Below, piece by piece: positions 1 through 64,000 of a stretch of DNA of 64,000 bases. The notes beneath the pieces are model-generated. The model did not search any database and was not told where the DNA came from. It saw only the letters and a list, made by a program, of their open reading frames with translations. How positions within the stretch are numbered: the stretch's first letter is position 1; each line of letters begins with the position of its first letter. The DNA is from Planctomycetota bacterium. Lineage in GTDB: Bacteria > Planctomycetota > Phycisphaerae > UBA1845 > UTPLA1. The DNA lies in assembly GCA_003576905.1 (NCBI GenBank), contig QEVG01000002.1, positions 124,001 to 188,000 of the forward strand, given 5' to 3'. Made by a program: the position numbers and the translations under genes.

Positions 1-3000
1 GGTCGCCCAGCGCGATCCTTCACGCCGTCTGGTGGGATGCGAAGCTGCACCTATTCGCACTTCCGTTGCCGGATTCGACGCGCGATGACTCCCGGGAGGC
101 ATCAGCGGCGCACGCGCCGCCGGCGATTCCGTGTTCCATTTCGGAGCTGCGAGCCGCCATCGAAGAGCTTTCGCCTGAAAGCCTGATCGCTGCCGCGGCG
201 CAGGAGTCTTCGCTCACGCTCTGGCTGCCGCGGAGCGCAGCGGACACACGCGGCGACACCGGCGACAGCGCCCAGCCTGACCTTCGAACGACAGACGTCC
301 AGGCTCTGGCCCTCGGTCCGGCCGACGCCGTTGACTTTCTCGCCGGGCTCGCACCGGAAAGGGCACCTTCGGTGTCCGATTCGCTTCGCTACTGGGCAAT
401 CCTGGCCCGGTTCCTGCTCTCGCAGCTCGCGCGGCAGAAGTTCTGCCCGGATATCAGCGAAGCGCGCGAGGAGGAGTATGTCGCGCGGTGGCGGCTCTTC
501 GTGCTGGATCGAAGCGAGCTGACATGGCTGGAACGATTCGTCGCGGCGATGCCGCCCGTGTGCCGCGCAGTCGCCGCCGCGCCGGGTACGCCGTCGGACG
601 CCACATCGCTGGTCGAGAGCTTTCTCGCGGAGGCGGCGGACTGCGTGATTCGCCGGACGCTGGCCGATGACGAGTTCTATCAGCAGATCCCGCGCAAGGC
701 CGAGGAGTTCGGCAACTGGGACCTCAAATGGCTGGCGGCGCTCGTCGGTGACCGACGGGGGGTGGTCGCCGAGGCGGAGGAGAATGCCTCCGGCGCGGCA
801 CAGGTCCGCTCCTGGATCGCCCAGGCCGAGGGCGACGACGGTCCGTCGCCGAAATTACGCTTCATCCTTCGGGAACCTGCCGACGGGCACGAACCGTCCT
901 CCGCGCCGTGGACGCTTGAGTTTGAACTGCGCGCCGCCGATACCGGCGAAACACTTGACATCGTGCAGGTCTGGGCCGAGCGCGGCGATCAGCCCACCCT
1001 TCTCGGTTCCCACTTTATGAGCCGCCGCCAGCATCTCGCCGCGATGCTCGCCCGCGCGGCGGAGCTCTTTCCGGAGGTGGGGCGGGCCCTGGCCCGCGCC
1101 CGGTCGTCGGAGATTCGCCTGACGACGGCCGAGGCCCACGCCTTTCTGCGCGAGCGCGCGCCGCTCCTGGAAGCCGAAGGCTTCGAGATTGATCTTCCGG
1201 ACTGGGCGGTTCAGGCCGACCAGCAGCTCGGCCTCCAGCTTCACGTGGAGCCGCGCGATCAAGCCGGCGGCGGTGAAGTCAGCCTGAGCCGCCTCGGCCT
1301 GTCATCGCTGCTCGATTTCAACTGGCGGATCGCGGTCGGCGGCGACCGGCTCACAATGGAGGAGTTCGAGCAGCTTGCACGGCAAAAGGCTCCGCTGGTC
1401 AAGCTGCGCGGCCGGTGGATCGGCCTGGACCACAATGCCGCTGACAGGGCACTGGCCTTCCTCAAGCGGCAGCCGAAGGGGCCGATCACCTTGATGCAGG
1501 CGATCCGCCTTGCCGGCGGGGCCGACGAGGCCGACAGCGGGCTGCCGATCATCGGCCTTTCCGGGACCGACTGGCTGGAGAACTTCCTGCGCGAGTCGCC
1601 CGAAATGCAGGTCGAGGCCTTCGATCCGCCGCACGGCTTCATGGGGACGCTTCGGCCATACCAGCTTCGCGGCGTGCACTGGCTCGCGTTTCTCGACCGC
1701 ATCGGCATCGGCGCGTGCCTTGCCGATGACATGGGACTGGGCAAGACCATTCAACTCATTGCCCTGCTCCTGCACGAGCGCAGCGATGGAAACGCCCCCG
1801 GGCCGACGCTTCTTTTCTCGCCCATGTCGGTGGTCGGAAACTGGGAACGCGAGTTGCAGCGCTTTGCCCCGTCGCTCCGTGTGCTCGTTCATCACGGGCC
1901 GCTGCGGCTCGGGGGTGACGCATTCGTCGACGCCGCGCGGAACTGCGACGTTGTACTGACCACCTACGGCCTGGCGGGCCGCGAGAGCCGGGATTTCTCC
2001 CGCGTCCCCTGGCACTGTATCGCCATGGACGAGGCCCAGAAGATCAAGAACCCGACCGCCCAGCAGACGATCGCCCTGCGCGGCCTTGTCGCGACCCATC
2101 GTGTGGCGCTGACTGGCACGCCGATCGAGAATCACCTTTCCGAGCTCTGGTCCATCATGGAGGTGCTGAACCCCGGCCTGCTCGGCACGGCGACCCAGTT
2201 CCGCAGCCGTTTTGCCGTGCCGATTGAAAAAATGGGGGATCCTCAGCGCGCCGAGCAGCTTCGCCGCCTCATTCGTCCGTTCATCCTGCGTCGACTGAAG
2301 GGAGACCCTTCGATCGCCGTGGACCTGCCTGAGAAGATGGAGATGAGGGTCTATTGCAACCTCACCCCCGAACAGGCTGCCCTCTACGAACGTACCGTTG
2401 CGACGACGCTTCAGGAGGTGGACACGGCGACCGGAATCCGACGCCGCGGGCTGATTCTCGCGGCGCTGACAAAGCTCAAACAGGTGTGCAATCACCCCGC
2501 GCACCTGCTTCGCCAGAAGGCCCCCCTCGACGACCGAAGCGGCAAGTGCGAACGACTCATTGAAATGCTCGAGGAGGTGCTCGAAGAGGGCGACTGCGCG
2601 CTGGTCTTCACGCAGTTCCGCGAGATGGGCGATCTGCTTCAGCAGATGATGCAGGATCGCCTCAGGCACGAAATCCCTTTCCTCCACGGTGGCACGCCGA
2701 TCAAGAAACGACAACAGATGATCGACGCGTTTCAGGACGAAACGGGACGCTATCGCATTTTTCTGTTGTCGCTCAAGGCGGGCGGCTTCGGCCTGAACCT
2801 CACAAGGGCCAATCACGTCTTCCATTTCGATCGGTGGTGGAACCCCGCCGTCGAGGAGCAGGCCGCCGACCGCGTGCATCGCATCGGGCAGACGCGGCGC
2901 GTGCAGGTGCACAAGTTCGTGTGCATCGGCACCGTGGAGGAGCGCATTGATCGGCTGCTTGCCGAGAAAAGCGCCCTCGCCGACCGGATCGTCGGCAGCG

Positions 3001-3083
3001 GCGACGAATGGCTGACGAACCTCAGCACCGTGGAGCTGCGCGAGTATCTCAAGCTGTCCGCCGAGGCGGTTTCGGAGACATGA
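1..3083 (+). CDS. SNF2-family DEAD/DEAH-box helicase (HelZ-like), 5' partial
   Basis: A Swi2/Snf2 ATPase that probably remodels or translocates on nucleic acid. The reading frame is open back to base 3, and the residues before the first possible internal start (SPSAILHAVWWDAKLHLFAL) resemble the usual N-terminus of bacterial HelZ proteins, so the true start lies just left of the window. The N-terminal half fits the SNF2-associated region of this family. The ATPase core shows Walker A (DDMGLGKT, about base 1725), a DEAQ box (about 2026), LTGTPIENHLSELWS (about 2109) and the C-terminal helicase signature FDRWWNPAVEEQAADRVHRIGQ (about 2826-2893). It is followed after one base by a small gene that probably belongs to the same transcript. 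Confidence 0.95.
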   Translation, partial: SPSAILHAVWWDAKLHLFALPLPDSTRDDSREASAAHAPPAIPCSISELRAAIEELSPESLIAAAAQESSLTLWLPRSAADTRGDTGDSAQPDLRTTDVQALALGPADAVDFLAGLAPERAPSVSDSLRYWAILARFLLSQLARQKFCPDISEAREEEYVARWRLFVLDRSELTWLERFVAAMPPVCRAVAAAPGTPSDATSLVESFLAEAADCVIRRTLADDEFYQQIPRKAEEFGNWDLKWLAALVGDRRGVVAEAEENASGAAQVRSWIAQAEGDDGPSPKLRFILREPADGHEPSSAPWTLEFELRAADTGETLDIVQVWAERGDQPTLLGSHFMSRRQHLAAMLARAAELFPEVGRALARARSSEIRLTTAEAHAFLRERAPLLEAEGFEIDLPDWAVQADQQLGLQLHVEPRDQAGGGEVSLSRLGLSSLLDFNWRIAVGGDRLTMEEFEQLARQKAPLVKLRGRWIGLDHNAADRALAFLKRQPKGPITLMQAIRLAGGADEADSGLPIIGLSGTDWLENFLRESPEMQVEAFDPPHGFMGTLRPYQLRGVHWLAFLDRIGIGACLADDMGLGKTIQLIALLLHERSDGNAPGPTLLFSPMSVVGNWERELQRFAPSLRVLVHHGPLRLGGDAFVDAARNCDVVLTTYGLAGRESRDFSRVPWHCIAMDEAQKIKNPTAQQTIALRGLVATHRVALTGTPIENHLSELWSIMEVLNPGLLGTATQFRSRFAVPIEKMGDPQRAEQLRRLIRPFILRRLKGDPSIAVDLPEKMEMRVYCNLTPEQAALYERTVATTLQEVDTATGIRRRGLILAALTKLKQVCNHPAHLLRQKAPLDDRSGKCERLIEMLEEVLEEGDCALVFTQFREMGDLLQQMMQDRLRHEIPFLHGGTPIKKRQQMIDAFQDETGRYRIFLLSLKAGGFGLNLTRANHVFHFDRWWNPAVEEQAADRVHRIGQTRRVQVHKFVCIGTVEERIDRLLAEKSALADRIVGSGDEWLTNLSTVELREYLKLSAEAVSET

Positions 3084-3084
3084 C

Positions 3085-3363
3085 ATGAGCCGAAAAAGAA
3101 ACGATCGCCCGACAGAGCCGCGCGACGCGCCGCCGATGCACCTGCCGGCCGACCCGACGCACTTTTGGAGGAGCACGGCGGACCTGGACGCGCTGGCGAA
3201 GTTCCCGGAAAACGACACGACGCCCGTGCTGAAGATGCTCGGGCCGATTCCCTTTCCGCGGGGGCGTTTTCCGGTGATGGGGTTTCTCGCGACGCTCTAC
3301 GACCACGTGGCCGGATACGCGGCCGAGAGCCCTGGCGGCCGCTGCGCGCCCTCCGATCCCTGA
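3085..3363 (+). CDS. small protein resembling the C-terminal region of HelZ-linked SWIM proteins
   Basis: 92 residues, starting one base after the helicase stop (TGA-C-ATG), so very likely co-translated with it. The body reads ADPTHFWRSTADLDAL, then VLKMLGPIPFPRGRFP, then FLATLYDHVAGYAAE. From memory, this FW / LGPxPF / LxxxYxxV pattern resembles the C-terminal segment of SWIM zinc-finger proteins often encoded beside HelZ-type helicases. No SWIM cysteines or histidine are present, so it would be only that tail acting as a separate subunit. The family link is an inference; the alternative is a lineage-specific protein of unknown role. Confidence 0.7.
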   Translation: MSRKRNDRPTEPRDAPPMHLPADPTHFWRSTADLDALAKFPENDTTPVLKMLGPIPFPRGRFPVMGFLATLYDHVAGYAAESPGGRCAPSDP

Positions 3364-3371
3364 GCTGCGCG

Positions 3372-4247
3372 CTACTCGTTTTCAGAAAGGCCCGCGGTCG
3401 CAAGGGCATCGCCCTCGTGATCGAGGGCTGCGAGCCGCGATCGGACCTGCGGCTGGTTGGGCTCGATCTGCAATGATTTTCGATAGAGCGCCGCGGCGCG
3501 CTGCCGCGCCAGCCGCGCGCGCCCGTCGCCGGAAAGGCCGATGTTCTCGTTCAGGATGGCCATCGCATTGTGCAGCCGCGGGTCGTTCGGGCGAAGCCGC
3601 ACCGCGGCGCGGTACTCCTCCAGCGCCTTGTCGTTCTCGCGCATCGACTGGTACAGCGACGCCATCATGACATGCGGCAGGGGGGACTCCGGGTCGGCCT
3701 TTTCGGCTTTTTGGAATGCGTCAAGGGCCTGTTCCTTGCGGCCGCGCGCCTTGTGGCAGAGCCCGATCCCGATCTGGGCCTCGACGCATCGAGGTTCGAC
3801 GCTCAGCGCATGCTCATAGGCGCGCTGCGCGGCCTCGAGCTGCTCGTCTCGGCGGTCGCTCGCCACGGCCCTCTTGCGCAGGGCGTTTCCAAGTGACACC
3901 GCGTAGTCACTCCGACCGGGGGCCTCCTTTACCGCCCGCCGATACTGTCGGATCGCCCCGTCGAGGTCTCCGGCCAGTTCCCGCACAAGGCCCAGCCCCG
4001 CCCGCGCCGTCGCCGAATGCGAGTCCTTCGCGAGGGCCTCCTCGAAAGCCTCCTGCGCCGCCGGGTACTGACGCTGTTCGAGAAGCTGGCGGCCCCGCAG
4101 CAGCTCGGCCCGGGCGGGACTCATCCCGTCCGAGGGTGACCGAGCCGCAGCCTGGCAGCCTCCCAGGACGCCGAGTGTCACTAGGGCGACTCCCAGGCCC
4201 GCGCCCGGCCGGGCAGATTCTCGCTTAGCTTTGCGACGCATGTCCAT
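3372..4247 (-). CDS. TPR-repeat lipoprotein
   Basis: 291 residues. A basic N-terminus and hydrophobic stretch end in a lipobox (VLGGC, Cys at about residue 31), so this is a predicted lipoprotein anchored in a membrane facing the periplasm. The rest is a run of tetratricopeptide repeats (for example LLRGRQLLEQRQYPAAQEAF, residues about 49-68), a protein-interaction scaffold. A GGAAAGG ribosome site lies 6 bases before ATG 4247. It converges on the small gene ending at 3363 and is divergent from the glycosyltransferase. Partner and process are unknown. Confidence 0.88.
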   Translation of the reverse strand: MDMRRKAKRESARPGAGLGVALVTLGVLGGCQAAARSPSDGMSPARAELLRGRQLLEQRQYPAAQEAFEEALAKDSHSATARAGLGLVRELAGDLDGAIRQYRRAVKEAPGRSDYAVSLGNALRKRAVASDRRDEQLEAAQRAYEHALSVEPRCVEAQIGIGLCHKARGRKEQALDAFQKAEKADPESPLPHVMMASLYQSMRENDKALEEYRAAVRLRPNDPRLHNAMAILNENIGLSGDGRARLARQRAAALYRKSLQIEPNQPQVRSRLAALDHEGDALATAGLSENE

Positions 4248-4360
4248 GAACGCCTTTCCGGCTGCCCGCGCGGGTGGGTCGGGCCATCGGTATTATCGGC
4301 CGGGCGGGGCTTCGGCATTGCGTAACCGCGTGTCCACGCAGGATTTGCACCCTTCGGATT

Positions 4361-4388
4361 TTGACTTCGTCGCGTCCGCTCTTATTAT
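4361..4388 (+). promoter_or_regulatory. sigma-70-type promoter for the glycosyltransferase
   Basis: TTGACT (4361-4366) and TATTAT (4383-4388) are separated by 16 bases, each a 5/6 match to consensus. The site lies in the AT-richer divergent region and would give a leader of about 60 bases before the ATG at 4456. Confidence 0.6.
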
Positions 4389-4455
4389 CTCCCGGTGTCC
4401 CCATTCCAGGTTCCGGGTGTTCGCACGATCCTGTCCCGGAGGGAAAGAGCGGCGC

Positions 4456-5187
4456 ATGCAGGTACTTGTTGCCATTCCCGTGTTTAACGAGGCCCGGTAC
4501 GTGGCCCGCGTGGTTTCGGACGTGCGCGCGCAGGGGCAGGATGTCCTCGTAGTGGATGACGGCTCGACCGACGACACGCCGCGGATTTTGCGCGGCATCG
4601 GCAATATCGACGTGATCCGCCATCCGGAAAACCGGGGCTACGGACAGAGCCTGATCGACGCCTTCGCCTATGCCGCCGGCCGCGGCTATGACTGGATCAT
4701 CACCATCGACTGCGACGACCAGCACGAGCCGGAGCGGATTCCGGAGTTCGTGAATCGGGCGGCACTCGACAACGTCGACATCATCTCGGGTTCTCGTTAC
4801 ATGACCGAGATGCCCGGCAGCACCGACGCGCCGGCCGACCGCCGCACAATCAATAGGACTATCACGCGGCTGCTCAATGATCGGCTGGGGCTTGCGCTGA
4901 CCGACGCGTTCTGCGGGTTCAAGGCGTACCGGGCAGCGAAAGTGGCGGCCCTGCCGCTGACGGTGCCCGGCTATGCGTTTCCGATGCAGTTCTGGGTGCA
5001 GGCGGTCCGGCACTGCCTGAATATCTGCGAACTTCCCGTCCCGCTGATCTACAATGACCCCACGCGGCATTTCGGCGGAATCCTGGACGACCCGGATTCC
5101 CGGCTCAATCATTACCTCGAAGTCTTTGAGACGGAGATGGCCCGGCCCTCGCCCTGCAAGGGGCCGCGCGTCCGCTGCGGCGCCTGA
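4456..5187 (+). CDS. family 2 glycosyltransferase (dolichyl-phosphate-mannose-synthase-like)
   Basis: 243 residues. A GT-A fold transferase that moves a sugar from a nucleotide donor to a lipid or glycan acceptor at the cytoplasmic face. It starts with the family pattern MQVLVAIPVFNEARYV and shows VVDDGSTDDT, HPENRGYGQS, the metal/donor motif DCDDQHEP and a later GSRYM. Catalytic residues are intact and no C-terminal membrane helix is seen, so it is a soluble short form. ATG 4456 is chosen because GGAGGG (4438-4443) lies 12 bases upstream and the family homology begins there; more upstream starts add no recognisable sequence. Confidence 0.9.
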   Translation: MQVLVAIPVFNEARYVARVVSDVRAQGQDVLVVDDGSTDDTPRILRGIGNIDVIRHPENRGYGQSLIDAFAYAAGRGYDWIITIDCDDQHEPERIPEFVNRAALDNVDIISGSRYMTEMPGSTDAPADRRTINRTITRLLNDRLGLALTDAFCGFKAYRAAKVAALPLTVPGYAFPMQFWVQAVRHCLNICELPVPLIYNDPTRHFGGILDDPDSRLNHYLEVFETEMARPSPCKGPRVRCGA

Positions 5188-5350
5188 CGCGCCGATGGAT
5201 TGCGTCGGGCGGGGTTCGACTTCCCGGAGCACTACCACGGGCCGACCGGAGAAAACGCCGGCCGATCCCTGCGCCCGCTGCGCGGCTATCATGTGGCTGT
5301 AACGAGCCGGACCCCGCCGTGCTCTAAACTTCAACTGGACCGCCGCCCTG

Positions 5351-6907
5351 ATGTCCCTTCTGACCGACACGCCGATCGATGTCCTGGCCGCTCCCGATGC
5401 GGATGGCGACATTCTCGTATGGCCGGACGCTCGGGCGCTTCCCGCGCTCGTCGAGGAAAACCGCCGACTGCTTTCCGGCGCCGAGGCCATGCTGGTGGAT
5501 CGGCCGCTTCGAGAGTGGCGCAGGCTCTCGCGCGGCGATGACACCGTGATTCTTGCGGGGCACCAGCCCGAGTTCATTCATCCCGGCGTGTGGGCCAAGC
5601 ACCCGGCGGTTGTCGCGCTGGCGCGGGTCGTGGGGGCGCGCGCGCAATATCTCCTGGTGGACAGCGATGTCCCGCTCCGCTTCGGGCTTGCGTGGCCGGA
5701 ACAGGTCGACGGACGGCTCCGCCGAGGCTGGGCGTCTCCCGGTGTCGGTGGGTCTGGGGCGTCATTTGAGCGCTTCCCGCCGCTTTCCGGCGGGGCGTGG
5801 CGACAGTTCCTGGACCAGGTGCCGAACGCGGGAGAATCGTCGTTCAAGGATTTCGCAGACGCCTTTGCCACGGAGCGCCCGGCCGACTACGTGGATCGCT
5901 GGGTGCTGGGAATGACCGCCGTTGAAGGGGCCGTGGACACGGGCTCGCCGGAATTCGTACGCGTATCGGAAGTGTTCGGCGGCCGTGGCGTATTCCGCGC
6001 GGATGTACCGGCATTCATCGTGCATCTTCTTCTGAACGCCCGGCGCTTCGCGGCCGAATACAACGCGGCGCTTGCGCGGTATCGCGCGCGGCGCGGCATG
6101 GCAGGAAACCAGCACCCGATCCCCGATTTGCACGAGTCCTCCGAGTCCATCGAGCTGCCGTTCTGGGTGGTATGCAGGGATCAACCGCGGCGCCGGCTGT
6201 TCGTATCGACTTCCGGCACCGGCGCATTGACGCTGAGGGCGGCGGATGAGGTCATCGTCGAGCTGGACGCGACGCGCCTGCAAAGCGACGCGACGTCGCT
6301 GGCCGGCCTGATGCCCGAGGGAATCGGTCTGCGGCCGCGGGCACTTGCGCTGACGATGTACGCCCGGTTGCTCGCCTGCGAACTATTCATTCACGGTATC
6401 GGCGGAGCGAAGTACGATCAGATCACCGATGACATCATTCGCGGGTTCTTCGGAACGGCGGCCCCGGCGTATGCCTGCGTGACCGCGACGCTGCGACTGC
6501 CCTTGGCGCGGTACGGAGTCAGCGCGGGCGACGTGCGCGCGGCGCGCCGGCGGCTGCGCGACATTCGCTATAACCCGCAGCGCTTTCTCGACGGCGCGGA
6601 CGCCACATTATTCAAGGGGCTGCTGGCCGAGCGTCAATCTGCGATTCGCGCGGCCGAATCGCTGCGCGCATCCGCTCCCCTGGACCGCATGGCCCGGCGA
6701 CACGGGTTTGATCGCATCCGCGCGGCCAATCAGGCCATGCTGGCTGCCCTGCCGGGTGTCGAGACCCGACTGCGCCAGGAGGCGGCGCGCCTCAATGAGC
6801 AGCTTGCGAACAACGTAATCTCCTGGTCGCGTGAGTGGTTTGTCGCCCTGCATGCGCCTGCGCGGCTCCGCGAACTGGCCGAACGCGTCGCGACCGCCGT
6901 CCATTAA
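5351..6907 (+). CDS. conserved hypothetical protein with BshC-like signatures
   Basis: 518 residues, soluble, no signal peptide. I do not recognise a firmly assigned family. Near residue 70 it has ILAGHQPEFIHPGVWAKH followed by YLLVDSDVP, and near residue 330 RPRALALTMYARLL then FIHGIGGAKYDQITDD. The order and spacing recall BshC, the cysteine-adding enzyme of bacillithiol synthesis (GQQ...GPLYxxxK, WxxxEDHD, RP...GPGExxYW), but the key residues differ. The C-terminal 100 residues are Arg/Ala-rich and probably helical. It lies between a glycosyltransferase and rsmH. A bacillithiol role is not claimed. Confidence 0.7.
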   Translation: MSLLTDTPIDVLAAPDADGDILVWPDARALPALVEENRRLLSGAEAMLVDRPLREWRRLSRGDDTVILAGHQPEFIHPGVWAKHPAVVALARVVGARAQYLLVDSDVPLRFGLAWPEQVDGRLRRGWASPGVGGSGASFERFPPLSGGAWRQFLDQVPNAGESSFKDFADAFATERPADYVDRWVLGMTAVEGAVDTGSPEFVRVSEVFGGRGVFRADVPAFIVHLLLNARRFAAEYNAALARYRARRGMAGNQHPIPDLHESSESIELPFWVVCRDQPRRRLFVSTSGTGALTLRAADEVIVELDATRLQSDATSLAGLMPEGIGLRPRALALTMYARLLACELFIHGIGGAKYDQITDDIIRGFFGTAAPAYACVTATLRLPLARYGVSAGDVRAARRRLRDIRYNPQRFLDGADATLFKGLLAERQSAIRAAESLRASAPLDRMARRHGFDRIRAANQAMLAALPGVETRLRQEAARLNEQLANNVISWSREWFVALHAPARLRELAERVATAVH

Positions 6908-6977
6908 GCGCTTCGCACCGCTTCCTCACGTCGGCAACCCCACGCGAACCTTCCCGCCGGTTAAGATGGTGCGCGTC

Positions 6978-7898
6978 ATGAGCGACGCGCTTGATTCACC
7001 CTCAGTTCATGTGCCCGTCCTGCCGGAAGAAGTCTGCTCGCTGCTCCTGGCATGCGACCCCGAAGTGGCGGTTGACTGCACGCTGGGTCTTGCGGGGCAC
7101 GCGCGACTCCTGTTGGAGCGGTCGCCGCGGCTGCGCCTGATCGGGCTCGACGTGGATTCCCACAACCTCTCGGCTGCCGCCGAGCGGCTTGCGCCTTTTG
7201 CCGGGCGGATCCAGCTTGTAAAGGCGAATTTTGCCGACTTGCGCGAGGTGTTGACGCGCTTGCAGGTCGAAGGCGCGGGGGCGATCCTGGCCGATCTGGG
7301 GGTCAGCAGCAATCAGATTTCCGACCCGCAAAAGGGCCTTTCATTTGAGGTCGACGGTCCGCTCGACATGCGGCTGGACGAGAACCTGACAACGACGGCG
7401 GCGGACCTGGTGAACGGCCTTCCGGAAGGGGAACTGGCGGATCTTCTTTACTTGCAGAGCCAGGAACGATTAAGCCGAAAAATCTCAAAGCGGATATGCC
7501 AGGTTCGGCGTCAGGGCCGTATCAACAGCACGGTCCAGCTTGCGCGCCTGGTCGCTTTCGCCGTCGGGCAGAATCCGGACGCGCATCGAGGCCGCATTCA
7601 CCCGGCCACGCGGACATTCATGGCGCTGCGCATGGCGGTGAATCGCGAAGCCGCGTCGCTTCAGCGGCTCCTGGCGCAGGCGCCGGACTGCCTTCGTGCG
7701 GGAGGCCGCATTGGCGTCATCAGCTTTCACAGTGGAGAAGACCGGCTGGTCAAGGATGACTTCCGCACCCGTTCGCGGGCGGGCATCTATGAACTCGTGA
7801 CGAAAAAGCCCGTATGTGCCGGCGAAGTTGAGAGCGCGACGAACCCGCGGAGCCGGAGTGCCAAGCTTCGCGTCGCGCAGCGCGAATCGAGCCCTTGA
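6978..7898 (+). CDS. rsmH: 16S rRNA (cytosine-1402-N4)-methyltransferase RsmH
   Basis: 306 residues from ATG 6978. It methylates N4 of C1402 in 16S rRNA near the decoding centre, using SAM. It begins HVPVLPEEVCSLL, with the SAM motif DCTLGLAGHARLLL, then ILADLGVSSNQISDPQKGLSF, HPATRTFMALRMAVN, and ends with GRIGVISFHSGEDRLVKDDF, all diagnostic. It is usually the first or second gene of the dcw cluster; here no mraZ precedes it. ATG 6966 in the same frame is an alternative start. Confidence 0.95.
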   Translation: MSDALDSPSVHVPVLPEEVCSLLLACDPEVAVDCTLGLAGHARLLLERSPRLRLIGLDVDSHNLSAAAERLAPFAGRIQLVKANFADLREVLTRLQVEGAGAILADLGVSSNQISDPQKGLSFEVDGPLDMRLDENLTTTAADLVNGLPEGELADLLYLQSQERLSRKISKRICQVRRQGRINSTVQLARLVAFAVGQNPDAHRGRIHPATRTFMALRMAVNREAASLQRLLAQAPDCLRAGGRIGVISFHSGEDRLVKDDFRTRSRAGIYELVTKKPVCAGEVESATNPRSRSAKLRVAQRESSP

Positions 7899-7912
7899 GA
7901 ATTACAAATTCT
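7898..7912. promoter_or_regulatory. AT-rich inverted repeat before the LysM gene
   Basis: AGAATT-ACA-AATTCT, a perfect 6-bp dyad that begins at the rsmH stop codon in otherwise GC-rich DNA, 40 bases before the LysM start. It could be an operator or part of a promoter; no well-spaced -35/-10 pair was found with it. Confidence 0.35.
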
Positions 7913-7952
7913 GTGCTATCTTTGTCGCCGAAGCACACGGAGGTGCATCCAG

Positions 7953-9221
7953 ATGACCCGGGAGACCAAGATCGGACTGCTTGTCGGACTTGCCTTCATC
8001 ATCGTCTTTGCGATCATCCTTTCAGAAAAGGGCCCTTCCGGTCGGAATACGTCACTGCCCGCCTTCACCGTCGCTGACGCCGCGAAGTCCGGCGGTCCCG
8101 CCGCGTCGGACCAGCGGCCGCTCAACAACGCGGGCCGGCTTCCGGTCGACACCCAGCTTCCGCCGATCGTTCAGCCGGCCATCGGGGTAAACCCGAACAT
8201 GCCGCTCCGCGAAGAGGAAGTCGCACAAAGCACGCCCGTCGGCGGACAGGACCTGCCGCCCCTTCCGGAGTCGGTCATCAGCCTGATCAACGGTACCCTG
8301 CCGCCGGGCGGAGAGAAGTCCGCTGAACCGGCCAAACCGGTTGAGGCCCCGGTCGTAGCGGTTCCGGAATCGGCCTTGGCGAATGCGCCGCAGAAATCTG
8401 CCGAGGCGGCGAAACAATCGCCCGGCAGCGCGGGCGAATCAGCCGCAAAGACGTCGCTGGCCTCATCGACTCGGGACGAGCCGACCGTGCTCCCCGCCTC
8501 GGCGCAGACCCAGTTTCTGACAATCAAGACCGTCCACGAGGTGCAGTCGGGCGAGAGCCTCGGCAAGATCGCGGCCCAGCATTACGGCACCTCGACGCCG
8601 ACCCGAATCGACGCCATTTACGAGGCCAACAAGGAAACTCTGAAAGATCGGCACATGGTCAAGGCCGGGCAGAAGCTGAAGATCCCCGACCTGGGCGAGG
8701 CCAGTGCCGACTTTGAGTCCGCCCCGGATTTCGCCCTGACCAACGTGAAGAATCCACCAAAGCTCGTGGCGAGCGATCCGCCGGCCCCGGCCGCCAGCAA
8801 GAAGCCTGCGCCCGGAGAGGCCCCGCTCGCGACCGCATCGAAGGAGAGCCAGGTTCGCATCCCGATACCAATCTCGGAGAAGCCCCCGGCGGACGCGTCA
8901 GAGCTGTTGGCCTCGCGCGGCGATTCGACGGCCGCCCTTCGATCCGTCAAGCCCGACGAAAAGAACGAGCCGAAGATTCCCAAGCCCGACAAGGTCAAGT
9001 TCCGCGTGTACGAAGTGAAGCCGAAGGATACGCTGAGCGGAATCGCCCGCCGCGAACTCGGCAGCGAGCGGTTGTACAGCGAGATTTACCGCCTCAACAA
9101 GGACATCCTGAACAATAAGAACTCGCTGAAGCCGGGCATGAAACTCCGGCTGCCGGAGCCGTCGGCCGCGGCGGAGTCGCGGACCGTGCTGTCGGCATCG
9201 AACGTTGACGATATGCCCTGA
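7953..9221 (+). CDS. membrane-anchored protein with two LysM domains
   Basis: 422 residues. A single N-terminal membrane helix (IGLLVGLAFIIVFAIIL, residues about 7-23) is followed by a Pro/Ala-rich linker. There are two LysM peptidoglycan-binding domains, one at about 193-246 (VQSGESLGKIAAQHYG to AGQKLKIPD) and one at about 349-402 (VKPKDTLSGIARRELG to PGMKLRLPE). It should sit in the inner membrane and bind peptidoglycan outside it, with no enzyme domain. GGAGGTG (7939-7945) precedes the ATG by 7 bases. Its place between rsmH and ftsL, within a cell-wall operon, suggests a role in septal wall attachment. Confidence 0.92.
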   Translation: MTRETKIGLLVGLAFIIVFAIILSEKGPSGRNTSLPAFTVADAAKSGGPAASDQRPLNNAGRLPVDTQLPPIVQPAIGVNPNMPLREEEVAQSTPVGGQDLPPLPESVISLINGTLPPGGEKSAEPAKPVEAPVVAVPESALANAPQKSAEAAKQSPGSAGESAAKTSLASSTRDEPTVLPASAQTQFLTIKTVHEVQSGESLGKIAAQHYGTSTPTRIDAIYEANKETLKDRHMVKAGQKLKIPDLGEASADFESAPDFALTNVKNPPKLVASDPPAPAASKKPAPGEAPLATASKESQVRIPIPISEKPPADASELLASRGDSTAALRSVKPDEKNEPKIPKPDKVKFRVYEVKPKDTLSGIARRELGSERLYSEIYRLNKDILNNKNSLKPGMKLRLPEPSAAAESRTVLSASNVDDMP

Positions 9222-9295
9222 TGTCCCGCGTCGGGCGCAGGCGTAATGGGGCGTTCGGTGCGGCCTGCTCCGGTTGGGGTATGATCTAGACCGCC

Positions 9296-9571
9296 ATGAC
9301 CGTCGCGCGCGCTCTCCTGATCATTCTGATGATGTCCGCGATCGGGCTCATGATCGTCGGCGTGCGGGGGGAGTCCGCGAAGGCGGCCAACCGCGTCCAG
9401 AAGCTGCACCACCGCAAGGTCGAACTCGAGCAGAAGCTCTGGGCGAAGGAGATGGAACTCGCCCGGCTGCGGGGGCCGGACGAAATCCGCAAGCGCGCCT
9501 CGGAACTGGGGCTGGACCTGATTCCCCCGACTGCGAATCCGCCAAAGAATGCACCGTCCCCCGGCCGATGA
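9296..9571 (+). CDS. ftsL: FtsL/DivIC-like cell division protein
   Basis: 91 residues: one N-terminal membrane helix (about 6-22), then a coiled coil rich in Lys/Glu (KLHHRKVELEQKLWAKEMEL) ending in GPDEIRKRASELGLDL, the shape of FtsL/DivIC bitopic division proteins. Sequence identity in this family is always low, so the call rests on topology and on its place between rsmH and ftsI, the normal ftsL slot. A TATGAT hexamer lies 10 bases before the ATG and there is no clear ribosome-binding sequence. Confidence 0.8.
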   Translation: MTVARALLIILMMSAIGLMIVGVRGESAKAANRVQKLHHRKVELEQKLWAKEMELARLRGPDEIRKRASELGLDLIPPTANPPKNAPSPGR

Positions 9572-9724
9572 AAGTCCGGCGGATTTTGCGCATCGACGGG
9601 CCAGCGGCGCAAGCGACGTTTGTTTCCGGCGGAGCCGGATGCCCCGCCCTGTGGTGTCTATGATCATGGGAAGGCGCCGCGCCTTTCCGTGATGCGTGAG
9701 CTTCTCCGAGATGGGTCGTTTCCC

Positions 9725-11524
9725 ATGGGATCGACCAGCAAAGGAATGGATGCCTTGCCCTCTCGCCGTTCCATCCTGACGGGCCAGTTTCTTATCGCAG
9801 TGGTGTTGATCTGCCTCGTCGCCCTTGCGGGCCGCCTTGTTTACATCAACGCCTACGAAGGAACGCGGCTTCTGGCCCGCGCGGACCGGCAGCAGCGCAG
9901 CGTCGTTCCGCTGCGCCACCGGCGCGGACTGATCGTCGACTGTCAGGGCCGCGTCATTGCCGGCACCATGCTCCAGAAGAGCGTGTTCGCCGATCCGAAG
10001 GTCATTCCCGACAAGGAAGCCGCTGCGCGGCGGGTGGCCGAGATCCTCGGCATTCCGCCCGCAGAGATCATGCCCGACCTTCTCGCTGCCGGAGACCGCC
10101 GGTTTTTCGTCATTCGACGCGGCGTAACGGAAGACCAGGCTCGCGCCATCGAAACGGCGGATATCTACGGCCTCGGCGTCTTCGACGAGCCCTACCGCAC
10201 CTATCCCATGAACACCCTCGCCGCCGCCCTGATCGGCTTTGTCGCCCCCGACGGCGTCGGCGTGAGCGGCCTGGAGTACCAGTGCGAAGCGTGGCTTCGC
10301 GGGCAGAACGGCATCAAGACGATCATCCGCGACGCGCGGCGAAAGGCGTTCTGGCTCGCCGACGGCGGATACCGTCCGCCGAGGGATGGCTTCCACGTCG
10401 TCCTCACGCTCGACGCCGAGATTCAGGCCAACGTCGAGCGCCAGCTGGCCGCCTCCGTTGAGAAATACCAGGCCGCCAGCGGCGTGGCCGTCGTTATGCA
10501 CCCCAAGAGCGGGGCCATTCTCGCGATGGCCAATGTTCCGAGTTTTGATCCCAATCATTACCAGGACTTCGGGGCGAACCGCTATCGCAACCGCACCATC
10601 ACCGACCCCTACGAGCCGGGCAGCACCTACAAGCCGTTCATCGCCGCCGCGGCCCTCGCCGAAAAGGTGGTCACGCTTGATGACGTGATCTACTGCGAAG
10701 ACGGCACTTGGGCCGACGGCGCCCGCGTGCTGCACGATCACCATCCCTACGGCGCGCTCCGCTTCGACGAAGTGCTCATCAAGTCCAGCAACGTCGGAAT
10801 GGCCAAGATCGGCAAGCGCCTCGGAAATCGAAAACTCTACGAGTACGTCAAGGCCTTCGGCTTCGGGTCTCGATCGGGCATCGACCTCATCGGCGAGGAT
10901 CCCGGTATCGTCCTGCCGTTCTCCCGGTGGGGACCGTTCACCACGACGAGCATTCCCATCGGCCAGGAAGTGGCCGTCACCCCGCTGCAACTGACCCGCG
11001 CGTTCTGCGCGCTGGCCAACGGCGGGGTCCTGGTGCAGCCGTACATCATCCGGGCCGTCATGACGTCCGACGGCCGGCTGGTCAGCGACTTTTCAAACCC
11101 CCCGCCCGGCGGAGAGGCCATCCCGGCCGGGGTCGCAATCCTGCTGCGCGACAAGGTGCTGTGCGAAGTCGTCGAGCACGGCACCGGGCAGCAGGCAAAG
11201 CTCCCGAACTACCGCGTGTTTGGAAAGACCGGTACGGCGGAGATCGCCCGCAAGGGCGGCGGGGGCTACGAAGAAAACGCGTACGTCAGTTCATTCATCG
11301 CCGGCGCCCCGGCCAGTGATCCGGAATTGGTCGTCTGCGTGGCGGTGTTCCGCCCCAAGAAAAGCCTGGGTTACTACGGCGGTACCGTGGCGGCCCCGGT
11401 CGTCCGCGAGATTCTCACCCACGCGCTTGCGTATCTTCAGATTTCGCCCGACAAGGCGCCCACTTCGCTCAGCGCCGCGGCCGAATCCGATGCCGAGGGC
11501 ATCGCTGACTTTCCGCAGGATTAG
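9725..11524 (+). CDS. ftsI: penicillin-binding protein, FtsI/PBP3-type transpeptidase
   Basis: About 599 residues from ATG 9725. Septal DD-transpeptidase that cross-links peptidoglycan. One N-terminal membrane helix is followed by the dimerisation/pedestal domain (HRRGLIVDCQGRVIAG), then the penicillin-binding domain with all three motifs: STYK (Ser300-Lys303), SSN (354-356) and KTG (501-503). Starts at 9692 and 9746 are also possible; 9725 gives a normal cytoplasmic tail. No PASTA domains are seen. It follows ftsL and precedes murE, the standard dcw order, and requires FtsW-type glycosyltransferase activity, encoded at 17206. Confidence 0.95.
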   Translation: MGSTSKGMDALPSRRSILTGQFLIAVVLICLVALAGRLVYINAYEGTRLLARADRQQRSVVPLRHRRGLIVDCQGRVIAGTMLQKSVFADPKVIPDKEAAARRVAEILGIPPAEIMPDLLAAGDRRFFVIRRGVTEDQARAIETADIYGLGVFDEPYRTYPMNTLAAALIGFVAPDGVGVSGLEYQCEAWLRGQNGIKTIIRDARRKAFWLADGGYRPPRDGFHVVLTLDAEIQANVERQLAASVEKYQAASGVAVVMHPKSGAILAMANVPSFDPNHYQDFGANRYRNRTITDPYEPGSTYKPFIAAAALAEKVVTLDDVIYCEDGTWADGARVLHDHHPYGALRFDEVLIKSSNVGMAKIGKRLGNRKLYEYVKAFGFGSRSGIDLIGEDPGIVLPFSRWGPFTTTSIPIGQEVAVTPLQLTRAFCALANGGVLVQPYIIRAVMTSDGRLVSDFSNPPPGGEAIPAGVAILLRDKVLCEVVEHGTGQQAKLPNYRVFGKTGTAEIARKGGGGYEENAYVSSFIAGAPASDPELVVCVAVFRPKKSLGYYGGTVAAPVVREILTHALAYLQISPDKAPTSLSAAAESDAEGIADFPQD

Positions 11525-11553
11525 GCAATCCGATATTTCACAGTCCGCTTCGC

Positions 11554-11574
11554 TTTCCCGCCTCGGCCGGGAAA
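11554..11574. other. hairpin in the ftsI-murE gap
   Basis: TTTCCCG / CGGGAAA arms of 7 bp with a 7-base loop in the 200-base gap between ftsI and murE. No T-tract follows on either strand, so it is not a convincing intrinsic terminator; it may be an mRNA-stabilising or processing structure. Confidence 0.4.
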
Positions 11575-11724
11575 CCATAATCTCCGTTCGTCCAGACCTT
11601 GCGTCCCGGCCGCCGATGAAACACACTGTCCATCTCTACGCCACGGGCGCGCCGCAAGTCGGGGGTCGCTCGCGGGCGCGGGACAGGACGGATCAGCCGC
11701 TTTCGATGCAAGGATGTGAACACC

Positions 11725-13236
11725 GTGCAACTGGGCAATCTTATCAATCGCGCCGTCGGTGAATGTCTTTTGCCGCCGGGCGCCGAATCCATTGAAGTCC
11801 GCAGCGTCTGTTGCGACTCCCGTGCAGCCGAGCCGGGGTGTCTCTTTGTCGCGGTGCCGGGCCGAAGTGCCGATGGTGCGGCCTTTGCCCGTGACGCAGC
11901 CGCGCGCGGAGCGGTCGCCGTCGTGGCCGACGCGGATGCGCGGCTTGAGGTCGACATCCCGGTCATTCGGATACCGGACGCCCGGCAGGCGCTTGCGCGA
12001 CTCGCCGCGCTTCTGTGCGGGCTGGACGCGGCCCAGGCGGGCGGCGCCTATCCCGCGATTGGCATAACCGGAACGAACGGAAAGAGCACGACGGCGTACA
12101 TGATTCGGGGCCTGCTTCGCGCCGCGGGAAAGCGCAGCGCCCTGCTCGGCACGATCGAATACGACCTTGTGGGCCGGAAGGCGCCGTCCAGCCTGACTAC
12201 GCCCGATCCGATCCTGCTGGCAAAGTACCTTGTCGAAGCGCGCGAGCACGGCGCTGAGGCGATTGTCATGGAGGCGTCGTCCCACAGCCTGGATCAGCGA
12301 CGAACCGACGGCATCCGCTTCGATGTCGGCGTCTTCACCAACCTGACGCAGGATCACCTCGACTATCACGCCTCACTGGAGGATTACTTCCTTGCCAAGC
12401 GACGTTTGTTCGATCGGCTCGACGAGCGCGCCGCCGCCGTCGTGAACATCGACGACCCGGCCGGCCCGCGCATGACCGAGCAGTGCAGGGCACGCGTGAC
12501 CACCTATGGAATCCGCGAACCGGCGGACATTCGGGCGCGCGTGACGCGCGAGGACCGGCGCGGCTGCCGGTTTGTGCTGGAGGCCGGGGCCCTCACGATG
12601 GAAGTCTTCACGCCGCTGGTCGGCCGGCACAATATCTACAACGCCCTGGCCGCCGCGGGCGCGGCGATGGCCCTGGGAATCAGCCCTGACGCCATCCGGC
12701 TCGGACTTGCCGAAGTCGAGCGCGTGCCTGGAAGACTTCAGCGCGTGCCGACGGGCAATTTGGGTTTCGACATCTACGTGGACTACGCGCATACGGACGA
12801 CGCGCTTCGGAATGTGCTCCGCGCGGTGCGACCGCTCACGAAGGGACGTCTCTGGTGCGTCTTCGGCTGCGGCGGCGATCGCGACCGCACCAAGCGGCCC
12901 CTTATGGCCCGCGCCGTTGCCGAGCTGGCCGATCGTTTCGTGATTACCAGTGATAACCCGAGAACCGAGGACCCCGTGCGGATTCTCGCCGACATCGAGC
13001 GCGGCCTTCCGCCCGGCGGATCGGGACACGACCGGACCGTCGCCGACCGGCGGCAGGCGATCTATTACGCCGTGGAGCGCCTGGAGGTGGGCGACACCCT
13101 GGTAATCGCCGGCAAGGGTCACGAGGACTACCAGATCATCGGGACGGCCAAGCACCACTTCGACGATGTCGAAGTCGCGAGCGAGGCGGTTGTCCGCAGG
13201 GAGGCCGGGGTCGATGCGACCGCTCACGTTGCATGA
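11725..13236 (+). CDS. murE: UDP-MurNAc-tripeptide synthetase MurE (meso-DAP type)
   Basis: About 503 residues. Adds the third amino acid to UDP-MurNAc-dipeptide in the cytoplasm using ATP. Mur ligase domains appear in order, with the P-loop GITGTNGKSTTAY (about 116), EASSHSLDQRR, and the C-terminal DNPRTEDP (about 410). The DNPR motif marks enzymes that add meso-diaminopimelate, so this cell should have DAP-type peptidoglycan. GTG 11725 is preferred because AAGGA (11710-11714) lies 10 bases upstream and the protein then begins MQLGNLI like other MurE proteins; GTG 11716 is the alternative. It overlaps murF. Confidence 0.95.
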   Translation: MQLGNLINRAVGECLLPPGAESIEVRSVCCDSRAAEPGCLFVAVPGRSADGAAFARDAAARGAVAVVADADARLEVDIPVIRIPDARQALARLAALLCGLDAAQAGGAYPAIGITGTNGKSTTAYMIRGLLRAAGKRSALLGTIEYDLVGRKAPSSLTTPDPILLAKYLVEAREHGAEAIVMEASSHSLDQRRTDGIRFDVGVFTNLTQDHLDYHASLEDYFLAKRRLFDRLDERAAAVVNIDDPAGPRMTEQCRARVTTYGIREPADIRARVTREDRRGCRFVLEAGALTMEVFTPLVGRHNIYNALAAAGAAMALGISPDAIRLGLAEVERVPGRLQRVPTGNLGFDIYVDYAHTDDALRNVLRAVRPLTKGRLWCVFGCGGDRDRTKRPLMARAVAELADRFVITSDNPRTEDPVRILADIERGLPPGGSGHDRTVADRRQAIYYAVERLEVGDTLVIAGKGHEDYQIIGTAKHHFDDVEVASEAVVRREAGVDATAHVA

Positions 13237-14611
13237 AATGGTCGTGGCGATCGGCGGCCGCGTGTACGGCGAGATTACGATGCCGCGCGTCACCGGCGTG
13301 TCGACCGACACCCGCGGGATCGAGCCGGAGTCAATGTTTTTCGCCATCAAGGGCGAAACGCACGACGGCCACGACTACGTCCACGCCGCCCTCGACAAGG
13401 GCGCGACGTGTGCCGTCGTCAGTGACCTCGAAAAGGTGGACAAGCCGCTTCTCGCGCTGGGCCGCATCGTGCAGGTGCCCGACACCGTCGCCGCCCTGGG
13501 CCGGCTGGCCTCGTGGTATCGGCGGCAGTTCGCGGCGCAGGTGATCGCGGTCATCGGCAGCAACGGAAAAACCACCGTGAAGGACATGGTCGCTGCCGTG
13601 CTTGCGTCGCGGCTGCGCGGCCGATGGGCGAAGGCCAGCTTCAACAACCACATCGGCGTTCCGCTGACGCTGCTTTCCGTCGAGCCGTCCGACGAATTCG
13701 TCGTTGTCGAAATCGGCACGAATCATCCCGGCGAGATCGCCGCCCTCGGGCGCATGGCCCGGCCCGACATGGCCGTGATCACCAGCATCGGCGAGGAGCA
13801 CCTTGAGTTTTTCGGGGATGTCAAATCGGTGGCACGCGAGGAGTTCTCCCTCCTGACGTGCATGGCCGGCCGGCCCTTCGTGGCCATGAACATGCAGGCC
13901 GCGGCCCACGCCCCGCCCCACGCCCTGCGCGAAGTCACCAGCCTCACCTACGGGTTCGACGAGGAAGCCGGCCTGCGGGCCGTCGATGTCGCCTCCGACG
14001 ACCGTGGACATCGGTTTCGCATCAACGACGGGACGGAGTACTACCTGCCCGTGCTCGGGCGGCACAACGTCGTCAACGCCCTTGCCGCCATCGCCGTCGC
14101 CCGCCGCTTTCGCATGAGCCCCGCCCAGATCGCCGAGGGCCTTGAGCAGGTCCGTCTCCCCCCGATGCGCATGGAGCGCGTTCGGATCGGCGGGATCACC
14201 CTGATCAATGACGCCTACAACGCCAACCCGTCGAGCATGCGCATCGCGCTGGGTGTGTTGGACGCTGTCGCGACGCCCGGCCGGAAGGTGCTCGTCCTCG
14301 GCGACATGCGCGAGCTTGGCGAGCAGTCCCCGCGCTGCCACCAGGCGCTCGGACAGGATGCAGGGCGTTCGACCGCACAGATCATCATCGCGGTCGGGGC
14401 CTATGCCCGCGTCGTCGCGGACGGCGCGACCGCGACGGCGGGCACGACAAAGCGGATTTACTCGTTTCCGACGGTCGAGGCGGCTGCCGAAAAGATCGGC
14501 GCCCTGATCGACGCCGGCGACGTGGTGCTGCTGAAGGCTTCGCGCGGCGTGAAGCTGGAGCGGCTGATTGAACCGATTCGCGCCGCCGCCGAGGTGGTCC
14601 GGTGCGGATAG
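13214..14611 (+). CDS. murF: UDP-MurNAc-tripeptide:D-Ala-D-Ala ligase MurF
   Basis: 465 residues. Attaches D-Ala-D-Ala to UDP-MurNAc-tripeptide, the last cytoplasmic step of stem-peptide assembly. Motifs: STDTRGIEPESMFFAIKGE, P-loop VIGSNGKTTVKD (about 115), EIGTNHPGEIA, LGRHNVVNALAAIAVA, and INDAYNANPSSM followed by VLGDMRELG. ATG 13214 lies 9 bases after GGGAGG and overlaps the end of murE by 23 bases, which implies translational coupling. No ddl gene is present in the window to make D-Ala-D-Ala. Confidence 0.95.
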   Translation: MRPLTLHEMVVAIGGRVYGEITMPRVTGVSTDTRGIEPESMFFAIKGETHDGHDYVHAALDKGATCAVVSDLEKVDKPLLALGRIVQVPDTVAALGRLASWYRRQFAAQVIAVIGSNGKTTVKDMVAAVLASRLRGRWAKASFNNHIGVPLTLLSVEPSDEFVVVEIGTNHPGEIAALGRMARPDMAVITSIGEEHLEFFGDVKSVAREEFSLLTCMAGRPFVAMNMQAAAHAPPHALREVTSLTYGFDEEAGLRAVDVASDDRGHRFRINDGTEYYLPVLGRHNVVNALAAIAVARRFRMSPAQIAEGLEQVRLPPMRMERVRIGGITLINDAYNANPSSMRIALGVLDAVATPGRKVLVLGDMRELGEQSPRCHQALGQDAGRSTAQIIIAVGAYARVVADGATATAGTTKRIYSFPTVEAAAEKIGALIDAGDVVLLKASRGVKLERLIEPIRAAAEVVRCG

Positions 14612-14712
14612 CCCGAGAGGCGTGTGCCGGAAGGGTCGTCGCGTAAGGGTCTGGAGTGCCGGCAGGCGGCAAGGGACACGCCGTCGTCGCGGATCGGTCG
14701 CCGGAAGCGTTC

Positions 14713-15849
14713 ATGATCTACCACCTGTTGCAGCATTTTCTTTCGCCCCACGGCCACTACGGCTATGAAAACCCGCTGTTCCGGGCCGTGATCGCGGTGA
14801 TGGTTGCGTTCTTCATCGTGTGGATCATGGGTCCGAAGGTCATCCGACTGCTGATTCACAAGCGCCTCGGCGACATACCCGATTTTGATCACAAGGGCCT
14901 CAACGAGCTGACTCAGCACAAGGCCAACGTGCCCACGATGGGGGGGCTGCTGATTCTCTTTTCCATCGCCGCAACAGTGCTGCTCCTTGCGGACCTGCGG
15001 ATCTTTTACATCCACATGGCCTTCTTCTGCATGGCCTGGCTCGCCGCGGTCGGAAGCATAGACGACTGGATCAAATTGACCTCGAAAGGACGTAAGGGTA
15101 CGCGCGACGGGCTCAAGTTCTATCAGAAGCTGCTGTTTCAGTTCGGCCTCGGCGTGGTCCTGGCATACTTCATTTATCGCCGAGGCAGTGAGGCCTTCGC
15201 CGATTCGGACCTTCAGACCTATCGCGTGCTCACGCTCCCGTTCTTCAAGGGTGAGCAGTCGTTCGGCATCCTCCTTTCCCTGCCGATGTTTTACCTCATC
15301 ACCGTGCTGGTCGTCGCCGGGACTTCAAACGCCGTCAACCTGACCGACGGGATGGACGGCCTGGCCAGCGGCTGCACGGCGCTGTGCTGCATGGTGTTCA
15401 TGGTCCTTGCCTACGCCGTCGGCGACGAGGCGCTGGCGAATTATCTGCTCTTTCCGCACATCCCCCAGGCCGGAGAATTGGCGGTCCTTTGCGGCGCGAT
15501 GATGGGCGCGTGCCTCGGCTTCCTCTGGTACAACTGCCATCCCGCGCAGGTCTTCATGGGCGATACGGGCAGTCTGCCGCTGGGCGGGCTGATCGGCTAT
15601 GTGGCGATCGTAATCCGACAGGAACTTCTCTTGCTGATCGTCGGCGGCGTCTTCGTGATGGAGGCGGTGTCGGTGATGATGCAGGTGGGCTACTTCAAGC
15701 TGACCAAGGGCAAGCGGATCTTCCGCGTTGCCCCGATCCACCACCACTTTCAGCTCGGCGGCTGGACCGAGACGCAGGTCGTGACGCGCTTCTGGCTCCT
15801 TGCCGTCCTCTTCGCCGCGTTGGCCCTGGCGACGACGAAGCTGCGCTAG
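14713..15849 (+). CDS. mraY: phospho-MurNAc-pentapeptide transferase MraY
   Basis: 378 residues, about 10 membrane helices. Transfers phospho-MurNAc-pentapeptide to undecaprenyl phosphate, making lipid I on the inner membrane. Catalytic signatures are intact: TMGGLL near 80, the Asp pair in SIDDWIKL (about 117), NLTDGMDGLA (about 209), MGDTGSLPLGG (about 283) and HHHFQLGGW (about 344). ATG 14713 gives a start like known MraY proteins. After it the plus-strand cluster is broken: instead of murD, two minus-strand genes intervene before ftsW. Confidence 0.96.
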   Translation: MIYHLLQHFLSPHGHYGYENPLFRAVIAVMVAFFIVWIMGPKVIRLLIHKRLGDIPDFDHKGLNELTQHKANVPTMGGLLILFSIAATVLLLADLRIFYIHMAFFCMAWLAAVGSIDDWIKLTSKGRKGTRDGLKFYQKLLFQFGLGVVLAYFIYRRGSEAFADSDLQTYRVLTLPFFKGEQSFGILLSLPMFYLITVLVVAGTSNAVNLTDGMDGLASGCTALCCMVFMVLAYAVGDEALANYLLFPHIPQAGELAVLCGAMMGACLGFLWYNCHPAQVFMGDTGSLPLGGLIGYVAIVIRQELLLLIVGGVFVMEAVSVMMQVGYFKLTKGKRIFRVAPIHHHFQLGGWTETQVVTRFWLLAVLFAALALATTKLR

Positions 15850-15851
15850 GC

Positions 15852-15874
15852 AGCGGCGTCTTTAAGCGGCGTCT
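15852..15874. repeat. 10-bp direct repeat at the mraY/GNAT junction
   Basis: AGCGGCGTCT occurs at 15852-15861 and 15865-15874, three bases apart, just after the mraY stop and overlapping the end of the converging GNAT gene. It marks the left edge of the two-gene minus-strand block in the cell-wall cluster. No matching copy was found at the right edge. Confidence 0.5.
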
Positions 15875-16383
15875 GTAAACTCCGAGAACTCCGGCACGTA
15901 GTCGACGCGGCCGCCGCCGGGGATTCCGCGCGGCGCGAGTTCAATCGCGGCAAAGGCGTCGCCGCCGCCGTACGCGTCGAAGAGACCCCGCGTCGCCGCC
16001 GGCAAAAACCCGAACCGGCGATAATAATCCGGCTCGCCGAGAACTACGGCGAAGGGCACGCCGAGCCTTCGGCACATGTCGAGTCCTGCACGCACGAGCG
16101 CCCCGCCAATGCCAATTATTTGACACTCAGGCGCTACGGACAGCGGCGCGAGGCCAAGCCCACCGGTGTCCGATCCGGCCACGGTCACGGGGCTGAAGGC
16201 GATATGACCCACGACGTGCCCGCCTGACTCCGCGACGAGTGAGATCGTGAGCCGGCCGTTTTCGCGCAGGCGGTCCACCAGACGGCTTTCGAGGGGCGTT
16301 GGGAATGCCGACAGGACGACCCTGCGGATCGCGTCAACGTCGCTTGGCGTTTCGTCGCGCACGGTAGGGGATGGGGCGGTCAT
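15862..16383 (-). CDS. GNAT-family N-acetyltransferase (YhbS-like)
   Basis: 173 residues. Acetyl-CoA-dependent N-acetyltransferase of unknown substrate. It shows beta4-alpha3 with LGLAPLSVAPECQIIGIG (the acetyl-CoA site), then VVLGEPDYYRRFGFLPA, typical of the YhbS subgroup, which has a short C-terminal extension. It is encoded against the surrounding cell-wall genes and may be co-transcribed with the DUF1801 gene 41 bases upstream. Nothing ties it to peptidoglycan. Confidence 0.9.
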   Translation of the reverse strand: MTAPSPTVRDETPSDVDAIRRVVLSAFPTPLESRLVDRLRENGRLTISLVAESGGHVVGHIAFSPVTVAGSDTGGLGLAPLSVAPECQIIGIGGALVRAGLDMCRRLGVPFAVVLGEPDYYRRFGFLPAATRGLFDAYGGGDAFAAIELAPRGIPGGGRVDYVPEFSEFTDAA

Positions 16384-16424
16384 GCGCGCGTTCCGTACAG
16401 ATGTGTCGCCGTTCGATTCGGAAA

Positions 16425-16997
16425 CTACTTCTTCCGGGCTTTCGCGGCCGTTCGCGCTTTTGCGGGAGCCTTTTTCCCGGCGGCGGCTCTCCGGGCGGGC
16501 GGCTTCTTCGCGCCGCCTGCCGCCCGGGACGACGCTTTGCTGCGCGCGCCGCGGAAATTCGTTTCGTAAAACTCGATATGCCGTTCAACCGGCACCCTCC
16601 GAATGGCCTCACCGATCACGTCGAGCGGAAGGTCTTCGAGCTTCTTGAACCGGACGCAGCACTTGCCCATGTTCAGCTTCTTGCCGGCCCTGGCGAACTG
16701 ATCGCGCAGCCACTTTTCCTCGGAGGGGCTTGCGTATATCGACATGATGTACAACGACATGTGGTTCTTCTGCGACGCCAGTCCCGCAAAAGGCAGCGGC
16801 AATTTCGGGTCGCAGTGATACCCGGCAGGATACACGCTGTGCGGCACGTAATAACCGATCATGCCGTAAGACATGCCCTCGCCGTATCGCTTGTCGAGGT
16901 TTTTCAGGATGACGTTGCGGACGGCCTGGACTGCGGCCCGGCGGTCGGCCGGGAGTTCCGCGAGATACTCGGGTACGGTTTTGGCTTTGCTCTGCAT
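16425..16997 (-). CDS. DUF1801 protein with a Lys/Ala-rich C-terminal tail
   Basis: 190 residues. The first 140 form a DUF1801 (YdhG-like) domain: VPEYLAELPADRRAAVQAVR, YGMSYGMIGYYVPHSVYPAG-like core residues, CCVRFKKLEDLPLDVIGE. The function of DUF1801 proteins is not well established. The last 40 residues are almost only Lys, Ala, Arg, Gly and Pro (KKPPARRAAAGKKAPAKART), like histone H1 tails, and would bind nucleic acid non-specifically. A TATAGT hexamer lies 10 bases before the ATG with no Shine-Dalgarno, so a very short or absent leader is possible. Confidence 0.88.
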   Translation of the reverse strand: MQSKAKTVPEYLAELPADRRAAVQAVRNVILKNLDKRYGEGMSYGMIGYYVPHSVYPAGYHCDPKLPLPFAGLASQKNHMSLYIMSIYASPSEEKWLRDQFARAGKKLNMGKCCVRFKKLEDLPLDVIGEAIRRVPVERHIEFYETNFRGARSKASSRAAGGAKKPPARRAAAGKKAPAKARTAAKARKK

Positions 16998-17205
16998 GAT
17001 GGCGGGGACTATACCCTCCGCCGGCGCGAGGGGGAATTCGGGTCTCCGCCCGGCTCCGCTTCCATCGCATCTTTCGCCGATGTAGGATTATGCGCGGTGC
17101 CGCGCAGGGGCTGCCGTCGGGCGCATGGATTCCGCGCCCGGTGCCCAGCGCCGCAAGCCCATGCCGCCAAATGGCTTACGCCAGTTTCGCACGGAGGCGA
17201 ACTAC

Positions 17206-18441
17206 ATGACCTGGCTGGACAGCAGGCCCTCAGGGGCCAGCACCACGATTTCCATCGTCGCGGCCTCGCTCATGGGGCTGGGCGTGGTCATGGTTTTTTC
17301 CGCCAGCGCGAGCCTGACCGGCCCGGCCATCACTGAGAATGTCATTTCCAACCCCTCGTTCCGGCAGGCCACGTTTAATTTCGCCGCCCTCGTAATCATG
17401 CTCATGGTGGGGCTGTGCCCTTATGAGTCGTGGCAGATACGAAAGGGAGCATGGTTCCAGCCTGCTCTGTTTCTCGCCCTTCTGACCCTCGGCCTTTTGG
17501 CGGCGGTGCTCGTGCCCGGAATCGGCGAAGAGCGAAACGGCGCCCGACGGTGGCTTTCGCTCGGACCGTCGAGCATCGGCGTATCGTTTCAGCCGTCCGA
17601 ACTGGCCAAGCTCACGCTGGTCGTGCTGCTCGCCGGCTTGTGTGCCCGTCTGGGGGAGCGCGTGCGAAAGTTCTGGACTGGCCTGCTCCCGATGCTGCTG
17701 ATCATCGCGGTATTTGCCGGGCTTGTGGGCATTGAGGACTTCGGTACGGCGGCCCTTCTTGGTCTTGTCGGCGGTTGCATGTTGCTGGGCGCGGGGGCCA
17801 AGGTCTGGCATCTGGCCCTGGCGGCGCTGCCGGGCGTTGTCGGGCTCGTTTATTTGATCATCGACAAGCCCTATCGCCTCGAACGGCTCAAGACCTTCCT
17901 CGACCCGTTCGCTGATCCGCAGGGCAGCGGCTATCACCAGGTCCAGTCGCTTATCACCATCGCATCGGGCGGTTGGTGGGGTCAGGGTCTCGGCGCGGGC
18001 GTACAGAAATACGGCTATCTGCCCGAGGGCCGGACGGACTTCATCTTTGCGGTCATCTGCGAGGAACTCGGGCTGGTCGGCGGAATCGCCGTGCTGGGAC
18101 TCTTTGCCGTGCTCTTGTGGGCCGGACGAAAGGCCATGCTCCGCGCGAACACCGACTTCGGGCGGATGCTCGCTCTTGGCGGCACGCTCACCATCGGTTT
18201 CCAGGCGGCAATGAACGTCGCCGTGGTCACCGTGTCGATCCCCACCAAGGGGATCGCCCTTCCCCTCGTCTCGGCGGGCGGGACGGGCGTGCTCCTCTTC
18301 GGCGTGCTGCTGGGGCTGATGATCAACGTCGCGCGCCGTCGGCAGGGCGTCGAGACACAGTGGGCCGCGCACCCCGTCCGGGGTGATCGCGCCGACCGGC
18401 CGGCGATGCCCATCGGGGCGGCCATGGCGGCGCAGTTGTAA
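17206..18441 (+). CDS. ftsW: FtsW/RodA/SpoVE-family peptidoglycan glycosyltransferase
   Basis: 411 residues with about 10 membrane helices. SEDS-family enzyme that polymerises lipid II into glycan strands, partnered by the FtsI-type transpeptidase. Signatures: VVMVFSASA near the N-terminus, GARRWLSLGPSSIGVSFQPSELAKL, YHQVQSLITIASGGWWGQGLG, and the C-terminal LPLVSAGGTG. GGAGG (17193-17197) lies 8 bases before ATG 17206, which fixes the start. Restarts the plus-strand cell-wall genes after the minus-strand pair, and is followed by murG. Confidence 0.95.
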   Translation: MTWLDSRPSGASTTISIVAASLMGLGVVMVFSASASLTGPAITENVISNPSFRQATFNFAALVIMLMVGLCPYESWQIRKGAWFQPALFLALLTLGLLAAVLVPGIGEERNGARRWLSLGPSSIGVSFQPSELAKLTLVVLLAGLCARLGERVRKFWTGLLPMLLIIAVFAGLVGIEDFGTAALLGLVGGCMLLGAGAKVWHLALAALPGVVGLVYLIIDKPYRLERLKTFLDPFADPQGSGYHQVQSLITIASGGWWGQGLGAGVQKYGYLPEGRTDFIFAVICEELGLVGGIAVLGLFAVLLWAGRKAMLRANTDFGRMLALGGTLTIGFQAAMNVAVVTVSIPTKGIALPLVSAGGTGVLLFGVLLGLMINVARRRQGVETQWAAHPVRGDRADRPAMPIGAAMAAQL

Positions 18442-18498
18442 GCGGGCCGGCGCGCCCGGGCTTCAAACGTTCCGTTACCTTCGATACAACGCAGGGCG

Positions 18499-19623
18499 AT
18501 GAAAGCCGATCGACCGTGGTTTGTGATTGCCGGCGGCGGGACGGGGGGGCACCTGTATCCCGGACTCGCCGTGGCTGAAGCACTGCGGACGCTGCAACCC
18601 GATTTTGAGGTTACCGTCTTTGGGACGACCCGACCGATCGACGAAAAGCTGACCGCGCCGCGGGGCTATGAACTGGTCCGCCAGCAGGTCCAGGCGTTTC
18701 CATCAAAGCTGTGGCACTGGCCGCGCTTCCTGAAGGCCTGGCGATCGTCGGTATCGTACGCGCGGCATCGCTTCACGAACCGCGCGCCCGCGGTCGTCCT
18801 GGGACTGGGCGGCTACGCGGCCGGGCCGCCGATCGCGGCGGCCACGAAGATCGGCGTTCCCACGGCGATCTTCAATCCCGACGCCGTACCGGGCCGGGCC
18901 AACCGCCGCCTTGGGCCGCTCGTCGATCGCGTCTTCGTCCAGTGGGACGCCACCCTCGAACATTTTGACAAGGCCCGCGCCGCGCGCGTCACCGGCTGTC
19001 CCATCCGGCCCGAGTTCTCGAAGGCAAGTCGCAAAGCGGGGGCCGCGGCGCTGAAGATCCGCGAAGACCGGCCGACCCTGCTGGTGACGGGGGCCTCCCA
19101 GGGGGCGCGCTCGATCAACGCGGCGATGCTTGAGCTGTGCGACCTCTGGCGCGCCGCGGAGGATTGGCAGATCGTGCACCTGACGGGCGAAACGGAACGG
19201 GCGATGTGCGAACGGCAGTACCGCGAAAAGGGAGTCGCCGCGAAGGTACTGGCCTATACGGAACATATGGCGCTCTGTATGGCGGCGGCGGACTTGATCG
19301 TGTCCAGGGCGGGGGCGTCTACCCTCGCCGAAATTTCTGCAATGGGTCTGCCCTCGGTGCTGTTGCCCTATCCGTTCGACCGCAAAAAGCACCAGCTTTC
19401 CAACGCGAGGATTCTGGCGGATGCCGGAGCGGCGGTGATTGTCGACGACGCGAACGATGCCAGGGCGAACGCCGTCGCGCTCCGCGACATCCTCGCCGGA
19501 CTGATGAAATCGCCCCAGCGTCGCGAACGGATGAGCCGGGCGGCAGCGGCAATGGGCCGCCACGACGCGGCACAGACGATCGCGGAAGACTTGCTCGAGC
19601 TGGCGGCGCAGCGAGCTGTGTGA
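18499..19623 (+). CDS. murG: UDP-GlcNAc:lipid I N-acetylglucosaminyltransferase MurG
   Basis: 374 residues. Adds GlcNAc to lipid I to form lipid II at the inner face of the membrane. GT-B fold with N-terminal GGGTGGHLYPGLAVAEAL, then VLGLGGYAAGPPIAAATKIG and FNPDAVPGRANRRL; the C-terminal donor site shows VTGASQGARSIN, SRAGASTLAEISAMGLPSVL and PYPFDRKKHQLSNA. It follows ftsW by 57 bases, as in most dcw clusters, but murC, ddl and ftsQAZ do not follow. Confidence 0.96.
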   Translation: MKADRPWFVIAGGGTGGHLYPGLAVAEALRTLQPDFEVTVFGTTRPIDEKLTAPRGYELVRQQVQAFPSKLWHWPRFLKAWRSSVSYARHRFTNRAPAVVLGLGGYAAGPPIAAATKIGVPTAIFNPDAVPGRANRRLGPLVDRVFVQWDATLEHFDKARAARVTGCPIRPEFSKASRKAGAAALKIREDRPTLLVTGASQGARSINAAMLELCDLWRAAEDWQIVHLTGETERAMCERQYREKGVAAKVLAYTEHMALCMAAADLIVSRAGASTLAEISAMGLPSVLLPYPFDRKKHQLSNARILADAGAAVIVDDANDARANAVALRDILAGLMKSPQRRERMSRAAAAMGRHDAAQTIAEDLLELAAQRAV

Positions 19624-19754
19624 CCCTTCGCCCCAGGGCCCCCAGGCACGGTCCAATCTCGCCCCGGCAAAGCGGCCTTTCCGTTTCCGGCGAGCCGGCC
19701 GGGCGATTATGATACTGTTGTTTGCTTCGTGCGTGGTTCGCGGAGCGTCAAGCC

Positions 19755-20093
19755 ATGTCGAACGCCACCGTTGACAGCCCGATCAGGCAAAGCGCGGCCG
19801 CCAAGGCGAAGCCGAAGCCGAAACAGCAGCCGCGCTACCACGTAATCCTCCACGACGACAACGACCATACTTACGATTACGTCGTCGAAATGCTCCGCCG
19901 CTTGTTCGCGCACGATCTCGTCAGGGCCTACGAGATGGCCCGCGAAGTGGATACGACCGGCCGGGTCATCGTGGACACGACGACGCTGGAGCGCGCGGAG
20001 TTGAAGCGCGAGCAGATTCACGCCTACGGTGCCGACTGGCGGATCGAGCGCTGCAAGGGAAGCATGACGGCGACCATCGAACCCGCCGAATAG
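19755..20093 (+). CDS. clpS: ATP-dependent Clp protease adaptor ClpS
   Basis: 112 residues. Delivers N-degron substrates to ClpA/ClpC-ClpP. The unstructured N-terminus (Lys/Pro/Ala-rich to residue 26) precedes the folded core: YHVILHDDNDHTYDYVVEML, in which the Asp-Asp-Asn and following residues form the N-degron pocket and the ClpS-Clp interface. A Thr/Asp-rich middle follows, then the C-terminal AERAELKREQIHAYGAD-type helix. No clpA or clpP is adjacent. It closes the plus-strand block after murG. Confidence 0.93.
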   Translation: MSNATVDSPIRQSAAAKAKPKPKQQPRYHVILHDDNDHTYDYVVEMLRRLFAHDLVRAYEMAREVDTTGRVIVDTTTLERAELKREQIHAYGADWRIERCKGSMTATIEPAE

Positions 20094-20098
20094 CCCCG

Positions 20099-20728
20099 CT
20101 ATTTCGCCCAGAGGCCGCCGGACTCGCGCATCCACGCCACGATCCGATCGGCCGCCGCATCGATGTCCCCGTCCGACACGTCCACCTCGAGCCGCGGCAT
20201 GCGCGTCTGGCCGGAGAGCATGCGAAGCGTTTCCTGTTCCTGCATGAATACCGTCAGATCGTCGTACTGAGAGGGCTTGCCCGAGACCTTGAGCCGCTCC
20301 GCGCGGGCCGCGGCAAAACTGTCGCCGCGCCGCGTGCAAAGCACGAGGTGAAAGCCGAGATTGGCCAGGCGCTCATCCAGCCAGCCGAGGTCATATTCGA
20401 TACGGTGGGTCGCGAGCTGGTACGCGCGCGTCGAGATGTGAAACCGGTCCACGATCCACGAGTAATAGGGAAGAAGCTCAAAAAGCCGGACCCACGTGTG
20501 ATACGCCTCGACGGCGCGAGCGGCCTCCTCCGGCAGAAAGTTGATCAGCCCCCGGCCCCACGGCTGGTTCGTCAGCGCGCACCATTCGGCCGAAACAATG
20601 GGAGAGTGATACCGATACTTGCGCGGACCGACGAATTCCGGATGCTCGTTGAGGCGAAAGGCGATGTCGGTCTTGTGCGTCAGGCGCGTGCCTTCGAGGA
20701 TAACCTTGGGGCAGAGTTTCGGTCCCAT
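20099..20728 (-). CDS. thymidylate-kinase-like P-loop protein with altered Walker A
   Basis: 209 residues. The layout is that of a nucleoside or nucleotide kinase: a P-loop strand (KVILEGTRLTHKTDIAFRL, residues 8-26), a DRF motif (WIVDRFHIST, Asp94-Arg95) like the DR/ER motif of this fold, an L-C-T-R segment and a C-terminal helix. In Walker A (GxxxxGKT) the second glycine is replaced by His18 while Lys19 and Thr20 remain, so catalysis is doubtful. It lies 137 bases after holB in the lipA-tmk-holB direction. Function unknown; a regulatory or phage-like kinase is possible. Confidence 0.72.
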   Translation of the reverse strand: MGPKLCPKVILEGTRLTHKTDIAFRLNEHPEFVGPRKYRYHSPIVSAEWCALTNQPWGRGLINFLPEEAARAVEAYHTWVRLFELLPYYSWIVDRFHISTRAYQLATHRIEYDLGWLDERLANLGFHLVLCTRRGDSFAAARAERLKVSGKPSQYDDLTVFMQEQETLRMLSGQTRMPRLEVDVSDGDIDAAADRIVAWMRESGGLWAK

Positions 20729-20865
20729 GCGGTCATCATAGGTGCCCCCGCGCCGTTCGCAACGCTGTCAGCCGCACTTCATGGCGCGCGGGTCGGCGGA
20801 TCGGTTCGCGTTCGCGAGACGGGTGGAAAAAAAGAAGCACGCGTTGAATCGGCAGGTTGTACCGA

Positions 20866-22164
20866 TCACATCGGCGCCGGTACGGCGCGCGATAGGGCAA
20901 TAGCCGCCGCGTCGAAGATCAGGCCCGTGTTGACGCTTCGACCGACCTGGTACTCGGCCCGCGAAAGCGCGCGGATCGCTCCCCGCAACGAACTCGTATC
21001 CGCCGAGGCCGCGAGCCGGGCGACAAGCGCATGATCCCCGAGGGCCAGCGGGGCCGCGCCGACAAGCCGGCGCTGCGCGTCGCGCAGGATCGTGGAGATC
21101 ATCGCGAGGATCAGCACCTGTGCGTCGCGGGAAGCGTTCGTATCGGCTTCGTCGTCGTCCTGGTTCTGTTTGAGCGGCGCGGCGAGTTCCTTGGCGAAGT
21201 CCTGGAGCAGCTTGCTCGCCCCGAGCGGATCGGTCACCGCCCGGCCGATCGCCCCCGCGACGAGCGCGACGTTTTCATGGAGCCCCAGCTCGGCGTACTT
21301 GAGGGCCATGCCGACGCTTCCCTGGGAGATCTCGGCAAGAAACGCAGCCGACTCGGCCGGGAGACTGCGATCGGTCTGCAGCCGCTCGACGATAAACTCG
21401 CGCGGCAGCGTGCCGAAGGAAACCTGCTGGCAGCGCGACCGTGTCGTCGCGAGCATGGAATCGGGCGAGCCGGCAAGCAGGATCAGGTAGCTCCGCGGCG
21501 GAGGCTCCTCAAGCGTTTTTAGCATGGCATTCTGGGCCTCGTCGCTGAGCCGCTCGGCCTCGACGATGACGAAGACCTTCGCCCGCCCGCGGCTCGGCCG
21601 CACGCCGATGGGCGCGAGAAGAAAGTGGCGGATGACATCGACGCTGAGCGTCGTCGCCTTTCGCCCGCGCACGGTGCTGTCCGGATGCGCCTTGGCCAGC
21701 ATGCGATGAATGCGGTGATAGTCCGGGTGGTTGCCCGCCGCGAAAAGCGTGCAGTCGATGCAATGACCGCAGGCGTCGATCTTTCCGGGGCAGACCGGTC
21801 CGGCGTCCGCTGGCGCGGGTTTCGCCGTCGCCGCAGCCGCCGCATCCTCGGTCTCTGACCCGAAAAGCGAGGGCGTGTCCTCCCCGAAGAGCGACGGCCC
21901 CGCGTCGTCGGCGAAGAGCCCGCCTCCGCTCGACGGCACATCGGCGTCGGCGGGCGCCGCGGCGTGCGCGGCCGCGCTCGAAGCGGAGGCACCGACTCCC
22001 GCGTTGCCGCAAAGCAGCACCTGCGCAAGCCGCGTGGCCAGCATTTCCTTTCCGACGCCGGCCGGGCCGGTGAACAGATAGGCATGTGGCAGACGCCCGG
22101 CACGCAGCGCGCGCTGAAGATGAACCTGCGCGGCGTCCTGGTGCAATACGTCAGAGAGCGGCAT
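20866..22164 (-). CDS. holB: DNA polymerase III delta-prime subunit with a low-complexity insert
   Basis: 432 residues. Part of the clamp loader that opens the sliding clamp with ATP. AAA+ domain with GPAGVGKE (33-40), zinc module cysteines (Cys52, then CGHCIDC at 132-138), VFVIVEAERLSDEAQNAMLKTLEEPP, and TTRSRCQQVSF at the SRC motif. Between Cys52 and the remaining zinc cysteines is an insert of about 70 residues rich in Ala, Ser, Gly and Asp, with repeated SLFGED/SLFGSE. The start overlaps the end of tmk by 14 bases, so the two are translationally coupled. Confidence 0.92.
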   Translation of the reverse strand: MPLSDVLHQDAAQVHLQRALRAGRLPHAYLFTGPAGVGKEMLATRLAQVLLCGNAGVGASASSAAAHAAAPADADVPSSGGGLFADDAGPSLFGEDTPSLFGSETEDAAAAATAKPAPADAGPVCPGKIDACGHCIDCTLFAAGNHPDYHRIHRMLAKAHPDSTVRGRKATTLSVDVIRHFLLAPIGVRPSRGRAKVFVIVEAERLSDEAQNAMLKTLEEPPPRSYLILLAGSPDSMLATTRSRCQQVSFGTLPREFIVERLQTDRSLPAESAAFLAEISQGSVGMALKYAELGLHENVALVAGAIGRAVTDPLGASKLLQDFAKELAAPLKQNQDDDEADTNASRDAQVLILAMISTILRDAQRRLVGAAPLALGDHALVARLAASADTSSLRGAIRALSRAEYQVGRSVNTGLIFDAAAIALSRAVPAPM

Positions 22165-22849
22165 CGGCGATCGCCTTCATCACGCGGGTCTGAACCTCGT
22201 CGACCGTTCCCATCCCGTCGACGATCACGACCGGCCGCGGGTAGTACTTCGGCAGGTCGAGAAACATCTGGTGTACCTTTTCATGGAAGCTCATGGGCCG
22301 CGCCTCCATCGCGTCGGTGTGAACGTCGTGAAATAGAGTGGGGTGGCGGGAACCCGTCGCCTCCTGCTTTTTCGCCCCCGGCTTCTTGCCGGTTCGCTCG
22401 TGTCCCTTGTGGGGCGGAACGTCAAGGATGAGAGTCAGATCGGGCCAGGTACCATCGATGGCGAATCGTGCCAATTCGATGACACGATCCGGGTCGAATC
22501 CCGCCGCCCCCTGGTAGGCGCATGTCGCCGAGACGTACCGGTCCCCGAGGCACACCTTTTTCGCCTTGAGCGCCGGCTCGATCACCTCGCGGGCAAGTTG
22601 CGCGCGCGACGCCATGAAAAGCATCGTCTCACAGCGCACGTCCATCTCGGAAAGGTCGTAGTCCAGCAGGACATGCCGGATGCGGTCGCCGATCGTCGTC
22701 CCGCCCGGGTCGCGCGCCCGGACCACCTCGATCCCTCGCTCGTTTAGCGCCGCCTCAAGCAGGTTGAGCTGGGCCCCCTTGCCCGCTCCGTCGATGCCGT
22801 CAAAGACGATGTACTTTCCCCGCAGGCGATCCAGCGCTTCGCCCGACAC
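22151..22849 (-). CDS. tmk: thymidylate kinase
   Basis: 232 residues. Phosphorylates dTMP to dTDP. P-loop FDGIDGAGKGAQ, DPGGTTIGDRIR, RAQLAREVIEPAL and DRYVSATCAYQGAAG are diagnostic. The lid region carries a longer than usual basic stretch (HERTGKKPGAKKQE). GTG 22849 is chosen because a perfect GGAGGG lies 6 bases upstream (22856-22861) and the start then falls one base after the lipA stop; ATG 22882 would overlap lipA by 32 bases. Operon lipA-tmk-holB. Confidence 0.94.
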   Translation of the reverse strand: MSGEALDRLRGKYIVFDGIDGAGKGAQLNLLEAALNERGIEVVRARDPGGTTIGDRIRHVLLDYDLSEMDVRCETMLFMASRAQLAREVIEPALKAKKVCLGDRYVSATCAYQGAAGFDPDRVIELARFAIDGTWPDLTLILDVPPHKGHERTGKKPGAKKQEATGSRHPTLFHDVHTDAMEARPMSFHEKVHQMFLDLPKYYPRPVVIVDGMGTVDEVQTRVMKAIADAAL

Positions 22850-22850
22850 G

Positions 22851-23759
22851 CTACGCCCTCCGCTGGCGACTGATCGCTTCATATACTTCCGCCGCGTTGT
22901 AACTCGATCGCACAAACGGCCCCGACGCCACGCTCGCGAACCCCATGGCCCGGGCTTCGGCCGCAATGTCGTCGAACTCCGACGGCGGGTAATACCGCTC
23001 GACCGGCGCGTGATCTTCCGACGGCCGAAGATACTGCCCGACCGTCAGGATATCCACTCCCGCGCTGCGCAGGTCGCGCATCGTGGTTGTGAGTTCCTCG
23101 CGCGACTCCCCAAGCCCCACCATCAGCCCGCTCTTGGTCCACATGGCCGGGCGGCGCTCCTTCACATTTCGTAGAACGTCGAGCGTCCGGCGGTAGCGTG
23201 CCTGCGGCCGGATCTTCGGCGACAGCCGCTCTGTCGTCTCCTGATTGTGGTTATAGATATCGGGGCCCGCGTCGACGAGCACCGCGAGAAGCTCGTCGCG
23301 GGCGTGAAAGTCTGCCGGCAGCACCTCGATCGCACATTCGGGCGATGTGTCCCGGATGCGCCGCACGCATTCGGCGAAATGCCCCGCGCCCTCGTCAGGC
23401 AGATCGTCGCGCGCCACCGCGGTAATCACGACGTGGCGAAGCCCCAGCCGGCGCACCGCCTCGGCGAGCCGCGCGGGTTCATCCGGTTTGACAGGTTCAG
23501 GCCTTGCAGTCGAGACCGCACAGAAATGGCACCGCCGCGTGCAGCGATCCCCCAGGATCATGAACGTCGCGTGCCGGTGGGACCAGCACTCGCCTAGGTT
23601 GGGGCACTGTGCTTCCTCGCAGACCGTGGCGACCCCGCTCGCCGCGACGATTTTCCGGGTCTGAAGAAGCACATCGCCGGTCGGCAGGGGGCGCTTCAGC
23701 CAGGCAGGCAGGCGCCGGCCCTCGGGTGGTCGTGCGGGTTCAAGAATGGTCAGTTGCAT
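22851..23759 (-). CDS. lipA: lipoyl synthase LipA
   Basis: 302 residues. Radical-SAM enzyme that inserts two sulfurs into protein-bound octanoyl groups to make lipoate. Auxiliary cluster cysteines in CEEAQCPNLGEC, radical-SAM CxxxCxxC in DRCTRRCHFCAV, then DEPARLAEAVRRLGLRHVVI, and the C-terminal RSSYNA that binds the auxiliary cluster. ATG 23759 gives a normal MQLTILEP N-terminus; longer starts are not supported. No lipB is present. First gene of the lipA-tmk-holB operon. Confidence 0.96.
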   Translation of the reverse strand: MQLTILEPARPPEGRRLPAWLKRPLPTGDVLLQTRKIVAASGVATVCEEAQCPNLGECWSHRHATFMILGDRCTRRCHFCAVSTARPEPVKPDEPARLAEAVRRLGLRHVVITAVARDDLPDEGAGHFAECVRRIRDTSPECAIEVLPADFHARDELLAVLVDAGPDIYNHNQETTERLSPKIRPQARYRRTLDVLRNVKERRPAMWTKSGLMVGLGESREELTTTMRDLRSAGVDILTVGQYLRPSEDHAPVERYYPPSEFDDIAAEARAMGFASVASGPFVRSSYNAAEVYEAISRQRRA

Positions 23760-23981
23760 GGTGGTACGAATCTCTTTGTGTCGCCCGCGCGGCATGACGA
23801 ATCGGGCATCCGGGCGGTGTCGTATGGCGATACTTCCCGCCGGGCCTCCATCGCGGCGGACGCCCCGGCCGCGCGGTACTACAGTATAAAGCATTTACGC
23901 GGGGGCGGCATTGGGGTAGCTTTGGATCAAACCGTGGCGGCCCTTTCGAGGAACGGGCGGCGTATTTTCGGGAGGTGCGGC

Positions 23982-24452
23982 ATGATCAGAATCAAGAAAA
24001 TCCTGTATCCGACGGACTTTTCCGATCTGGCGAAACACGCCCTCGTCTATGTCCGCTCTTTCGCGGAGGCTTATTCGGCGGAAGTCCACGTTATTCATAT
24101 CGTGGATGAGTCGTACCAGTACTGGATGGCCATGGGGCCCAACAGCCTGCCGATCGGCCCCGCGCCGGAAGAACTGGCCAACACCTCGAAGACCGAATTG
24201 GAAAAGCTGGTCAACGGCGAGCTGGCAAGCATGAAGTTCCCCGTGCAGACCGCCGTCGTTGTGGGCCGGCCCTACCTCGAAATCGTCAAGTACGCCAAGG
24301 ATAAGGCCATCGACCTGATCATCATCGGCACCCACGGCCGCAGCGGGATCGCCCAGGCGCTTCTTGGGTCCGTCGCCGAAAAGGTCGTTCGAAAGGCCCC
24401 ATGCCCCGTCCTGACGGTGCGTAGCCCGGAACACGATTTCGTGCTTCCCTGA
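23982..24452 (+). CDS. universal stress protein (UspA family)
   Basis: 156 residues, one Usp domain. Starts IKKILYPTDFSDLAKHAL and ends with the ATP-binding loop GTHGRSGIAQALLGSVAEKV and PCPVLTVRS, the G-2x-G-9x-G pattern of ATP-binding Usp proteins. GGAGG (23971-23975) lies 6 bases before ATG 23982. It is divergent from lipA and stands alone. Likely a nucleotide-binding stress-response protein; partner unknown. Confidence 0.95.
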   Translation: MIRIKKILYPTDFSDLAKHALVYVRSFAEAYSAEVHVIHIVDESYQYWMAMGPNSLPIGPAPEELANTSKTELEKLVNGELASMKFPVQTAVVVGRPYLEIVKYAKDKAIDLIIIGTHGRSGIAQALLGSVAEKVVRKAPCPVLTVRSPEHDFVLP

Positions 24453-24491
24453 GCCCCCTTCGGCAATAACAACGGCCTTGTGCCGGGCATG

Positions 24492-24521
24492 TTGACAGCC
24501 TCGTCGGCGGCCGGGTAGGAT
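24492..24521 (+). promoter_or_regulatory. sigma-70 promoter of the leader-MATE transcript
   Basis: TTGACA (24492-24497, 6/6) and TAGGAT (24516-24521, 4/6) with 18 bases between. Transcription would start near 24528, about 40 bases before the leader ORF. It is the only good promoter in the 295 bases between the stress gene and the MATE gene. Confidence 0.6.
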
Positions 24522-24568
24522 CCCGTATCGCGGCTCGAGGTATTGCCGATCAAGAGAGGTTCCGAACG

Positions 24569-24664
24569 ATGAAGACGCCCGCCATCACCGTGAAGTTGGT
24601 CGATCTGCCGCGGAAGGACCGCGTGATCGCCATTACCACGTTGAAGGAGGTCTTCCGGGACTGA
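24569..24664 (+). CDS. 31-residue leader peptide of a probable attenuator
   Basis: ATG...TGA of 31 codons (starts MKTPAITVKLVDLPRKD, ends KEVFRD). GAGAGG (24554-24559) lies 9 bases upstream, so translation is likely. It is the only short ORF between a strong promoter and an intrinsic terminator, and the terminator sits 21 bases before the MATE start. No run of one amino acid is present, so amino-acid sensing is unlikely; ribosome stalling, for example by a drug, fits better. A perfect AAGGAGGT (24644-24651) inside the ORF might slow ribosomes. It could instead be a genuine small protein. Confidence 0.55.
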   Translation: MKTPAITVKLVDLPRKDRVIAITTLKEVFRD

Positions 24665-24726
24665 CGCTCGAGCGCACGCATCGACAATGAGCAGCCCTGG
24701 AAGCCTGAGGTTTCCAGGGTTTTTTT
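24652..24726 (+). terminator. intrinsic terminator/attenuator ahead of the MATE gene, with alternative pairing
   Basis: Terminator stem CCCTGGAA (24695-24702) / TTCCAGGG (24712-24719), 8 bp, 9-base loop, then seven T (24720-24726). The same left arm, CCCTGGAAG (24695-24703), can instead pair with CTTCCGGG at 24652-24659, inside the last codons of the leader ORF (8 bp with one bulged T). A ribosome finishing the leader would cover 24652-24659 and favour termination; one stalled earlier would leave it free and favour read-through. The MATE ribosome site follows the T-tract directly. Confidence 0.75.
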
Positions 24727-24747
24727 GTTTCAGGAACAGGCGACTCA

Positions 24748-26211
24748 ATGCAATCGGCAATTGAAAATATCAGCGTCGGGACCGCAAGCGCCTCGACTTG
24801 GAGTCTGCGGGGTGAAATACGCGGACTGGTCACGCTTGGGCTGCCGATCGTCGGCACGACCATGTCCGGCATGCTGCTGGGATTCACCGATTTTCTGATG
24901 GTGTCACAGCTCGGCACCGAGGCGACCGCGGCGATCAGCCCGTGCACCATGCTGCTTTATACCTTTCTCTGCCTCGGCCTGGGAATGGCCAACAGCGTCC
25001 AGACCTATTCGGCGCAGGCGGTCGGCGGCGGCCGGCCGAAGGAAGCGGCCGCCTATGCGTGGCAGGCCCTGTACGTCGGGCTCGCCTTTGTTCCCATCGC
25101 GTGGTTTGGCACGATGATGCTGCCGGCCCTCTGGTTGCGCGTGGGACATGACCCGGTCGTGCAGGAAATGGAACTCGCCTACAGCGAAGTCGTGCTGTGG
25201 TGCATCCCGGTCGCCATTTTCTGCGTGGGCCTGGAGGGCTTTTTCAATGGCGTGCAGCGGCCCAAAGTCGCCCTGGTGTCAGTGATGACGGCAGTGGTGT
25301 TCAACGCCATCGCCAACTACGCCCTGATCTTCGGCAAGCTCGGCTTTCCTGCTATGGGCATTCGCGGCGCGGCCGTGGCGACGCTCGTGTCGTGGGTCGT
25401 CCGGCTGACGATTCTCGGTTTTGTCTTCAGGAATCGCGAGTTCCGCCGCGACTTCGACAGCGAAAGCCAGTGGCGGCCCAGCTTCAATCGCATCGGCGGG
25501 ATCCTCCGCGTCGGCGGTCCGACCGGCATCCAGTGGACGCTGGACGTCGGTTCGTGGTTCGTGTTTCTCACCGTGCTCATCGCCGGCTTCGGCACGGCGA
25601 CCCTCGCCGCGTCGAACATCGCCCTTCAGTTCATGCACGTGTCATTCATGGCGGCCCTCGGAATCGGCAGTGCCGTGACCACCCTCGTGGGCCACGCCAT
25701 CGGAGAACGCAAGCACGATTTGGCCGCGCTGCGGGCCCGCGCCGGGCTCATCGTGACATCGGTCTACATGGGCGTCATCGGGCTGGTCTTCCTCGCGGCC
25801 GGGCGGCCGCTGGTGGACCTTCTCTCGAACGACGCGGACGTGATCTCCGTCGGCACCGGTGTGCTCGTCTGGGCCGCGGTGTTTCAGCTCTTCGACGCCA
25901 TGGGGATCACCTACGTGCACGCCCTGCGCGGGGCCGGCGACACGCGCTGGCCGGCGATACTTGTGATCGTGTGCAACTGGGGCGTGTTCATTGTCGGCGG
26001 GTATCTCGTCTCAAGATACCTGCCCCGCCTCGGCCACCACGGACCCTGGATGATGTGCACGTTGTACATTATTCTCACCGGGCTTGCCCTGCGCGGGAGG
26101 TTTCTGCGCGGCGCCTGGCGAAAGATTGAATTGTTCAAGGCGGATGTGAAGCCCGTCGAGATTCCCGCCCCGGTCGAGGCTCAGGTCGAGCAGATCGGAG
26201 TGGGCGCATGA
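24748..26211 (+). CDS. MATE-family multidrug efflux transporter
   Basis: 487 residues, 12 predicted membrane helices. Exports organic cations or drugs in exchange for Na+ or H+ across the inner membrane. The N-terminal half shows LVTLGLPIVGTTMSGMLLGF and a matching C-terminal half begins near LRVGGPTGIQWTLDVG; the inner segments MANSVQTYSAQAVGGG and GSAVTTLVGHAIGERKHD are the paired MATE signatures of NorM-type pumps. Ribosome site AGGAACAGG lies just after the attenuator T-tract. Its stop overlaps the next gene (ATGA), so the acetyltransferase is co-translated. Confidence 0.93.
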   Translation: MQSAIENISVGTASASTWSLRGEIRGLVTLGLPIVGTTMSGMLLGFTDFLMVSQLGTEATAAISPCTMLLYTFLCLGLGMANSVQTYSAQAVGGGRPKEAAAYAWQALYVGLAFVPIAWFGTMMLPALWLRVGHDPVVQEMELAYSEVVLWCIPVAIFCVGLEGFFNGVQRPKVALVSVMTAVVFNAIANYALIFGKLGFPAMGIRGAAVATLVSWVVRLTILGFVFRNREFRRDFDSESQWRPSFNRIGGILRVGGPTGIQWTLDVGSWFVFLTVLIAGFGTATLAASNIALQFMHVSFMAALGIGSAVTTLVGHAIGERKHDLAALRARAGLIVTSVYMGVIGLVFLAAGRPLVDLLSNDADVISVGTGVLVWAAVFQLFDAMGITYVHALRGAGDTRWPAILVIVCNWGVFIVGGYLVSRYLPRLGHHGPWMMCTLYIILTGLALRGRFLRGAWRKIELFKADVKPVEIPAPVEAQVEQIGVGA

Positions 26212-26780
26212 ACATTCAACCGATCGTTACGCCTCGGCTGGAACTGGTTCGCGCAACGGTGCCGGTGCTTCGGGCGGCGGCGTTGGAGAACAGATTCGCC
26301 ATGGCCGAGATGCTCGCCGCGCAGGTGACGGAAGACTGGCCGCCACAGTTCATGGACGATGCCTGTGCGATGGTGGCTGACCAGCTGGATCGCGAGCCGG
26401 AACCCGGCATCTGGTCCATGTGGTTCGTCCTCCAGCGCGGGCCGCGCGTGTTGGTTGGCACCTTCGGCTTCAAGGCGCCGCCGGCGGACGGCCGCGTCGA
26501 TCTGGGCTATTCCATCGTCGCCTCGCACCAGAAGCGCGGCTATGCGACGGAGGCCACGCGGGCGATGATAGATCTCGCTTTCGCCCAGGATGGAGTACGA
26601 ACGATTGTCGGCGAGACGTTTGACGAACTCGTGGCGTCGATCCGGGTCTTGGAAAAGTGCGGGTTCGCCCGATGCGCCGCGGGCGTGACCGGCTTTTCCG
26701 GAGAGGAAAACGTGGTTCGATACGAGCTGCCGCGCGAGCGCTGGCGGCCCGCTGGTGAAAAGGCGCGGGAAGTTTTGTAG
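26208..26780 (+). CDS. GNAT acetyltransferase, RimJ/RimL type
   Basis: 190 residues. Acetyl-CoA-dependent acetyltransferase with the RimJ/RimL pattern: starts PIVTPRLELVRATVPVL, then VDLGYSIVASHQKRGYATEA (acetyl-CoA loop), and VRVLEKCGFAR-like end (IRVLEKCGFARCAAG). Members modify ribosomal protein N-termini or small molecules including drugs. ATGA overlap with the MATE gene indicates one operon; with the pump and attenuator, a resistance or detoxification role is plausible but not shown. Confidence 0.9.
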   Translation: MNIQPIVTPRLELVRATVPVLRAAALENRFAMAEMLAAQVTEDWPPQFMDDACAMVADQLDREPEPGIWSMWFVLQRGPRVLVGTFGFKAPPADGRVDLGYSIVASHQKRGYATEATRAMIDLAFAQDGVRTIVGETFDELVASIRVLEKCGFARCAAGVTGFSGEENVVRYELPRERWRPAGEKAREVL

Positions 26781-26799
26781 GGTGAGCACTGCCCACCCT
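26779..26799. repeat. small palindrome in the acetyltransferase-ileS gap
   Basis: AGGGTG (26779-26784) and CACCCT (26794-26799) form a 6-bp stem with a 9-base loop, beginning at the stop codon. A looser second copy (GCTGGG...CCCGCC) lies at about 26818-26837. It resembles dispersed intergenic palindromes of the GGTGGGCA/TGCCCACC kind. It could attenuate read-through into ileS. Confidence 0.4.
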
Positions 26800-26888
26800 G
26801 AGCCGGTGCGGTCTTGCAGGCTGGGTATGGCCCGCCCTTGAATCACATTCGGCGCAAGAAGTCGAAGCTGAATCCCATTGGGTGATCC

Positions 26889-29800
26889 ATGTTCAAGGAA
26901 GTGCCAGGTCAATTCGACTTTCCCACGATGGAGAAGGAAACTCTCGCTTTCTGGGAGTCGAACCGCATCTATGAGAAATCGTTGAAACAGCGCGAAGGCG
27001 CGACGCCCTTCGTCTTTTTTGAAGGACCGCCCACGGCCAACGGACTGCCCCACCCCGGACACTGCCTCACCCGGGCGATCAAGGACCTGTTTCCACGCTA
27101 CAAGACGATGACCGGGCACTACTGCATGCGGAAAGGCGGCTGGGATACCCACGGCCTGCCGGTCGAGGTCGAAGTGTGCAAGGAGCTTGGCATCCACACC
27201 AAGGAGGAGATCGAGAAATACGGCATCGAGGCCTTCAACAAGAAGTGCCTGGAGAGTGTCTTTCGATACACGAAGCAGTGGGAAGACCTCACGCGGCGGC
27301 TGGGCTTCTGGGTGAATCTTGACGAGGCGTATGTCACGTACCACCAGAGCTACGTGGAAAGCGTGTGGTGGAGCCTCAAGACGCTCTTTGACGCTGGGCT
27401 TCTCTACCAGGGACACAAGATCGTCTGGTGGTGGGCGCAGGGGGGCACGGCGCTTTCGAGCGGCGAAGTCGGACAGGGCTACCGCGAAGTCGATGATCCG
27501 AGCGTTTATGTGCGGTTCCCACTGGTTCCAAATGCTGAAAAGCCGAAAAGCCAAAACGCCGAAATCAGAAAGGTGCTTGCCTCCGGCCAGCCGGTGAGCC
27601 TGCTGGTTTGGACGACGACGCCGTGGACGCTACCGAGCAATACATTCGCCGCAGTGCACAAAGATTTCGACTACGCCATCGTCCACGACGAAGAAACCGG
27701 CGAACGACTGATCTTCGCGGCCGCGCTCGTCGAGCAGATCGCCAAGAAGGCGAAGAGGAAATCATGGGTAGTCGAAGCGACGGTCAAGGGGGCCGATCTG
27801 GTCGGCCTCAGCTACCGGCCGCCCTTCGACTATTACCGCAAGCGACCGGCGAAGGATTTCGTTCCCCACGCCGAGCCGGGCATTCCGCTCGGGGATTACA
27901 TGCTTGAACTTGCCGCGGGTGGAAAGGACTACGCCTGCTGGCGCGTGCTCCATGCCGACTTTGTGACACTCGAATCCGGAACCGGACTCGTGCACGAGGC
28001 CCCGGCGTTCGGCGAGGTGGACTTCGACCTGCTCCAGGAGGAGCGAAAGCGCTTCAAGCAGCCCGAATCCATTCCCCTGCTCTGCGCTGTCGCGCCGAAT
28101 GGCAACTTCACCGATGACGCCCCGCCCTACCAAGGCCGCTGGGTGAAGGAATGCGACAAGGACATCGTCCGCGAGCTCAAGGAGCGCAAGGTGCCCGGCG
28201 GGGATGTGCCGGTGCTGCTCCATCAGGAGCAATATCGCCACGACTACCCCTTCTGCTGGCGGGCCGATGAAGACCCGCTGATTCAGTACCCGCGGAAAAG
28301 CTGGTTCATCCGCACGACCCAGTTCAAGGACGCCATGCTGGAGAACAACCGGCATATCAACTGGCTGCCCGAGCACATCAAGACCGGGCGGTTCGGGAAG
28401 TTTCTGGAGAGCAACGTCGACTGGTCGCTTTCGCGCGAGCGTTACTGGGGCACGCCGCTGCCGATCTGGGTTTGCGAGAAGACGGGGCACATGGAGGCCA
28501 TCGGCTCGTACGAGGAACTGCTCGGCAAGCCGGGCGTGCAGGGTCTGGATGTCTGGGAGAGCGCGAAGAAAAGCGACCCCAGCCTGAGCGAACATCTGAA
28601 GGTGCATAAGCCGTACATCGACGCCATCACCTACCAGTCCCCGAAGGATCCCGCCGCGCGAATGCGCCGCGTCACCGAGGTCATCGACTGCTGGTACGAC
28701 TCCGGCGCGATGCCCTTCGCCCAGTGGGGCTGGCCCCACGCCGGCCACGAGATGATGGCCCGGCAGTTCCCGGCCGACTTCATCAGCGAGGCCCTCGACC
28801 AGACCCGCGGGTGGTTTTATTCGCTGACCGCCATCGCGACAATGCTGTTCGGCAAGGACGGCGTGGCCGCAAAAGGTCCCAATCTGAAATCTCGAATCTC
28901 AGATTACCCCGTCCCCTTCCGAAACTGCATCGTTCTCGGCCTCCTCATGGGCGAGGACGGACTGAAGATGTCCAAGTCCAAGAAGAACTACAAGGAGCCG
29001 ACCTACATCTTCGAGCACGAGGGGGCCGACGCGATGCGCTGGCTCTTCTTCTCCGGCCAGACGCCGTGGACGAGCATCCGCTTTCAGGAAGCGGCCATCG
29101 CCGAGGGGCAGCGGGAGTTCCTCATCCGCCTCTACAACTGCTACAGCTTCTTTGTCATCTACGCGAACATCGACAAATGGACGCCGAATGCGCAAGGCAC
29201 GGAGGCACGAGGGCACGAAGGCACGAAGGGGGGGGCGAGCGAGCTTGACCGGTGGATCCTTTCAGCGCTGGATCACTGTGCGGTGAAGGTCTATGACTGC
29301 ATGGAGGCCTACGACAATTTCAATGCCGCCCGGGCGCTGATCGACTTCGTCGACGCCCTCTCCAACTGGTACGTCCGCCGCAGCCGGGACCGCTTCTGGC
29401 GCAGCGAGATGGACGACGACAAGCGCTCCGCCTACGAGACGCTGCACCACTGCCTCGTTACCACGGCGAAACTGATTGCCCCGTTTACGCCCTTTTTCGC
29501 CGAGGCGCTGTACCAGAATCTCGGTCGCACGCACGACGCATCGGCGCGGGAAAGCGTTCACCTCTGCGATTACCCCGTCACGGCCGCCAACCGAGCCGCC
29601 GTCGAGGCCCGAATCGACAAGGCCCTGAACGAGGAAATCGAACGGGTCCGCCAGGTCGTCTCCTGCGGCCGCGCCGCTCGCGCGGCGACGAAGCTGCGCG
29701 TCCGTCAGCCCCTGAGCCGCATGGAGCTGTTCCACCGCCGCGCCGACCTGATCCGCAAACACGAGGAGCTCATCCGCGACGAGTTGAACGTCAAGAAGAT

Positions 29801-30371
29801 TGAGTTCGTGACGTCCGCGGCGATCGACCAGTACGTCCACTACGAGATCAAGCCGGACTTCAAGAAAATTGGCCCCAGGTTCGGCCCCCTCGCCCCGAAG
29901 ATAAAGGCCGCCCTGGCCGCACACCCGAACGTCGACGCCATCGTCAAGCAGCTCGAGCAGTCCGGCAGCTATACCCTGACCGTCGACGGGCAGGAGGCGG
30001 AATTATCCTCTGAAGAGCTGCTTGTCGAGTTGCACGCGAGAGAGGGCTGGTCGGCCGAGAGGATCCCCGGCCAGGGCATCATCGTGCTGGATACGCACCT
30101 GACCGATGAGCTGCGCGAAGAGGGGGTCGTGAGAGACCTCGTGAATCAGATTCAGCAGGTGCGAAAGAACCTCGACCTCAAGTACGAGCAGCGGATCGAC
30201 CTCGCCATCGTCGGCGGGCCCGACGTGCAACGCATCGTGAACCGCTTCGCCGGGTATATCCAGAATGAGACGCTTGCCAAGAGCCTCCTCTCGACCCCGG
30301 TCAGCGGAATCACGCCGACCCCGGCGGAGTCGGAAGGCCATAGCGCGCAGATATACGTCCGACCGGTGTGA
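26889..30371 (+). CDS. ileS: isoleucyl-tRNA synthetase, eukaryote-like (type 2) form
   Basis: 1160 residues. Charges tRNA-Ile and edits mischarged valine. HIGH-type motif GLPHPGH (about 55), GWDTHGLPVEVEV, editing domain with WTTTPWTLPSNT, GRF-W segment DWSLSRERYWGTPLPIW, KMSKS (about 693). The N-terminal signature GLPHxGH...GWDTHGLPVExEVxK and the length fit the type 2 group shared with eukaryotes and with mupirocin-resistant bacterial enzymes, not the E. coli type. Three short low-complexity insertions are present at residues about 216-226, 665-673 and 769-781. Confidence 0.96.
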   Translation: MFKEVPGQFDFPTMEKETLAFWESNRIYEKSLKQREGATPFVFFEGPPTANGLPHPGHCLTRAIKDLFPRYKTMTGHYCMRKGGWDTHGLPVEVEVCKELGIHTKEEIEKYGIEAFNKKCLESVFRYTKQWEDLTRRLGFWVNLDEAYVTYHQSYVESVWWSLKTLFDAGLLYQGHKIVWWWAQGGTALSSGEVGQGYREVDDPSVYVRFPLVPNAEKPKSQNAEIRKVLASGQPVSLLVWTTTPWTLPSNTFAAVHKDFDYAIVHDEETGERLIFAAALVEQIAKKAKRKSWVVEATVKGADLVGLSYRPPFDYYRKRPAKDFVPHAEPGIPLGDYMLELAAGGKDYACWRVLHADFVTLESGTGLVHEAPAFGEVDFDLLQEERKRFKQPESIPLLCAVAPNGNFTDDAPPYQGRWVKECDKDIVRELKERKVPGGDVPVLLHQEQYRHDYPFCWRADEDPLIQYPRKSWFIRTTQFKDAMLENNRHINWLPEHIKTGRFGKFLESNVDWSLSRERYWGTPLPIWVCEKTGHMEAIGSYEELLGKPGVQGLDVWESAKKSDPSLSEHLKVHKPYIDAITYQSPKDPAARMRRVTEVIDCWYDSGAMPFAQWGWPHAGHEMMARQFPADFISEALDQTRGWFYSLTAIATMLFGKDGVAAKGPNLKSRISDYPVPFRNCIVLGLLMGEDGLKMSKSKKNYKEPTYIFEHEGADAMRWLFFSGQTPWTSIRFQEAAIAEGQREFLIRLYNCYSFFVIYANIDKWTPNAQGTEARGHEGTKGGASELDRWILSALDHCAVKVYDCMEAYDNFNAARALIDFVDALSNWYVRRSRDRFWRSEMDDDKRSAYETLHHCLVTTAKLIAPFTPFFAEALYQNLGRTHDASARESVHLCDYPVTAANRAAVEARIDKALNEEIERVRQVVSCGRAARAATKLRVRQPLSRMELFHRRADLIRKHEELIRDELNVKKIEFVTSAAIDQYVHYEIKPDFKKIGPRFGPLAPKIKAALAAHPNVDAIVKQLEQSGSYTLTVDGQEAELSSEELLVELHAREGWSAERIPGQGIIVLDTHLTDELREEGVVRDLVNQIQQVRKNLDLKYEQRIDLAIVGGPDVQRIVNRFAGYIQNETLAKSLLSTPVSGITPTPAESEGHSAQIYVRPV
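27534..27565 (+). repeat. in-frame octamer repeat 1 in ileS
   Basis: Four imperfect 8-base units (gctgaaaa, gccgaaaa, gccaaaac, gccgaaat) in the coding sequence, read as EKPKSQNAEI in the editing domain just before the WTTTPWT region. AT-richer than its surroundings. Confidence 0.65.
28881..28905 (+). repeat. in-frame short palindromic repeat 2 in ileS
   Basis: AATCTGA...TCAGATT arms (28881-28887 and 28899-28905) around two AAATCTC/GAATCTC units, read as NLKSRISD immediately before the segment leading to KMSKS. Low GC against a high-GC gene. Confidence 0.65.
29195..29229 (+). repeat. in-frame octamer repeat 3 in ileS
   Basis: Four tandem units aggcacgg, aggcacga, gggcacga, aggcacga, plus three extra bases, read as AQGTEARGHEGTKGG before the anticodon-binding domain. 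Two units of the same kind occur on the other strand at 45067-45082. Confidence 0.7.
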
Positions 30372-30556
30372 CCGCCGCGAGGGAATGCAGCCGCGAGCCG
30401 TCGAAGTTCGGTAGCACGAGGAGTCCGCAGCGCCGTTTGAATTCCCGCGCACCGGTGACCACCCTGATGAGCCGTTGCGGGAGCGAAGCGGTCGGCGAGG
30501 AGGCCGACCCGACATCGGGCGTAAGCCCGGTCTGGAAGGAGCTTGGTTTCAAGGAT

Positions 30557-31351
30557 ATGCCGAAATACACACACAAGACCGACAAGTTCATCCTTTACCA
30601 GGCCGCCGTTCAGTCCCCCGATTGCGAGGCCGAGTTCGTTGACCGCGTCTATTGGAACGAGTACGGCACGCGGGCGGCGCTCTTCCGCGAGGACTTCTGC
30701 GGGACTCAGCTCATCTCCTGCGAATGGGTCAAGCTCCGGCCGAAGAACGTCGCCTATGGCGTCGACCTCCACAAGCCCACCCTCGCCTGGGGCCTTAAGC
30801 ACAACATCAGCCGCCTGCCGCCGCGGCAGGCCGCGCGCGTGCACCAGGTCCGGCAGGATGTCCGCCATGTGATCACGCCGAAGGTCCATCTCGTTGGAGC
30901 ATTCAACTTCAGCTATTTCATCTTCAAACGGCGGCGCGACCTTCTGGCCTATTTCACCGCCGTGCGAAAATCCCTCCTGCCCCGCGGACTTTTCGTTTGC
31001 GACGCCTACGGCGGCTGGGAATCGCAGCAGGTCATAAAGGAGAAGACCAGGCTCAAGGGCTTTACCTACGTCTGGGAACAGTCGGCCTACAATCCGATCA
31101 ACGACCACACGATGTGCCACATCACGTTCAAGTTTCCCAACGGAAAGTCCATCAAGCGCGCCTTCACCTACGACTGGCGGCTCTGGACGCTGGGCGAGAT
31201 TCAGGACGCCCTGATCGACGCCGGCTTCGCGCGCACCGAAGTCTACTGGGAGGACGAGGACAAGAACGGCGACGGCAACGGCGTCTACCGCGTACGCAAA
31301 AAAGCGGACAACAGCCCCGGATGGAATGCCTATATCGTGGCGGTGCCATGA
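30557..31351 (+). CDS. class I SAM-dependent methyltransferase-like protein
   Basis: 264 residues. Resembles a group of class I methyltransferases with FREDFCGTQLISCEWVK near residue 38 (in the place of the usual glycine-rich SAM loop), GVDLHKPTLAWGLKHN, FNFSYFIFKRR, VCDAYGGWESQ and a C-terminal YDWRLWTLGEIQDALIDAGF. Substrate unknown. ATG 30557 is chosen because the homology begins there; ATG 30467 would add 30 residues without recognisable pattern. It follows ileS by 185 bases. Confidence 0.8.
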   Translation: MPKYTHKTDKFILYQAAVQSPDCEAEFVDRVYWNEYGTRAALFREDFCGTQLISCEWVKLRPKNVAYGVDLHKPTLAWGLKHNISRLPPRQAARVHQVRQDVRHVITPKVHLVGAFNFSYFIFKRRRDLLAYFTAVRKSLLPRGLFVCDAYGGWESQQVIKEKTRLKGFTYVWEQSAYNPINDHTMCHITFKFPNGKSIKRAFTYDWRLWTLGEIQDALIDAGFARTEVYWEDEDKNGDGNGVYRVRKKADNSPGWNAYIVAVP

Positions 31352-31420
31352 GTACATCTCGCGCGTCGCCGCGACCGGCCGGACAGTCTAGAATGGCTTG
31401 CTAGTCCCGCAGGAGGCCGC

Positions 31421-32341
31421 ATGGACTCGCACCACCCCAGTCAGTTGCCGACGGACGCCGATACTCCCGCGCCGAAGCCGAAGCGCCGCTGGTGGCTGCG
31501 CATTCTCATCAACCTCGCCGTGTTCTACATTCTCTGGTGCATTGCCCTGTACTTCTATCAGGACCGGCTGCTCTTTCCCGCGGACCTGGCCCCCGCGCCC
31601 TATGCCGGCGAACGCTATGACACGTCCACCGTCGTTCTGAAGCGCCCGATCGCCGGAGGCGAGGTCGTCGCGTGGTATGTCCCGCCGCTGAATCGCGCCA
31701 GGCCGGCCCCGCTCGTCGTCTTCTTCCACGGAAACGCCGAGATCATCGACGACCAGTCCCGGATCATCCTCGGCTATCAGCGAATGGGGTTCGGCGTGCT
31801 TCTGCCCGAGTACCGGGGCTACGGCCGCTCCGACGGGAGCCCCGGCGAGGCGGCCCTGGTCGACGACGCACAGTTTTTCTTTGACGAAATCGTGAATCGC
31901 CGCGAACTCGACGCCGGCCGGATCGTCTTTCACGGCCGTTCGCTCGGCGGGGGAGTGGCGGCGGGCCTCGCCGACCGCCGCAGGCCGTCAGCCCTCGTCC
32001 TCGAAAGCACCTTCACCAGTGTCAGCGCCATGGCTCGACACTACTACGCACCGGCGTTTATCGCGAAAAACCCGTTCCGCGTCGATCGCGTGATCGCCTC
32101 CCTCGACGTCCCGGTGCTGATTCTCCACGGCACGACCGACGACATCATCCCCGTCGCGCACGGGCGAAAGCTCCGTGACCTGGCTCTGCGCGGCACGTAC
32201 CACGAATACGACTGCCGGCACAACGACTTTCCCGGCGACGCCAATGAGGAGGCGTATTGGCGCGACATTGAGGCCTTTCTCCGCGCCGCCGGTGTCGTAT
32301 CCGGACCCGCCGCGGCACAATCCCGGGAGGCAGGTTCATGA
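31421..32341 (+). CDS. membrane-anchored alpha/beta hydrolase (BEM46-like)
   Basis: 306 residues. One membrane helix near residue 26-46 (WLRILINLAVFYILWCIALY), then an alpha/beta hydrolase domain of the BEM46/ABHD13 type: FFHGNAEIIDDQ (oxyanion), LLPEYRGYGRSDGSPGE, nucleophile elbow FHGRSLGGGVA, Asp in LHGTTDDIIPV and His near HNDFPGD. All triad positions are filled. AGGAGG lies 4 bases upstream of the ATG. Substrate unknown. Stop and purN start overlap (ATGA). Confidence 0.9.
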   Translation: MDSHHPSQLPTDADTPAPKPKRRWWLRILINLAVFYILWCIALYFYQDRLLFPADLAPAPYAGERYDTSTVVLKRPIAGGEVVAWYVPPLNRARPAPLVVFFHGNAEIIDDQSRIILGYQRMGFGVLLPEYRGYGRSDGSPGEAALVDDAQFFFDEIVNRRELDAGRIVFHGRSLGGGVAAGLADRRRPSALVLESTFTSVSAMARHYYAPAFIAKNPFRVDRVIASLDVPVLILHGTTDDIIPVAHGRKLRDLALRGTYHEYDCRHNDFPGDANEEAYWRDIEAFLRAAGVVSGPAAAQSREAGS

Positions 32342-32964
32342 GCCGAGGGCGCGAGCGCCGGCACGGCGGCGGAGGTAAAGTGTTCCGCATCGCCGTCATG
32401 ATCTCCGGCGCGGGCACAAGCCTTCAGAACCTGATTGACCGCATCCGCGACGGTCGCCTGCCCGGCGTCGAAATCTGCGTGGTTATCTCATCGCGCGCGA
32501 GTGTGGAGGGGGTCCGGCGGGCCGAGGCGGCGGGCATGCCGGTCGATGTCATCCGCGTGAAGGACCTGCCCGACGTCGACCGCTTCAGCGACCATATCAC
32601 CCTGACCCTGGATGCATACATGCCGGACCTCGTGGTGCAGGCCGGGTGGCTCTGCTACTGGAAGCTCCCGCACCGCTGGATGGGCAAGGTGATCAACATC
32701 CACCCGGCGCTCCTGCCGAAGTTCGGCGGCAAGGGCATGTTCGGACGGCACGTGCACGATGCGGTCCTCGCGGCCGGGGAGACCGAGAGCGGGGCGACGG
32801 TCCACTGGGTGGACAACGAGTACGATCATGGGAAGGTCATCGCCCAGCGGAAGTGCCCGGTGGTAGCGGGGGACACGCCGGAAACGCTGGGCGAGCGCGT
32901 GATGGCCGTCGAGCGTGAGCTGCTGCCGGATGTGATCGCGGAGATTCGCCGGCAGCGTGGATAG
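32338..32964 (+). CDS. purN: phosphoribosylglycinamide formyltransferase PurN
   Basis: 208 residues. Transfers a formyl group from 10-formyl-THF to GAR in purine synthesis. Starts after a Gly/Arg-rich lead with RIAVMISGAGTSLQNLIDRI; formyl-transfer residues in INIHPALLPKFGGKGMFG and VHWVDNEYDHGKVIAQ. The His and Asp of the active site are present. It overlaps the upstream hydrolase gene by four bases. No other pur genes are in the window. Confidence 0.94.
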   Translation: MSRGRERRHGGGGKVFRIAVMISGAGTSLQNLIDRIRDGRLPGVEICVVISSRASVEGVRRAEAAGMPVDVIRVKDLPDVDRFSDHITLTLDAYMPDLVVQAGWLCYWKLPHRWMGKVINIHPALLPKFGGKGMFGRHVHDAVLAAGETESGATVHWVDNEYDHGKVIAQRKCPVVAGDTPETLGERVMAVERELLPDVIAEIRRQRG

Positions 32965-32995
32965 CCGTCACCGCCGAGTGCAGGAGGGGCGACGG

Positions 32996-33796
32996 CTAGG
33001 TGCGGCCGCGAGCCGTTGCCTGAACAAATTCATCGAACCGACGCGCGGCGAGATCTCCGCGTTCTTCCCATACCTCCATGTGATCCATACCTTCAACCAT
33101 CCAAATCTCCTTTGGCTCCTTCGCCGCTTCGTAGAGTCTCTGCGACATCACCGGCGGTACGATCCGGTCCGCCGTGCCGTGCATGAACAGGATCGGCGTG
33201 GGAGAGATCTGCGGTACATGGTCGATCGCGTCGTAGGTCTTTGACACGCCGAACGGAAACCACCATGCGATCAGCAGCATCGGCGGGTTGCGGTAGATGT
33301 GGTGCGCCGCGATGTCGCGATAACCCGTGAACGCCGAGTCCATGACGACCGCTGCGACCTGCCCGTGTCGGCGTGAGGCGATGACAGCCGCGATGGTTGC
33401 CCCGATGGACTGGCCGAACAGAATGACGCGCTGCCCGGCCACATCCTGCCGACCGCGCAGGTAGTCCAGCGCGGCCTCGGCATCGAGAATCGTCCCCTCG
33501 CGCGTCACCTTGCCGCCGCTCCTGCCGAATCCGCGATAGTCGAACGTGAGCACGTTGTACCCCGCAGCCGGGAGCCAGCCCACGAACGGCCAGTGCCCGC
33601 TGATGTTGGCCGCGTTGCCGTGCAGATGCAGAACCGTCCCGCGCGCGGGCCGTGCGGGCGTCGGCAGATACCAGCCGTGCAGCGTCACGCCGTCCGCTGT
33701 GCGGATGGCGGCGTCTTCGAAGTCGAGCCGCGCCTCGGCCGGGCTTCCTCGGTCGCGGGCGTCGGGGTAATAGAAAAAGTGCTCGAAGAACGGCAT
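32996..33796 (-). CDS. alpha/beta hydrolase (BEM46-like, second copy)
   Basis: 266 residues from ATG 33796. Alpha/beta hydrolase with LHLHGNAANISGHW, TFDYRGFGRSGGKVT, nucleophile GQSIGATIA, acid FMHGTADRIVPP, His near GMDHME. It resembles the hydrolase at 31421 but is shorter and has no membrane helix. ATG 33832 extends the frame but lies inside the T-tract of the ribosomal-protein terminator with no ribosome site, so 33796 is preferred. Substrate unknown. Confidence 0.88.
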   Translation of the reverse strand: MPFFEHFFYYPDARDRGSPAEARLDFEDAAIRTADGVTLHGWYLPTPARPARGTVLHLHGNAANISGHWPFVGWLPAAGYNVLTFDYRGFGRSGGKVTREGTILDAEAALDYLRGRQDVAGQRVILFGQSIGATIAAVIASRRHGQVAAVVMDSAFTGYRDIAAHHIYRNPPMLLIAWWFPFGVSKTYDAIDHVPQISPTPILFMHGTADRIVPPVMSQRLYEAAKEPKEIWMVEGMDHMEVWEERGDLAARRFDEFVQATARGRT

Positions 33797-33827
33797 GGTC
33801 CCGGGCCGCGCACCCTGGAATGGGTGC

Positions 33828-33867
33828 GCCATAAAGAAAAGAGCCCGAAGACGGCTGTCTTCGGGCT
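33828..33867 (-). terminator. intrinsic terminator of the rplM-rpsI operon
   Basis: On the minus strand an 11-bp perfect stem (AGCCCGAAGAC, loop GGCT/AGCC, GTCTTCGGGCT; 33842-33867) is followed by CTTTTCTTT. It lies 38 bases after rpsI and runs up to the next minus-strand gene. Confidence 0.9.
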
Positions 33868-33904
33868 GAGGGGTTGAAAACGGTCGTTCGCCGCAGGGCG
33901 ACGA

Positions 33905-34369
33905 TTAGCGCTTCGAGAACTGGAACCGCTTGCGGGCGCCGGGTCGGCCGGGCTTTTTCCGCTCGACCTTGCGGCTGTCGCGCGTCAGGTACTTTCCATC
34001 ACGCAGGATCGCCTCAAGCGTCGGGTCCGCCTTGCACAGGGCGCGGGCGACACCCATGATGATCGCCCCGCACTGGCCCGTCTGGCCGCCGCCGCGGACA
34101 TTCACGAAGACGTCGAACTTGCCAAGGGCCTTGGTCGCCCGAAGCGGGGCGATCACGTCGTTCCGATAGCGCGGGTCAAAGAAGTAGTCGTTGATCTCGC
34201 GGCCGTGAATGCTGAACTTGCCGCTGCCCGGCTTGATCCGGACGCGGGCCACGGCCGTCTTGCGCCGCCCGGTACCCCAGTGATATCCACCGACCATCGG
34301 GGCCGGCGTGGCCGGCGCGGGAGCGACGAGGGGTTCGCCGCCTGTCGTCGCGGTATTCATCTGATCCAT
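33905..34369 (-). CDS. rpsI: 30S ribosomal protein S9
   Basis: 154 residues. The N-terminal 28 residues are a Pro/Ala/Thr-rich extension, then the S9 domain: YHWGTGRRKTAVARVR, NVRGGGQTGQCGAI, ARALCKADPTLEAIL, LTRDSRKVERKKPGRPGARK and the conserved C-terminal RFQFSKR, which contacts P-site tRNA. GTG 34372 and ATG 34360 are alternative starts. Co-transcribed with rplM, 35 bases upstream. Confidence 0.96.
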   Translation of the reverse strand: MDQMNTATTGGEPLVAPAPATPAPMVGGYHWGTGRRKTAVARVRIKPGSGKFSIHGREINDYFFDPRYRNDVIAPLRATKALGKFDVFVNVRGGGQTGQCGAIIMGVARALCKADPTLEAILRDGKYLTRDSRKVERKKPGRPGARKRFQFSKR

Positions 34370-34404
34370 CACGTTGCGTGTCTCCGCCGTTTAAGAGCCG
34401 TGGG

Positions 34405-34857
34405 TTAGATCCTGGAAAGGTCCAGGGGCTGGCAGTTCTGTGCCTGGTGCGGATGCTCCGAGCCCTTGTAGACCTTCAGCTTGCCGAGCATCTTGCGGGC
34501 CAGCGCGTTCTTCGGAAGCATTCGCCGCACCGCGAGCTCAATGATCCGCTCCGGGTGCCGCTGCATCATGTCCGCAAAGGTGACGTACTTGTGACCGCCC
34601 GCGTAATAGGTGTAGTAGTCGTACTCAATGGTCTGGGCCTTGTTGCCCGTGACCTTGATCTTTTCCGCATTCGTCACGACGACGAAATCGCCGACGTCCG
34701 TGTGCGGGGTATAGGTCGGCTTGTGCTTGCCCATGAGGACCGTCGCAAGCTTGGTCGCGAGGCGACCCAGAATCTTGCCGTCGGCATCCACGTGATACCA
34801 GTCCCGGGTCACTTCGCCGGTCTTGGCCTGATAGCATTTTGCAGTCACGACTGACAT
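34405..34857 (-). CDS. rplM: 50S ribosomal protein L13
   Basis: 150 residues. L13 domain with WYHVDADGKILGRLAT, VLMGKHKPTYTPHTDVGDFV, NAEKIKVTGNK, YYTYYAGGHKYVTFADMM and RMLPKNALARKMLGKLKVYKG. Begins MSVVTAKCYQ, a normal length. Operon rplM-rpsI, ended by the terminator at 33828-33867. Confidence 0.97.
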   Translation of the reverse strand: MSVVTAKCYQAKTGEVTRDWYHVDADGKILGRLATKLATVLMGKHKPTYTPHTDVGDFVVVTNAEKIKVTGNKAQTIEYDYYTYYAGGHKYVTFADMMQRHPERIIELAVRRMLPKNALARKMLGKLKVYKGSEHPHQAQNCQPLDLSRI

Positions 34858-35021
34858 CGGAGTGTCTCGCTTCGCAAGGTTGTGGCGTTCCCAAAAGTTG
34901 AGAACCCAACACTTTACAGGCAGTTTCGGCTTTGTCAACCCGCTGCCTCGTCTTGAAAACCGGTCGGCAGCCGCACGTGCCCCCTTCCCCGGCCGGTCGG
35001 AATTCCTTTGTCTCACAGTGG

Positions 35022-36026
35022 TTACGCGCCGCTCGCGGTGGCCTCCGGCGTGCCCGGCCTGCGCGGGGACTCGCCGAGGCGCACGCAAACCGGCCTCCCT
35101 CGGGCGGCGCTGGCCAGGATCGCCTCGGTCGCCGCCGCGCTGGGCGCGACCGGCCCGACCAGTCCCGCGGCCGTGCCCGGTCGGAGAAGGCGGAGGAATT
35201 CCCCGATGAGCCCGTCATAGCCGAGTTCCACGGCGGGATCGCTGGCGGCGAGGTTGGGGCGGTGGACGGCATCTACGCGCGATCCGTTTCCGCAGGCCAG
35301 TTCGCAGTTGCGATCGATGCGCAGGCTGGCCCCGTCGGCGGAACGGATTTCCAGCTCCAGGCCGATCGACTCGGCTGGGCCACTGGCGTGCAGCACGAGT
35401 GACACCGGGACGCCCGCGGCGGACTCCGCGGCGACGACCACCACCCCGTCGGCATGCGGGACCGCCGCGACCTGCCGGATCGGCCCGATCAGATGCGATG
35501 CGACGTCGACGGCCTCGAAGACCTGGTCCGCCGGAACCGGTCCATGATCGTCGAAGTCGGCGCGCGGCAGGCCCCGGCGCGTCGAGCGCAGCGACAGCGA
35601 GATCGGCGCGCCGAGCTTGCCCGAGTCGAGCAGCCTCCGTGCGAGCATTACGGCGGGGCTGTATCGGATCGCGGGTGCCGCAAGGACGCAGCGCCCCGAC
35701 AGCCGGGCAAACAGCGACAGTCTTCCCGCGGCGCTTGCGGAACAGGGAGCGCCGGTCACCAGCACGCTCGCGCCGCCGGTCAGACACTGCTTGATGAGCC
35801 GGACTCGATCGCGCGGCGGCCGGGCCAGTACGACCCCGGCTGGCTCGGATTCGCGGAGCATGTCGGCCAGGTCATTGAACGTCCAGCGGACCTGGAGCCG
35901 CGCGGCCTCGCGTTCGGCGTCGGCGTCGCAGAGCGCTTCAAATGTTCCGTGGCGGCGAAGACTGGAGATCAGCCAGCTTGTGGCAGCGTGCGGCGGACCG
36001 ACGAAGGCGAGTTTCGGAAGCGACAA
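35022..36026 (-). CDS. Gfo/Idh/MocA-family oxidoreductase-like protein
   Basis: 334 residues. N-terminal Rossmann segment LPKLAFVGPPHAATSWLI, CDADAEREAARLQ, and GVVLARPPRDRVRLIKQCLTGGASVLV match the Gfo/Idh/MocA layout, followed by a C-terminal domain with RRLLDSGKLGAPISLSLRS. The usual GxGxxG loop is GPPHAA and the EKP motif is TGAP, so cofactor binding and catalysis are uncertain. TTG 36026 is chosen because a perfect AAGGAG lies 7 bases upstream; longer starts run into the divergent ACT gene. Substrate unknown. Confidence 0.75.
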   Translation of the reverse strand: MSLPKLAFVGPPHAATSWLISSLRRHGTFEALCDADAEREAARLQVRWTFNDLADMLRESEPAGVVLARPPRDRVRLIKQCLTGGASVLVTGAPCSASAAGRLSLFARLSGRCVLAAPAIRYSPAVMLARRLLDSGKLGAPISLSLRSTRRGLPRADFDDHGPVPADQVFEAVDVASHLIGPIRQVAAVPHADGVVVVAAESAAGVPVSLVLHASGPAESIGLELEIRSADGASLRIDRNCELACGNGSRVDAVHRPNLAASDPAVELGYDGLIGEFLRLLRPGTAAGLVGPVAPSAAATEAILASAARGRPVCVRLGESPRRPGTPEATASGA

Positions 36027-36130
36027 GGTGCGGCTCCTTCCGCGATAGGGCGACCGGACAAGTCGTGACAACGTCCCGGACAGAGGCGCGAGGGCGTCGC
36101 GGCGGCGAATTCCGCCGAACCCGCGTCTCT

Positions 36131-36161
36131 TTCGACCGTGCGTGCGATCACTATAATAGTG
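36131..36161 (+). promoter_or_regulatory. promoter with palindromic -10 for the ACT gene
   Basis: TATAAT (36152-36157, 6/6) is centred in a perfect dyad CACTAT-A-ATAGTG (36149-36161). The -35 is weak (TTCGAC 36131-36136, 15-base spacing). Transcription would start about 65 bases before the ATG. The dyad over the -10 could be an operator. Confidence 0.5.
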
Positions 36162-36230
36162 CGAGGTGGACGGTCCGCCAGACGCGGGCCAATCAAGGAG
36201 CATCTCAGGGCCGCAAGGGAATTCACAACC

Positions 36231-36686
36231 ATGGTCAAAGCCGTCAAGCAATTCTCGGTGTTTCTGGTCAACAAGCCGGGCATTCTGTCGCAGGTCTGCG
36301 ATGAACTGGCCACGAAGAAAATCAACGTGGTCGCGCTCACGTTGATGGACTCGGTCGAACACGGCGTGTTTCGGCTTGTCTCGGAAGACGTGGAGCGAAC
36401 CAAAGCGGCGCTTTCAACGCTGAACATCCCAACGACTGAGACGGACGTCCTGTCCGTGGAGATGCCGAACCGCCCGGGCGCCCTGGCCGACGTCTGCTCA
36501 AAGCTCAATTCGCATCACATCAGCATCAAGTACGCCTACGTGACCAGCGGCGCGGCGGGGGGGCGCACCGTCGGCATCTTCAAGGTCGACAACATGCAGA
36601 AGGCCCTCAAGGTCCTGACCGATCGTCGGCCCGGCCGCAAGGAAAAGCTCGTCGTCAAGATGAACCGCGCCGCCAAGAACCACTAG
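36231..36686 (+). CDS. tandem ACT-domain protein
   Basis: 151 residues made of two ACT domains (first about 4-70: KQFSVFLVNKPGILSQVCDELA; second about 74-140: LSVEMPNRPGALADVCSKLN) and a basic tail. ACT domains bind amino acids or other small ligands and regulate enzymes; no enzyme domain is attached. ATG 36231 is preceded by AAGGGA, 10 bases upstream. Likely a free-standing amino-acid sensor; its target is unknown. Confidence 0.92.
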   Translation: MVKAVKQFSVFLVNKPGILSQVCDELATKKINVVALTLMDSVEHGVFRLVSEDVERTKAALSTLNIPTTETDVLSVEMPNRPGALADVCSKLNSHHISIKYAYVTSGAAGGRTVGIFKVDNMQKALKVLTDRRPGRKEKLVVKMNRAAKNH

Positions 36687-36696
36687 CCGCGCCGCG

Positions 36697-37668
36697 TCAG
36701 AACAGCTTCAGCCCCGCAGGCTGCGGCATTTCTTCGAGCTTGTTGATGCGTTGGTCGAAGGGATGCTCGGCGACGCTGTAGCCGATCGCCGTATTCAGGT
36801 ATTCCCGCCGCAGACGATTGGACCACTCGCCCAGCACGTTGAGAATGGTCGCATGGGTGGTGCCCATGCGCGCCTGATAGTCCGCGATCATCCGGTCCTT
36901 GATCGAGTAGAGCCCTCTCCAGAGCAGAATGCGATGCTCCGCCCCGTGATCGATCTGAACGACCCCCGGCGCATAAAGCGCCATCCGCGTCACGAAGTTC
37001 AGTTGCCCGTCAAGTAACTCGCCGAGAATCGGCCGCGGGTGCAGGGGTGGCCCGCCACGCCGGCCGTCGCAGAGCGCGAACCAGACGCGCCAGTCATTTC
37101 CCGCCAGCGCGACGACTTTCTCGCGCAGATCCGCCGGGCTCCAGAGTTCGCCGTCTACGCGATAGCGGAAGCGGATGTCGAGATCGGTGGGGGCCTTGTC
37201 CGGGACGTTCCCGTTCCGCGCCAGGGCGACAATGCTGCGCAGGATCGTGACGTTGTAACAGTTGATGTAATACGCGATCCGCGAATCCCCATCGGGAAAA
37301 AGGTCCGGCGTGGTCTTCGGCCCGACCCGCGCGATCATCGCCAGGGTCCGTTCCAGCGGCGCGGGGTCGGCGAGAATCTTGCGATAATCAACCCGGTCCT
37401 CCATCACGGCGCGGTTGAGCACCAGGCCCCAGTCGGACCAGTCGAGTCGCGGCGGCCCTTCGTCGGACACGTCGTGAACCACCGGCTCGACAACGCACCC
37501 GAAGACGAAGACATGGCCCAGCGCGAAGCCGAGCCACAGAGCGGTCGCCTGGCCGATCCGCCTCCGCTCCCCGCGCGTCGGATTGCGGACGCCCTCCTTG
37601 CAATTGCGCCGCGCGATGGCACTGCGCGCATGTGCCGCGGCAGCCGTCTTTTCTCGATGGCCGATCAT
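36697..37668 (-). CDS. DUF547 lipoprotein
   Basis: 323 residues. A basic start and a hydrophobic stretch end in a lipobox-like FVFGC, so a lipid-anchored protein is likely. The DUF547 core shows [46 protein letters not shown] and [12 protein letters not shown]547 has no firmly known activity; it shares a pattern with cysteine-peptidase-like folds. Its start overlaps the thiolase stop (ATGA), which couples the two genes though no functional link is obvious. Confidence 0.85.
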
Positions 37669-38867
37669 TCGGGCAACTCGAACAGCACGGACAACCCCTG
37701 GCCGACACCGACACAAAGCGTGGCCAGCCCCTTTCGCGCTCCGCGCCGCCGCATCTCACGCACCAGCGTCGTCGCGAGGCGCGCTCCGCTGCACCCGAGC
37801 GGATGCCCAAGCGCGATGGCTCCTCCGTTGACATTGACTCTTGCCGGGTCCAGCCGCAACTCGCGGATGCACGCCAGCGCCTGTGCCGCGAACGCCTCGT
37901 TGAGCTCGACAAGATCGAGGTCCGTCACGTCCCACTGGGCCCGGGCAAGCGCCTTTTTCGTCGCGGGGATCGGCCCGAGTCCCATGCACGCGGGTTCGAC
38001 GCCCGCCGACGCCGACGGTCGAACGACGGCATACGGCCGAAGCCCTGCCTTCGCCGCCGCCGCCGCCTCCATCAACAGCAGTGCCGCCGCGCCGTCATTG
38101 ATCCCGGAGCTGTTGCCCGCCGTCACGGTCCCGCCCTCGCGAAAAGCCGGCCGCAGCCGCGCCAGGTCCTCCAGGGTCGTTTCGGGTCGCGGGTGCTCGT
38201 CCTTATCAACCAGCGCCTTCTTGCCGCGTCCCAGGTCGATCTCCACCGGGACGATCTCCTCCGCAAGCCGCCCGTCCTGCACGGCGGCCTTGCATTTCAT
38301 CTGGCTCTGAAAGGCGAAGCCGTCCTGGTCCTGACGGTTTATCTTGTACTTTTCCGCGACGTTCTCGGCGGTCTCGCCCATGCTGTACGGGTGATGCAGC
38401 GCCGCCATCTTTGGATTCGTCATTCGCCAGCCGAGCGTCGTGTCGTACATGGTCTGGTTGCCGCGGACGTACGACTCTTCCGGCTTCGGGAGGACGAGCG
38501 GCGCGCGCGTCATCGACTCCGCGCCCCCGGCAAGGAATACGTCGCCGTGCCCCGCCTCGATCATCCGCGCGGCAATGGCCACGGCCTCCAGCCCTGACGC
38601 GCAGAGGCGATTCACCGTCGTGCCCGGCACCGTCTCCGGCAGTCCGGCCAGCAGCACGGCCATGCGGGCCGCGTTGCGGTTGTCTTCGCCAGCCTGGTTG
38701 GCCGCGCCCCAGTAACAGTCATCGATGAGAGCCGGGTCGACCTTCGAGCGCGTCACGACCTCGCGAATCACAATCGCCGCGAGGTCGTCGGGCCGCACGG
38801 CCGACAAGGCCCCCCGGTGCCGGCCGATCGGTGTTCGAACGCATTCAACAATGACGGCTTGTCGCAT
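37665..38867 (-). CDS. beta-ketoadipyl-CoA/acetyl-CoA thiolase (PaaJ/PcaF-like)
   Basis: 400 residues. Thiolase that splits a 3-oxoacyl-CoA with CoA. The nucleophilic Cys lies in [12 protein letters not shown], with [17 protein letters not shown] and final LCVGVGQG. The stretches [20 protein letters not shown] and [12 protein letters not shown], and GVGQG rather than GGGQG at the end, match the PcaF/PaaJ branch of thiolases (3-oxoadipyl-CoA). It fits with PaaF-, PaaG- and PaaH-like genes upstream. A general fatty-acid role remains possible. Confidence 0.92.
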
Positions 38868-38967
38868 GGGTCGGTAGTATAGGGTCTGGCGACCGCCCGG
38901 CTACAGGCACGGCCGCCAGACCCCCTCGACCCGCGAATGGGTGTGGGTTGTGTCGGTGTGCGGCGCT

Positions 38968-41880
38968 CTACCGCCTCCGCCGACGCGATCGAACCGCCTT
39001 CGCGCCGATCAGCATCGCGAACGACGCCATCAGCGGCGCCAGCGAGAACATGCCGCAAAGCTGTACGGGCGTCGGATTCACCGGCGAAGGCGCGGGCTGC
39101 GGCGGACCCTCGCTGGGAGAAACCACGCAGTCGCCGTTGTCGTCCAGCACCGGCCGACCCTCCCCGTCGACCGCCAGGCCGGGTGCGTTGTTCGGGCATA
39201 CGTCGTTGCAGTCCGGCACGCCGTCGCCATCGCTATCGATATCCGCGACGCCGCATCCGCACGCCCCCGGAGCCGTCTTGTTCGGGTCCGACGGGCACCC
39301 GTCATTGCAGTCGGCTGCGCCGTCACCGTCGCTGTCGGCGTCGGACACGCCGCAGCCGCACACACCGGGAGCAATCTTGTTTGGATCGGCCGGGCACGCG
39401 TCCACGCAGTCCGGCGTGCCGTCGCCGTCTCCGTCCGGGCCCGCCGCGCCAAAGGTCACCACCACCGCGTTGCCGACGACCTGTGCCGATGCCGTGATGC
39501 AGCCCGCGAATCCGACAGGTTGCACACTCGAGAAGTTGCCGATGATCGAACCCGCGGTCAGAACGGTAATCGCCTGTCCGGGCGACGGGTTGAATCCTCC
39601 GAACTGCCTGAGTTCCAGCGTGCCGTTCAGATTCGCCGTCCCTGCCACGACGAGCCGGTCGTGCTGCGTGCCCGGCGTAAGCCCGCCGACTTCAATGGAT
39701 AGCGTCCCGCCCGCCCCTTGCGTGTAGGTTCCCGCGATGAAGGGGTTGGCGTTGCCGAGAATGTTAAGGGTGCCGGGCGACGCGCCGGGCTCGATCGTCC
39801 CGCCGTTGTTGGTAACGCTTGCCGTCAGGTCGCCCGCCCCGCGGAGTATTCCGCCATTGAGCGTCAGGAGCGGCGCCTGCATGTCGCCGCCGGCAAGTTC
39901 GGTGAGTCCAGCGTTCTGGACGATCGCCGTATCAAAGAGCATTCTGCCTGTCTCTACCCGGACGGTGCCGGTATTGGTCAGCGCAGTCAGCAAGGGGCTG
40001 TCGCCGGCGCCGGCGGACTTGACCAGAAGCCCCTGGTTGTTCACCGTGCCGCTGAAAAAGCGGCTGAACTGGAAGTCACCCTGAATATTCACGACCCCCG
40101 TCGGATGGTTGTTAAATACTGCAAAGTGGAAGTCCTGCGCGATGATGTTGGTCGTCCCGTAGTTATCAAACGTGATATGGCCTCCCGTGAACGGAGGACC
40201 GACGTCATCCGGCCCGGTGACATTCATCGTCGCGCCCTCGCGAATCGTCACGACCGGGTTGTAGATCCGCCCGCCCTGAAGATCGAACTCCTGCGTAATC
40301 GCCAGGTTCCCGTTGCCGCCGATGCCGTGGCCCGCGTTCATGTTGCCCGACAGCCGGAGCCGCGGAATCTCCAGCTCAAACCCGTCATCCACGATGTTGT
40401 TCGCGGCATGATCAACATGGTAGAAGCCTTCGCCGGTAATCGTCGTCCCGGCGTAATACGTGGCCCACGACTGCTGCCGAAACTCCGCGCCCGCCGCTAT
40501 GTCAATCGTGCCGCTGTTCTCGAGCCGGCTCGGGCAGGCCGTCACTCCACCCTCCACCGAAAGCGTACCGTCGGCGTGGTTATTGATGTACCAGTTGAAC
40601 GCGTTCAGGATCGTCGCCGTTCCCGCTGTCGCCGGCTTGCGAATCGTCCCATGATTCTCAATCGGCTGCGTGAGCAGCCCCGTCTGCCCGAGCGTCGCTC
40701 CGTCATCAATCGTGAACACGCCGCCCGGCAGAATCGTAAGGACCTGGTTGAAGCAGCCCATGTTCGCCCCGGCCGGCAAATGCGCCGTTCCCTCAACATC
40801 GAGCCTCCCGAAAAACGGCGCGATGCCCGAGGACTCCAGGTGTCCGCCCGGCAGAATGTGAATGTGTACGCTCGGAGCGCCGGCTTCATTCGTTAATGTC
40901 CCGGCGATATTCAGCGTGCTCGTGCCGCCCAGGCGTCCGTCTGCGGCGATCGTCAGGTCGTCAATGGTCACCTCGCTGTTCACGACGATGCCGGGGTTCG
41001 TGCCCGACTGCTTCACCACGGCGCGACCGTTGATGACCACCCCGGGCTCGAGCTCGAAAAAGTTCCCCGCGATTCCCAGCTCCGCCCCCGGCTCGATTTG
41101 CCACGTCCCGCCAATCACGCCCGCCCGAGTCAGACGAAGCTCGCCGCTCTGCACCTGAACGAGCCCGGTGTTGTTCAGGTTCACCGCCCATTCACTGATG
41201 CCGGCGGACGTTTTCGTCAATGTCCCCGCATTCTCGATCACGCCCACCCCGAACGCCGTCTGAAGAATCGACGCCGTGTTCTGTACCTCAAACGTCGCCC
41301 CCGCGGCGTTCTCGAAGATCGCCGGGCAGCACGCGCCGGGTATCATCCCGATCGTCCAGGCCCCCGTGCCGCTCCATGTGGCGGCACCGTTGTTCGTCAT
41401 GCGGAATCCGCCGAAGAAACTTAGGAACTTCTCCGCGCTGCCCTGCATCGTCAGCCCGCCGTTGAGGATCACCTGCTGCGCCAGCGCCCCGCCCGCTCGT
41501 CCGATCTCTCCCCCGTTCCACATCACTGGGCCGTCAAACGTGCCGATCTCGGCGACCTGAAGATTGCCGTTCACAGTGAATGTGCCGCTCGTCTGCACAA
41601 GATTCTTCGCCGCGCCGGTCATCGCCGCCTGGATCGCGCAGTCACCGGCGATGTTCACGTCGTCGGCCGCGGTCGGCAGCGCGGGACAAAGCGGAGCGGG
41701 GGACTCGGCAACATTCCAATTGTTGGATTTAACGCCCTCCGCGGGCCCGCAGCAGCTATGCCAGAACGTATCCCCGCACGAGTTGTCAAAATCGATCGTA
41801 TCCGCCCGCACTCCGGATGTCCCCGCGGCAACGACAACCGCCGCCAACACCTTCCACGCAATGATTTTTCGCCGATTCAT
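38968..41880 (-). CDS. secreted beta-helix protein with thrombospondin type-3 repeats and a C-terminal sorting tail
   Basis: 970 residues. Signal peptide (1-27, cut after VRA). A long repetitive beta-solenoid region (about 30-740, Gly/Asn/Thr-rich, many NxGTL/NNGTI turns) is followed by an autotransporter-type strand segment (LVVAGTANLNGTLELRQFGG). Calcium-binding type-3 repeats (about 820-900; DGDGDGTPDC, DPNKxAPGxCGCGV) appear in two tandem units plus a partial third. The tail is LCGMFSLAPLMASFAMLI then SRRRRR: a Cys, a hydrophobic helix and a basic end, like known CTERM sorting signals. Likely surface-displayed. Sits between the thiolase and dehydrogenase genes. Confidence 0.9.
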   Translation of the reverse strand: MNRRKIIAWKVLAAVVVAAGTSGVRADTIDFDNSCGDTFWHSCCGPAEGVKSNNWNVAESPAPLCPALPTAADDVNIAGDCAIQAAMTGAAKNLVQTSGTFTVNGNLQVAEIGTFDGPVMWNGGEIGRAGGALAQQVILNGGLTMQGSAEKFLSFFGGFRMTNNGAATWSGTGAWTIGMIPGACCPAIFENAAGATFEVQNTASILQTAFGVGVIENAGTLTKTSAGISEWAVNLNNTGLVQVQSGELRLTRAGVIGGTWQIEPGAELGIAGNFFELEPGVVINGRAVVKQSGTNPGIVVNSEVTIDDLTIAADGRLGGTSTLNIAGTLTNEAGAPSVHIHILPGGHLESSGIAPFFGRLDVEGTAHLPAGANMGCFNQVLTILPGGVFTIDDGATLGQTGLLTQPIENHGTIRKPATAGTATILNAFNWYINNHADGTLSVEGGVTACPSRLENSGTIDIAAGAEFRQQSWATYYAGTTITGEGFYHVDHAANNIVDDGFELEIPRLRLSGNMNAGHGIGGNGNLAITQEFDLQGGRIYNPVVTIREGATMNVTGPDDVGPPFTGGHITFDNYGTTNIIAQDFHFAVFNNHPTGVVNIQGDFQFSRFFSGTVNNQGLLVKSAGAGDSPLLTALTNTGTVRVETGRMLFDTAIVQNAGLTELAGGDMQAPLLTLNGGILRGAGDLTASVTNNGGTIEPGASPGTLNILGNANPFIAGTYTQGAGGTLSIEVGGLTPGTQHDRLVVAGTANLNGTLELRQFGGFNPSPGQAITVLTAGSIIGNFSSVQPVGFAGCITASAQVVGNAVVVTFGAAGPDGDGDGTPDCVDACPADPNKIAPGVCGCGVSDADSDGDGAADCNDGCPSDPNKTAPGACGCGVADIDSDGDGVPDCNDVCPNNAPGLAVDGEGRPVLDDNGDCVVSPSEGPPQPAPSPVNPTPVQLCGMFSLAPLMASFAMLIGAKAVRSRRRRR

Positions 41881-42371
41881 AAGTCACTCCTGTGACGTTT
41901 GTAACACCCTGAGTGAGCCCCTCTGCCCGCTCCGCCCGGGTCGAGACATTGCGCTGCCGGACATAAACAGTTGTGCCGTCACCGCTTACGCTCCCGCCAG
42001 GCAATGCCGGTTGCGCGAGGTCGTCAGGAGTTGCGCCGTCCGCCTCGCCCAGGGGCCATGCGTTTTCGTCACTTTTTCGAATCATGCGTCGTTTTTTTGG
42101 GGGATAGGAGGGCGAGGCGTTAAGGAGCCACTCGCGCTGCACGAATCGGGCTCCTCCCGACTGTGCCGCCGTGAAAGTCTGCACAGGGGATCGTCGTGCC
42201 CGACCGGAAGCCAAACGCGCGGCTTGCCCGATCGCGAGGAACCGCCGATGTCGTGGGTGGGTTATTCGCGCACGTGTGGCATGTCCCCTGGTGAGGTGGG
42301 GGAAGGACGCGCCTCATCCCGCCGCTTTCACAATGGACAGTGCCCGGCGCCGCGGCCAGTTGAAGACCGCT
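41881..42371. other. 491-base gap, no gene seen
   Basis: Between the secreted-protein start and the end of the dehydrogenase gene. It should hold the promoter and leader of the secreted-protein gene on the minus strand. Nothing else definite: an AT-rich patch at about 42060-42110 (a run of seven T at 42092-42098) and no recognised riboswitch or tRNA. Confidence 0.5.
41883..41896 (-). promoter_or_regulatory. Shine-Dalgarno in a small hairpin
   Basis: On the minus strand GTCAC-AGGA-GTGAC: a perfect 5-bp stem whose loop is the AGGA of the ribosome site of the 970-residue gene, ending 2 bases before its ATG. This could tune translation. Confidence 0.4.
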
Positions 42372-43643
42372 CTAGAGCCAGTGGTGGAGAAACCCCTTGG
42401 CCGATTTCTCGCCCAGTTCGCCCGCCTTGACATGGTGCTCCAGCAGTCGCGCGGGCTTGTACCGATCGTCGCCGCCGCCCTCGCGGTGGAACTCGTTCAT
42501 CAGGTTCAGTATGACATCAAGCCCGATGCCGTCCGCGACCGCCAGCGGTCCCTGGGGGTAATTGAAGCCCAGCTCCATCGTGAGATTCACGTCGCGAGGC
42601 AGCGCGATCGTGTCCGCGACGATCGCCCCTTCGTTGATCACCGCGAGCATCACACGGGCATATAGCCATGTCGCCCGTTCAGCGGGCTTCTCGATCATCT
42701 CCGCAAATGCCTTCAGCGCGGCGGTCGGCGTCCAGCCCGAAGTGTCCTTCAGGCGGCCCTCGTACGCCGGTACCGGATCATTGCTCGAATGGTCGTAAAA
42801 CCCGCGCTTCGTCTTTCGTCCAAGATGGCCCGCCTCGACGAGCTTCTGCTGAATCGGGCTGGGTGTGAACCGCGCGGGCCGGCCGAAGTCCTCCCAGACG
42901 GTTTGCGTCACCTTCAGATTGACGTCGATCCCGATCAGGTCCATCAGTTCAAACGGACCGAGCCGGAAGCCGCCCACCTTTCGCAGCGCCGCGTCGATCG
43001 TGCGGATATCCCCTTCCCCCGTCTCCAGCAGCCGCAGCGACTCCAGGTAAAACGGCCGGTTCACGCGGTTCCCGATGAACCCCGGCGAGTCCTTCACCTT
43101 TACCGGCGTCTTTTCAAGCTTCGTGCAAATCGCTCGGCCGTCGACCATCGCCTGGTCGCTCGTCTGCGGGCCCTGGACGAGTTCCACGAGCTTCATCACC
43201 GGGGCGGGATTGAAAAAATGCATCCCGAGAAAACGGTCGGCGTGCGTGAGCCCCTCGGCGATCTTGGCGATCGACAGGCTCGACGTGTTCGTGGCCAGCA
43301 GCGTCCGCGCCGACACGACCTTGTCCAGTTCCTTGAAGATGTTTCGCTTGAGGCCCAGGTCCTCGGTCACCGCCTCGATGACGCACTCGGCATGCGCGAA
43401 GTCGCCGTATCCCGAGGCCACGCTCAGCCGCGCCATCGTGTCGTCGCGGTCGTGCTTCGGGAGCTTGCCTTTGGCCACGCGCTCGTCCAGCCGCGCCGCG
43501 ATCTCCGCGTAGGCCTTTTCGACGAGGTCGGGCTTCGTGTCCAGCGTCTTGACGGTGAAGCCTGAGGCGGCCGCGGCTTGGGCGATTCCCGCCCCCATGG
43601 TGCCGCTGCCGATGACGCCGATCAATCTTTCGCTGCTACTCAC
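42372..43643 (-). CDS. 3-hydroxyacyl-CoA dehydrogenase (PaaH/Hbd-like)
   Basis: 423 residues. NAD-dependent oxidation of 3-hydroxyacyl-CoA. NAD loop GVIGSGTMGAGIAQAAA, VIEAVTEDLGLKRNIF, catalytic GMHFFNPAPVMKLVELV, then VKVKDSPGFIGNRVNRPFY and a second C-terminal dehydrogenase domain (about 300-420) as in PaaH-type enzymes rather than the short 280-residue Hbd. Its start overlaps the end of the PaaG-like gene by 8 bases, so they form one operon. Confidence 0.93.
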   Translation of the reverse strand: MSSSERLIGVIGSGTMGAGIAQAAAASGFTVKTLDTKPDLVEKAYAEIAARLDERVAKGKLPKHDRDDTMARLSVASGYGDFAHAECVIEAVTEDLGLKRNIFKELDKVVSARTLLATNTSSLSIAKIAEGLTHADRFLGMHFFNPAPVMKLVELVQGPQTSDQAMVDGRAICTKLEKTPVKVKDSPGFIGNRVNRPFYLESLRLLETGEGDIRTIDAALRKVGGFRLGPFELMDLIGIDVNLKVTQTVWEDFGRPARFTPSPIQQKLVEAGHLGRKTKRGFYDHSSNDPVPAYEGRLKDTSGWTPTAALKAFAEMIEKPAERATWLYARVMLAVINEGAIVADTIALPRDVNLTMELGFNYPQGPLAVADGIGLDVILNLMNEFHREGGGDDRYKPARLLEHHVKAGELGEKSAKGFLHHWL

Positions 43644-44436
43644 CTTTGAACTCCGGAGCGCGCTTCTCGATGAAGGCCTTCACGCCTTCGGCATAGTCTG
43701 TCGTCCTGCCCGCAACACCCTGCAGAAGCGCCTCGTATTCCAGTTGACTTTCCAGGTCCCGGCCGAGACCGGTGTACACGGCTCGCTTCGTCAGGCCGAG
43801 CCCCTTGGTAGGCCCTTTCGCGAGTTGCACGGCCCATTGCCGCGCCGCGCCTTCCAGCTCTTCAGCGGGCACAACACGATTGACCAGCCCGAGCTGCAAG
43901 GCGGCATCGGCCGTCAGCGGTTCGCCCAGCCAGGCCAGCTCCAGCGCCTTCGCCGTTCCCACGAGCTGCGTCAGGATCCAGGTCATGCCGCTGTCAGGCA
44001 CCAGGCCGATCCTCGAAAACGCTCCGACAAACTTCGCGCTCGCCGAGGCAATGCGCAGGTCGCACGCCAGTGCCAGGCTCCAGCCCGCCCCGGCGGCGAC
44101 GCCGTTAATGGCTGCAATGACCGGTAGTTCCAGCGAGCGGAATCCCAGGACGACGGGGTTATAACGGCGACGCAGGGCGTCCGTAAAGTCGAACGGGCCT
44201 TCCCGCGAAGTCGCCGACTTCAGGTCCTGCCCGGCACAGAAGGCCTTCCCAACGCCCGTGAGCACCACGCATCGGGTCGCCTTGTCCTTGCCGATGGCCC
44301 GAAGCTCCGCCTGAAGCTCGCTCGTCACCCGTTCATCGACCACGTTCATCTCGTCCGGGCGGTTGAACGCGATCGTCCGTACCCCGTCCTGGACGGTCAC
44401 CAGCAGCGTCTCATAGCTCGCGTTTTTCGTTGCCAT
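43636..44436 (-). CDS. enoyl-CoA hydratase/isomerase (PaaG-like)
   Basis: 266 residues, crotonase fold. It contains GVGKAFCAGQDLKSA, the oxyanion segment INGVAAGAGWSLALACD and AFSRIGLVPDSGMTW, close to the PaaG branch (epoxyphenylacetyl-CoA or ring-opened dienoyl isomerases). ATG 44436 is used because longer starts lie in unstructured Arg-rich sequence. Overlaps the dehydrogenase gene. Specific substrate is inferred only from neighbours. Confidence 0.9.
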   Translation of the reverse strand: MATKNASYETLLVTVQDGVRTIAFNRPDEMNVVDERVTSELQAELRAIGKDKATRCVVLTGVGKAFCAGQDLKSATSREGPFDFTDALRRRYNPVVLGFRSLELPVIAAINGVAAGAGWSLALACDLRIASASAKFVGAFSRIGLVPDSGMTWILTQLVGTAKALELAWLGEPLTADAALQLGLVNRVVPAEELEGAARQWAVQLAKGPTKGLGLTKRAVYTGLGRDLESQLEYEALLQGVAGRTTDYAEGVKAFIEKRAPEFKGE

Positions 44437-44895
44437 GCCGCATATTGTGCGGCCGAAACACCCGAAACGCAAAACGCCGCCAAAGAACCTCTCGTAGGCC
44501 CCCGCGAGGTCGCAGGCCGCGTCCCGAGCGTACCTTCTTCCTGCCCAGACAGAGTCTCGAGCGCCCGCGAGCGGGATTCCCGGCGCGCCGGTTTGATCAC
44601 CCGCCGCCTCCCGCACGTGCCCGGTGCGTTCGAATGAGAACCGCGGGGAGCGTCGCGGACGCACCTTCCTCCTGCTCCGCGACTGCCGCCCGAAAGGCAG
44701 ACGCTTCGTACCAGCTGGCAATCCTCGTCCGGCGCGCGAGCGCCGAGCAAGTCATGATGTCAAAAGCCGGAAGCCCGCCCGGCAATCGCGCGGAAGCCCC
44801 CGCGCGCCTCGCCCCGCCCGCTCCGCGCCCGGAGGACGCCCGTATGCCTCTCTCTCGAAATCCACAACTCACCGTTCGCGCCCCGCCCCGCCCCA

Positions 44896-44924
44896 AACCT
44901 GAATGCATTCAGGTTATTCAGGTT
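44896..44924. repeat. 20-bp perfect palindrome with tandem nonamer
   Basis: AACCTGAATG followed by its exact reverse complement (44896-44915), then a second ATTCAGGTT unit (44916-44924) and a partial third ending near 44935. A self-complementary element in the PaaG upstream gap; operator or repetitive element. Confidence 0.6.
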
Positions 44925-45066
44925 CCATTCAGCCTTCCTGCGCAAGGAACGCGGTTTTTCAGGATAAAAATAATTTGTGCATGCCCTCGCTCAGGTTTCT
45001 TATCCGGACCCTCCAGAGCGGCCCCCGCGCCGTCCCGCGCCCCCCTCGCCGCCTTCGCCCAACCCG

Positions 45067-45082
45067 TCGTGCCTCCGTGCCT
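45067..45082 (-). repeat. two aggcacgg/aggcacga octamers
   Basis: TCGTGCCT and CCGTGCCT in tandem, the reverse complement of the octamer units found in frame inside ileS at 29195-29226. Shows the unit is dispersed, not unique to ileS. Confidence 0.55.
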
Positions 45083-45170
45083 TTTTGGGACCCCGTTCCG
45101 CCGTTTCGACTCTTCGAAGTTTTTGACTCGTTGCGCTGCCTTCTCCGTTCTCTTTTCCCTCGCGCTGCGC

Positions 45171-45947
45171 CTACTTCCCCTTGTACTCCGCCTTCCGCTT
45201 TTCCATGAACGCCTTCATGCCTTCCTTCTGGTCCTCCGTCGCGAAGAGCATGTAGAACATCTTCCGCTCGTAGTCGAGCCCCTCGGAAAGGCCCGTCTCG
45301 AATGCCTTCAGCACCGCCTCCTTCGCCACGCGCACCGCCACCGGAGAGCGCTCGCTGATCTCCTTCGCCAGCGAGATCGCCTCGTCGAGGTACTTCTCCA
45401 CCGGAAGCACCCGATTCACCAGCCCCAGCGCCTGCGCCTCCTGCGCCGAGAAGAACCGCCCCGTAAGGATCAGCTCCATCGCACGGTACTTCCCGACCGT
45501 CTTCGACAGCCGCTGCGTCCCGCCCGCCCCGGGCATGACCCCGATGTTGATCTCCGGCTGGCCGAACTTCGCCGTCTCGCTGGCGATGACGATGTCGCAG
45601 TGCATCGCGAGCTCGCAGCCGCCGCCGAGGCAGAACCCGCTCACCGCCGCGATGATGGGCTTTCGGATGCGCTTGATCCGCTCCCATCGGGCAAGGTTGT
45701 TGCGCTCATACATGTCGACGACGCTCGCCTCGGCCATCTCCTTGATGTCCGCGCCGGCGGCGAAGGCCCGCTCGTTGCCCGTCACGACGATGCACCGGAC
45801 CGCGGGGTCGGTATCCAGCCGCTCCATCGTCTCGATGAGCGTGTCCATGAGGGGGATGTTGAGCGCGTTGAGCACGTCGGGTCGATTGAGTTGCAGCACC
45901 GTCACGGGGCCGTGCGACTGAACGATGAGTATGTTGTTGTCCGCCAT
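45171..45947 (-). CDS. enoyl-CoA hydratase (PaaF-like)
   Basis: 258 residues, crotonase fold. It has LQLNRPDVLNALNIPLM, AFAAGADIKEMAE (oxyanion 1), GFCLGGGCELAMHCD (oxyanion 2), and NIGVMPGAGGTQRL with the second catalytic Glu, as in EchA/PaaF hydratases. GAGGAG lies 7 bases before the ATG. It is the first gene of the crotonase-dehydrogenase group but is separated from the PaaG-like gene by 734 bases, so it may have its own transcript. Confidence 0.94.
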   Translation of the reverse strand: MADNNILIVQSHGPVTVLQLNRPDVLNALNIPLMDTLIETMERLDTDPAVRCIVVTGNERAFAAGADIKEMAEASVVDMYERNNLARWERIKRIRKPIIAAVSGFCLGGGCELAMHCDIVIASETAKFGQPEINIGVMPGAGGTQRLSKTVGKYRAMELILTGRFFSAQEAQALGLVNRVLPVEKYLDEAISLAKEISERSPVAVRVAKEAVLKAFETGLSEGLDYERKMFYMLFATEDQKEGMKAFMEKRKAEYKGK

Positions 45948-46211
45948 CCTGCGACTCCTCGGGGGCCTTTGGAAAGGCCGCTATGGTAACGCCGCCGCCT
46001 CGGCCGTGGTATGCCACGCCGCGCGTGCGCGGGGGCCTTGTGAGGAGTCCCTTCGCCCGTTGCCGCGGCCGTCGGTCCGTGCCCCCGCTCCGCGTCGGCG
46101 CAAATTCGCGAAACGCGCCGCACGGCCCTACACTCCGGCGGATAGGCCGGGGCGTGGCGGCGATTGCCGCCGGGCGGCCGGTCGAAGGTGCCGACGAGGG
46201 AAGGGCGCAAG

Positions 46212-46544
46212 ATGCGAACCGTGCTGCTGCTCGGACACGACGGAATGGGCCACGGAGACGCGGAGCTGGGTCGCCGGATTCTCGCGACCTTTTTCCGAAA
46301 GAGCGTCGCAATCAGGGATCTGCACGCCGTACTGCTGTATAACGCGGGGGTCCGGCTTGCTGCGGAGGGTTCGCCCGTCCTGACCGAGCTGCGCCAGTTG
46401 CACGACAACGGCGTGGACATCTCGCCGTGCGCGACCTGCGTGGATCACTTCGGCCTGCGCGACAGGATCGCCGTCGGCGAGATCGGCACGATGGACGGCA
46501 TCGTGGATGAACTGAACAGGGCGGAGAAGGTCATTACCCTGTGA
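46212..46544 (+). CDS. DsrE-family protein similar to the C-terminal half of YedF
   Basis: 110 residues. DsrE/DsrF-like fold with GDAELGRRILATFF, LYNAGVRLAAEGSPVL, GVDISPCATCVDHFGL, VGEIGTMDGIVDEL. The spacing and the CxxC (CATC) match the DsrE half of YedF, a protein linked to sulfur and selenium metabolism, but the TusA half is missing and no selD or selA is near. Possibly a persulfide carrier. AGGGAAGGG precedes the ATG. Overlaps the next gene (GTGA). Confidence 0.82.
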   Translation: MRTVLLLGHDGMGHGDAELGRRILATFFRKSVAIRDLHAVLLYNAGVRLAAEGSPVLTELRQLHDNGVDISPCATCVDHFGLRDRIAVGEIGTMDGIVDELNRAEKVITL

Positions 46545-46987
46545 GTGCCGCAAGTGCGGCATCCGCGCAGCGGGAAACGCCGATGGTCCGTGAACTCACG
46601 ATTCAAACCCGCGGGCAGGGGCTGTACGAGTTTACGCGCGAGCTTCAGGCCCTCGTTGCGGCCGCCGGTCTCGCCGAGGGCCTCTGCACCGTGATGGTCC
46701 GCCATACCTCGGCGAGCCTCGTCATTCAGGAGAACGCCGAACCGTCGGCCCGGCGCGATCTGGACGCCTGGCTCAACCGGCTGGTGAAGGAAGGCGATCC
46801 GCTCTACACCCACACCGCCGAGGGGCCGGACGACATGCCCTCGCACATCAAGTCGGCCCTGACGTCGACCACGTTGGGCATTCCGATCGTCGGCGGGGTC
46901 TTAGGGCTTGGGACCTGGCAGGGGGTCTACCTCTGGGAGCACCGCCGCCACGGCGCAGCGCGGCGCGTCCTCGTCCACATCGCGTAG
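46541..46987 (+). CDS. yjbQ: YjbQ family protein (UPF0047, thiamin-phosphate synthase-like)
   Basis: 148 residues. Single UPF0047 domain: CTVMVRHTSASLVIQENAEP, RDLDAWLNRLV, HTAEGPDDMPSHIKSALTST and LGTWQGVYLWEHR. E. coli YjbQ has been linked to a secondary thiamin-phosphate synthase activity; the physiological role is unclear. GTG 46541 overlaps the DsrE stop; ATG 46583 in the same frame would remove a 14-residue Ala-rich lead and is equally possible. Confidence 0.9.
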   Translation: MSAASAASAQRETPMVRELTIQTRGQGLYEFTRELQALVAAAGLAEGLCTVMVRHTSASLVIQENAEPSARRDLDAWLNRLVKEGDPLYTHTAEGPDDMPSHIKSALTSTTLGIPIVGGVLGLGTWQGVYLWEHRRHGAARRVLVHIA

Positions 46988-47020
46988 CACACGCGGCGCC
47001 GCCCCCGCGCCGGCGCGTGC

Positions 47021-47758
47021 TCACGCGGTTTCGAGCAGCCCGCGCATCCGCTCCAGCTTGATCGACCAGTATTCCTTCATCTTCTCCGCCGTGCGCGCGT
47101 CCGGCAGCTTGCCGTGCTGGACCGACACCATCGACTTGTCTTCGCCCTTCGCGTAGAAGTTGGCATCGACGTGCGACCGTCCGTCCGACCAGGTAATGCG
47201 CATGGACTTGTTCGGCGTCGCCTTTCGGATGGATATGAACTCGCCCAGCCAGCGGGCGCGCAGCGACGACTCGTTCCACGCACCGAAGAGCCGTTCGAGC
47301 GGCACCGTCACGGTCTTGCTGCCGCTGATCTGGAAGCCGTCGGGCTTCTCGTGCTTTTCCCGGCGCCCCCGCGCCTGCTCGTACCCGACGGTGATCATCT
47401 GCGACCACCATCCGCTCAGGTCGTGGCGCACGTGCAGGAACTCCGCGATGTCGCGATGGGTCATGTCCGCCGCGCCGGCCTTGTCGATCAGCGTCAGCCA
47501 TTGATCCCATGTCCGCCCCGTCGCCGCCTGCACCGCTTCACTCGTGATGCCGCCATACACAACCGGCGCCACCGGAGCGGGGGGCTTCCGTGCCGCCGGC
47601 TTCTTCTTCTTGGCCGGCAAACGCGACCGGCCCGATGCCCGCGCATCGCGCGGCTTCTCCACGCGAGTCTTGGTCGCCTTCTTCTTCCGATTCTTGGCCG
47701 GCCGGGCGGGCGCGGTTTTCCGCGAGGCGGCTCGCCTCGACTTCTTGCGGACCGACAT
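47021..47758 (-). CDS. DUF4287-SRPBCC protein with histone-H1-like N-terminus
   Basis: 245 residues. The first 65 are nearly all Lys, Arg, Ala and Pro (KNRKKKATKTRVEKPRD, KKKKPAARKPPAP). Next comes a DUF4287 domain (GITSEAVQAATGRTWDQWL, HDLSGWWSQMITVGYEQARG) and an SRPBCC/AHSA1-like domain (VPLERLFGAWNESSLRARWL, MRITWSDGRSHVDANFYAKG). The basic tail should bind DNA; the ligand-binding fold suggests a lipid or small-molecule pocket. Role unknown. Second protein in this window with such a tail. Confidence 0.82.
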   Translation of the reverse strand: MSVRKKSRRAASRKTAPARPAKNRKKKATKTRVEKPRDARASGRSRLPAKKKKPAARKPPAPVAPVVYGGITSEAVQAATGRTWDQWLTLIDKAGAADMTHRDIAEFLHVRHDLSGWWSQMITVGYEQARGRREKHEKPDGFQISGSKTVTVPLERLFGAWNESSLRARWLGEFISIRKATPNKSMRITWSDGRSHVDANFYAKGEDKSMVSVQHGKLPDARTAEKMKEYWSIKLERMRGLLETA

Positions 47759-47845
47759 GGTGGGTGCTCCCCTTGGGGTGATTCCAATACCAGGGAGTCA
47801 TTGTATGCGGACCGCGGATTGCCGCCAGCGGTCGGCGGCGAAGGT

Positions 47846-48448
47846 TCAGCCGGCGAGCTTCATGATCATTCCACTGACCCGGCTGATTCCCTTGGGGCCT
47901 ACCTTCATTAGCAGGTCAACCATGGTCCCGATGGCTTCGAGAAAGTTCTGCATGTCGTCCAGACGCTTGGAAAACGCCCGGGCTTCAGCGTTTTGGGCCG
48001 CCTTTCCGCCGGCGTCCCGAGCGGTCATATCGCGGCAGCGGTTGATCGTTTCCAGGATGGGCTCCACTTCGCGGCGCCGCCGCTGGCGGACGATCGTCTC
48101 GAAGAGCTGCCAGACGTCGGTGAGGGCTGTGAAATACTCCTTACGGTCACCCCGGATGTGTTCGCGCTGGATCAGCCCCCAGTCGACAAGGGATCGAAGG
48201 TTCATGGACGCGTTGCCGCGCGAGACCTGGAGTTTTTCCATGACGTCGTCGGTGCAGACCGGCTCCGTCGAGACGAAGCAAAGGGCGTGAATCTCCGCCA
48301 TGGTGCGGCTGATGCCCCAGTAGCTGGCCATTTCTCCCCACCGGCGAATAAACAGGGCCTTGGATTCATCAAGGCCGCGGGGGGCGTTAGACACGACGCG
48401 AGAGGGCGGCTGGGCCGCGCCGGGTGATTCAAGCGATTTCGCAGACAT
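47846..48448 (-). CDS. GbsR/MarR-type winged-helix regulator
   Basis: 200 residues. Winged helix-turn-helix of the GbsR group: LFIRRWGEMASYWGISRTMAEIHAL, VCTDDVMEKLQVSRGNASMNLRSL (recognition helix), and a helical C-terminus for dimerisation. Such proteins control osmolyte or transport genes. GGAGGT lies 6 bases before the ATG. Divergent from cstA with a 9-bp dyad (48468-48496) just before its own start, so autoregulation and control of cstA are likely. Confidence 0.9.
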   Translation of the reverse strand: MSAKSLESPGAAQPPSRVVSNAPRGLDESKALFIRRWGEMASYWGISRTMAEIHALCFVSTEPVCTDDVMEKLQVSRGNASMNLRSLVDWGLIQREHIRGDRKEYFTALTDVWQLFETIVRQRRRREVEPILETINRCRDMTARDAGGKAAQNAEARAFSKRLDDMQNFLEAIGTMVDLLMKVGPKGISRVSGMIMKLAG

Positions 48449-48467
48449 CGGCTACCTCCGAAATAAC

Positions 48468-48496
48468 CAGATATTCCATCCTTTCAAGAATATCTG
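48468..48496. promoter_or_regulatory. dyad operator for the GbsR-type regulator
   Basis: CAGATATTC (48468-48476) and GAATATCTG (48488-48496) are perfect 9-bp inverted arms with an 11-base spacer, 20 bases upstream of the regulator ATG in AT-rich DNA between regulator and cstA. On the minus strand TTGAAA falls in the spacer, so the dyad overlaps the regulator promoter region. Confidence 0.65.
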
Positions 48497-48642
48497 AAAG
48501 TATCATAGCTTTGCGTGTCCCGTTTGCCTAGCCGATTTTGGCACTGCCCGTCGCACTTGCACGTTACTGCTTGAACGACAAGAGGTAACAAGCTAAGCTG
48601 GCTTTCCGTCTCGCGGGGCCGGCCCAAAAACGGGATGACGCC

Positions 48643-50379
48643 ATGAGCCTTGTCACCATTGTCGTTGCCGCGGCCCTTTGTCTACTTGCGGCCTATCGCT
48701 TTTATGGCTGGTTTCTGGCTGCGGCCCTGCGGCTGGACCCGGACGCCGTCACGCCCGCCGTCGCGCTCCGGGACGACAACGACTATGTCCCCATCGAGCC
48801 CCGCTTCCTCCTCGGTCAGCATTTTTCCGCCATCGCCGCTGCCGGACCAATCGTGGGGCCGATCCTCGCGGGCGTGATGTTCGGCTGGCTACCGGCCCTG
48901 CTGTGGATTGTCATTGGCTCGATTTTCATCGGCGGCGTACATGACATCACCGCCTTGGTCGCGTCGGTGCGACACAAGGCCCGGTCCATCGCGGAGGTCG
49001 TTCGCGAGCACATGAGCCGCCGCTCGTACGTGCTTTTTCTGGCGTTCGTCTGGTTCGCCCTGGTCTATATCGTCGTCGCATTTACCGACATAACGGCGTC
49101 GTCGTTCATCGGGAGCATTGAGCTAGAGAGCGGCGAGCAAGTCAGCGGCGGCGGAATTGCCACGAGTTCCCTCCTTTATCTGCTCCTTCCCGTAATCATG
49201 GGGCTGCTGCTGAGATTCACCCGGCTTCCGCTGCCTTTCGCCACGGTCATCTTTCTCCCGCTGGTGGGTGTCGCGATCTGGGCCGGTCAGCTTCTGCCGC
49301 TGGACTTCTCCGCGATTCTCAAGATGTCACCGGCCGCGGCGCAGCGCCTGTGGGGCGTGTTACTGCTAATCTATTGCTTCGTCGCATCCATGGTGCCGAT
49401 GTGGCTGCTGCTGCAGCCGCGCGGACATCTCGGAGGGTACTTTCTCTATTTTGCCCTTGTCGGCGGAGCGCTCGGCCTTGTCCTCGGCGGGGAGAAGATC
49501 CAGTATCCCGCCTACACCGGCTGGACCACTCCCAAGGGCGAGACGCTGTTTCCGATGCTGTTCATTCTTATCGCCTGCGGGGCGTGCTCAGGTTTTCATT
49601 CCATCGTCGCGTCGGGCACCACCTGCAAGCAGCTACGCCGCGAAACGGATGCGAAGATCATCGGTTACGGGGCGATGCTGATGGAAGGCATGGTCGCGGT
49701 TGTCTCGCTCTGCTGCGTCATGCGGCTCGCGCCGGACGCGCCGCTTCTTGCCGGCCAGGGCGGCCCGCGGCCGAATTATCTGTACGCGTCGGGCATTGGT
49801 TCATTCCTCGGTGTATTGGGAATTCCCGCGGCCTTTGGCGTGTCGTTCGGGCTCATGGCGTTTACGACCTTTGTCTATGACACGCTCGACGTCTGCACGC
49901 GCCTGGGGCGATACGTCCTGGAGGAACTCTTCAGCTGGCGGGGCCGTGCCGGACGAGTGGCATCGACGGCCCTCACCGCCGGAGTCCCGCTCTATTTCCT
50001 GATGGGTCAGCCCACCGATCCGGGCGGCCGCATCGTTCCCGTCTGGCGCGTCTTCTGGGATCTCTTCGGAGCGAGCAACCAGCTCCTGGCGGCGTTGACA
50101 CTGATCGGCGTGACCGTCTGGCTGTGGCAGACGCGGCGCGCCCGCTGGGTCTGGTTGGTGACCGGCCTGCCTATGATCTGGATGTACGTGATGAGCACGT
50201 GGGCGCTGATGCGCATCATCGGCGCGCAGTGGTCGGCCCACGGCCTCTCAGCGGATCCCGTGCCGTGGGTTGGAGTTACCCTTCTGGCACTCGCGGCGCT
50301 CATGCTCATCGAGGCCGTGCGGCTTCTCTTCGGCCGCGAGACGCTGCCGCCGCCGCGCGAGGCGGTGCCCGCGACGTGA
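48643..50379 (+). CDS. cstA: carbon starvation protein CstA, peptide/pyruvate transporter family
   Basis: 578 residues, about 16 membrane helices. Inner-membrane transporter induced by carbon starvation in other bacteria, importing peptides or pyruvate. Signatures: FLLGQHFSAIAAAGPIVGPI, GSIFIGGVHDITALVASVRH, CGACSGFHSIVASGTTCKQL and WRVFWDLFGASNQLLAALTL. It lacks the longer C-terminus of some CstA proteins. Weak upstream promoter match (TTGAAC 48571, TAAGCT 48594). Start and stop fit a normal family length; the next gene overlaps by 1 base. Confidence 0.93.
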   Translation: MSLVTIVVAAALCLLAAYRFYGWFLAAALRLDPDAVTPAVALRDDNDYVPIEPRFLLGQHFSAIAAAGPIVGPILAGVMFGWLPALLWIVIGSIFIGGVHDITALVASVRHKARSIAEVVREHMSRRSYVLFLAFVWFALVYIVVAFTDITASSFIGSIELESGEQVSGGGIATSSLLYLLLPVIMGLLLRFTRLPLPFATVIFLPLVGVAIWAGQLLPLDFSAILKMSPAAAQRLWGVLLLIYCFVASMVPMWLLLQPRGHLGGYFLYFALVGGALGLVLGGEKIQYPAYTGWTTPKGETLFPMLFILIACGACSGFHSIVASGTTCKQLRRETDAKIIGYGAMLMEGMVAVVSLCCVMRLAPDAPLLAGQGGPRPNYLYASGIGSFLGVLGIPAAFGVSFGLMAFTTFVYDTLDVCTRLGRYVLEELFSWRGRAGRVASTALTAGVPLYFLMGQPTDPGGRIVPVWRVFWDLFGASNQLLAALTLIGVTVWLWQTRRARWVWLVTGLPMIWMYVMSTWALMRIIGAQWSAHGLSADPVPWVGVTLLALAALMLIEAVRLLFGRETLPPPREAVPAT

Positions 50380-51059
50380 TGCGCCGCCGCGGGAATCGGC
50401 GGCCCGGAGCGCGGCCCATGCGTTCTTCCCTTGGCCATCTCCTCCCCGCGGCCGGCCTGCTGATCCTGATTCCGCACATGTTCTCCGGGTGCGGAGTTGT
50501 TCAAACGGACGTTCCATTCGCCGCTCTGGAGTTTCCACTTGGCAACACCGCCGTCGTGGATCGGATTGCGGCCTTCGGTGTCCCGAACTGGAGCGGAGTG
50601 CAGCCGCACAACGGGATCGACCTGGTGGTCAGCGATTCCCTTGCCTCTTCACCCGTCGTATCACCGGCAGCGGGTACGGTCCGGCGGATTTCGCTCAACG
50701 AAAACTCATTCTCAAACCCGGTCGGACAGTTCATCCTCACGGTCGAGTTACGCGTCAACGCCGAATGGACGGTCAGCCTCGTGCTGGAGCCGGGCACAGT
50801 CGATCCAGACCTGCGCGCGGCGCAACGCGCCGCGGTCCATGTCGCCGAGGGCGATGTGGTCGCGGTCGGTTCACCGGTTGCGGAACTGCTGGTCGGGTCC
50901 CTCGGGTATGCGCATCTGCATTACATGGTGCATCGCAACGGTCACGCCGTCTGCGCGTACGCGCATTCATCTGATGCCGCGCGGGCCATATTCGACACGT
51001 TGGCTGACCGGTCGGGCAGCCATGTGCCGGATGGGCGGGTTTGCTACGCGCCGCAATAA
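50379..51059 (+). CDS. M23-peptidase-like lipoprotein
   Basis: 226 residues. Basic N-terminus and hydrophobic segment end in the lipobox HMFSGC, so lipid-anchored. The domain shows VQPHNGIDLVV (zinc ligands His and Asp), VSPAAGTVRRI, EGDVVAVGSPVAELLVG and AHLHYMV (HxH), the lysostaphin-type order, so zinc ligands are conserved and endopeptidase activity is possible. ATG 50379 overlaps the cstA stop (TGATG); ATG 50418 is another start. Substrate would be peptidoglycan cross-links. Confidence 0.8.
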   Translation: MRRRGNRRPGARPMRSSLGHLLPAAGLLILIPHMFSGCGVVQTDVPFAALEFPLGNTAVVDRIAAFGVPNWSGVQPHNGIDLVVSDSLASSPVVSPAAGTVRRISLNENSFSNPVGQFILTVELRVNAEWTVSLVLEPGTVDPDLRAAQRAAVHVAEGDVVAVGSPVAELLVGSLGYAHLHYMVHRNGHAVCAYAHSSDAARAIFDTLADRSGSHVPDGRVCYAPQ

Positions 51060-51236
51060 CGGAAAGGGCTTGCGTCCAGGGTTCTTCGTCTTTTTTTACA
51101 CCGACACGCATGTGGATTGCATGGATCGTCGGGGGATCAGGAACGCTTCGTCGTGAAGGACAAGCCGAGCGGAGAGTGAGAAACGGGGGAGACGCCGCCA
51201 CCGGAACCAGCAGGCAGAAGAATTCGCGCGAAGTGG

Positions 51237-51530
51237 CTATCGAACAGCCGCGACCTGTTCCTCCGACAAGAGCCTCAGGTACTTTTCCTGCGCTAGGACC
51301 TGATCGGTCGGGACCATCGTAATCACGTCCCACGGACAGACCTGCGCGCAGAGTTTGCAGCCGATGCACGTCTGGATATCGATCGAGCAAACCCCCATTG
51401 CATAGCCGGGGTGCAAGGGGTCGCGGATCTTATCAATGCAATCCACCGGGCAGACCGTCACGCAGGCATCGCAGCCGGTGCAGAGGTCTTCATCGAGGAT
51501 TGCGAGCTGCTTGGGGAGTTTCTTCGCCAT
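51237..51530 (-). CDS. 2[4Fe-4S] ferredoxin
   Basis: 97 residues from ATG 51530. Two 4Fe-4S motifs, CTGCDACVTVCPVDC and CIGCKLCAQVCPWD, eight cysteines all present, separated by a longer loop (KIRDPLHPGYAMGVCSI) and followed by a C-terminal helix. Small electron carrier; partner unknown. ATG 51587 would extend it by 19 basic residues with no support. It is followed (minus strand) by a 177-base gap with no gene. Confidence 0.92.
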   Translation of the reverse strand: MAKKLPKQLAILDEDLCTGCDACVTVCPVDCIDKIRDPLHPGYAMGVCSIDIQTCIGCKLCAQVCPWDVITMVPTDQVLAQEKYLRLLSEEQVAAVR

Positions 51531-51649
51531 TCGTCGTGTCGCCTGTCTCGGCGGCTTTCTCGGGTTGTTTCGGTCGGCAAAATACACGACCCGCTCGAGG
51601 GCGCGTCATGGCTTGCGGGTTCAAAGGGAAGATAGTGGCCCCGGCCGGC

Positions 51650-52564
51650 TCAGGCAAGTCCGGTCGGCGGTTGGGGCTTGGGCACGCCTGCCGGTCGGCG
51701 GCGCGTCCGAAGGTCGGGCCTGAGCCGCTCCGATGCGGCCGGTCGAAGCTGGTCATCGGACAAGGGCCGTGCTGAGTTATTTCCTGCTCCGTTGGGGCGT
51801 TTGCCATTTCCCCGGTGGGCGGCGATGCCGGAATGCGCCGCGCCGTTCCCATTGCCGTTGCCATTGGCGGAAACTGTGACGGCGGCTTCGTCTTCATCAG
51901 GGACGCACATGAGCGGGCGGCTGTTGCGAATGCGCTCATTGGCCGCGCCGGAGATAAGCTCCTCGGTGGTGACGAGGACGGCGCCTTTGGCATCCATCTG
52001 CCTCATCGTCAGCTCATAATCGCCCGCGCTCCAGCACCCGCAGGCGTCGGTCACGACGGCGATGCGATGCTGCCGGGCGAGCAGCGCCAATACCGCGGAC
52101 TTGACGCAGTGTTCCGCAACTACGCCAAACACGACGAGGTGATTGACGGACAGCGACTGGAAGAATCGATCCGCCTTCGGGTTGGAGAGAAAGTCGCGCG
52201 TCCGCTTGGTGAAGATGACTTGCTGAAACTTGCGGAAAGGATCGTGTGGAACGTCGAACGTGTTGTCGCCCATGATCAGAATGCGCCGCGGCATCAGCGT
52301 AAACGGTATCTTGCGCTGGCCGGGTGAGCGATCGATGCAGTAGGGCGGAAGTCCGCGAAGCGATTCACCGGTGCGGTGCGACTCCAGGCTGGAAACCATG
52401 GGCAGTTGCTCGGTGCGTGCCCAGATCATCAGACGGCGGATGTTCGGGAGAATCTCGGTCCTGTTTGTGACCGGAAGTGCTCCCTTCGGAAGAAGCAAGT
52501 CGCACTGCGTATTCAAATCGACCAGGATCCGGTCGAACGAGTACCGACGCGCGTGGCTGGTCAT
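51650..52564 (-). CDS. isochorismatase-like cysteine hydrolase with a low-complexity C-terminus
   Basis: 304 residues. The hydrolase domain (1-195) has the Asp in FDRILVDLNTQCDLLL, the Lys in VIFTKRTRDF and nucleophile Cys in VVAEHCVKSAVLALLA, so the Asp-Lys-Cys triad is complete; nicotinamidase-like enzymes share it. The last 80 residues are low-complexity, Asn/Gly-rich (ANGNGNGNGAAHSG) then Arg/Pro-rich. GGAGG lies 5 bases before the ATG. Substrate unknown. Confidence 0.88.
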   Translation of the reverse strand: MTSHARRYSFDRILVDLNTQCDLLLPKGALPVTNRTEILPNIRRLMIWARTEQLPMVSSLESHRTGESLRGLPPYCIDRSPGQRKIPFTLMPRRILIMGDNTFDVPHDPFRKFQQVIFTKRTRDFLSNPKADRFFQSLSVNHLVVFGVVAEHCVKSAVLALLARQHRIAVVTDACGCWSAGDYELTMRQMDAKGAVLVTTEELISGAANERIRNSRPLMCVPDEDEAAVTVSANGNGNGNGAAHSGIAAHRGNGKRPNGAGNNSARPLSDDQLRPAASERLRPDLRTRRRPAGVPKPQPPTGLA

Positions 52565-53224
52565 TCCCGCCTCCCCACTTGCTGGTCAGTCGCGCCGCCC
52601 ACCTGAAACGGACGAAAGTCACAACCCCGAACGGGGTCGGAGCGGCTGCATGCTTCCCGAGAAAAAGCGATTCAAGATGATCTTGTGAAATGCTCGGAGA
52701 TTCCGCTGCATTGCATCGCAATTTCCCCTCGATGTTTGAATGATACACCGCGATGTTTCAGAAGGCGAGTTGCCTTTTCGCTAAAGATTCGTTTTCGTTT
52801 CGCGAGCAATAAAAGTGCCGGCTGCCCCGCCGCGAATCAGACTTCGGAAGTCCGGGAAATCTCGCCGCTTACAGCGAAATCGTTGCAAAGCGTATGCACA
52901 CTAAGGCCCACAGATTTTTCCCAATTTAACTTGGGTCGGACTTTCTGGCAGGCGACGACGATTCCTGAGCGCATCCGTTTGTAACGAATGCGGGGCAAAT
53001 GCAACACAACTTGCTGCGCCAACTGAAAATATCACAGGCCACCGCATCCCCCGGTGAAATGCCACAGGAATACGGAGCGGACCGCAAATCCGCCCACTGC
53101 GTTGACATGCCGTCCCGCCGGGTCACAATCGACCCGCAGGGTGCCGGTTTCTTGCAGGGCAGGACTGCCGACGCAAGCCCGACTTGTCGAATCGGTCGCC
53201 GATGTATGGAGGCTCGATTCAAGG
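52565..53224. other. 660-base gap, no convincing gene
   Basis: Between divergent genes. GC falls clearly in 52735-52990. Hairpin CCCAA/TTGGG (about 52919-52935) and a GACTTC-G-GAAGTC dyad (52840-52852) are present. Short frames here have no good ribosome site or recognisable pattern. It should carry the promoters of the hydrolase and lipoprotein genes. Confidence 0.45.
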
Positions 53225-54526
53225 ATGAAGGGAATGACGCCACGCGGGAAAATGGAAACGTCGGTGAAGTCGGCAATGCGTTCAGTGCGAACCAGAGCCG
53301 CGGCGCCGCAACGATTTGTTGCCGCTTGCGCGCTCCTCATCCTCCTCATCGGCGGTTGCGGCGAGATGGAGTGGAATCCGACCTGGTGGACGCAGCCGTC
53401 GCGCATCGTGCGACCATCGGGCTCGTCGCGGCCGGAAGCGGTCACCGGTCCAAGGGAAAGCAAACCCGCCGCTCTTGAGCCGGTGGAACAAGAACGCGAT
53501 GCGCGGAGCGAGGAACCGCGCGAGGCCCCGGAACCGCCTCCTCCCGCTCCAGGCCGGCAGCCTCACATGATCGAAGTGCGCGATGCATCGGCGCGGGCTC
53601 CGCAGCCGGCGGCGCGGCCCGGTTCGCCGGCCCCGGCGCCCTCGGCCGCGGCGTCTCCAGAAAATGTCGGAAGTGTGACACCATCGCCGGCGGATTCCGG
53701 AACATCGGCGCCGCCCCCGGCCGCTGTTGCCGCCGCGCCGTCGGCCCCGCCGTCTCCGCCATCACGAATTGCTTCCGCCCCACCGAGCCCGGCTCCGCCG
53801 CCTTCGCGCGCCGCCGCCGCGCCATCGCAGGCGGGGGGGCGCGTTTTTTACAACCTGTATCTGCGCAGCGAAGCCCCGTCGGGTGAGGACACGAAACGCG
53901 GCGAAGGCTTGGTCATGCTTCAGCACGTCGGTGCGCGAACCTGCGGCCAGACCCTCGAAATGTTGTACGTCCCGACCGGCCGGCCCGGCAGTCTCAGCGA
54001 GACGTATCTCATCTTTGAGAACCGTGCCGAGTTCGACGCCGCATCCGCCTTCGCGCCGAAGCTCGACGTCCTGCCGTCTACCGAACCGGACGAAGGCCCC
54101 GGTTCGCAGGGGCTTTTCCGCTCCGGAATCGCGATGTTTCTTGAGGTGATTGAGTCCGGCGTCGTGGTCGAGGAGGATTTGATCGCCGCCTGCGAACGGC
54201 GCCTGACCGAGGCGGCGAATGCGTCCGATCTTCCGACAGTCGATCGCTGGGCTGCAGGGGTCTTGGCCGGGCGGATTGCCGCGGCCTATCGATACGACCA
54301 GGTCGCCGCGAAGAGCCACAATGCCATGGCTGAAAAGCTGGTTCCGCCCGGCTCGATCGAGGCGATGACGTGTCAATGGTGGACGGCAGAAGCGCTGACC
54401 GAACAGGGCAAGCCGTCGGAGGCGGCGCTTGTGTATGAGGGGATCGTCGCGACGTTCGCGGCCAGGTACGGCAATGCGCATATCGTGCGCCGGGCGACCG
54501 CTAATCGGATGCAAAAAGGCGGTTGA
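53225..54526 (+). CDS. lipoprotein with a long Pro/Ala/Ser-rich linker
   Basis: About 433 residues. The N-terminal hydrophobic stretch AACALLILLIGGC ends in a lipobox Cys. Then a stretch of about 150 residues made mostly of Pro, Ala, Ser and Arg (PSPAPPPSRAAAAPSQAGG) is likely unstructured and spans the wall. The C-terminal 220 residues are folded (VFYNLYLRSEAPSGEDTKRG to AALVYEGIVATFAARYG) with two helical TPR-like turns at the end. Family not recognised. Starts at 53225, 53234, 53252 and 53276 are all possible; the choice affects only the signal peptide. Confidence 0.75.
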   Translation: MKGMTPRGKMETSVKSAMRSVRTRAAAPQRFVAACALLILLIGGCGEMEWNPTWWTQPSRIVRPSGSSRPEAVTGPRESKPAALEPVEQERDARSEEPREAPEPPPPAPGRQPHMIEVRDASARAPQPAARPGSPAPAPSAAASPENVGSVTPSPADSGTSAPPPAAVAAAPSAPPSPPSRIASAPPSPAPPPSRAAAAPSQAGGRVFYNLYLRSEAPSGEDTKRGEGLVMLQHVGARTCGQTLEMLYVPTGRPGSLSETYLIFENRAEFDAASAFAPKLDVLPSTEPDEGPGSQGLFRSGIAMFLEVIESGVVVEEDLIAACERRLTEAANASDLPTVDRWAAGVLAGRIAAAYRYDQVAAKSHNAMAEKLVPPGSIEAMTCQWWTAEALTEQGKPSEAALVYEGIVATFAARYGNAHIVRRATANRMQKGG

Positions 54527-54622
54527 CGAAGCCGCTCGGCAATGGCGCGACATGGAAACGCCCGGGTTCCCGCCGGGTGTGCATGCCGATTGCGGCGCGC
54601 GGGCGTGGGACGGCGCCTCGCG

Positions 54623-54787
54623 TCAGCGGTCAGACCGCCGTGCCTGATACGTCATCGTTACGGGCTGAACCGCTTCGAGCTGCCGCAGATAATCGGCCAA
54701 CTCATTCTCCGAAAAGGCCTGCAAAAACTCCCGTCGAGCGGACCGGTTGATCTTCATGATCCGGTCGATCAATTCTCGCTTGGACAT
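54623..54787 (-). CDS. small conserved-type protein, function unknown
   Basis: 54 residues from ATG 54787: SKRELIDRIMKINRSARREF, then FSENELADYLRQLEAVQP, a compact helical unit. I do not recognise a family. GGAG lies 9 bases upstream. In-frame ATGs at 54820 (with GGAGAG, 6 bases upstream) and 54883 would add 11 or 32 residues. It converges with the lipoprotein gene ending at 54526; divergent from the methyltransferase gene. Confidence 0.5.
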   Translation of the reverse strand: MSKRELIDRIMKINRSARREFLQAFSENELADYLRQLEAVQPVTMTYQARRSDR

Positions 54788-55097
54788 GTCGCTGTGCTCC
54801 GCGCGGACGCCAGATTGCATGCGCGTCTCTCCGGTCCGGTCCCCGAATGCGTCGTCCCGGGAATGGGCCGTCTCAGGATTCATCTGCAATCGCGTCTCTT
54901 CCGGGCGAATGGCCGTGCAAGCCGTGGGTCGGGCGGTCTGGCGCTGATTCGTATCGGATGAGGTCTGATTGCGACTTTAGATACGGCGCGACAGCGGTTC
55001 GCGTTGCGACGCGGGGCGGCCCCGCCTATATTCCGACACGGAATCCCGTGTTCTGGCCGGCTGTCTTCGCGGCGAGCTTCGGAGGATGAAACCCACC

Positions 55098-55856
55098 ATG
55101 TCGGACCCGGCACGTGCGACCGAGTTGCAGGACGCGGCGGCGGGCGCGCGGGCCGAACCGGCAAAGCCGTCGGCGAATAAACATCACGCTCAATCGCGGC
55201 ATGCTGTTAAACACCGCGCCCGAAGCCAGTTCGACGGGTGGGCCCGTACCTACGACCGCTCAATCGTGCAGCACCTGCTTTTCCAGCCGTCTTATCGGAT
55301 GTTCATGGAGGAGCTGTACGCCTGGCGGCGCGATGACCCGCGCCCCTTCGACCTGCTCGACATCGGCTGCGGCACCGGCACCTGGGTGGCAATGGTGGCC
55401 GCCAGTTCCCTCAATGCGGAGCGGCTTGTCGGGCTGGATTACTCCGCCAGCATGTGCCAGGTGGCCCATGGCAAGGCGGCGGCCATCGAAGATGCCCCGG
55501 TCTTCGTGAACGGCGACGCTGAGCACCTTCCATTCGCCGATGCGTCTTTTGACGTGCTTACGTGCAGCAATTCGTTTCACCACTATCCCCACCAGGAGGC
55601 GGCGATCCGCGAGATGCGGCGGGTTCTGCGCCCCGGGGGGAGGCTCATGCTCATCGACGGTTTCCGGGACAATATCATCGGCTGGGTGTTGTTTGACGTC
55701 TTTATCACCCGGGCGGAAAGCACCCCCCAGGCCAAGGTTTTTCACGCCCCCTGGAGCCTGATGCGCCGCTATTTCGAGGAAGCCGGACTCCGGCAGATTC
55801 GACAGCGGAAAGCCAATATCTGGGCTCCCATCTACATCACGATTGGCGTTGCGTAA
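55098..55856 (+). CDS. class I SAM-dependent methyltransferase (UbiE-like)
   Basis: 252 residues. Methyltransferase domain with FDLLDIGCGTGTWVAMVA (SAM motif I), DYSASMCQVAHGKAA, LPFADASFDVLTCSNSFHHY and RRVLRPGGRLMLIDG. The N-terminal 40 residues are Ala/His/Lys-rich. ATG 55098 is preferred because GGAGG (55081-55085) abuts the alternative ATG 55086 and could not serve it. Substrate unknown; resembles UbiE/COQ5-type methylases. Confidence 0.88.
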   Translation: MSDPARATELQDAAAGARAEPAKPSANKHHAQSRHAVKHRARSQFDGWARTYDRSIVQHLLFQPSYRMFMEELYAWRRDDPRPFDLLDIGCGTGTWVAMVAASSLNAERLVGLDYSASMCQVAHGKAAAIEDAPVFVNGDAEHLPFADASFDVLTCSNSFHHYPHQEAAIREMRRVLRPGGRLMLIDGFRDNIIGWVLFDVFITRAESTPQAKVFHAPWSLMRRYFEEAGLRQIRQRKANIWAPIYITIGVA

Positions 55857-56002
55857 GGCGACGCCCGGGGGCCGATGCCGGCAGGTGATCGTCACATCCC
55901 GCGCGGCCGGGCATTGGTCGCCGTGACCCGATGCGGGTAAGCTAAGGGCCTTGGATTTCCGGTCGACATGGGACCCTTCGCGAATCGAGGCCCCCTCTCC
56001 CA

Positions 56003-57295
56003 ATGAGCGAGACCCGAATCGAATACTGTTCCCCCGGCACCGACGGCAGCACGGCGGAAAAGCATGTGGCCGACCTTCGGGCCGTCCTCGAAGTGTCGCG
56101 CGACCTTGCCGCGATTTCCGAGTTGATATCGCTGTTGCAGAAAGTTGAGCGCGCCGCATTGAAAGTCCTCGAGTGTGAGCGGGCTACCGTATTCCTCTAT
56201 GATCGCGATAAGAACGAGCTGTACAGCCGGCTTGCGACCGGAGTCGACGAGATTCGCTTTTCCGCTGATCGGGGGATTGCCGGCGAAGTACTTCGCAGCG
56301 GCGAAGTCATCCATGTTCCCGATGCGTATGCCGATCCGCGGTTCAATCCCGATATCGACCGCAAGACCGGCTTCCGCACGCGGAACATGATCACGTTTCC
56401 GCTGATCGGTTTCGACAATCAGGTCGTCGGCGTGCTTCAGGTGCTGAACAAGTCCAAGGGCAGCTTCGACCCGTGGGACAACGAACTGGTGCGCACCTTT
56501 GGCGCGCAGGTCGGAGTCGCGCTCCAGCGACAGCTTCTGCTCGAACACTACGCCGAAAAACAGCGTCTCCAGCGCGATCTGTCCATCGCCCGCGAGATTC
56601 AGCAGGGGCTCATTCCCGAAAAGGCCGCGGAGGTCCCCGGCTTCGACGTGGCCGGGTGGAACCGGCCCGCCGATGAGACCGGCGGCGATTGCTACGATTA
56701 CCTCACTCTCGCGGACGGCTCGCTGGCGATGATCGTCGCCGACGCGACCGGACACGGCATCGGCCCCGCGCTGATGATCGCCGAATGCCGAGCTCTGTTT
56801 CGTGCCCTCGTCTCCGTGTCGCACGATCTGACGGAGATCGTGTTCCGAATAAACAATCTGCTCAGCGAGGATCTGCCCGACGATCGATTCGTCACCTCAT
56901 TCTTCGGGCTGCTTTCCCCGAAGGAACATGCCGTCTCGTACCTGTCCGCCGGACACGGTCCGATCATCCAGTACATCCGCGAGCGCGATGAGTTCTTGGA
57001 GCTTCCCGCGAATGCCATGCCGCTCGGAATCATGCCTGACATTCCGTTCAATGCACCCGACCGCTTTGACATGAAAAAGGGCGACATGCTCGTGGTTGTT
57101 ACCGACGGCTTTTTCGAATGGCAGAACAACGAACACGAACAATTCGGCATGGAGCGGATGTTTGATATCATTCGCCGCGACCGGGACCGGCCCGCCGCCG
57201 AGATCATTCAATCCCTCTACGCTTCGGTGCTCGCCTTCGCGCCGGGCACCGTTCAGGGCGACGACCTGACGGCCATCATCGTCAAAAGGCTCTAG
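56003..57295 (+). CDS. GAF-PP2C (SpoIIE-type) serine phosphatase
   Basis: 430 residues. GAF sensor domain (about 20-180: LLQKVERAALKVLECERATVF, RGIAGEVLRSGEVIHVPDAY), a coiled helical linker (RLQRDLSIAREIQQGLIPE) and a PP2C domain (about 210-430) with metal ligands in GGDCYDYL, VADATGHGIGPALMIAE, VTDGFFEW and QGDDLTAIIVKRL. Members of this class dephosphorylate anti-sigma-factor antagonists, linking a signal to sigma-factor release. No anti-sigma partner is adjacent. Confidence 0.93.
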   Translation: MSETRIEYCSPGTDGSTAEKHVADLRAVLEVSRDLAAISELISLLQKVERAALKVLECERATVFLYDRDKNELYSRLATGVDEIRFSADRGIAGEVLRSGEVIHVPDAYADPRFNPDIDRKTGFRTRNMITFPLIGFDNQVVGVLQVLNKSKGSFDPWDNELVRTFGAQVGVALQRQLLLEHYAEKQRLQRDLSIAREIQQGLIPEKAAEVPGFDVAGWNRPADETGGDCYDYLTLADGSLAMIVADATGHGIGPALMIAECRALFRALVSVSHDLTEIVFRINNLLSEDLPDDRFVTSFFGLLSPKEHAVSYLSAGHGPIIQYIRERDEFLELPANAMPLGIMPDIPFNAPDRFDMKKGDMLVVVTDGFFEWQNNEHEQFGMERMFDIIRRDRDRPAAEIIQSLYASVLAFAPGTVQGDDLTAIIVKRL

Positions 57296-57375
57296 CCGCA
57301 GAGATCGAACGAGCGCACACGATCACCCGGCGGCGAGATCCGGATTCGACGAACACGCGACGATTGGAGGTTTCG

Positions 57376-58341
57376 ATGCGTCTGTGCCAGTTTTACCTTT
57401 CGGAAAAAGACCGGGCCGAGGATCTCGCGCGGCGCGTGCCGGAGAGGGGTCGCCTCGGGGTGCTGGTCGAGGGTCGCATCGTTGACATTACTGATCGGGC
57501 CGCCCGGCACCACGACATTCGTTCTCCGCAGTACGCCGGCGTGCTTTCGGCCAGCGTGGCCGGACTTCCCGAGTGGGCTGGCTTTCGAGAGGAAGTGAAG
57601 AATCTTGGCGGAGGCAATGGTGTTGATCCGGCAAAGGTGTACTTCGGCCCGTGCGTGCTTCGTCCGTCGCAATATCTCGACTTCTACGCGTTCGAACAGC
57701 ACGTCATGACCATGCGCAAGCAGCGCGGGTTCGATTTTATCGTGCCCGAATGGTACGAGATTCCCGCGTACTACAACTCCAACGCGACGAGCATGATCGG
57801 CCACGGCATGACGGCGTACTACCCGCCCGGAGAGGAGCGGATGGACTACGAGTGCGAAATGGCCTGCGTCATCGGCCGGCCGGTTCGCAACGCGACGCCG
57901 GAGACGGCGCGCGAGGCGATCGTCGGCTACGCGGTGCTGAATGACCTCTCCGCCCGGGCGAGGCAGACCAAGGCCATGCCGATCAACATGGGTCCCGCGC
58001 CGGGCAAGGACTTCGCCAGCGCCCTCGGGCCGTATCTCGTGACGAAGGATGAGATCAAGGACCTCGGCGCGCTGGGCATGCGGGCGTTCGTGAACGGTGA
58101 GAAATGGACTGACGGGCATTACGGAACCGTCCAGCATTCGTTTGAGGCGATGGTGGCCTTTGCCAGCACCGCGCGGTGGCTGTACCCCGGCGACGTGCTC
58201 GGCAGCGGTACGGTGGGCGGCGGCTGCGGGGCGGAACTGAAAAGGTTTCTTAAGCCGGGCGATACGGTTCGCGTGGAGATTGATGAGCTGGGTTCGGTCG
58301 AGAACCAAGTGGAACACGAATCACGGAACACGGCTCAGTGA
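57376..58341 (+). CDS. fumarylacetoacetate hydrolase family protein
   Basis: 321 residues. FAH-type fold with SNATSMIGHGMTAYYPP, metal ligands in DYECEMACVIGRP (ExE) and LNDLSARARQTKAMP (Asp), and LYPGDVLGSGTVGGGCGAELK. Members cleave C-C bonds of oxo acids. TTGGAGG lies 5 bases before ATG 57376. The next gene overlaps its stop (GTGA), so FAH and the flavin-binding protein are co-translated. Confidence 0.9.
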   Translation: MRLCQFYLSEKDRAEDLARRVPERGRLGVLVEGRIVDITDRAARHHDIRSPQYAGVLSASVAGLPEWAGFREEVKNLGGGNGVDPAKVYFGPCVLRPSQYLDFYAFEQHVMTMRKQRGFDFIVPEWYEIPAYYNSNATSMIGHGMTAYYPPGEERMDYECEMACVIGRPVRNATPETAREAIVGYAVLNDLSARARQTKAMPINMGPAPGKDFASALGPYLVTKDEIKDLGALGMRAFVNGEKWTDGHYGTVQHSFEAMVAFASTARWLYPGDVLGSGTVGGGCGAELKRFLKPGDTVRVEIDELGSVENQVEHESRNTAQ

Positions 58342-58343
58342 CC

Positions 58344-59003
58344 ATGTACATTGATCTTTCCAATACCGAGCATTCCTTCCGCGCCATGCACCGGCTGTAT
58401 CTCTCCTTTGTGCAACCCCGGCCGATTGCGTTTGTCTCTTCCATCAGCGACGAGGGGGCAGTCAATCTCGCGCCGTTCTCGTTCTACAACATGCTTTCGG
58501 CGAACCCGCCGGTTGTCGTTTTTTCGCCCGCATTGAATCGCCACAGTCAGCCGAAGGACACCCTGCGCAACATCATGGCCACAAAGGAATTCGTCATTGC
58601 CACGGTGACCGAGTCGATCGCCGAGCGCATGAACATCTGCAGCACTGAGTTCCCGCATGGCGTCAGCGAATTCGAAAAGAGCGGACTGACGCACGCACCC
58701 GCCCGCCGCGTTCGCCCGCCATTGGTGAAAGAAAGCCCCGTTAACATCGAATGCCGACTGCGCCAGGTCATCAGTCTCGGTGACGGGCCCGCGGCAGGTC
58801 AGGCTGTCCTCGGCGACGTCCTTGCGGTTCATGTCGACGAATCCGTGATCGTGCCGGGCGACATGGTCTGCGACCCTCAGAAGCTGCGGGCCGTAGCGCG
58901 CATGGGGGGCTCTCTGTATTGCCGTTCAGTTGACACATTCAGCCTGGAATCCATTCGCGATCCCGAAGAATTCGAGAAACACGGACCCGCCAGAATCGTA
59001 TAA
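58344..59003 (+). CDS. flavin-reductase-like (DIM6/NTAB) protein
   Basis: 219 residues from ATG 58344. FMN-binding split-barrel domain: YLSFVQPRPIAFVSSISDEG, NLAPFSFYNMLSANPPVVVF, KDTLRNIMATKEFVIATV, RMNICSTEFPHGVSEFEKSG. Related proteins reduce flavins for a partner oxygenase or bind flavin. GTG 58338 would overlap the FAH stop. With FAH it suggests an oxidation-then-cleavage step on an unknown acid; no oxygenase is adjacent. Confidence 0.88.
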   Translation: MYIDLSNTEHSFRAMHRLYLSFVQPRPIAFVSSISDEGAVNLAPFSFYNMLSANPPVVVFSPALNRHSQPKDTLRNIMATKEFVIATVTESIAERMNICSTEFPHGVSEFEKSGLTHAPARRVRPPLVKESPVNIECRLRQVISLGDGPAAGQAVLGDVLAVHVDESVIVPGDMVCDPQKLRAVARMGGSLYCRSVDTFSLESIRDPEEFEKHGPARIV

Positions 59004-59078
59004 CACATCATTGCCGCCGGATGAACGATCCGCTTACGGACCGGACGGTGGCCAGAAAACGGATACACACACCGGGCT

Positions 59079-60461
59079 ATGGACGAGCAGATTTCTTCTA
59101 CCGGAGAAGCGCAGCGCTCGTCGTGGGGGGCGCAGTTCCTCGGGCCGATCCGTTACTGCTTCCGTCCGTCGCACTGCGGTCCGATTGCAGCCCGCATGGC
59201 CACCTCCGCCTGGCTGTGCAATTTTCTGCTGGCCGCCGTCCTGGCATTCGTGCTGATCTCGGCGCTCGTTGCGTGGAATGACCGTGTGCGCAACTACACC
59301 ATGGACGGTCGCACGATGGTCGAGACCCGTGCCTGGAGCGATTTGCTTCGGGAGGCGTGGGGCGCCGATGCAGCATACGAATTGATCGAGCAGTTCTTCG
59401 CGGTTGGCATGGTCATCATCGCCCTCGTGTCCCTCGCAACATGGGTTTTTCTGATCGATCTTTACCGCCGCGGTCGGGTGGCGCCGGTGATCCTTTGCGG
59501 CGCGCGCATCGCCACTGCGGCAGGCTGGCCCGCGATGCTTCTGGCGGCCGGGTTTGGCGCGGCGATCAATCTGGCCGACCACCACGATCGCTACGAGCGC
59601 GCCGTCGGGGTCTCTCGCAGGTTACACGTCGCCGACTTGGTCATGTTCTGGATTTTTCCCACGGCATGTCTCTTGCTCATTGCGTGGCTCGGTCGTGCCA
59701 TGCGCTCCGCCTCCCGCGGGCACGTCGAGCCCGCGGCGCCGCTGTGCGAATTCTGCGGCTACGACCTGACGCATCTGCCGGCCTCCCGAACGTGCAGCGA
59801 GTGCGGCACGTCCGTCGAGCGTTCCCTCGGTGAGAGCGCCGCCCGCCGGGGCATCGCCTGGGAGACGCGCCCTGGGCTGCGCAGCGGAATGGCGGCGTGG
59901 GCGTCCGTTCTCTTCCGTCCGTCCATGTTCTTCCGTCAACTGCGGCTGCGAAACGGCAGCTCCGCCGCGATTCGCTTTGCACGACTCAATTACCTGACGA
60001 TGGGCATCGTTGCATCCGTCTGGATAGCAACGCTTGTGCTGATCGGTTCTCCTCCCGCGGCTTCGGGTGAAGTGCCGCTCGAGGTTGCGCTGGGTCTGGG
60101 GTTTCTGCTATGGGTCCCTCTCGTGGGTCTGATGCTCCACCGCCTGATCCTCGCCCTCATGGCGACCGGCTGGATACTTCGCGGTTCCCTGCGTGACGCC
60201 GTCTGGGGGCTGAAGGCCGCTTACTATGAATCGGCCTTTCTTTGGGGATTCTCCGCGTGGACGGCCCTGAGCATGACCGTTCAGATCCTGTTCTTTAACG
60301 AGGTGCGGGCGATTCAGGAATGGACCTTCGGCCGGCGCATGTTCATCCTCGGCGTCCCGATCGAGGTATTCACGATGTTGTCCATGGAGGCGCTCCTGTG
60401 CCTCATCTGGGTCTGGCGGTACCGGCAAATCTATCTGGCGATAAGATGGAACAACGCATGA
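59079..60461 (+). CDS. multi-span membrane protein with zinc-ribbon domain
   Basis: 460 residues. Membrane helices near 47-65, 105-125, 150-170 and 195-212, then a zinc ribbon (CEFCGYDLTHLPASRTCSECG, about 228-248), then four more helices (about 310-440). The ribbon with GYDLxxLPxSRxCxECG is common in Phycisphaerae/planctomycete membrane proteins. Family role unknown. It is followed closely by the rRNA methyltransferase gene. Confidence 0.8.
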   Translation: MDEQISSTGEAQRSSWGAQFLGPIRYCFRPSHCGPIAARMATSAWLCNFLLAAVLAFVLISALVAWNDRVRNYTMDGRTMVETRAWSDLLREAWGADAAYELIEQFFAVGMVIIALVSLATWVFLIDLYRRGRVAPVILCGARIATAAGWPAMLLAAGFGAAINLADHHDRYERAVGVSRRLHVADLVMFWIFPTACLLLIAWLGRAMRSASRGHVEPAAPLCEFCGYDLTHLPASRTCSECGTSVERSLGESAARRGIAWETRPGLRSGMAAWASVLFRPSMFFRQLRLRNGSSAAIRFARLNYLTMGIVASVWIATLVLIGSPPAASGEVPLEVALGLGFLLWVPLVGLMLHRLILALMATGWILRGSLRDAVWGLKAAYYESAFLWGFSAWTALSMTVQILFFNEVRAIQEWTFGRRMFILGVPIEVFTMLSMEALLCLIWVWRYRQIYLAIRWNNA

Positions 60462-60480
60462 AAGGGAACGACGCGCCGAA

Positions 60481-61290
60481 TTGACCACCGACCCGATCAT
60501 CTCGAGCACCGCGAACCTCCGCATCAAGGCCCTCGCCCGTCTCCGCGCGCATCGCGGCCGGTCCGAGGGAAACACGATTCTCGTTGACGGCCTGCGCGAA
60601 ATCCGCCGCGCCGCCGAGGCCGATCTCGAACTGCTGGAAGCGTTCTATCTTTCCGAAGGCGCAAGTCCCGAGTGCCGGGACGTCGTCGAGATCTGCCGGC
60701 GCCGCGGCGCCAAGTGCATCCAGGTCAGCCCGCATGTCATGGAGAAGCTCAACTACGGCGACCGTACGACGGGCCTCGTGCTCACGGCTGTGCGGCCGAC
60801 GCGAACCTTCGCCGACCTGAAGCCCGGCGACCGCCCGCTCATTGCGGTCGTTGACGCGATCGAAAAGCCGGGGAATCTCGGCGCGATCCTCCGCAGCGCC
60901 GACGGTGCGGGCATCGACGGGGTGATCGCCGCGGACCCGATCGCCGACGTATATAGTCCCAACGTGATCCGGGCCAGCATCGGGACGATTTTCACCGTTC
61001 CGCTGGTCGAAGCGGCGGGCGGCGAGGCCCTGGCCTGGCTTCGCGCGCGCGGCCTTGCGCTCGTCGCGGCCTCGCCCAAGGGCGCGCGACTCCACACTGA
61101 GATCGACTTCCGGCGGCCGACGGCGATGGTCTTCGGGTCGGAGGCGCGGGGCCTGGGCCGGGACTGGAAGCAGGGGGACATCGAGCACGTCCGCGTGCCG
61201 ATGATGGGGGCGGCGGACAGCCTGAACGTGTCAGCCACTGCGGCCCTCTTTTTCTATGAGGCGCGGCGGCAGCGCGGCGCGTTAAAATGA
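60481..61290 (+). CDS. SpoU-family RNA 2'-O-methyltransferase (TrmH/RlmB-like)
   Basis: 269 residues. Knotted SPOUT methyltransferase acting on rRNA or tRNA ribose. N-terminal substrate-binding domain, then the three SpoU motifs: EKPGNLGAILRSADGAGIDG (Asn and Arg), VFGSEARGLGRDW, and DSLNVSATAALFFYEARRQ. TTG 60481 is used as the start; AAGGGA lies 13 bases upstream and no in-frame ATG gives a full domain. Target nucleotide is not determined by sequence. Confidence 0.92.
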   Translation: MTTDPIISSTANLRIKALARLRAHRGRSEGNTILVDGLREIRRAAEADLELLEAFYLSEGASPECRDVVEICRRRGAKCIQVSPHVMEKLNYGDRTTGLVLTAVRPTRTFADLKPGDRPLIAVVDAIEKPGNLGAILRSADGAGIDGVIAADPIADVYSPNVIRASIGTIFTVPLVEAAGGEALAWLRARGLALVAASPKGARLHTEIDFRRPTAMVFGSEARGLGRDWKQGDIEHVRVPMMGAADSLNVSATAALFFYEARRQRGALK

Positions 61291-61331
61291 GTCGTGGCGC
61301 AGGTGTCGCCCCATTTGAAGGAGGTCCTCCC

Positions 61332-61787
61332 ATGGCCAACATGCCGTTTCCATCCGATCTGCCGTTCTCGCTTCAGGGTATCCGCAACGAGTTCGACCGC
61401 CTGCTCGATCGCGTCTGGCACGGCGGGCTCTCGACCGCGCCGCTGGACGGCCAGGACTGGGCCCCGTCGATCGACCTCGTCGAGGGGGCCGACGCCTATC
61501 ACCTTCGCCTCGAGGCGCCGGGCATGACCGCCGAGGAGATCGACGTTTCCATCCTCGCCAACGTGCTGACCGTCAAAGGCTGTAAGAAGCCGGGGCGCGC
61601 GCCGCACGAGGGCGAGCGGACGCTGCGCGCGGAATGCCGCTACGGCAGCTTCTGCCGCCGGATCGAGCTGCCCGGGTCCGTCGCCGAAGACGGCATTTCC
61701 GCCACGTGCCGCCTGGGTGTCCTCGAATTGACACTCCCGAAAAAGGCGGAGGCCACGGGGCGGACCGTCAAGGTAAGCGGGGCGTAG
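61332..61787 (+). CDS. small heat-shock protein (Hsp20/alpha-crystallin)
   Basis: 151 residues. ATP-independent holdase that binds unfolding proteins. Alpha-crystallin domain about 45-140 (PSIDLVEGADAYHLRLEAPG, VSILANVLTVKGCKK, CRRIELPGSVAEDGISAT, GVLELTLPKK). The usual C-terminal IxI anchor is not clear: the end is TGRTVKVSGA (V-x-V present). AAGGAGG (61318-61324) lies 7 bases before the ATG. Four cysteines in this domain are unusual for the family. Confidence 0.92.
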   Translation: MANMPFPSDLPFSLQGIRNEFDRLLDRVWHGGLSTAPLDGQDWAPSIDLVEGADAYHLRLEAPGMTAEEIDVSILANVLTVKGCKKPGRAPHEGERTLRAECRYGSFCRRIELPGSVAEDGISATCRLGVLELTLPKKAEATGRTVKVSGA

Positions 61788-62344
61788 CCGTCGCCGCCGG
61801 CGGCCGCGGCGACATCCACTCACGCTTGCCCCCGTAACCGAGCCCACGCTCTTTTGTCCCGCGATGGACGCGGGCACCGCGCCGCAGCCGCCCGCGCTCG
61901 GCCGTCCGATCCCACCTTTTTTGACGGGTTGCGCGGGATCTGCCGCGTGCCCGGTCGGCGACGGACGGGAGACGATCGTGGGAGATTTTTTCGCGGGTCG
62001 GTGCGGGGGCAGCACTGGTCCGCCTGGGGCGCGAGCACAAAAAAAAAAGTAAAAGCCAAATCTGCCAGAATCCGCCTGAATGCTGCTGACATGCGGCCGC
62101 GCGGTCGAGTCGGAGCATGCCGCAGGGCCGTCGAGGCCTTCGATCACACCTGCTTGCTCCGCGCTCGCGCGCAGAGGCGAGATAGCCCCGCGAAAAGAGG
62201 TGGGCCGTGGCGGCCGCGCGGGGATTGTGAACGGCGGAATGGGGACATCGCCGCGCGGGCGAGGGGCGCGTCGAATGCGGCGCGGGGCCCCTGCCCTCCA
62301 AAAAATATGTTGCATACATTTGCATAATATGCTATACTGGTCTC
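61788..62344. other. 557-base gap upstream of argR, no gene
   Basis: No convincing coding sequence. GATCCC/GGGATC inverted arms around a TTTTTT stretch lie at about 61909-61944, and a run of ten A at about 62039-62048. The argR promoter is at its right end. Low coding potential by eye. Confidence 0.45.
62310..62338 (+). promoter_or_regulatory. leaderless argR promoter with ARG-box-like core
   Basis: TTGCAT (62310-62315) and TATACT (62333-62338) with 17 bases between. The -10 ends 6 bases before the argR ATG (62345), so the transcript should begin at or next to the A of ATG; there is no Shine-Dalgarno. The spacer holds a second TTGCATA and a GCATA-A-TATGC dyad, like ArgR operators. Confidence 0.65.
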
Positions 62345-62794
62345 ATGGCGGCGAAGGAGGACAGGCAGGCGGCCATCCGGCGGCTCGTGGCGGAGGGGAC
62401 GGTCGCCACCCAGGCCCAGATGCGAAAGGCGCTGAAGGCGCGCGGAATGGCCGTCGACCAATCGACCCTCAGCCGGGACTTCATCGAGCTGGGCATTCGA
62501 AAGGTCGCCGGAAAGTACATCGTCGACGCGGTGGTCGCGCCCCCGGTCGGCGACGTCGATCTGTCGGCACTGGTTGTCCGCTGGACGACCTGCGGCCCGC
62601 ATCAGATCGTCATGCACACGACGATCGGACAGGCCCAGGGCGTGTCCATCGCCATCGATCAGAAGGCCGAGCCGGCCATCGTCGCCACCCTGGCGGGTGA
62701 CGACACGATCCTGGTGCTCACAAAGAGCCGCCGCTCGCAGGCCGTGGTCCTGCGGCGGCTGGCCCAGTGGTTTGGAGACAAGCATGAAGCATGA
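62345..62794 (+). CDS. argR: arginine repressor ArgR
   Basis: 149 residues. Hexameric arginine-responsive repressor. N-terminal winged helix (RQAAIRRLVAEGTVATQAQM, QSTLSRDFIELGIRKVAGKY with the SRD recognition segment) and C-terminal oligomerisation/arginine domain (IGQAQGVSIAIDQKAE, ATLAGDDTILVLTKS with the conserved GDDT). It lies directly upstream of argG and overlaps it by 11 bases, so repressor and pathway gene are one operon, probably autoregulated from the site at 62310-62338. Confidence 0.95.
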   Translation: MAAKEDRQAAIRRLVAEGTVATQAQMRKALKARGMAVDQSTLSRDFIELGIRKVAGKYIVDAVVAPPVGDVDLSALVVRWTTCGPHQIVMHTTIGQAQGVSIAIDQKAEPAIVATLAGDDTILVLTKSRRSQAVVLRRLAQWFGDKHEA

Positions 62795-64000
62795 CAAGAA
62801 ATGCGTTCTGGCCTATTCGGGCGGCCTCGACACGTCGACGATCGTAATCTGGCTTGCCCGGCAGGGGTATGAGATTCACGCCGTGCTGGTCGATGTCGGC
62901 CAGCAGGAGGATCTTTCGGCTCTCGCGGAAAAAGCCTTGCGCATGGGGGCGAAGACGGCGGTGATTCGCGACGCCAAGCCCCTGATGTACGGATCGGTCG
63001 TGCCCTACGCGATCGCCCTGGGCGCGACGTATGAAGGGAATTACCGCCTTGGCACGGCGCTGGCCCGGCCGTTCATCGCGCTGGAGCAGGTCCGCACGGC
63101 CAAGGCGCTCGGCGGCGCAACGCTCGTCCACGGAGCGACGGGCAAAGGCAATGACCAGATTCGCTTCGAGTTCGCGTATAAGTCGCTCGCGCCGGAGTGC
63201 CCGGTGCTGGCCCCGTGGAAGGTCTGGGACCTCGCCGGCCGGGCGGACATGATCGCGTACCTGCATGCGGCGGGGGTGAAGGATGACTTTGCCGTGGTGA
63301 AGGACTACAGCCTCGACGAGAACCTCTGGCATCTCAGCGTGGAGGGCAGCGAGCTGGAGGACCCCGAAGCGTTCGTGAATGTCGACAAGGTGCTCGGGAC
63401 GGTGAGCAATCGCTTTTCGGGCGGCCCCGCGGCCGACACAGCGCCGACGATTGTTCGCGTGGCCTTTGACAAGGGCGTTCCCGTGGCGCTCGACGGCCTG
63501 CCGATCGGGCTTCCGCAGCTTGTAGCGCGGCTGAACCAGACCTACCGCGCCGCGCCCTGGGCATGGGACATGGTCATTGAGAACCGGTTTACCGGCATCA
63601 AGTCGCGCGGGCTGTACATCAATCCGGCGGCGAAGCTGTTGCATGCCGCGGTGGACGGCCTGGCGCGGGCCGTCCTGAACAAGCCGACCTACGACCATTA
63701 CTGCGAGCTTGGCCGGCAGTACGGTACAATGATGTACCGGGGTGAATACTTCTCGCAGCAGCGGCTCGCGCTGGAAGCGACCGGCTCGGCCCTGATGAAA
63801 CACCTGTCCGGCGAAGTGGCGGTGCAGCTCGTGCCGACGCCCTACGTCGCGCAGATTCGCGCGCCGAAGGCGATCTTCAACAAGAGCCTGTCCACGTTCG
63901 AGCGAAGCGATTACGCCCATGCCGACGCGGCGGGCTTCATTCACCTGAGCTGGCTGGGCCTGGTCGGTCCTCGCCCGGCGGAGGAACCGGATGGCGGCGC
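62784..64000 (+). CDS. argG: argininosuccinate synthase, 3' partial at window edge
   Basis: Open to the window end, 405 codons seen. Joins citrulline and aspartate with ATP in arginine synthesis. P-loop LAYSGGLDTSTIVIWLA, VLVDVGQQEDL, YRLGTALARPFIALEQV, VHGATGKGNDQIRFEF, and ENLWHLSVEGSELEDP are diagnostic. ATG 62784 is used; GGAG lies 6 bases upstream (62774-62777) and it overlaps argR. The catalytic core is complete; only the extreme C-terminus is cut. Confidence 0.96.
   Translation, partial: MKHDKKCVLAYSGGLDTSTIVIWLARQGYEIHAVLVDVGQQEDLSALAEKALRMGAKTAVIRDAKPLMYGSVVPYAIALGATYEGNYRLGTALARPFIALEQVRTAKALGGATLVHGATGKGNDQIRFEFAYKSLAPECPVLAPWKVWDLAGRADMIAYLHAAGVKDDFAVVKDYSLDENLWHLSVEGSELEDPEAFVNVDKVLGTVSNRFSGGPAADTAPTIVRVAFDKGVPVALDGLPIGLPQLVARLNQTYRAAPWAWDMVIENRFTGIKSRGLYINPAAKLLHAAVDGLARAVLNKPTYDHYCELGRQYGTMMYRGEYFSQQRLALEATGSALMKHLSGEVAVQLVPTPYVAQIRAPKAIFNKSLSTFERSDYAHADAAGFIHLSWLGLVGPRPAEEPDGG

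Follow-up and report, generated by a model that had tools for sequence, protein, structure and literature searches.

GbsR-type regulators and their operators

According to excerpts of the report on CydE (PMC6096048), this protein of Alishewanella sp. WH16-1 is a GbsR-type repressor of the cydE-cydAB genes, and its DNase footprint site 1 is TATTTCAGAAATTTCTGAAAGTTCA. CioR of Chromobacterium violaceum is likewise a GbsR-type protein, its operon includes cytochrome bd, and the excerpted text of PMC11837568, which gives no operator sequence for CioR, describes both CydE and CioR as repressors of their own operons. A role outside osmolyte control, which the original prediction regarded as a departure for a GbsR-type protein, is therefore not novel as such, having already been published for these two regulators. 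GbsR, OpcR, and OpuAR of Bacillus belong to the same MarR subgroup as the regulator described here and, like it, have been related to the structure of Mj223, on which they were modelled. They differ from it in having osmolyte regulons with choline or betaine as ligands and A/T-rich operators with half-sites four bp apart. In B. subtilis gbsR is autoregulated, and the operators to which GbsR binds are located past the transcription start, where the bound protein is described as a roadblock (PMC6207618 and PMC7396694, in excerpt). Mj223 (PDB 1KU9), the top sequence and fold match to the present regulator, is archaeal, and the sources as excerpted give no operator for it. Our literature searches, which covered titles and the starts of abstracts, found no mention of cstA being regulated by a GbsR-type protein in planctomycetes, and a search on autoregulation from planctomycete MarR operators gave no matches.

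A GbsR-type regulator gene divergent from cstA

The window, that is, the whole 64,000-nucleotide stretch of planctomycete DNA that was analysed (genome G000), contains a gene for a GbsR-type MarR-family regulator of 200 amino acids on the minus strand (47846 to 48448). The divergent neighbouring gene, on the plus strand (48643 to 50379), encodes a CstA-family transporter of 578 amino acids (PF02554, E = 1e-125; included in the CstA tree discussed below). Both the divergent arrangement and the GbsR-type assignment had been correctly recognized in the original prediction. The regulator matched PF12802 in the profile scan with 28.6 bits against a cut-off of 27. Its best solved relative by sequence was Mj223/1KU9 (E = 1.9e-16), and 1KU9 was also the best fold match of its structural model (Foldseek E = 3.7e-9; mean pLDDT of the model, 82). 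The N-terminal winged helix of the MarR superfamily is formed in this model by helices 48-59, 66-73, and 77-90 and strands 93-96 and 105-108. The winged helix and the kinship to Mj223, the template for models of the subgroup, place the regulator in the GbsR-type subgroup. Its score of 56.8 bits with the CudC choline-regulator equivalog model falls far short of the cut-off, 218; the protein is related to CudC yet lies outside that equivalog, a result that bears on CudC and not on the whole subgroup.

A protein search at E ≤0.001 found the regulator in 48 of 61 related genomes, its own included. The ortholog set comprised the window and 46 further loci with 51 to 82% identity; a fragment in G005 and paralogues of 37 to 41% were set aside. 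Residues S76, R77, G78, S81, R85, and L87, which lie in or beside the presumed recognition helix (77-90), are identical at all 47 loci, and C65 is kept at 45 of them. The start of the gene is preceded by a Shine-Dalgarno-like GGAGGT (48454 to 48459, minus strand), read from the sequence. No osmolyte genes were found beside the regulator gene among the seven window proteins scanned, the regulator included; the domain matches of the neighbours were to AHSA1/DUF4287, CstA, UPF0047, 4Fe-4S, isochorismatase, and M23.

A conserved palindrome upstream of the regulator gene

The palindrome TTTCA-N8-TGAAA is present without mismatch upstream of the regulator gene at 34 of the 47 orthologous loci and with at most one mismatch at 44 (window included in both counts), compared with 0.04% and 0.26%, respectively, of shuffled upstream regions. 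The window copy, CTTTCAGATATTCTTGAAAG (48481 to 48500, minus strand), is the putative binding site of the regulator. A weight matrix was built from 44 sites, with training scores from 11.2 to 30.4 bits; the window copy, itself one of those sites, scored 26.2 bits. The matrix counts both strands, so that its consensus, CTTTCAGAAATTTCTGAAAG, is a forced palindrome whose middle bases carry little information.

Loci that had not been used for training, taken from 93 unused matches, also carried the site. At least 11.2 bits were reached at 37 of 40 held-out loci, 18 of 20 from the order (24 available) and 19 of 20 from the wider class (69 available), compared with 0.2% of shuffles; at least 20 bits were reached at 18 of 20 in each group and by 0% of shuffles. 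Some of the held-out loci share a genus with training loci. Those below 11.2 bits were L238, L243, and L275. Within the ortholog set, the site is unconvincing at L058 (no hit above 11 bits), L045 (two mismatches, 12.2 bits), and L070 (11.2 bits). Among the class-level loci the spacing between site and gene is not constant. Pairing of the palindrome in register averaged 6.19 of 9, a figure that is partly circular since the loci were chosen for TTTCA/TGAAA; the weight of the conservation lies in the count at the 47 loci and in the held-out test.

Named relatives of the regulator occur in an uncultured planctomycete (PLA6), a Phycisphaerales MAG, an Opitutaceae MAG, and Neolewinella aurantiaca. 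The Neolewinella protein, from the Bacteroidota and about 40% identical, is directly preceded at its start by CTTTCAGTCTTTAGTGAAAG (21.4 bits). At the Opitutaceae locus the upstream side yielded at best 12.7 bits, and downstream of the gene there is a site of 20.3 bits. Elsewhere in the window (38295 to 38312) a perfect TTTCA-N8-TGAAA that scores 13.0 bits lies inside open reading frames and is probably due to chance.

Comparison with the CydE site

The CydE footprint, as excerpted from PMC6096048, scored 32.0 bits with the matrix, above every training site, and agreed with our consensus at 19 of 20 bases; the consensus had been computed before that paper came to view. A full-text literature search for TTTCAGAAATTTCTGAAA returned PMC6096048 alone. 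The likeness to CydE extends over three features: both proteins are of the GbsR type, footprint site 1 contains TTTCAGAAATTTCTGAAAG, which matches the present consensus, and CydE acts as a repressor at its own promoter region. An operator like TTTCAGAAATTTCTGAAA, a trait of the CydE group, appears from this agreement to be present in the window.

The two systems differ in what surrounds the site. CydE responds to sulfate and regulates cytochrome bd genes, and it has another footprint site that does not resemble the first (PMC6096048, in excerpt), whereas the window regulator lies beside cstA in a genome with no match to cytochrome bd subunit I (PF01654). PF01654 matches are present in 30 of the 61 genomes. 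At the 22 cytochrome bd loci of relatives that were scanned, which leave out eight weaker-match loci (L230 to L237), one gave a weak site (11.5 bits) and the rest gave at most 6.5 bits. On these two grounds a CydE-like control of cytochrome bd was rejected.

A paralogous regulator with its own palindrome

A second regulator, 34 to 44% identical to the first, is present in ten genomes. At eight of its nine readable loci the 300 bp before the gene contain TTTCTGT-N4-ACAGAAA with no more than one mismatch, compared with 1 of 2,700 shuffles; the motif was first spotted in some of the same loci, and L089 was dropped since its contig begins inside the gene. Against the main operator every readable paralogue locus shows two or more mismatches, and none of the 47 main loci has the paralogue operator with two mismatches or fewer. 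The corresponding helices read SRGNASMNLR in the main regulator and ARSNVSNSLR in the paralogue. The joint change of helix and operator looks like a natural specificity switch. In addition to the site before its gene, one of the paralogue loci (L080 to L088), namely L080, has a similar site after the gene (6546).

Promoter overlap and probable autorepression

A predicted sigma-70-type promoter for the regulator gene, TAGGCA-17-TATGAT, ends at 48502. Its -35-like box (TAGGCA, 48525 to 48530, minus strand) and its -10-like box (TATGAT, 48502 to 48507, minus strand), both recognized by consensus only, are separated by a 17-bp spacer, and the -10-like box ends one base from the palindrome. This geometry recurs in relatives. 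A hexamer with at least four of six matches to TATAAT ends no more than six bases before TTTCA at 44 of the 63 order-level loci that have the site, compared with 3 to 7 of the 63 at three control positions; it is missing at the other 19. The triplet TTG is enriched at the matching -35 place. The palindromic operator thus appears to overlap the core promoter of the regulator gene, called by consensus, as operators do in MarR-type autorepressors. Transcription would be expected to start inside the palindrome because the -10-like hexamer directly precedes it.

The regulator very likely represses its own gene. The operator's position, its conservation throughout the class, its agreement with the CydE site, and its overlap with promoter-like sequence were all observed, and from them we strongly infer autorepression. 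In the proposed mechanism, a regulator dimer would bind the 20-bp palindrome at 48481 to 48500. This element starts a single base beyond the -10 box, and the position at which transcription of the regulator gene is expected to initiate falls within it. The bound dimer would block initiation or early elongation, giving negative autoregulation through a CydE-class operator, and a ligand would relieve the repression. The regulator would then belong to the GbsR/CydE-type autorepressors as a new planctomycete representative.

Additional operator-like sites

The regulon in the window's genome was sought with pattern searches rather than with a whole-genome matrix scan. There are two exact copies of TTTCARNNNNNNYTGAAA in this genome, and among the matches listed only the regulator's own site and one other exceeded 20 bits. 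That second site, which also scores 26.2 bits, lies 222 bp before a VTC-domain gene (G000:C62:166424-166441; L097:1501-1518). No such site was found at the homologous VTC loci of G001, G011, and G008 (48, 44, and 29% identity, respectively), and on these loci the VTC-domain gene was rejected as a second target, the site having been found in this genome only. The VTC site does mean that the regulator's own promoter may not be its sole target. About ten further loci, among the matches listed, score 11 to 17 bits, and for this reason 11.2 bits is not a specific threshold genome-wide. The L098 site scored 16.9 bits.

The setting of the regulator gene is different again in family f4, where at eight loci (L046, L047, L050, L055, L062, L070, L071, and L077) it overlaps, or lies within a few bases of, a downstream gene from one protein cluster. 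The one member of this cluster that was scanned has a phosphoribosyltransferase domain. From its motifs we take the downstream gene to be probably pyrE, for orotate phosphoribosyltransferase. This arrangement suggests an operon with pyrimidine metabolism.

Possible control of cstA

It is possible, but in our judgment unlikely, that in addition to its own gene the regulator acts on the divergent cstA gene from the same operator, by repression or in some other way, with CstA or its substrate feeding back on the regulator. The edge of the operator is 142 bases from the cstA start codon, and a promoter scan of 48440 to 48660 found no plus-strand promoter.

Gene neighbourhoods give this possibility its best support. 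Of the 13 family f1 genomes that have a full regulator gene, nine have a cstA gene close by, divergent in one (the window) and upstream in tandem in eight. CstA is also divergent from the regulator in G022, which belongs to another family, and the last part of a CstA frame precedes the regulator in G018. CstA proteins form the largest cluster of neighbours, with nine loci compared with eight for the next, among the 40 of 47 loci that were clustered (the regulator frame was not picked at the other seven). The linked CstA proteins are diverse. In a tree of 29 CstA proteins, some of whose deep joins were flagged as unsure by the program, they fell into a clade of the window, G010, and G014, a clade of G001, G002, G007, G008, G012, and G015, a clade of G011 and G013, and the long branch of G022. 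On this tree the partners would represent at least three, and probably four, distant types of CstA. A functional tie between the regulator and CstA is suggested because the pairing recurs with such distant types. Even three species of one genus that all keep the regulator differ in this respect, the CstA of the window being of another type (34 to 37% identity) and in the opposite orientation. A comparison of 48643 to 50379 with L034 and L035 gives the appearance of an in-place exchange of the transporter gene within one genus.

Other evidence speaks against direct control of cstA. The operator lies downstream of cstA in eight of the nine linked family f1 genomes, and 36 of the 47 genomes that carry a complete regulator gene have no CstA next to it, the distance being about 12.6 kb in G027 and G058. 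At the tandem loci the cstA frame ends 6 to 1,298 bp ahead of the called regulator start, and in G001, G007, G012, and G015 the gap is at least 762 bp and holds other called frames. Linkage at the level of the class was assessed only among the matches listed. The pairing with cstA is real but loose. Where cstA is unlinked, no site of at least 11.2 bits was found in any of 40 regions of 1,301 bp, from 40 of 42 genomes (G057 and G060 were left out). The best score was 10.4 bits, in G030, one of eight of these genomes without the regulator, so that 32 bear on cstA control. Control of cstA in trans was rejected on the basis of these regions. That the operator would serve cstA, as the original prediction implied, finds no support either in the unlinked regions or in the position of the operator at the linked loci.

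Alternative readings of the intergenic region

Autorepression from the palindrome at 48481 to 48500 differs from the original prediction in the element that is bound. That prediction placed the operator in a dyad with perfect 9-bp arms, CAGATATTC-N11-GAATATCTG (48468 to 48496, no strand). The dyad exists: CAGATATTCCATCCTTTCAAGAATATCTG is found at these positions with no mismatch, it is the sole match in the window at up to three mismatches, and there is one exact copy in the 4.7-Mb genome. However, when the 194-bp intergenic region was simulated 20,000 times with a Markov-1 model, 1.3% of the versions contained a perfect 9-bp inverted repeat with a spacer of up to 20 bases, and the window holds 16 such repeats. 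Considering this chance rate and this number, the dyad alone is only mildly unusual and constitutes weak evidence. Conservation of the dyad, proposed as a check, did not materialize. Its arms pair in register at 2.58 of 9 positions on average in 43 relatives, compared with 1.81 to 3.14 for six shifted controls (42 loci). The arm at 48488 to 48496 lies inside the conserved palindrome; the outer arm (48468 to 48476) lies outside it, is not conserved, and has no matrix hit above 8 bits. The 29-bp dyad was rejected as the operator because its register pairing is at the control level, and it is very improbable that it fills this role. An operator thus very probably does lie in the gap between the regulator and cstA, as predicted; judging from the conserved sequence it had been slightly misplaced, the conserved element being the overlapping palindrome CTTTCA-N8-TGAAAG.

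A role of the palindrome in RNA, or as the target of a DNA-binding protein other than the adjacent regulator, is conceivable for any short palindrome but is here highly improbable, because the promoter geometry would put the start inside the palindrome and keep the full hairpin out of the transcript, the palindrome accompanies the orthologous regulator across families and into the Bacteroidota, a nearly identical sequence is protected by a GbsR-type protein in Alishewanella (PMC6096048, in excerpt), and the paralogous regulators own a different palindrome.

Implications

A broader, more speculative picture can be drawn, which we regard as rather unlikely: a GbsR repressor of the CydE class may have lost its cytochrome bd target, so that its own promoter is nearly all it still controls, and may have joined different types of CstA in several independent pairings. 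If this were true, the regulator would serve as a local sensor that limits itself and is linked to the function of CstA, in pyruvate or peptide uptake, and the CstA gene would have been exchanged in place while the regulator and operator stayed. The dyad illustrates how visual inspection can single out a flawless repeat that is about eight bases away from the conserved register. The main and paralogous regulators, with their different helices and palindromes, form a natural pair through which DNA recognition by GbsR-type proteins could be dissected. For a planctomycete regulator of wide occurrence, the likely operator is now fixed and tied to the footprinted site of CydE.
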